Positions 1 to 21,394 of a stretch of 21,394 bases of DNA are shown one piece after another (position 1 is the stretch's first letter; every line of letters begins with the position of its first letter). This DNA comes from Bradyrhizobium sp. CCH5-F6. Lineage in GTDB: Bacteria; Pseudomonadota; Alphaproteobacteria; Rhizobiales; Xanthobacteraceae. The stretch is from positions 1 to 21,394 of the forward strand of contig NZ_LSIC01000156.1 of NCBI RefSeq assembly GCF_001556045.1. Direction: 5' to 3'. Both the position numbers and the translations under genes were made by a program. The notes below the pieces were generated by a model. It was not told the DNA's origin. It saw only the letters and a list, made by a program, of their open reading frames with translations, and did no database searches.

Positions 1-1
1 C

Positions 2-997
2 GCCGACGAAAGCCTGCTGACCGACTATGGCAGCACGCGCGGCGCATTGGCGCTGCGCCGGCTGCTGATCACGCGGCTGGCTGAAGATGCGGTTGAGGCG
101 TCAGTTGATCAGCTCATGCTAACGGGCTCGGGCACGCAGGCGACCGACCTCGTCTGCCGCTTCCTGCTCCGTCCCGGCGACACCGTGCTGGTCGACGATC
201 CCTGCTACTTCAATTTCCGTGCGCTGCTGCGGGCACATCAGGCCAGGATCATCGGCGTGCCCTATACGCCGTCGGGCCCGGACGTCGCGCGCTTCGAGCA
301 GATCCTCGGCAGCGAACGGCCGCGGCTCTACATCACCAATTCGGCACTGCATAATCCGACCGGCGCGACGCTGTCTCTTGCGACCGCGCACCGGCTCCTG
401 ACCGCGGCCGCGGCGCACGACCTTACCATCATCGAGGACGACATCTTTGGCGACTTCGAGCCGGAGCGTTCGCCGCGCCTGGCCGCGCTCGACGGCCTCA
501 CCCGCGTGATCCGCATCGGCAGCTTCTCCAAGACGCTGTCGGCATCGGTGCGCTGCGGCTACATCGCGGCCCGCGCCGACTGGATCGAGCATCTCGTCGA
601 TCTCCAGGTCGCGACCAGCTTCGGCGGGCCGAGCCCGGTCGCGACCGAGATCATCGCAAAGGTCCTGGCGGGCGGCAGCTATCGCAAGCACATGGACGAG
701 CTCAGGCAGAAGCTCACGCGCTCGCGTCGCGACGTCGCGCGCAAGCTTCAGGCGCTCGGCATCGAGCCTTGGCTGATGCCGCGCGGCGGCTTCTTCCTGT
801 GGTGCCGACTCATGGGCGGACAGGACGCCACGGCCGTCGCGCGCGCCGCGCTGGACGAGGATATCGTGCTGGCGCCGGGCAACGTGTTCAGCGTGTCGCA
901 GACCGCACAGAACTTCCTGCGGTTCAACGTGGCCCATATGGGCGATGCGCAGGTCTGGGACGTGCTGCGACGGGCGTTGAAGGCGGGCGAACGATAG
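2..997 (+). CDS. PLP-dependent aminotransferase, probably C-terminal part of a MocR/PdxR-type regulator (5' truncated by window edge)
   Basis: Fold-type I aminotransferase domain. The open frame runs from the window edge (reading ADESLLTDYGS before the first internal TTG at 47), so the gene begins upstream and an N-terminal GntR-type helix-turn-helix, if present, is out of view. Visible family marks are the TGSGTQATDL cofactor-binding segment, NPTG in the NSALHNPTGATLS stretch, the IIEDDIFGDF strand carrying the pyridine-binding Asp, and SFSKTLSASVRCGY, whose Lys should form the Schiff base with PLP. The end (NFLRFNVAHMGD) is typical of MocR-family proteins. Substrate and target genes cannot be told. 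A stand-alone class I/II aminotransferase is the alternative. The gene is followed by a strong palindrome and then convergent minus-strand genes. It lies in what looks like core chromosome. Confidence 0.85.
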   Translation, partial: ADESLLTDYGSTRGALALRRLLITRLAEDAVEASVDQLMLTGSGTQATDLVCRFLLRPGDTVLVDDPCYFNFRALLRAHQARIIGVPYTPSGPDVARFEQILGSERPRLYITNSALHNPTGATLSLATAHRLLTAAAAHDLTIIEDDIFGDFEPERSPRLAALDGLTRVIRIGSFSKTLSASVRCGYIAARADWIEHLVDLQVATSFGGPSPVATEIIAKVLAGGSYRKHMDELRQKLTRSRRDVARKLQALGIEPWLMPRGGFFLWCRLMGGQDATAVARAALDEDIVLAPGNVFSVSQTAQNFLRFNVAHMGDAQVWDVLRRALKAGER

Positions 998-1048
998 AGC
1001 CCTAAAGCCGAATGGCCTCAGCTCGAATCGATAGCCGCGGGTCGTTCA

Positions 1049-1076
1049 CCTTCTCCCGCTTGCAAGCGGGAGAAGG
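1049..1076. repeat. 28-nt perfect palindrome between convergent genes (terminator or REP-like repeat)
   Basis: CCTTCTCCCGCTT and AAGCGGGAGAAGG form a 13-bp inverted repeat around a central GC. It lies between the end of the aminotransferase gene (997) and the end of the GDYXXLXY gene (1118), which are convergent, so a hairpin here could stop transcription from both sides. There is no T-run. Palindromes of this CTTCTCCCGC...GCGGGAGAAG kind are, from memory, frequent between genes in Bradyrhizobium and relatives, so it may be one copy of a dispersed repeat. Confidence 0.7.
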
Positions 1077-1117
1077 AGTGCACCTCCGTTGCTGCAGCGA
1101 TCAAGCTTCGTCATGCC

Positions 1118-1732
1118 TTAGTACAACGGCTCCTCATACACCGGCTCGCCGTCGAGCAGCAGGCGCTTGATGGCGGCGCGGCCTGACGGCAGCACGGCGG
1201 CGACGATGCGCAGCTTCTGCTGGTTGCGCGCGTCTTCGAGCTTCCTGCCTTCGCCTTCGGGCACGAAATAGCTTTCTAGGCCATATTTGATCGGCAGCTT
1301 GTCGCAGAAGCGGCGCCGGTCTGCGCCGCAGGACCCGCCGTAATTTCCGACGCGGCCGCGGATCAGCACCTCGGGCGCCGTGACCGTGACGGGCTCCGCA
1401 TGCACCGAGACCGCTTGGTAAAGACCGTCGGCATTGGGCGCGAGCTTGACGAACACATCGGGATGGCGCGCGTCGGCAACCTTGCCGGCGAGCGCCCCCG
1501 CCGGCACTTGCGAGATGTCGTAGCGGAGCACGACATAATCTCCGCGCAGGAGATCGCGGGGATCGACCGGCTGCGTCTGCAACGTCACCTCGGTGCCTTC
1601 GCGCAGGATCTGCATGCGATCGGCGACCATCAGGACCAGCAGCGCGCATTGCAGCAGGACGGCGACGCCGAACAGCACGGCTTTCGGAATGCGTTGCCAG
1701 AGTTTTGCGACGGATGTGGCCAGCTCGATCAT
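1118..1732 (-). CDS. GDYXXLXY-domain membrane-anchored protein
   Basis: This 204-aa protein starts MIELATSVAK. It has one hydrophobic N-terminal segment (about residues 18-38) and then the family signature GDYVVLRY at residues 64-71, which matches the GDYXXLXY name motif exactly. The rest should lie outside the membrane. The family's function is not established. The ATG at 1732 overlaps the TGA of the upstream DUF2157 gene as ATGA, which sets the start and suggests translational coupling. A much longer open frame exists upstream in this phase, but it is only the shadow of the DUF2157 gene. GDYXXLXY proteins are commonly found paired with DUF2157 or DUF4401 membrane proteins, as here, so the two may act together in the inner membrane. 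Confidence 0.85.
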   Translation of the reverse strand: MIELATSVAKLWQRIPKAVLFGVAVLLQCALLVLMVADRMQILREGTEVTLQTQPVDPRDLLRGDYVVLRYDISQVPAGALAGKVADARHPDVFVKLAPNADGLYQAVSVHAEPVTVTAPEVLIRGRVGNYGGSCGADRRRFCDKLPIKYGLESYFVPEGEGRKLEDARNQQKLRIVAAVLPSGRAAIKRLLLDGEPVYEEPLY

Positions 1733-3000
1733 CGCGCGGCCCTCGGCATCAGGCGGTTGAGCGCGGTCGCGAATGCGATCGCGATGATCCCGGCCGCCGC
1801 AAGGAAGACCGAGCGGCGCAGCAGCGAGCCCTTCACGGCCCAGGTGATGCCGGCGATGACGCCCGCGATGCCGAGCCAGCCGGCAATGATGCGCGGACGC
1901 ACCTCGTCGAGCATGCCGGAGACGACGAGGCACAGCATGGCACAGAGCAGCGCGGCATAGGAGAACCATGGCTCGCCGGCCGCAGATGCCGGCCAGAGCG
2001 GCGCGGCGATCAGCACGAGGGCGATCGCGCACCCCGCCAGGACTTCACCGATGCGCCTGGTGATCCCGGCTGACACGAGGGCAAGGATCACACCGGCAGC
2101 GCCGCACAGCATCGCCCACAGCGGCTGGGCCGGCACCGTGGCGGTCCGGAGGCGGATGATGTCGTCGACGGTCGTCACTTCCAGGACGGCGGCGCCGGCC
2201 AGCGACAACGCTCCGTAGATCGACAGGACCGTTCCGAGGCCAAGCGCCCGCGGCGAGGGTGCTGCGGCGAGCGCGAGCCCGGCGCCGAACAGCAGGGCCG
2301 CACCGTTCGCCAGCACGAATGACGGCTGGGCTCCAGCGAAATCGAAGCGAAGCGACGTCGCGATCCACCACGGCAACACTGCGAGCGCGACGAGATGGGC
2401 GGCGACGCGCGAATTCCAGGCGAAGGCGAGGCTTGCTGCGACCAGCCAGACCGCCACGAACGGAAGATGCAGGACGTCGGGCGCATCGTAGGTCCGCATG
2501 CAGGTCCAGATGCTGGCGGCGACGAGACTGACCGCGAGCGCACCGCGCGAGCCGGTCAGCAGCGCCGCGGCGAACGCGCCGATCGACCACAACAACATGC
2601 CGCCGGCAAAGTCCTCGCCGAGATGATACATCTGGCCGACCAGCGCGATGCCCGCACCGAAGATGATCGCACCGATGCTGGCGCAGAGATCGGCGAGAAC
2701 GTTGCGGCCGGTCGTAGCGAACCATGCACCGAGCGCGCCGGTGACGACCATGCCGGCGAGCAGGATCGCGAACCGCAACAGCCGCGCGATCTCCATCCAG
2801 TGCGCCGCAACGAAAGCGAGGAACGCAGCCGCGATCAGCAGCCCACCGACGATGCCGACGACCACGGCGATGTTGATGCCGGCGGGAAGTGGCGGCAGCA
2901 CGTTGCGGATAGAAGCCGCGGCTGCCGGCGCGATCACGCCGTCGGCCTCCCATCGCGCAAGATCGGCTTCGAGGCGTTGCCGGTAGGATTTGTCGAACAT
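1729..3000 (-). CDS. DUF2157-domain multi-spanning membrane protein
   Basis: This 423-aa protein begins MFDKSYRQRLEADLARWEAD. The first 35 or so residues form a soluble acidic/basic helix of the DUF2157 kind (LARWEADGVIAPAAAASI). They are followed by many hydrophobic stretches, beginning with GINIAVVVGIVGGLLIAAAF near residue 40, which together would give more than ten membrane spans. The reaction or transported substrate is unknown. No strong ribosome-binding site is seen before the ATG at 3000; the start is chosen because the domain begins there. It is the first gene of a two-gene operon with the GDYXXLXY protein (4-nt overlap). It appears to belong to the chromosome flank rather than to the stress island to its right. 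Confidence 0.85.
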   Translation of the reverse strand: MFDKSYRQRLEADLARWEADGVIAPAAAASIRNVLPPLPAGINIAVVVGIVGGLLIAAAFLAFVAAHWMEIARLLRFAILLAGMVVTGALGAWFATTGRNVLADLCASIGAIIFGAGIALVGQMYHLGEDFAGGMLLWSIGAFAAALLTGSRGALAVSLVAASIWTCMRTYDAPDVLHLPFVAVWLVAASLAFAWNSRVAAHLVALAVLPWWIATSLRFDFAGAQPSFVLANGAALLFGAGLALAAAPSPRALGLGTVLSIYGALSLAGAAVLEVTTVDDIIRLRTATVPAQPLWAMLCGAAGVILALVSAGITRRIGEVLAGCAIALVLIAAPLWPASAAGEPWFSYAALLCAMLCLVVSGMLDEVRPRIIAGWLGIAGVIAGITWAVKGSLLRRSVFLAAAGIIAIAFATALNRLMPRAAR

Positions 3001-3324
3001 GGCTGGGGATCACTCGGGTCCCGCCGGATGGCGGGGCATTGCTGGGTCGGATCGTGCGAGGAGTGGGTTCAAGCTGGCGGCGGGCAGAGGGTGTTTCGGG
3101 CAGCAGCAACAAAAAGCACGAAAACAACCCCATGCACAGTAGATGGCAGCTGCAAGATCAATGACTTACGCGGGGAGCGTTCGACGCGTCGGGCAGAATT
3201 CCAAGAGCGATCCGCGAGCTTGTAATAAGTCCGAATCCGCACTGCGCGCGCGTCGCAGAAAGGCAGAGCTCCAGAACAATCCAATGCAAGGCTGAGTTTG
3301 GAGCTCTAGATCATCGGCAGGTTA

Positions 3325-3344
3325 TGGCGGAGAGGGAGGGATTC
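3325..3344 (-). other. 3'-terminal fragment of tRNA-Ser: candidate attachment site (att) of a genomic island
   Basis: The plus strand reads TGGCGGAGAGGGAGGGATTC. Its reverse complement ends in CCGCCA and matches the T-arm/acceptor end of serine tRNAs of alphaproteobacteria as I remember them. The match stops where the tRNA would continue with GAACCC..., and no tRNA body follows to the right. A tyrosine integrase that recombines within the 3' end of a tRNA gene leaves exactly such a short duplicate at the far end of the inserted island. The orientation predicts that the intact tRNA-Ser lies beyond the right edge of the window, on the minus strand, and that positions below 3325 are the original downstream chromosome. 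The match is seen by eye only. Confidence 0.55.
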
Positions 3345-3451
3345 TCTGCCAGAGCCCAAGAGGGCTCGAAAACCGCAGTGAAATCAGCGTTTCCAGACAA
3401 CCTCGGTGGGTTGTGTGTACCGCGAGCATGTACCGGATCAGATGGCCCAGC

Positions 3452-3622
3452 TCAAGCGGATTCGCGCGAATGGTAAACGGTTTCCCACCGCCTTGTCGCT
3501 CTCATAGCGGTCCTGGGCGGCATCAGGAGGTTTGGCCCGTGTCCATCCATGCGCGGGGTCATGGCGGCGATCATGCCACACGCAAATACGTCGCGGAGAG
3601 GCTCGCCCGAGCTGCTGGCCAT
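3452..3622 (-). CDS. Possible small hypothetical protein (56 aa)
   Basis: The frame starts MASSSGEPLRDVFACGMIAA at the ATG at 3622, with a plausible ribosome-binding site GAGGTGAG seven bases upstream. A GTG four codons earlier (3634) is an alternative start. The EPLRDVFA..MIAAM segment resembles the LRD-FA helical start of small hypothetical proteins frequent in Bradyrhizobium, but no family can be named. The C-terminal half (arginine/threonine-rich) looks less protein-like, so it may be a decayed gene. It sits between the candidate att site and the eRF1-like gene. Confidence 0.3.
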   Translation of the reverse strand: MASSSGEPLRDVFACGMIAAMTPRMDGHGPNLLMPPRTAMRATRRWETVYHSRESA

Positions 3623-3905
3623 GGAATGACTCACCTCGGAGAGCTAACTAGATGCAAGAGGAGGAGGATTTTCGGCCCGATCGCAGGCAGCCGGGGACGG
3701 CACGGCCTTTTCCGCCTTGGCGCCTTCGTGGCGGCCCGGGGCAGCCTGCGATTGGGTCGAGCGCGCACCAAATATCTGGTTGTCCCGTCTTTCGGACGCA
3801 AGTGGTCGAAACTGATGCGGGCCGGGACATTCCTATCTGCAGCACTTATGCATGCCAATGCGGGCGACGGGTCGCAGTTCGGCTTGCAATCCGATGTCAC
3901 GGTGG

Positions 3906-3928
3906 AGGCGGCCAGAAGGCCGCCTTTT
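3906..3928 (+). terminator. Hairpin with T-run at the 3' end of the eRF1-like gene
   Basis: AGGCGGCC AGAA GGCCGCCT followed by TTTC forms an 8-bp stem. The T-tract is on the plus strand, so as an intrinsic terminator it would stop rightward transcription coming from the boundary region. On the minus strand the same stem starts immediately after the TGA of the eRF1-like gene and could protect its mRNA end. Confidence 0.55.
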
Positions 3929-5151
3929 CAGTATCGCAGCAAGGCTTGTAACGGCGCCTTTTCAGAAAGGGCTGAACGGCACGTCGGATCGCGGACGAAG
4001 GCGATCTGTGCCCTGCGCTCAAGCGCCTGCTGGAGCGCCGCCTCGACGAGGTCATCGACCACCTCGAGATCGGCCTCGCCGCAAACCGGACACTTGGACA
4101 GCTGTGCGTCTTCGAACAAGCTCCCGCAGTGCCGGCATTGCGTGCCAGCAGCAGCGTAGCTGTCGTCAACGACCAAGGTGAGCACTCGTCCCTCGCTCAG
4201 GCAGTCTAAGGTCTCCTGCGTTCCCGTTGAGACCGCCACTGAATTCGCCTCGCGCAACCGATCGATCAGCTCATGCTCCTCGCAGACTTTGAGCTGATCT
4301 TGTATCGCGGCGGCCGCAGCACCGATTTCGGCGGGTGACGCGTGTACGCTGGTCTCGAACGCCGCATGGCGGGAGAGAGAGTCCTTGGACAGATGATCGC
4401 GGAAGGCCGCGCTCATGTCTGGAGGCGCGCAGAGCAGGATGTGGGACGTTTCGAACTCTCGGCCGATAATTTCGGCCATCGAAGCTAAGGCCTTTGCCTC
4501 GTCCTTCATCAGTTGCGTCGCCAGCGCATCGCGGCGGTCGCGCGGAACACGATCCGTCAGCATGCCCCGAATGCGCCGCCCCTTGACGCGGTAGATTTCT
4601 TCGATGTTGCCGAGATGGCTGACGAAAAAGCGGCTCTGCTCCCGCGACAGGAGCGCAAGTAGCGCTCGGTCGCTGCGGCCCCAGGTGCGCAATAGAGGTC
4701 GCAGGTGAGGCCGGGGTCCGATCTGGATACTGTCCGGCAGCGGAATCGGCAGGGCGATCTGCCGCCAGATCCCACGTTCGCGGCAAGCGAAGAATGCAGC
4801 GCCACGACCAAGTCCGGGCAATTGCTGATCCAGCGCGGCCTGGATATCCTGGATGTCGGCCTTAACGCTGGCTCGAGCGGCCTGATCAGCCGTCTGAGAG
4901 ATCCGGTGGCTAAGGGCTGACAGGGCCGACTGCCAAGCGCGCCCGACGCGCCGTTCTGGGGTCAGCTGTAGATAGAGGCTGACGATGGGCGGGCCGGCCG
5001 TGTCGAGCGCAGCGAGAGCGCGGAAATGCTCGGGGGAGAGCAAGCGATAGGGGTGCTCTTGCATCCGCGTGCGAACGTTCTGGACGATCCGGTCCCGCAA
5101 CTCGGGAGTGAGTGCATGATGCGCGTCAATGGTGAGGCTTAGAGCCTTCAT
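3928..5151 (-). CDS. Bacterial archaeo-eukaryotic release-factor-like protein (baeRF family, eRF1/Vms1-related)
   Basis: This 407-aa protein has the order seen in bacterial eRF1-like proteins: an N-terminal domain with PPIVSLYLQLTPERR (about residues 54-68), a middle RNase H-like domain (RALLALLSREQSRFFVSHLGNIEEIY, about 162-187), and a C-terminal L7Ae-like domain ending in a four-cysteine zinc site (C339, C342, C354, C357 in CRHCG and CPVCG). No GGQ peptide-release tripeptide is present in the middle-domain loop, so classical peptidyl-tRNA hydrolysis is not expected. Relatives are proposed to act on stalled ribosomes in stress. The start ATG (5151) lies inside the end of the sigma-factor gene (26-nt overlap) with GAGGAGG seven bases upstream, which argues for coupled translation. 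Family assignment rests on remembered motifs. The precise role is unknown. Confidence 0.8.
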   Translation of the reverse strand: MKALSLTIDAHHALTPELRDRIVQNVRTRMQEHPYRLLSPEHFRALAALDTAGPPIVSLYLQLTPERRVGRAWQSALSALSHRISQTADQAARASVKADIQDIQAALDQQLPGLGRGAAFFACRERGIWRQIALPIPLPDSIQIGPRPHLRPLLRTWGRSDRALLALLSREQSRFFVSHLGNIEEIYRVKGRRIRGMLTDRVPRDRRDALATQLMKDEAKALASMAEIIGREFETSHILLCAPPDMSAAFRDHLSKDSLSRHAAFETSVHASPAEIGAAAAAIQDQLKVCEEHELIDRLREANSVAVSTGTQETLDCLSEGRVLTLVVDDSYAAAGTQCRHCGSLFEDAQLSKCPVCGEADLEVVDDLVEAALQQALERRAQIAFVRDPTCRSALSEKAPLQALLRY

Positions 5152-5839
5152 TTCCGGTCCTCCTCATCAATTCAGCCAAGCGGGCTTGCCCCTCTCGCCA
5201 GAACTGCGACAGACTTTCCCGCGAAATTCGCAAGCCGACGGCGATCTCAGTAAAGCTGAGACGATGGACATGCCGCATGACCAGTACCTGGCGGGCGACC
5301 GGCGAAAGGCCGGGAACGTTCTCCTCGAATACCTCGTCAGCAGGCTGCAAATGGGCCTCCGCGGCCAATACATCCTCCCAGCGCACCACCTCGTCCGGTT
5401 GGAACCACTCATAGAAGCCCTCGTCATCATCGTAGATGGGAGGCTCGGGCGCACGCGCCTCCAACGACACGGAAATGAGGCGCCGCAGCAATTGCTCCTG
5501 CCGCACGATGCGCATCAGCACGCGAAACTGCAGTCCCAATAGCCACGCGCGAAGGCTGAGGAGCTGCGGCCGGGTTCGGCGATCGCGCCAGGCTCGCAGC
5601 AGGGTCTCGCCAACGAGTTCCTCCCCGGAGAGATCGCCCTCTCGAAGGTCACCGACAGCGACGTGGTATCTGATGTCTCGCTGACCGGCCGCAAACAGCT
5701 CGTCCAGGTGCGGGGTAACCAAGTCGTGGAAGGCCTCCCGATCGCCATCAAGGCAGCGCGCCCAGGCTGGGCTGCTCTCGGAACCATGTGTCGACGGCGC
5801 TCCCGGTGCATCGGCGTTCGAGACATCACTGGGTGTCAT
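5126..5839 (-). CDS. ECF-like sigma-70 family RNA polymerase sigma factor
   Basis: This 237-aa protein has sigma region 2-like helices around residues 31-112 (GDREAFHDLVTPHLDELF, then LVGETLLRAWRDR and LRAWLLGLQFRVLMRI) and region 4 at about 178-226 (LSPVARQVLVMRHVHRLSFT followed by EIAVGLRISRESL), the helix-turn-helix that reads the -35 element. The middle segment (130-175) is unusually acidic and aromatic (YDDDEGFYEWFQPDE) and may be a linker specific to this group. No anti-sigma factor gene is adjacent, unlike most ECF factors. The ATG at 5839 has GGGAGG six bases upstream. The gene lies 24 nt after the glycosyltransferase gene and overlaps the eRF1-like gene, so the three are very likely one transcript. 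Its own promoter targets are unknown. Confidence 0.85.
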   Translation of the reverse strand: MTPSDVSNADAPGAPSTHGSESSPAWARCLDGDREAFHDLVTPHLDELFAAGQRDIRYHVAVGDLREGDLSGEELVGETLLRAWRDRRTRPQLLSLRAWLLGLQFRVLMRIVRQEQLLRRLISVSLEARAPEPPIYDDDEGFYEWFQPDEVVRWEDVLAAEAHLQPADEVFEENVPGLSPVARQVLVMRHVHRLSFTEIAVGLRISRESLSQFWREGQARLAELMRRTGNEGSKPHH

Positions 5840-5863
5840 GGTGACCTCCCGGATCAGGCCCCA

Positions 5864-6988
5864 TCAATTGGGTTCAGTTTGAATTGCAGTATCCGGTCGA
5901 GGATGCGCGCTGGCGATCGCATACTCCGCCAAGCTCGCGAGGTGACGCTCGGATGCGGCGCGCTTTCGCAGCATCTTCTGATAAAGCCTCAAGTAATCGC
6001 CGGCCATGCGCCTTGCGGAGAAGCGCTCCTCGAAACGCGCGCGAATGGCCCTTCGGTCCAGCGCAAGCAAATTGGGGACAGCCTGTACGGCCTCCTCCAC
6101 GCTTTCGACGATACGTCCGGTGATGCCGACCTCAATGATCTCGGCGACCGATCCTCCGCGGAACGCCAAGACCGGCGTGCCGCATGCCATGGCCTCGATC
6201 ATGACGAGGCCAAATGGCTCCGGCCAATCGATTGGAAACAGCAGTGCCGCAGCGTTCCCAAGAAATGCCGTCTTTTCGCTCTCATTGATTTCGCCGATGA
6301 ACTCTACCCCCGGGCCGTCGAGCAGCGGCGCAATGGTATCGCGGAAGTAGGCCTCATCGGCATTGTCGACCTTCGCGGCAATCTTCAACGGCAGTCCTGC
6401 TGCTCGCGCAATTTCGATCGCGCGGTCAGGCCGCTTCTCCGGTGAAATTCGTCCGAGGAAGGCGAGATAGCCGCCGGCCGGTTGGAAAGTCGGCTTATGC
6501 AGATCGAGCGGTAGCCCGTGGTAGACGGTTGCCACGAAATTGGCCCGCGGCAGCGGCGCGCGTTGGGCATTGGAGATCGAGACCAAGGGCATCTCGGGGA
6601 AATGGGCATAGAACGGCATGTGGTCGGACAAATCCTGCCGCCCATGGAGGGTCGTTACCGTCCTTCCCGCCTGCGTCCGAAACAGTGGAAAGTGCAAATA
6701 GTCGACATGGAAGTGGAGGACGTCGAACTCCCCAGCGCGCTCCCGTACTTTGTCCAGCAGCAGCATCTGGTGCGGAATCGAATCTCTGACATCCGGATCG
6801 AGCCGGAGGGCCTGGGTCGCGCAGGGGACGAGTTCGGCGGATGTGATGGAGTCCCCGCTCGCAAACAGAGTGACCTTGTGCCCTTGCCTGACCAGTTCCT
6901 CCGTCAGGTAGTGCACCACCCGCTCGGTTCCGCCATAAAGCCGGGGCGGCACGCTTTCGAATAGCGGGGCAATTTGCGCGATCTTCAT
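5864..6988 (-). CDS. Glycosyltransferase family 4 protein
   Basis: This 374-aa GT-B-fold enzyme shows the N-terminal YGGTERVVHYLTEELVRQGH segment (18-37) that binds the acceptor side, the hinge region FLGRISPEKRPDRAI (177-191) that starts the donor domain, and the EPFGLVMIE E-x7-E motif (E257, E265) that holds the nucleotide sugar. It would transfer a sugar from an activated donor to an unknown acceptor in the cytoplasm. The ATG at 6988 has CGGAGG six bases upstream. It is followed 24 nt later by the sigma factor gene. A glycosyltransferase at the head of a sigma-factor/eRF1-like operon is odd; polysaccharide or trehalose-like stress protection is a guess and cannot be shown from the sequence. 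Confidence 0.88.
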   Translation of the reverse strand: MKIAQIAPLFESVPPRLYGGTERVVHYLTEELVRQGHKVTLFASGDSITSAELVPCATQALRLDPDVRDSIPHQMLLLDKVRERAGEFDVLHFHVDYLHFPLFRTQAGRTVTTLHGRQDLSDHMPFYAHFPEMPLVSISNAQRAPLPRANFVATVYHGLPLDLHKPTFQPAGGYLAFLGRISPEKRPDRAIEIARAAGLPLKIAAKVDNADEAYFRDTIAPLLDGPGVEFIGEINESEKTAFLGNAAALLFPIDWPEPFGLVMIEAMACGTPVLAFRGGSVAEIIEVGITGRIVESVEEAVQAVPNLLALDRRAIRARFEERFSARRMAGDYLRLYQKMLRKRAASERHLASLAEYAIASAHPRPDTAIQTEPN

Positions 6989-7021
6989 TTTGTCCTCCGT
7001 GCCTCCAGCCGGGTGTATTTT

Positions 7022-7430
<409 letters not shown>

Positions 7431-7466
7431 GTTGATGAGCGAAAGCGCGAGCCATCGCGCGGCATC

Positions 7467-7555
7467 GCCGGGCGCCTGAGAGAGGGCCCGGTTGGCGGGC
7501 GCCCGGCAGGTGTCCGAAGCGCCCAGAACCATGTTGCTCAATGGAGGATATGGCT
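7467..7555 (+). promoter_or_regulatory. ROSE-type RNA thermometer in the hsp20 leader
   Basis: Two stems are visible. The upper one is GCCGGGCGCC (7467-7476) with GGCGCCCGGC (7498-7507). The lower one (7529-7553) pairs CCATGTT(G)CTC with GAGGATATGG, hiding the Shine-Dalgarno GGAGGA (7543-7548). The TTGCT motif with a G left opposite the Shine-Dalgarno strand is the known ROSE signature, and the AUG follows seven bases after GGAGGA. Heating should melt the lower stem and allow translation. The same TTGCTC-N3-GGAGGA-N7-ATG layout recurs at 16590-16611 and 21064-21085. Confidence 0.85.
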
Positions 7556-8011
7556 ATGACCACGCTTGATCTTGCTCCCCTGTGGCGATCGACCGTTGGT
7601 TTCGATCGTCTGTTCGACCTTCTCGAGAACTCCGGCCAATGGACCGGCGGGGACAACTATCCCCCCTACGACATCGAACGCGTCGGCGAGGACCATTATC
7701 AAATCTCGCTGGCTCTTGCGGGCTTCACGCCCGACGAGGTCTCGATCACGGCTGAGCAGAACACGCTGACCGTTGAGGGTCGCAAGGCCGAGAAGGGCGG
7801 CCGCCAGTATCTCTATCACGGCATCTCTTCACGCCCGTTCCGGCGAATCTTCAGTCTGGCCGAGTACGTGCAGGTGAAGGGCGCCTCATTCGAGAACGGT
7901 ATGCTCAAGATCGATCTGGTGCGGGAGATCCCGGACGCGATGAAACCGCGCCAGATTGCGATCACCACAGGTGGCGACCACCAACCAGTTGAGAACAAGC
8001 AAGCGGCCTAA
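7556..8011 (+). CDS. Small heat-shock protein Hsp20, HspA-like class A
   Basis: This 151-aa alpha-crystallin chaperone should bind unfolding proteins in the cytoplasm without ATP and hand them to DnaK/GroEL. N-terminus MTTLDLAPLWRSTVGFDRLF is typical of rhizobial class A proteins. The alpha-crystallin domain spans about residues 38-127 and includes YLYHGISSRPFRRIFSL and the A-x4-G-x-L signature in ASFENGMLKIDL (110-121). The C-terminal I-x-I anchor is IAI (134-136). Three ATGs occur at 7541, 7550 and 7556. The last is chosen because GGAGGA lies seven bases before it, the same as in the other ROSE-controlled genes. The class B Hsp20 gene follows 81 nt downstream, presumably on the same message, allowing mixed expression of two chaperone classes. 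Confidence 0.95.
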   Translation: MTTLDLAPLWRSTVGFDRLFDLLENSGQWTGGDNYPPYDIERVGEDHYQISLALAGFTPDEVSITAEQNTLTVEGRKAEKGGRQYLYHGISSRPFRRIFSLAEYVQVKGASFENGMLKIDLVREIPDAMKPRQIAITTGGDHQPVENKQAA

Positions 8012-8092
8012 CGCACCGCCTGCTCGCAGTTGGAGCTCGCGGCGTGGCCCCGCCGCGTCGCGGACGTTTGCAGAAACGAAAGGAGAAACTCT

Positions 8093-8590
8093 ATGGCTAT
8101 CACTGATCTGATCCCCTGGGGCCGTGGTCGTGATCTGACCACCCGTCGCTCCGAAAACTACAATCCGGTTCTCACTCTGCATCGAGAGATGAACCGGCTG
8201 TTCGATGATGTCTTCCGTGGCTTCGATGTCGCGCCATTTGGCGGCAGCTTTTTCGAGCAGTCGATGAATTGGCCGAGCATCGAGGTCAATGAGAGCGACA
8301 AGGACGTCAAGGTCACGGCAGAGTTGCCGGGCCTCGAGGAGAAGGACGTCCAGGTCGAACTCGCCAACGGCGTTCTCTTGATCAAGGGAGAGAAGAAGAC
8401 CGAGACGGAAGACAAGGATCGCAAGTTCAGCGAGCGCTACTATGGCCGGTTTGAACGGCGCATCCCGGTCGAGGACGTGGATCAGGACAAGATATCTGCC
8501 GCGTTCAAGAACGGGGTGTTAACAGTCACCATGCCGAAGCTGCCGCAAGCTGAATCGAAGGTGAAGCGGATTGCGATCAATTCCAAATGA
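8093..8590 (+). CDS. Small heat-shock protein Hsp20, class B
   Basis: This 165-aa protein starts MAITDLIPWGRGRDLTTRRS at 8093, with AAAGGAG six bases upstream; an earlier in-frame start at 8030 lacks any ribosome-binding site. The alpha-crystallin domain is about residues 57-150, with PSIEVNESDKDVKVTAELPG and the AAFKNGVLTVTMPK signature. It ends in the IAI anchor (RIAINSK). The different N-terminus and GEKKTETEDKDRKFSERYYG loop place it with class B rhizobial Hsp20s, which usually do not mix with class A oligomers. It lacks its own ROSE element and should depend on transcription from the upstream heat-shock promoter. A strong hairpin follows 10 nt after the stop. Confidence 0.95.
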   Translation: MAITDLIPWGRGRDLTTRRSENYNPVLTLHREMNRLFDDVFRGFDVAPFGGSFFEQSMNWPSIEVNESDKDVKVTAELPGLEEKDVQVELANGVLLIKGEKKTETEDKDRKFSERYYGRFERRIPVEDVDQDKISAAFKNGVLTVTMPKLPQAESKVKRIAINSK

Positions 8591-8600
8591 GTGCAGATCG

Positions 8601-8623
8601 ACGGGAGCGGGCCCCGCTCCCGT
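8601..8623 (+). terminator. Hairpin after the hsp20 pair
   Basis: ACGGGAGCG GGCCC CGCTCCCGT makes a 9-bp G+C-rich stem 10 nt after the hsp20 stop, followed by CTTGCTTCG. The T content is modest, but stem strength and placement suit a terminator or an mRNA-end stabiliser for the two-gene transcript. Confidence 0.6.
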
Positions 8624-8668
8624 CTTGCTTCGAAACAGCAAACAGGCTCGAGGGTTTGTACGCCCGCC

Positions 8669-8863
8669 ATGGACACAAAGCGGAAAGGCAGTTTTGCAGG
8701 CGCTGCGGATGTGGTCGCACACGCGGAGACCGCAGTCCAGCACATTAAGGACCTGAAAACCGCTTGCGCGAACGGCGACAAGAGCGCGGCCCGCAGGTCA
8801 TTGCGGCAAGCGATCAGCGAACTGGAGCTGGCACGCGCAATGGTGCGGACCGGTATCGACTGA
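8669..8863 (+). CDS. Small helical hypothetical protein (64 aa)
   Basis: From the ATG at 8669 the product is MDTKRKGSFAGAADVVAHAE followed by two amphipathic helices (AVQHIKDLKTACANGDKSAA and RRSLRQAISELELARAMVRT). No family is recognised. A GTG at 8591 in the same frame would add 26 residues, but it overlaps the terminator hairpin and has no ribosome-binding site; the one before 8669 is also weak. It ends 40 nt from the convergent histidine-kinase gene. Codon use and composition look like a real gene rather than a shadow, but function is unknown. Confidence 0.6.
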   Translation: MDTKRKGSFAGAADVVAHAETAVQHIKDLKTACANGDKSAARRSLRQAISELELARAMVRTGID

Positions 8864-8903
8864 ACATCGAACGTAGCCGGGCTTTTTGATCGCTGCGCCC
8901 GCC

Positions 8904-10592
8904 TTAAGCGGAGTGTTGGCTGCTCTTTGCGCCAAGCACCGTTTCTAGTTTCGCTGAGAGCTCTCTTGATGAGAACGGCTTGCTTAGCAACATACTGCAG
9001 TTGATGCGCTTGCCGGTCTCTTCTATGAGATCTGCATAGCCGCTGCAGTACACCACAGGAAGCCCGGGCTGCTTTCGCTGAAGTTCGAGTCCTACGTCGA
9101 TCCCCGAGGCGCCTGGCATCGCGAGATCGATGATCGCCAAATCGATAGTTTGATCGGAAAGGGTTGCCAGCGCAGCATCCAAACTGTCGGCCGCGATAGC
9201 TTGGTATCCAAGATCGTCCAGCATGCTCCGCGTCGTTTCGAGCACGCCGGCATCATCGTCCACAACGAGGATGTGCTCCCTTGCTCCGGCGCCTGGAGTG
9301 TCCGGTTGGCGCTCGTCGCTTCCGACCACAATGTCGGTCGATCGTGGCAAGAGGATTCGCACCACCGTTCCCCGACCAACTTCGCTTTCGATTTTGGCTG
9401 TCCCGCCGGACTGGCGGGCAAACCCGTAGACCTGCGATAATCCAAGCCCCGTTCCCTTGCCGGGCTCTTTGGTGGTGAAGAATGGATCGAAAGCCCGCGC
9501 CAGAACATCCGGAGTCATTCCGGTGCCAGTGTCTTTCACTGCAATTGAGACATACTCACCTGGCCTGAGGTCGGTCCGCAGATCTTCCGGGACACCGTGG
9601 AGAACGCTTGTTTCGATCGTAAGGAGACCACCCTCCGGCATTGCGTCTCGCGCATTGATCGCAAGATTGAGCAACATTAGCTCAAGTTGGGTCGAATCGA
9701 CCAGTGCAGGCCAAAGATCTTTTTGCGTGACAACGTCAACCCGTATGGAGACGCCAAGGGTTCTGGACAGCATCTCTGCGACCGTATCCACGAGCTGGTT
9801 GACGTCGACGGGCTCCGGCGCGAGACGCTGCTTGCGGGAGAATGAAAGCAACTGTCCTACGAGCTTGGCTCCGCGCTGCGCGCCGTGCATGGCGTTGCGG
9901 ACATATCGCTGAGTGCGCTCGTCCTCGACTCGCCGAGCAATCAGCTCGAGATTGCCGATGATAGCCATCAGAAGATTGTTGAAATCGTGAGCGATGCCAC
10001 CGGTGAGTTGCCCCACAGCCTCCATTTTCTGGGCCTGACGCAACGCCACTTCGGTACGCTCTCGTTCCACCATCTCCTCTCTCAGGCGCTTGTTCGCTTC
10101 GGAGAGCTGCGCGGTCCGCTCTTCCACGCGCCGCTCCAGCGTGTCAGCCATCCGCTTCAACTCCACTAGGTACTTTTCGGCCTGTCGCTGGCGCCTGCGG
10201 CCTCGCACGGCCGCCAATACCGCGCTCCTGAGAGAGGTCGCAGCCAATGGACGCTCAAGGACCGTCACATGACCAAGCAGTTCAATCTGCTCCGTAAGAG
10301 CCGCGCTATTTTGGCCAGTCCTCAGTGTCAGCAACACGAAAGGAAAATCCGACCAAGGTGGCTGATTGGCGATCCAATGGGCCAATGCGCCACGATACTC
10401 GTGGACCAGCGCTTCCTCAGCAATGACCGCCGCGGCGGCATCATTCAGGTTGGCCACCAACTCTGAAAGGCTCGATTGCTGCAACGCATGGATGCCAACG
10501 TCACGCAGCGCCGAGCAGACGACGCGGGCATCACGACCGAACGGCGCCAACACCAGCACCGGCCCATCCGGGCCTGCATCATTATTGTCCAT
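8904..10592 (-). CDS. Hybrid sensor histidine kinase / response regulator
   Basis: This 562-aa cytoplasmic protein has no membrane segments. Residues 10-130 look like a degenerate receiver-type domain (VLVLAPFGRDARVVCSALRD) without the usual acidic pocket. A coiled coil follows (about 135-185, including TLERRVEERTAQLSEANKRL), then the phospho-acceptor H-box GQLTGGIAHDFNNLL with H202, the N-box LNLAINARDAMPEGG, G1 DTGTGM, the F-box FDPFFTT and G2 GKGTGLGLS. The C-terminal receiver domain has D445/D446, phospho-acceptor D489 (IIDLAMPG) and K538. The ATG at 10592 has GAGGAGC before it and lies inside the end of the KaiC-like gene (11-nt overlap), so the two are coupled. No HPt or DNA-binding output partner is nearby, so phosphate probably flows to a protein encoded elsewhere. 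Confidence 0.92.
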   Translation of the reverse strand: MDNNDAGPDGPVLVLAPFGRDARVVCSALRDVGIHALQQSSLSELVANLNDAAAAVIAEEALVHEYRGALAHWIANQPPWSDFPFVLLTLRTGQNSAALTEQIELLGHVTVLERPLAATSLRSAVLAAVRGRRRQRQAEKYLVELKRMADTLERRVEERTAQLSEANKRLREEMVERERTEVALRQAQKMEAVGQLTGGIAHDFNNLLMAIIGNLELIARRVEDERTQRYVRNAMHGAQRGAKLVGQLLSFSRKQRLAPEPVDVNQLVDTVAEMLSRTLGVSIRVDVVTQKDLWPALVDSTQLELMLLNLAINARDAMPEGGLLTIETSVLHGVPEDLRTDLRPGEYVSIAVKDTGTGMTPDVLARAFDPFFTTKEPGKGTGLGLSQVYGFARQSGGTAKIESEVGRGTVVRILLPRSTDIVVGSDERQPDTPGAGAREHILVVDDDAGVLETTRSMLDDLGYQAIAADSLDAALATLSDQTIDLAIIDLAMPGASGIDVGLELQRKQPGLPVVYCSGYADLIEETGKRINCSMLLSKPFSSRELSAKLETVLGAKSSQHSA

Positions 10593-12093
10593 TGCTCCTC
10601 GTCGCAAGGAGCGCGCCGTGCTGGCCTGTATAGACGGGAGAACCGGATAAGACGCCTTGGAACTCCGCCAAAGGAGGACCGACACGGATTCCGCGGCTAT
10701 CGAGCCGGTACTCTCGGATTTCGTCCTCGTGGCGCCCGGTGCGCTTCTTTAGCACCGAGATCGCCCGCCGGATTCTTCCGGCGGCCTCGAAGAAGCGCAA
10801 CAGCAGGACCGTATCGCTCAGGTAGGTGAGATCGACGCTTGACTGCATCGAACCGACGAGTCCGTGCTGCGCAAGAGTCAAGATCGTCACGACTCCGCGG
10901 TGATTGAGATAGGTCAGCATTTCGTGCATCAGCAGCAGCATGAACTGCTCGGCGGGCATCGCGTTCTGATAGCCGCTCAAGCTGTCCAGGACGACAACTC
11001 GTACATTGTCGGTCTCGACGTGCCGGCGCACCATTCCGGTTAGCTCCCCGGGAGAAAGCTCTGCGGGGTCGACCTGCTCTAGCAGGAGCTGTCCTGATGC
11101 GATCGCCCGATCCAAATGCCAGCCCATTCCGGCCGAGCGCTTCATCAGGATCGCCTTGGTCTCGTCAAAGGTCACGAAGAGAGCGCGTTCTCCCTGGCCA
11201 AGCGCCGCGATGACGAATTGCATGGCAATGGACGATTTGCCTGAACCGGACGGGCCGATCAGCAGAGTACTGGTGCCGCGGTCGAGCCCGCTTCCCAGCA
11301 GCTGATCGAGCTCGCCGATGCCACTCAGGAGCGGCTCCGCCGCCGGCGCGCCATCCACGTGCTCGGACGCAATCAGGCGTGGAAACAGGACCAGTCCGCC
11401 CTTGCGAATGACGAAATCATGGAAGCCGCCCCGGAAGCTGCGCCCACGCATCTTGAAAATGCGGAGCCTGCGGCGCTCAGCACCATATTGCAGCGCGTTA
11501 TGTTCGAGCCGGACCACGCCGTGAGCGAGGCTGTGCAGATTGAGATCATCGGCGTCGTCAGTCAGATCGTCCAGAAGAAGCGCGGTGCATCCCTCCTGGG
11601 CAAAGAAATGCTTCAAGGCAATGACCTGCCTGCGATACCGCAGCGGATTTTGCGCCAGAAGCCGGATTTCGGAGAGACTGTCAAAAACCACGCGGGAAGG
11701 AGCCACCCGCTTAACCTCATCGAAGGTCATCTTCGTGGTTTCCCCGAGCTCAAGGTCGGACGCGTAAACCACTGTCTGCTGCTGCTTGGGGTCGAGGCTG
11801 AGCTCTGCGGGGATGAGCTCAAAGATCTCGATGCCCTCCAGATTCCAGCCGTGGGTTTCAGCCACTTGCCGTAGTTCGTCCTTGCTCTCGGAGAGCGTGA
11901 TGTAGAGACAGCGCTCCCCCCTCGAGGCTCCCTCTAGAAGGAATTGGAGGGCCAGCGTGGTCTTACCGGTTCCCGGCTGGCCTTCGATCAGATGCACGCG
12001 ATGCGAAGCGTATCCACCATCCAGGATGCCGTCAAAGCCGGCAATTCCCGTCGAGATCGCATGCGTCTTGGCGCTGTTTTCAGGGATGTTCAT
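10582..12093 (-). CDS. KaiC-like double-domain RecA-fold ATPase
   Basis: This 503-aa protein carries two tandem KaiC domains. CI has Walker A GQPGTGKTT (38-46), the glutamate-bearing segment TLSES (66-70) and Walker B RVVFDSL. CII has Walker A GPSGSGKSS (280-288), TFDE (308-311) and RVVVLDSL (365-372). Aligned to cyanobacterial KaiC, the CII phosphorylation pair Ser431/Thr432 falls on Thr423-Tyr424 here (DLTYLSDTV), so phospho-cycling may differ. No KaiA or KaiB gene is in the window; the partner instead is the overlapping hybrid kinase, a common arrangement for KaiC homologues outside cyanobacteria, where they are linked to stress and timing rather than to a full clock. The start at 12093 has CGGAAG upstream. 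The 292-nt region to the divergent marC holds both promoters but no recognisable operator. Confidence 0.92.
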   Translation of the reverse strand: MNIPENSAKTHAISTGIAGFDGILDGGYASHRVHLIEGQPGTGKTTLALQFLLEGASRGERCLYITLSESKDELRQVAETHGWNLEGIEIFELIPAELSLDPKQQQTVVYASDLELGETTKMTFDEVKRVAPSRVVFDSLSEIRLLAQNPLRYRRQVIALKHFFAQEGCTALLLDDLTDDADDLNLHSLAHGVVRLEHNALQYGAERRRLRIFKMRGRSFRGGFHDFVIRKGGLVLFPRLIASEHVDGAPAAEPLLSGIGELDQLLGSGLDRGTSTLLIGPSGSGKSSIAMQFVIAALGQGERALFVTFDETKAILMKRSAGMGWHLDRAIASGQLLLEQVDPAELSPGELTGMVRRHVETDNVRVVVLDSLSGYQNAMPAEQFMLLLMHEMLTYLNHRGVVTILTLAQHGLVGSMQSSVDLTYLSDTVLLLRFFEAAGRIRRAISVLKKRTGRHEDEIREYRLDSRGIRVGPPLAEFQGVLSGSPVYTGQHGALLATRSNGQ

Positions 12094-12385
12094 TTGTCTT
12101 CCGATCGTCCCGAGCGCGCGCGCCGACGAGCAGGCTTCGTTCGCCCGGCCGGCATGGCTGGATGTGATTGTCGTGATTTTCGCGAAGACAAAGGCCCAGG
12201 CCCTTGAGCAGGCACCTTGGCGCGGACATCTCCCGGCGTCTATTTCGTACGAATTTCTGCTGCCGAGTCAAGCTGCTGCACCGGCACGGGCCGAAACCGC
12301 GATCTCGTATCGGAGTTAGCCAATGCCTGCCTCAAGATCTCGGAAAAGGACAGGCGCTTGGCTGACAGAGAGGAAGTAAACGACC

Positions 12386-13030
12386 GTGGCGTGGAACCAG
12401 TTTGTCGGCACTACTATCCTCCTCTACGCCCTGACGAACCCGGTCGGAGCCATCCCCGTGTTCCTGGCCATGACCGGGCGTGCTGGCGCAGTAAAGACCC
12501 ACCGGATTATCATTTTGGCCTGCGGCGCAGTCGCCGTTTTCTTCGTTGGATCTGCGATGTTCGGCAAGGAGATTCTGGCTTTCTTCAATGTGGTGCTCAA
12601 TGATTTCCGGATCGCAGGCGGGCTGCTCGTGCTCGTGATCGCGTTCGAGATGTTCCAGGCGCAACATGGAAAGTTCATTCCTCGCGCCGATGAAGCGAGT
12701 TACAGCGAGGTCGACGTACATGGACTCGCCATCACGCCGTTTGCATTCCCCTTGCTCGTGGGACCGGCCGAGTTGAGCATCATGGTCACTCTTTCGAATG
12801 ACAATCCGGGATGGCTTGGCAAGGCATTCTTGGCGTCGGCGGCTGTCCTCGCGACCGCGCTGATCGGCCTGACGTTGTGGATGGCTGCTGCGATTGAGCG
12901 GTTCCTGGGACGAACCGGCATCAACGTCATGACGCGCGTGATGGCGTTGATCATTGCGGCGATCACAGTAAATTTTATCATGACCGGGATCAAGAGCGAG
13001 CTACCAGGCCTGGTAAACCGAGCCGCTTAA
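12386..13030 (+). CDS. MarC family inner-membrane protein
   Basis: This 214-aa protein has about six hydrophobic spans and the family's opening pattern LLYALTNPVGAIPVFLAMTG (13-32), with FRIAGGLLVLVIAFEMFQA, AITPFAFPLLVGPAELSIMV and the closing ALIIAAITVNFIMTGI. Length agrees with UPF0056/MarC proteins. The reaction or substrate of the family is not settled; the old link to multiple antibiotic resistance was not upheld for E. coli MarC. Translation starts at GTG 12386, with GAGAGGAAG about nine bases upstream; no ATG fits the N-terminus. It is divergent from the KaiC-like gene and ends 9 nt from a convergent small gene. Why it sits in a heat-shock region is unclear. Confidence 0.92.
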   Translation: MAWNQFVGTTILLYALTNPVGAIPVFLAMTGRAGAVKTHRIIILACGAVAVFFVGSAMFGKEILAFFNVVLNDFRIAGGLLVLVIAFEMFQAQHGKFIPRADEASYSEVDVHGLAITPFAFPLLVGPAELSIMVTLSNDNPGWLGKAFLASAAVLATALIGLTLWMAAAIERFLGRTGINVMTRVMALIIAAITVNFIMTGIKSELPGLVNRAA

Positions 13031-13039
13031 AGGAGTAAG

Positions 13040-13279
13040 CTAGGCCGTCGAGTTGGACTGAGTCCGCCTGGACCGCTCCTCCGCGGCCCGCCGTGCCGCG
13101 ACCGCCATCCAGTCGCGCAGCAATCCTCTGTCCTCTCTTGAAAAGGCTGCCCGGCGTTTGAGATCGTCAAGAGTCTCTCCGGGATGGCATCGCTCAAAAT
13201 CCTGGCGGATCAGCGATTCAAGGTATGCCGCGTCCTCTTGATCGGCACCGCCCAGGTCGGAATAGGAACGCGTCGACAT
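13040..13279 (-). CDS. Small hypothetical protein, second gene of a two-gene unit
   Basis: This 79-aa charged, mostly helical protein (MSTRSYSDLGGADQEDAAYL at its start, then HPGETLDDLKRRAAFSREDR) has no membrane segment or known domain that I can name. The ATG at 13279 follows the stop of the neighbouring small gene by 14 nt, so they are probably co-transcribed. Its ribosome-binding site is weak. It converges with marC. The composition (PGETLDDLKRRA, then DRGLLRDWMAVAARRA) looks like real protein rather than a shadow frame. Confidence 0.65.
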   Translation of the reverse strand: MSTRSYSDLGGADQEDAAYLESLIRQDFERCHPGETLDDLKRRAAFSREDRGLLRDWMAVAARRAAEERSRRTQSNSTA

Positions 13280-13293
13280 AGATGCCGCAATGC

Positions 13294-13476
13294 TCAGAGC
13301 CGATCCGGGCTATCAACTGCGTCCAGCTCGGCATCCACCCTTTCGAGAAGACGGTCGATCTCCTCGCGTTCCCTTGGCCCGGGATTCTCTTCCAGGCGGC
13401 TGATCAGGTGCTGCTTGCGCGTGAGGAGCATTGCTATGCTCGTCATCGCAGGCGCGAGTTCGGCATGCTGGTACAT
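13294..13476 (-). CDS. Small acidic coiled-coil-like protein (up to 60 aa)
   Basis: The frame opens with ATG at 13476 (MYQHAELAPAMTSIAMLLTR), but inner ATGs at residues 11 and 16 are equally possible, and the conserved-looking part is only the helical end: RKQHLISRLEENPGPREREE and then IDRLLERVDAELDAVDSPDR. Heptad-like leucines suggest a short coiled coil. No family is recognised and the ribosome-binding site is weak. It directly precedes the 79-aa gene on the same strand. Confidence 0.5.
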   Translation of the reverse strand: MYQHAELAPAMTSIAMLLTRKQHLISRLEENPGPREREEIDRLLERVDAELDAVDSPDRL

Positions 13477-13771
13477 TGGTCTGAACCCCGATGTTGCTCT
13501 ATCGCGGCAACAAGCAACGCGATCGTCGGACGCTCGGTCTGCGTCCGCGCCGAAGTGGGCTCTTGATACGCACTAAACTCTCGACCACAACGGCAGTTCC
13601 TCGGGCTACAGCTGCACGTGGACAAGACGTCCGGTGCGGCCTCGTAGACTGGCGCCCCAAGAGCGTCGCTCTGGAACAACGATGGTTCAGGGCAGTTTTC
13701 AGCCCGACGCGAGTTCGGCTGATAAGGCAGCCCGGCCGGCCTCGGCTCAGTGCCAAACGTCAGCTATTGCG

Positions 13772-14251
13772 ATGCCAACCCTTCCTATGACTGCGGCCGG
13801 CCACGCCGCTCTTCAGGCCGAACTAAACGACCGCGTCAGGATCAAGCGGCCGCAGCTTGCCGAGCGCATTCAGCAAGCGATCGCCGACGATCCCAATCTC
13901 GTTGAGAACTCGGAATACCAGGCGGCGCTGACCGAGCAAGGCCATAACGAGGCCCGGATAGCCGACTTGGAAGCGAAACTCGCGCGTGCAGAAGTCATCG
14001 ATGTATCCAGGCTGTCTGGCCAAACCATCAAGGTTGGCGCGACGGTCACGCTGAGCGATCAGGATACGGGCGTGAAGCGAACTTGCCAGATTGTTGGCGA
14101 ACCGGAAGCCGACCCTGCTAGAGGCAAGATTTCGGTGAACTCACCGATCGCCCGAGCCTTGATTGGCAAGTCGAAGGGTGCGCTCGTGACTGTAGAGGCG
14201 CCAGGAGGAGATAAGAGCTACAGAATTGAGGACGTCAGGTGGTTGCCATAG
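13772..14251 (+). CDS. greA: GreA-type transcription elongation factor, with altered catalytic tip
   Basis: From the ATG at 13772 the 159-aa product aligns end to end with E. coli GreA (158 aa). It has the N-terminal coiled coil ([20 protein letters not shown] onward to residue 75) and the C-terminal FKBP-like domain with [20 protein letters not shown]. GreA enters the RNA polymerase secondary channel and stimulates cleavage of backtracked RNA through acidic residues D41 and E44 at the coiled-coil tip. Here the tip reads ADDPNLVEN instead of EHGDLKEN: one extra residue and Asn in the Asp position, while the Glu is kept. It may therefore compete with, or modify, the housekeeping GreA rather than copy it. 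No good ribosome-binding site precedes 13772; ATG 13682 would add 30 residues. A terminator follows the stop. Confidence 0.85.
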
Positions 14252-14274
14252 AAGGCCATAGGACCTTCTCTTTT
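14250..14274 (+). terminator. Intrinsic terminator of the greA-like gene
   Basis: AGAAGGCC ATA GG(A)CCTTCT followed by CTTTT forms an 8-bp stem with one bulged A and a T-tract, beginning inside the TAG stop codon. The layout is that of a rho-independent terminator. Confidence 0.7.
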
Positions 14275-14331
14275 AGCCAATTGTCGCCGGTTGGGGAGAT
14301 AGTGCTCTTGGGAATGAATGTGCTGCTCCGC

Positions 14332-14350
14332 CTGAGCGCATCTCGCTCAG
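14332..14350 (-). terminator. Hairpin downstream of degP
   Basis: CTGAGCG AGATG CGCTCAG (minus-strand reading) is a 7-bp stem 43 nt after the degP stop. There is no T-run, so termination is only suggested by its place at the end of the operon. Confidence 0.35.
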
Positions 14351-14393
14351 CCGCTTTGTACTACCGTTGGGTACGAACCTCGCGGTCCTCCAC

Positions 14394-15488
14394 CTAGCGC
14401 AAGCCAGTGGATGCACTACTCGCCTCCGCTGGCGGGGCGACTCTGACGACCACTGAGCTGGCGGCTTCGCCGCGCACGAGCGTAAGTTTGACGTCTTGGC
14501 CGACACGCGCGAGACCGATCTTGTTACGAAGTTGGGAGGCCGTGCGGATCGGACGGTCATCCGCCTTGATAACGATATCACCCTTGCGCAAACCCGCCTT
14601 CTCAGCGGGCGAATCCGGCGAGACCTCTGCGATGACCGCACCTTCGTTACGACCTTGATTGGTCGATGGCTGGACGTCGCGCAGTGAGACTCCGATGCGG
14701 CCGCGCTCGACGCGACCCTTGTCTACAATCTGGTCCATGACCAGCCGCGCCATGTTTGCAGGAATTGCAAAGCCGATCCCCACATTACCTCCACCCGGCG
14801 AAATGATAGCCGAGTTGATCCCGACCAACTCACCGTGAAGGTTGACCAATGCGCCGCCGGAATTTCCCGGATTGATCGCAGCATCGGTCTGGATGAAGTC
14901 CTCATAACCTTCTTTGCTCAATCCTGTGCGACCCAGCGCACTCACGAGGCCAGACGTGACGGTTTGGCCAAGACCAAAGGGATTGCCTATCGCAAGTACG
15001 AAGTCTCCCACTTCAAGCGCATCACTGTCGCCGAAGCGAAGCCCCTGAAGCCCGACAGGGTTCTGGATCTGCAGTACAGCAACGTCGGTAGGGGGATCGC
15101 GTCCGATTACTTTTGCAGAAAGCTGGCGACCGTCCTTGGTCGTAATCTGGACCACAGAGGCACCCTCGACAACATGGTTGTTGGTCAGAACGTACCCGCG
15201 AGTGGCATCGACGATGACTCCCGAACCCGTGGAATTGACCTCTTTCTCGACCTGCTTGGGAATGTCGAAGAATTCGCGGAAGAAGGGATCACGATAAAGC
15301 GGATTGTCTTCGCGCACACGACCATGCACGGAAATGTTGACTACGGCGGGCGTCACTTGTCGAACCAGCGGCGCCAATGTTGGCACAGTACCGCCTGTCT
15401 TCAGGTCCGGCACTTGAGCTGAGGCTGGTGGAGACGCGAAGAACGCGGCAACTAAAACCCATGCCAATATTGTTCGCTGACCAAGCAT
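14394..15488 (-). CDS. degP: Periplasmic serine protease of the DegP/HtrA family, one PDZ domain
   Basis: This 364-aa protein has a Sec signal peptide (MLGQRTILAWVLVAAFFASP..ASA, cleavage near 24/25), a trypsin-like domain with the triad H105 (TNNHVV), D135 (PPTDVAVL) and S210 (GNSGGAL), and a single PDZ domain (about 262-350, GRIGVSLRDVQPS). It should degrade or refold misfolded periplasmic proteins. Most DegP/DegQ proteins have two PDZ domains, so this is a short DegS-like architecture, but without a membrane anchor. The ATG at 15488 is preferred over the GTG at 15497 because AGGAG lies eight bases upstream. The gene follows the 42-aa membrane ORF by 5 nt and ends the ROSE-led operon with hsp20, matching the known degP/small-heat-shock-gene association in B. 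japonicum. Confidence 0.93.
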   Translation of the reverse strand: MLGQRTILAWVLVAAFFASPPASAQVPDLKTGGTVPTLAPLVRQVTPAVVNISVHGRVREDNPLYRDPFFREFFDIPKQVEKEVNSTGSGVIVDATRGYVLTNNHVVEGASVVQITTKDGRQLSAKVIGRDPPTDVAVLQIQNPVGLQGLRFGDSDALEVGDFVLAIGNPFGLGQTVTSGLVSALGRTGLSKEGYEDFIQTDAAINPGNSGGALVNLHGELVGINSAIISPGGGNVGIGFAIPANMARLVMDQIVDKGRVERGRIGVSLRDVQPSTNQGRNEGAVIAEVSPDSPAEKAGLRKGDIVIKADDRPIRTASQLRNKIGLARVGQDVKLTLVRGEAASSVVVRVAPPAEASSASTGLR

Positions 15489-15493
15489 CTCGA

Positions 15494-15622
15494 TCACTCC
15501 TGCATGCGCGTGGAGTCATCAAGCAGAGGCAGAAGCTCTCGTTGCCATGCCACGATCGGAACTGCCCATGCCGCTGCGGCGTGGCCAAGCAGAACGATGC
15601 CCAGAACGGCTTCTGTAACCAT
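15494..15622 (-). CDS. 42-aa single-span membrane peptide between two heat-shock operon genes
   Basis: This short gene reads MVTEAVLGIVLLGHAAAAWA, then VPIVAWQRELLPLLDDSTRM and QE. A hydrophobic stretch covers about residues 5-25 and a charged tail follows. Its ATG (15622) overlaps the TGA of the preceding gene by one base (TGATG), and its own stop lies 5 nt before the degP start, with degP's Shine-Dalgarno AGGAG formed by its last codons. Such tight overlap on both sides strongly suggests that it is translated. Function unknown; a membrane partner or regulator of DegP is a reasonable guess only. Confidence 0.6.
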   Translation of the reverse strand: MVTEAVLGIVLLGHAAAAWAVPIVAWQRELLPLLDDSTRMQE

Positions 15623-15957
15623 CACAGGCTCCTCTGCTGTGCGGCGGCCGCCCAAGGCCGCCGCAACCGCATGGGGACGCCGCCGCCACGGGGCGGATCG
15701 TCATCGTCGCCGCCATCGAGCTGACGCAACGCTCCAAGTATGTCGCTCAACCGTACCGAATGGCCGATGCCAGGGATCTCCCGCAAATCGGGACGGGATT
15801 CCACGGCGTACATGTCGGACGCCCATGAAGACAGGATGATTCGCTTCTCGGGGGTCGAGAGCTCCTTGTCATTCAGGACTTCCGCCGGCGAACTGTAGTG
15901 AGCGGCGGGATGGAAGAATGGATGCATGCCACCGCCATCAATGTTAACGTTGGTCAT
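15622..15957 (-). CDS. Conserved hypothetical protein in the hsp20-degP operon
   Basis: This 111-aa soluble protein begins MTNVNIDGGGMHPFFHPAAH. Its core, with YSSPAEVLNDKELSTPEKRI followed by ILSSWASDMYAVESRPDLRE and a LSDILGALRQLDG helix, looks like a widespread short rhizobial/proteobacterial family I recognise as conserved but cannot name. The end (glycine/aspartate then arginine-rich) is likely flexible. The ATG at 15957 has AGGGAGG six bases upstream. It follows the hsp20 gene by 173 nt (with a 6-bp hairpin CGCTCC GAG GGAGCG at 16072-16086 that may slow or process the transcript) and is coupled to the 42-aa ORF. Function unknown. Confidence 0.8.
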   Translation of the reverse strand: MTNVNIDGGGMHPFFHPAAHYSSPAEVLNDKELSTPEKRIILSSWASDMYAVESRPDLREIPGIGHSVRLSDILGALRQLDGGDDDDPPRGGGVPMRLRRPWAAAAQQRSL

Positions 15958-16130
15958 GGGTGCCTCCCTATAAGTCCACTAAAGGGATGGTGCTTACGTC
16001 ATGAGCGGCGGCGCGATGTGCGTCGCCACCCGGGGTTCCGTATTAGTGAGCAATGATGCTCGCCGCGAGATCGCTCCGAGGGAGCGCGACCTAGCTCGAG
16101 GTCACAACTCAGCATCCATGTCGAGCCAGT

Positions 16131-16589
16131 CTATGCTGCCTTCTTCTGCTCAATTTGAGACGAAGAGGCCTCTCCACTTCCGATCTGGATCTTCCGCGGT
16201 TTCATCGCTTCCGGAATTTCTCGAACGAGATCCACGATCAAAAGACCATCCTGGAAGGATGCCTGCTTCACCTGAACATAATCGGCGAGGCTGAAGACTC
16301 TCCGGAACGGTCGCGCCGGGATACCGTGGTACAGATACTCGCGCGCGGCACCATCAGACTTCTTGCCCTCGATCGTGAGAGCATTCTGCTCGGCCGTCAC
16401 TGAGATATCGTTGGCGCCGAAGCCGGCCACGGCCAGCGTGATTCGATAATGATCCTCACCGGACCGCTCGATGTTGTACGGAGGATAGTTGTCCTCTGTC
16501 GGCTGGCGCGACATGCCCTCGACAAGGTCAGCCAGATGATCGAAGCCGACGGTGGTGCGCCAGAGTGGCGTAAAATCAAGTGTCCTCAT
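16131..16589 (-). CDS. Small heat-shock protein Hsp20, HspA-like class A (second copy)
   Basis: This 152-aa protein is a clear paralogue of the Hsp20 at 7556: MRTLDFTPLWRTTVGFDHLA at the N-terminus, NYPPYNIERSGEDHYRITLA, YLYHGIPARPFRRVFSLADY and the ASFQDGLLIVDL signature, with the I-x-I anchor IQI near residue 136. The loop and tail differ, so it is not a recent duplication. A TTG two codons upstream opens the frame earlier, but the ATG at 16589 is seven bases after GGAGGA, as in the other ROSE genes. It heads an operon with the 111-aa protein, the 42-aa peptide and degP. Confidence 0.95.
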   Translation of the reverse strand: MRTLDFTPLWRTTVGFDHLADLVEGMSRQPTEDNYPPYNIERSGEDHYRITLAVAGFGANDISVTAEQNALTIEGKKSDGAAREYLYHGIPARPFRRVFSLADYVQVKQASFQDGLLIVDLVREIPEAMKPRKIQIGSGEASSSQIEQKKAA

Positions 16590-16660
16590 AGCCAAGTCCT
16601 CCTAAGAGCAATATGGATACGAAGCTAGGCAGGACGGGAGTTTCGGTTGGGTCGAATACC
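16590..16660 (-). promoter_or_regulatory. ROSE-type RNA thermometer of the hsp20-degP operon
   Basis: In the minus-strand RNA, CCATATTGCTC (16605-16615) faces GAGGACTTGG (16592-16601) across the loop TTAG. CTC pairs with GAG, one G is left out, and the outer CC pairs with GG, covering the Shine-Dalgarno AGGAGGA (16597-16603). TTGCTC-N3-GGAGGA-N7-ATG is identical in layout to the other two elements. The 5' limit is approximate. A TTGAAC at 16749-16754 could be the -35 of its promoter, but no convincing -10 is seen. Confidence 0.82.
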
Positions 16661-16794
16661 TCCGGTCCAGCGTCTTGTGCCGAGCCCGGCCTGGCGCTCG
16701 ACACACCGCAGTCGCGGTCGAGAAACGAACTAGAACTGACATGCGCGAGTTCAAGAGGCCATGCGCACTTTTTCCGCGGAAGCTCGCTCAGTGA

Positions 16795-17046
16795 CTACGC
16801 GGCGAAGCGTTCCGGGAGAGCACCCTTTCGCAGATCATCTATCACGCGCTGCTCTCGCTCAATTCGGGATTGATAGAGCTGGCGTTCTTCCTCACTCTTG
16901 GCGGTCGAAAGGAGGCGCTCGTAGTGAACGATCACCTTCTGACTGCCCCGGATGAGAAAGTCGCGAACGTCAGGCCGGAATGTTGCGCGGAAGGCCAGGT
17001 CGGAACTTCCGCGTACGGAATGCCTTGCCGAATTCGGTCCGGACAT
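16795..17046 (-). CDS. Small basic helical hypothetical protein (83 aa)
   Basis: The ATG at 17046 starts MSGPNSARHSVRGSSDLAFR. The second half is one long charged helix (VRDFLIRGSQKVIVHYERLL and then STAKSEEERQLYQSRIEREQ) of coiled-coil character. A longer frame to 17220 exists, but its extra N-terminus is low quality. The ribosome-binding site is weak. It lies 59 nt after the 109-aa membrane protein gene and upstream of the ROSE-hsp20 operon, all on the same strand. No family recognised. The IEREQRVIDDLR pattern suggests protein-protein contact. Confidence 0.6.
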   Translation of the reverse strand: MSGPNSARHSVRGSSDLAFRATFRPDVRDFLIRGSQKVIVHYERLLSTAKSEEERQLYQSRIEREQRVIDDLRKGALPERFAA

Positions 17047-17105
17047 GATCGCCGCTCGCGCTTCGCACTGAAATGGGAGCGGCCTGGCGGACCGCTCCCT
17101 GAGGT

Positions 17106-17435
17106 TCAGCTTGTTGCAGCCGGTCCGATAGGGCGGGGCGTCGGCTGCGGAAAGATGCTGGTCGGCGCAGAGGTCGGCGGCAGCAAGATGTCGATCTTCA
17201 TCTTTGCTGGCTCCGGCCATTTCATCCAGGGCATCGTATCGAGATATGGGATTGGCGGCAGTTGCAGGCCCGTGAAAGCACTCTGCGTCGTCTCGGCTCC
17301 GCGCGGGCTCTCCATACCGTAGACGCCGAAGGCGGTCATGGAAATTGCGCCGCCCATTAGCAGAGCGAGCAGCCGTTGCCGCAGATTTCGGTTAGTCTCC
17401 GTCCGGGCGGAGAACGTATGGTGATGGCTCAACAT
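17106..17435 (-). CDS. Proline-rich single-span membrane or exported protein downstream of groEL
   Basis: This 109-aa protein has a basic start (RTETNRNLRQRL), one hydrophobic span (about 22-41, LLALLMGGAISMTAFGVYGM) and a proline-rich outer part with LQLPPIPYLDTMPWMKWPEP and a TSAPTSIFPQPTPRP tail. It is probably anchored in the inner membrane with the tail in the periplasm; an uncleaved or poorly cleaved signal is possible. The ATG at 17435 directly abuts the TAG of the 39-aa ORF (no gap), and its Shine-Dalgarno GGAGGAG is formed by that ORF's last codons, so the two are coupled. Function unknown. Confidence 0.7.
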   Translation of the reverse strand: MLSHHHTFSARTETNRNLRQRLLALLMGGAISMTAFGVYGMESPRGAETTQSAFTGLQLPPIPYLDTMPWMKWPEPAKMKIDILLPPTSAPTSIFPQPTPRPIGPAATS

Positions 17436-17555
17436 CTATACTCCTCCAATCGTTCGAAAACAGATCCAGGCGATGGTGAGAAAGCTCAGGGAGAACATGA
17501 ACCAATGCATCGCGTCCTGTTTCATCCTGAGCCGACGACGGTCAGACCTGTTCAT
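17436..17555 (-). CDS. 39-aa membrane peptide coupled to the next gene
   Basis: The short frame reads MNRSDRRRLRMKQDAMHWFM, then FSLSFLTIAWICFRTIGGV: a basic head and a hydrophobic span (about 17-34), as in small bitopic membrane proteins. GGAG lies six bases before its ATG. Its terminal codons GGA GGA GTA TAG carry the Shine-Dalgarno of the following gene, whose ATG starts at the very next base. This tidy junction supports real translation. It lies 36 nt after the groEL hairpin. Function unknown. Confidence 0.6.
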   Translation of the reverse strand: MNRSDRRRLRMKQDAMHWFMFSLSFLTIAWICFRTIGGV

Positions 17556-17591
17556 GCGAGACTCCGTCTTTGATTCTCTCCTCTCATCGGC

Positions 17592-17619
17592 AGAGCCCGG
17601 CCGTCCTCGGCCGGGCTCT
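17592..17619 (-). terminator. Strong hairpin just after groEL
   Basis: AGAGCCCGGCCG and CGGCCGGGCTCT form a perfect 12-bp stem with a four-base loop, 5 nt after the groEL stop. No T-run follows on the minus strand, so it may be a partial terminator or an mRNA-stabilising stem separating groESL from the small membrane-protein genes. Confidence 0.75.
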
Positions 17620-17624
17620 ATCGT

Positions 17625-19265
<1,641 letters not shown>

Positions 19266-19282
19266 CTATGACTGTCAGCGCG

Positions 19283-19672
19283 CTACGCTGCCTTCTTGGC
19301 GGTGTCTGCTTTGTCGATGACACCCAGAAGGTCGCTTTCCTTCATGATCAGGAATTCCTCGCCGGCGAGCTTGACCTCGGTGCCAGACCACTTTCCGAAC
19401 AGGACAAGGTCGCCTGGCTTGACGTCGAGTTGAACGAGTTGGCCCCTTTCGTTGCGTGCGCCGGGCCCGGTGGCGACAACCTCGCCCTGCTGCGGCTTCT
19501 CCTTCGCGGTGTCCGGAATGATGATGCCGCCGGTAGGGCCCCCGGGCGAAAATCCACCTAGGAGCCAAGGCTCTACTTTCAAGAGGAAGTGACCAAATTT
19601 TCTGCCCCAACTCTGCTCACCGATAGCGCCCGCGGCGCGAAGCCTCATCAGCGTCGGAATAGCTCGCTGCAC
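19283..19672 (-). CDS. groES: Co-chaperonin GroES-like protein with non-homologous N-terminus
   Basis: The last 82 residues are ordinary GroES: mobile loop [20 protein letters not shown], then [20 protein letters not shown] and [13 protein letters not shown]. The IIIP tip that touches GroEL is intact. The first strand of every normal GroES (like [20 protein letters not shown]) is absent in all three frames. In its place the open frame gives an unrelated segment ([20 protein letters not shown] then SPGGPT). The start is unclear: GTG 19672 and ATG 19648 are in frame, but neither has a ribosome-binding site. It is either a chimeric GroES produced by recombination with the DNA to its right, or a gene inactivated at its 5' end. 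It precedes groEL by 35 nt and its promoter region is shared with a divergent small gene. Confidence 0.65.
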
Positions 19673-19702
19673 AGTTGAAAAGTTAGATCATCAAACCGAG
19701 AT

Positions 19703-19723
19703 GTTGCTCGGCCGCGGAGCAAC
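19703..19723. repeat. Inverted repeat in the divergent groES / small secreted peptide promoter region
   Basis: GTTGCTC-N7-GAGCAAC is a perfect 7-bp inverted repeat, 40-60 nt upstream of the plus-strand start (19763) and just beyond the groES frame. It could be an operator or an RNA hairpin in the plus-strand leader, where its TTGCTC could alternatively pair with the Shine-Dalgarno GGAGGG (19748-19753). It is not CIRCE (TTAGCACTC-N9-GAGTGCTAA): both arms and spacer differ. Confidence 0.45.
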
Positions 19724-19762
19724 GCAGCACATTGGAGCATCGTTGAAGGAGGGTGATCAGGG

Positions 19763-19993
19763 ATGCGGACCTTGATGGTATTCGCTGCTTTACTCGGCAT
19801 GATGGCTTCTCTGCACGCGAAAGAAGCGGATTTGTCGCGAGCTGTGCAAAGCACTGAAGCCGCCGGAAAGCAGTTTGTCGGCAACCAAGGCTCACAGCCG
19901 CGGGCTAAGCCTGCAAGAACAAGATCAGATGGCCGGAAGGAGCGCGAGTTTTCGGCTGAAGTAATCGTACCTGATATCTGCACCGGCTGCTGA
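19763..19993 (+). CDS. Small secreted peptide with C-terminal CxxC
   Basis: This 76-aa product has a clear signal peptide (MRTLMVFAALLGMMASLHA, cleavage about 19/20) and a short mature part: KEADLSRAVQSTEAAGKQFV, a basic linker (RAKPARTRSDGRKEREF) and the end AEVIVPDICTGC. The only cysteines of the mature peptide are the last CTGC, which could form a disulfide, bind a metal or be modified. AAGGAGGG lies about nine bases before the ATG. A TTGAAA at 19675-19680 might be a -35 element. The final codons are part of a very strong terminator. It is the only plus-strand gene within the right-hand heat-shock block. No family recognised. Confidence 0.65.
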   Translation: MRTLMVFAALLGMMASLHAKEADLSRAVQSTEAAGKQFVGNQGSQPRAKPARTRSDGRKEREFSAEVIVPDICTGC

Positions 19994-20025
19994 TCCATGC
20001 GATCAGCAGCCGGTGCAGCCCTTTT
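19978..20025 (+). terminator. Very strong intrinsic terminator between the secreted peptide gene and rpoH
   Basis: CTGCACCGGCTGCTGATC (19978-19995) and its exact complement (20001-20018) make an 18-bp perfect stem with a 5-base loop, followed by CCCTTTT. It overlaps the end of the plus-strand gene and lies 12 nt from the end of the convergent rpoH gene, so it may separate the two transcripts from both sides. Confidence 0.85.
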
Positions 20026-20036
20026 CGCGGTCCGCT

Positions 20037-20930
20037 TTATTGTGCGTTCGCTGAAGCCGCCCGAAGATCGGGCAGGCGTGCGCACATCATCGTCTTTATG
20101 CGCTTCAAGGCACGCTGCTCGATCTGGCGAACTCGCTCACGAGAGATCCCAAACGTTATAGCAAGATCGTCCAGTGTTCTTTGTTCCTCTGCCATATAGC
20201 GAGCTTCGACGATGGTGCGTTCTCGCGCTGAAAGCGCGCTCAAGGCTTCGGACAGTGCGGCCTTCCGCCGTTCACGCTCTCCGGTCTCCACCAGCAGGGT
20301 TTCAGGATCAGGAGAGGAGTCGGCGAGTCTGTCCTGCCATTGTTCACCTTCTTCGTCGCTAAGCTGAACGTTCAGCGTCATGTCGCCGCGGATCCGCCCG
20401 TTCATCTCGACGACATCGGCTTCCTTGACCTGAAGTTGCTCAGAGATCTGTTTGACCTGTTCAGCCGAAAGCTCCCCTTCGTCCGGCGCACCCAGGCGCG
20501 CCTTCAACTTTCGAAGATTGAAGAACAGCTTTTTTTGTGCGGCCGTCGTGCCGAGCTTCACAAGTGACCAGGACCGCAGGACGAATTCCTGTACGGACGC
20601 TTTGATCCACCACGTGGCGTAAGTGGCGAGGCGGAATCCCTTTTCAGGATCAAACCGCTTGACGGCCAGCATCAATCCGACATTGGCTTCCGAGATCAGG
20701 TCGGCAATCGGCAAACCGTAGCGCCGATATTTCAGCGCGATCTTGGCGGCGAGCCGTAGATGGCTCGTTACCAAGCGGTAGGCAGCTTCGCGATCGCCAC
20801 AATGTCGAAGACGTCTCGCGTACATTGCTTCTTCGGACGCCTCGAGCATCGGGAAGCTACGGATCTGTTGCAGATACCGGGATAACCCGGCTTCCGAATG
20901 GATGGCCGGGAGGGCTGAGGCAATTGACAT
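20037..20930 (-). CDS. rpoH: Heat-shock sigma factor RpoH (sigma-32)
   Basis: This 297-aa protein has region 2 with LRLAAKIALKYRRYGLPIAD and KRFDPEKGFRLATYATWWIK (91-110), the RpoH box QKKLFFNLR (132-140), which marks heat-shock sigma factors and their control by chaperones and proteases, and region 4 with ISRERVRQIEQRALKRIK (262-279) for -35 recognition. It directs RNA polymerase to heat-shock promoters, presumably including those in this window. The ATG at 20930 has AAGGAGGG about six bases upstream; an earlier in-frame start would run through the leader ORF. The 39-codon leader ORF ends 13 nt before this ATG and begins at a ROSE thermometer, so RpoH synthesis is likely temperature-controlled through it. 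Confidence 0.97.
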   Translation of the reverse strand: MSIASALPAIHSEAGLSRYLQQIRSFPMLEASEEAMYARRLRHCGDREAAYRLVTSHLRLAAKIALKYRRYGLPIADLISEANVGLMLAVKRFDPEKGFRLATYATWWIKASVQEFVLRSWSLVKLGTTAAQKKLFFNLRKLKARLGAPDEGELSAEQVKQISEQLQVKEADVVEMNGRIRGDMTLNVQLSDEEGEQWQDRLADSSPDPETLLVETGERERRKAALSEALSALSARERTIVEARYMAEEQRTLDDLAITFGISRERVRQIEQRALKRIKTMMCARLPDLRAASANAQ

Positions 20931-20943
20931 GACTTGCCCTCCT

Positions 20944-21063
20944 TCAAACGCCAGAGCCGTTCTGAAGTTGGAACGGGCTGCCCGAGAGACGATGCGACCG
21001 CGCGAGCCCACCAAGGTGAGTCAGACTGGTGGACGGCAAAGTGAAGAGACGGGTGGCTTTCAT
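20944..21063 (-). CDS. 39-aa leader ORF between ROSE thermometer and rpoH
   Basis: The frame reads MKATRLFTLPSTSLTHLGGL, then ARSHRLSGSPFQLQNGSGV, ending with TGA 13 nt before the rpoH ATG. Its ATG is seven bases after the ROSE Shine-Dalgarno GGAGGA, exactly where hsp20 starts in the other two ROSE units. From memory, rpoH1 of B. japonicum is transcribed behind ROSE and hspA; here hspA is missing and this ORF stands in its place. It may be a shrunken remnant of hspA (no clear similarity remains) or a functional leader whose translation opens the rpoH ribosome-binding site. Confidence 0.6.
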   Translation of the reverse strand: MKATRLFTLPSTSLTHLGGLARSHRLSGSPFQLQNGSGV

Positions 21064-21139
21064 ATCCAAATCCTCCATAGAGCAAAATGGTACGAACCGC
21101 CGCGTTGCTTGGCTTAGCTGGGCCCAGAAGGCGCCCAGC
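21064..21139 (-). promoter_or_regulatory. ROSE-type RNA thermometer upstream of leader ORF and rpoH
   Basis: In the RNA, CCATTTTGCTC (21080-21090) faces GAGGATTTGG (21066-21075) with loop TATG. CTC/GAG, the skipped G and the outer CC/GG pair as in the other two elements, masking GGAGGA (21071-21076). A second stem, GCTGGGC with GCCCAGC (21117-21139), lies upstream, typical of the multi-hairpin ROSE layout. The promoter is expected between 21140 and 21210 but no convincing -35/-10 is seen. Confidence 0.82.
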
Positions 21140-21210
21140 GACACTCAGGCCGGCGGCGCCGAAAGAACCGCGAAACCAAGGGGTTGTTCCTCCCTTTCGC
21201 GCCTATTAGT

Positions 21211-21239
21211 CGAAAAAACCGCTTTCACTCGGAAGGCGG
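21211..21239 (-). terminator. Intrinsic terminator upstream of the rpoH unit
   Basis: On the minus strand CCGCCTTC CGAGT GAAAGCGG (one C-A mismatch) is followed by TTTTTT. It would end leftward transcription arriving from beyond 21314 and so insulate the ROSE-rpoH transcript from its upstream neighbour. Confidence 0.72.
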
Positions 21240-21313
21240 TACTGCCCCGCTGGCACGACGCGCGCCCGACGTGCGAGGCCGCCAGGTATGACCTCCTCGA
21301 TCGAGGTGAAGGG

Positions 21314-21394
21314 TCAATTCCGCTTGCCCCCCGGTCCCTTGCGGATTCCGCTCGATGTCGCCCAGCATTCCGAGATGATCTCGCCCACCATTCC
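21314..21394 (-). CDS. 3' end of an unidentified gene running off the right edge
   Basis: The minus-strand frame enters from the right edge and reads GMVGEIISECWATSSGIRKG and PGGKRN before TGA at 21314-21316. Only 26 codons are visible. The intrinsic terminator 75 nt downstream on the same strand supports a real gene or transcript ending here. The tail is reminiscent of C-termini of rhizobial recombinase or transposase proteins, but this is too short to identify. Shadow coding cannot be excluded. Confidence 0.3.
   Translation of the reverse strand, partial: GMVGEIISECWATSSGIRKGPGGKRN

Follow-up and report, generated by a model that had tools for sequence, protein, structure and literature searches.

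In the stretch of DNA analysed here (the window: 21,394 nucleotides of contig NZ_LSIC01000156.1 from Bradyrhizobium sp. CCH5-F6), a ROSE RNA thermometer upstream of the heat-shock sigma factor gene rpoH supplies the Shine-Dalgarno (SD) sequence and the start codon of a short leader open reading frame (ORF), which ends on the start region of rpoH. The same order recurs throughout a clade of relatives, in one member of which the leader has been deleted and the thermometer is fused to rpoH; across the clade the frame and the stop of the leader are held while the encoded peptide drifts. From this pattern in the sequences we consider it probable (about 0.7) that the leader acts as a translational relay, driven by the thermometer and indifferent to its own sequence, which would couple the opening of the ROSE element to the translation of rpoH.

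All features of the locus lie on the reverse strand. The ROSE element (positions 21057–21138) scores 52.1 bits against the Rfam model RF00435 (gathering score 45); both in the RF00435 alignment and in our folds its 3' hairpin pairs the leader SD, GGAGGA, imperfectly with a TTGCTC side just 5' of the start codon. The predicted openness of this SD shows a small rise, from 0.24 at 25 °C to 0.35 at 45 °C, and by analogy with the characterised ROSE family the hairpin presumably melts at this site. The leader (39 codons; 20944–21063, stop included; MKATRLFTLPSTSLTHLGGLARSHRLSGSPFQLQNGSGV) runs from the ATG at 21063 to the TGA at 20946–20944, and had no protein family match in searches with family models. 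Directly 3' of this TGA lies the rpoH SD, AGGAGGG (20937–20943), which is near-perfect (anti-SD duplex of −10.3 kcal/mol); the two share a single base, so that the first A of AAGGAGGG doubles as the final letter of the stop codon. Exactly 13 nt separate the TGA from the rpoH ATG at 20930. The rpoH gene (20037–20930) encodes a sigma-32 factor of 297 aa, which scores above the cut-offs of the equivalog model TIGR02392 (343.3 bits; cut-off 323.1) and of NF005143 (356.5; cut-off 241). Family score and coordinates thus confirm what an earlier note on this DNA had read from the sequence, namely that the ROSE SD and ATG serve a 39-codon ORF ending 13 nt 5' of the rpoH ATG.

What follows this thermometer is therefore the leader ORF and rpoH, and not the small heat-shock protein (sHSP) gene that is the usual, though not the defining, neighbour of a ROSE element. 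The note was also right about the other two ROSE units of the window, where an sHSP gene begins at this point: the second ROSE (16583–16701, reverse strand; RF00435 51.3 bits) precedes an hsp20 at 16131–16589 with its ATG at 16589, and the third (7468–7562, forward strand; 54 bits) an hsp20 at 7556–8011 with its ATG at 7556. The best NCBIfam matches of both hsp20 genes are IbpA and IbpB, below the cut-offs of those models. Elsewhere in the window, the reverse strand encodes a 237-aa protein (5126–5839) that weakly matches sigma-70 region 4 (23.5 bits, slightly short of the cut-off of 24.1) and, amid the heat-shock genes, a hybrid histidine kinase adjoining a double-domain KaiC-type ATPase (8904–12093).

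Relatives of the locus were collected in several ways. A contig scan of genomes gave, among its best 80 loci, four from Bradyrhizobium (L001–L004). A search of 265 genomes from the genus to which B. semiaridum belongs gave at least 54 rpoH loci at 60% identity or more, and all 54 were analysed: 30 as loci of the search, four of them at the same places as L001–L004, and 24 by place. L101, L107, L110 and L111 were dropped before the counts, as they are the same places as L004, L001, L003 and L002, respectively. Among the 54, 26 have a short leader, one is fused, 19 have a ROSE start codon that is the rpoH start, four have a ROSE-type hairpin followed by a longer ORF, and four are without ROSE before rpoH; in the latter four the Rfam scan found two ROSE matches, both at a divergent hsp20. 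With the window there are 27 loci of the order ROSE–leader–rpoH, with leader ORFs of 17 to 45 codons; L003, which has no leader, is absent from the leader counts. The rpoH copies of B. semiaridum (L001) and of strain sp. 164 (L002) carry, respectively, a frameshift near codon 40 and an in-gene TAG, either through decay of that copy or through sequencing errors.

In the rpoH protein tree (56 loci, with Tardiphaga L082, a single long branch, as the root) the 27 leader loci and the fused locus form one clade (bootstrap 99, SH-aLRT 93), the 19 direct ROSE–rpoH loci a separate one (93/78), and the long-leader and no-ROSE loci a third (100/100), which joins the leader clade weakly (82/63). Since the leader clade is supported and the fused locus is nested within it, the leader goes back to the origin of the clade, and the fused locus has lost it since. 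A second search, of 391 genomes from the family, gave 23 matching genomes, 20 of them already in the set; the new loci, L207–L209, have a 44-codon leader ending 2 nt 5' of rpoH. In L207 this ORF is intact, but neither a ROSE match nor the TTGCTC strand is present, and the ROSE seems to have been lost through rearrangement.

The Rfam scan for ROSE took in 24 leader loci (all but L094, L104 and L114) and found the element before rpoH in 21, with 33 to 53 bits. Seven of these are above the cut-off of 45; 17 of the 24 are below it, among them three without a match (L002, L109 and L113), in which the hairpin strand TTGCTC and the SD are visible in the sequence alone.

The behaviour of the leader in these relatives bears on whether its frame or its peptide is maintained. 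(L094, whose rpoH is identical to that of L093, was left out of the drift, simulation, gap, relic and temperature-fold analyses.) Among 11 leaders of 39 codons, the only length used for these ratios, dN/dS was 0.89 (0.93 without the ATG), compared with 0.55 and 0.83 in the two other frames of the same leaders; in 10 of them, with L104 also omitted, it was 0.98 (95% 0.63–1.67), against 0.11 for rpoH in 10 loci that do not include the frameshifted L001. Third codon positions are those that vary least, and the leader evolves faster than the rpoH DNA (tree length 2.13 vs 0.77). The peptides of clade B look unrelated, and so, with dN/dS in this range, we found neither a conserved peptide nor regulatory codons in the leaders. 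Frame 0 is nevertheless open in 26 of 26 loci, as compared with 17 of 26 for frame +2, while frame +1 is mostly shut by the ATGA of the start itself. When neutral drift was simulated at the fitted rate for the 14 closest loci, without L106, all leaders stayed open in 3.4–4.2% of the runs and all retained the stop in 1.8–3.0%, and the two together occurred in 0 of 500 runs for each of three starting sequences; with L106 added the corresponding values were 2.2%, 1.3% and 1 of 600. Gaps inside the aligned leaders are of 12 nt in L093, 6 nt in L103 and 12 nt in L105 (the last two possibly a single event), and of 33 nt in L002 as compared with L109, L113 and L114; the single-base gaps of L093, L001 and L002 fall 3' of the leader stop. 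The exception is L106, in which gaps of 4 and 1 nt have cost the frame and the ORF ends 10 nt inside rpoH. The earlier note had named a lack of conservation of the ORF in relatives as an outcome that would count against its idea; the ORF proved to be conserved, and the peptide not.

The placement of the stop is equally regular. In each of the 27 loci the leader stops somewhere from −14 to +10 relative to the rpoH ATG, and so close to the SD or start codon of the next gene, as in systems with translational coupling; no locus of the leader clade was excluded for an early stop. In L113, L114 and L001 the aligned rpoH start is 3, 3 and 1 nt off the ATG, and the ORF ends shift by as much, still within these limits. 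The shortest leader, of 17 codons in L115, has its TGA immediately 3' of the opening four bases of rpoH. The ROSE ATG lies 47 to 147 nt away from the rpoH ATG, and each of the three possible frames relative to rpoH occurs; hence the placement of the stop is not a fixed spacing inherited unchanged. When the corresponding stretch of the window was shuffled with dinucleotides preserved, an ORF end at −15 to +10 of the rpoH ATG arose in 1.8% of cases, or 3.5% with the SD bases held. Full shuffling of the sequence 5' of the rpoH ATG gave such an end in 1.7–7.3% of cases for 24 of the 27 loci, in 16% for L109 and in 73–82% for L115 and L106; as the loci share ancestry, the proportions must not be combined as if they were independent. 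When the last 13 bases were kept fixed, the proportion was 0.9–5.3% in the 15 loci of clade A other than L106, and at least 13% in L106 and all 11 loci of clade B (0.42–1.0 in L106, L108, L109, L112–L116 and L118; 0.26 in L117; 0.14 in L176 and L002), so that 12 of the 27 are unremarkable by this measure. These high values arise because the TGA belongs to the held SD region; strong evidence locus by locus therefore comes from clade A, and clade B contributes recurrence. Likewise, since the leader TGA overlaps the rpoH SD, retention of the stop is not independent of retention of the SD.

A natural fusion is found in B. agreste (L003), in which about 98 nt are deleted and both the leader and the rpoH SD are gone: the ROSE ATG, followed by four codons, runs straight into rpoH in frame (MKPGTMLLASWLP). 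This locus is nested in the leader clade with L109, L113 and L114 (98/96), and its structure is what one would expect if the only use of the leader were to pass ROSE control on to rpoH. ROSE also lies directly on the rpoH start codon in the 19 loci of the separate clade (L120, L121, L153–L155, L157, L160, L162–L172 and L174, the last with GTG). These 19 contrast with the statement of a 2014 review that ROSE is always associated with sHSP genes.

The long-leader sister group behaves differently. After a ROSE-type hairpin, L119 and L156 have an intact 75-codon ORF, while in L122 and L158 the frame is broken; the ends lie at −35, −40, −120 and −122 relative to rpoH, those of the intact two being 35–40 nt away. 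Rfam ROSE matches are present in L156 and L158 (35–38 bits), with none before rpoH in L119 and L122. The 75-codon products are basic with similar C-terminal ends and, in contrast to the short leaders, this ORF looks like a real small protein; that of L156 (75 aa) matched no family above its cut-off. As this group breaks the rule of stop placement, the tight coupling proposed here would be a trait of the 28-locus clade (with L207–L209), and not of all ROSE–rpoH loci.

We have also considered whether the rpoH SD is hidden by local structure. Its predicted probability of being unpaired averages 0.13 over the 27 loci, compared with 0.20 when synonymous codons are substituted and 0.15 when the upstream sequence is shuffled, and 21 of the 27 loci, which are not independent, are at or below the middle of their synonymous controls. 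In the window a predicted hairpin, GGAGGGC/GCCCUCC (20909–20942, reverse strand), shared with several close loci, would cover the SD and place the AUG in its loop, a suggestive feature with similar values in the controls. With the same SD, groEL is predicted open (0.90) and rpoH closed (0.14); hidden SDs are also predicted for several other genes of the window, and L176, folded in a longer context, has an rpoH SD that is predicted to be open (0.82). These models hint weakly at selection for hiding of the rpoH SD, but with the controls so close the hiding is possibly a by-product of GC-rich sequence, and we regard it as suggestive only. The predicted pairing hardly depends on temperature: openness goes from 0.20 at 30 °C to 0.24 at 42 °C in the window, and changes little in the 24 of 26 loci folded at the two temperatures (in the other two the motif used gave no SD), the largest shift being that of L113 (0.15 to 0.32). 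We have therefore rejected a second thermometer at the rpoH SD. The two-step relay of thermometer and leader proposed in the earlier note is accordingly supported as a relay, by the held frame and stop, the drifting peptide and the fusion of L003, and loses its second temperature step.

The relay might work as follows. At normal temperature the ROSE hairpin would cover the leader SD, leaving both leader and rpoH poorly translated. On heating the ROSE would open, and ribosomes would read the leader and halt at a stop codon in contact with the rpoH SD, or just inside rpoH. The terminating ribosomes might then release the rpoH SD from its local pairing for a fresh ribosome; or they might slide the short distance to the rpoH ATG and initiate again there, a route that would require no hairpin. 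In either case the peptide would have no role, and what would count is an open frame ending on the rpoH start region. Both the dependence of rpoH on translation of the leader and the coupling route used are what we infer. In more general terms, we lean towards the view that this is a regulatory design stable in its own right: the thermometer leaves the SD of its target untouched and reaches the heat-shock sigma factor by way of a "carrier" ORF, on which selection acts solely to keep it open and to place its end on the start region of the target; sequence, length and frame of the carrier would be free to drift, and the carrier could be deleted to give direct control.

Other interpretations of these loci are less probable. 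It could be that rpoH is translated independently from its own strong SD, with ROSE governing nothing more than an irrelevant short ORF; the near-perfect complementarity of that SD and a predicted pairing little beyond that of the controls are consistent with such independence, which we nonetheless find unlikely, as it leaves unexplained the held frame and stop, and also the fusion of L003 and the direct clade, both suggesting that ROSE control of rpoH itself matters. A little less likely still is an effect of opposite sign or of another kind, with terminating ribosomes occluding the rpoH SD so that heat would damp rpoH, or with the leader affecting mRNA decay or Rho polarity instead of initiation. 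A stop that touches the SD in most loci could occlude as well as couple, and polarity would likewise need only an open frame; for a brake, however, L003 and the 19 direct loci, which put ROSE directly over rpoH, would imply a reversal of sign to direct activation by heat.

Two readings of the leader as such are very improbable. The earlier note had also suggested that the leader is the remnant of an sHSP gene (hspA) that once stood between ROSE and rpoH. Such an order exists in Tardiphaga L082 and is said to exist in B. japonicum USDA 110, but the rpoH of L082 is only 55% identical and distant in the tree, the leader is a clade-wide trait, and the sequences give the suggestion no backing: a comparison of 8 of the 27 leaders with 40 of the 45 sHSP-like ORFs driven by ROSE showed no excess of protein similarity (P = 0.23–0.93), and at the DNA level P was 0.20–0.43 in 7 of the 8 leaders, the exception being L095 (P = 0.02). 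In none of the 54 loci did tblastn detect an hsp20 gene separating ROSE from rpoH, nor did an intermediate come up, and a search of the genus with the Tardiphaga rpoH gave matches in 250 of 265 genomes, the best 30 loci showing neither an hsp20 upstream of rpoH nor a ROSE pattern ahead of that gene. On the lack of excess similarity between the compared leaders and sHSP-like ORFs we have rejected descent from hspA. Least probable of all is that the leader peptide itself acts. The closest loci do share an MKAT or MKTT start and a central GG, and the peptides of L118, L208 and L209 are alike; against a functional peptide are the unrelated look of those of clade B, the absence of a family match for the leader of the window, the low variation at third positions and a dN/dS near 1, on which last ground it was rejected.

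Upstream of the ROSE of the window lies a candidate promoter, GGAAC-N16-GGTT(C) (21165–21190, reverse strand), which matches the EcfG consensus GGAAC-N16-CGTT in all but one base; a looser form of the pattern has 3 matches in the window, this being one, vs 0.79 expected. In the leader clade GGAAC-N15..18-[ACG]TTC is found in 25 of 28 loci (2% of shuffles), at a nearly constant position about 124–129 nt 5' of the ROSE start codon, and it is present in 6 of the 19 direct ROSE–rpoH loci; the strict CGTT form is found in 0 of the 28. In R. etli, according to PMC3892343, EcfG1 recognises the consensus GGAAC-N16-CGTT and drives rpoH2. As a sequence motif the EcfG-like candidate suggests a general-stress promoter for rpoH in the leader clade, which may thus combine such a promoter with a thermometer.

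These results can be seen in the light of known systems. The thermometer is of the same kind as the ROSE elements before sHSP genes (RF00435), with a score above the gathering value, an SD-hiding hairpin and the start codon in the same position, and differs in that this codon opens a short ORF adjoining a sigma-factor gene. Narberhaus reportedly described in 1996 a B. japonicum hspA-rpoH1 operon behind ROSE1, which would likewise place a ROSE-controlled first cistron upstream of rpoH; there, however, the first cistron is said to be a full sHSP gene, and here it is a drifting 39-codon ORF. ROSE-like elements before ABC transporter genes are reported in later papers (PMC11342760, PMC12857270). 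A parallel in design is E. coli iraD, where CsrA represses by way of translational coupling to the short ORF27, whose translation would open a hairpin over the iraD SD and whose stop overlaps the iraD start (PMC5574718). There the blocked SD of a short leader ORF, ending at the next start, controls a stress-sigma regulator, the block is the protein CsrA and coupling was proved; in the present locus an RNA thermometer would take the place of that protein, and coupling is presumed. In E. coli rpoH an RNA structure also provides heat-responsive synthesis of sigma-32, but the sensor spans the 5' UTR and the coding region of rpoH itself (PMC4166951), whereas here it is one ORF upstream. The order ROSE–short ORF–rpoH was not found among the open-licence papers searched, mostly as titles and beginnings of abstracts and partly among the best 20 of 22 to 64 matches.

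The leader clade provides an evolutionary series (relay, overlapping relay, fused, direct) in which rules of coupling can be tested. It is also a warning for annotation that a short ORF behind a thermometer should not be taken by default either for noise or for a peptide, and if the relay is real, others of its kind may go unnoticed wherever a thermometer precedes a seemingly meaningless short ORF. It would then be a clean natural example of selection on the translation of an ORF and not on what the ORF encodes, and would show how a master regulator of the heat-shock response can be given its temperature signal by a thermometer that lies one ORF upstream.
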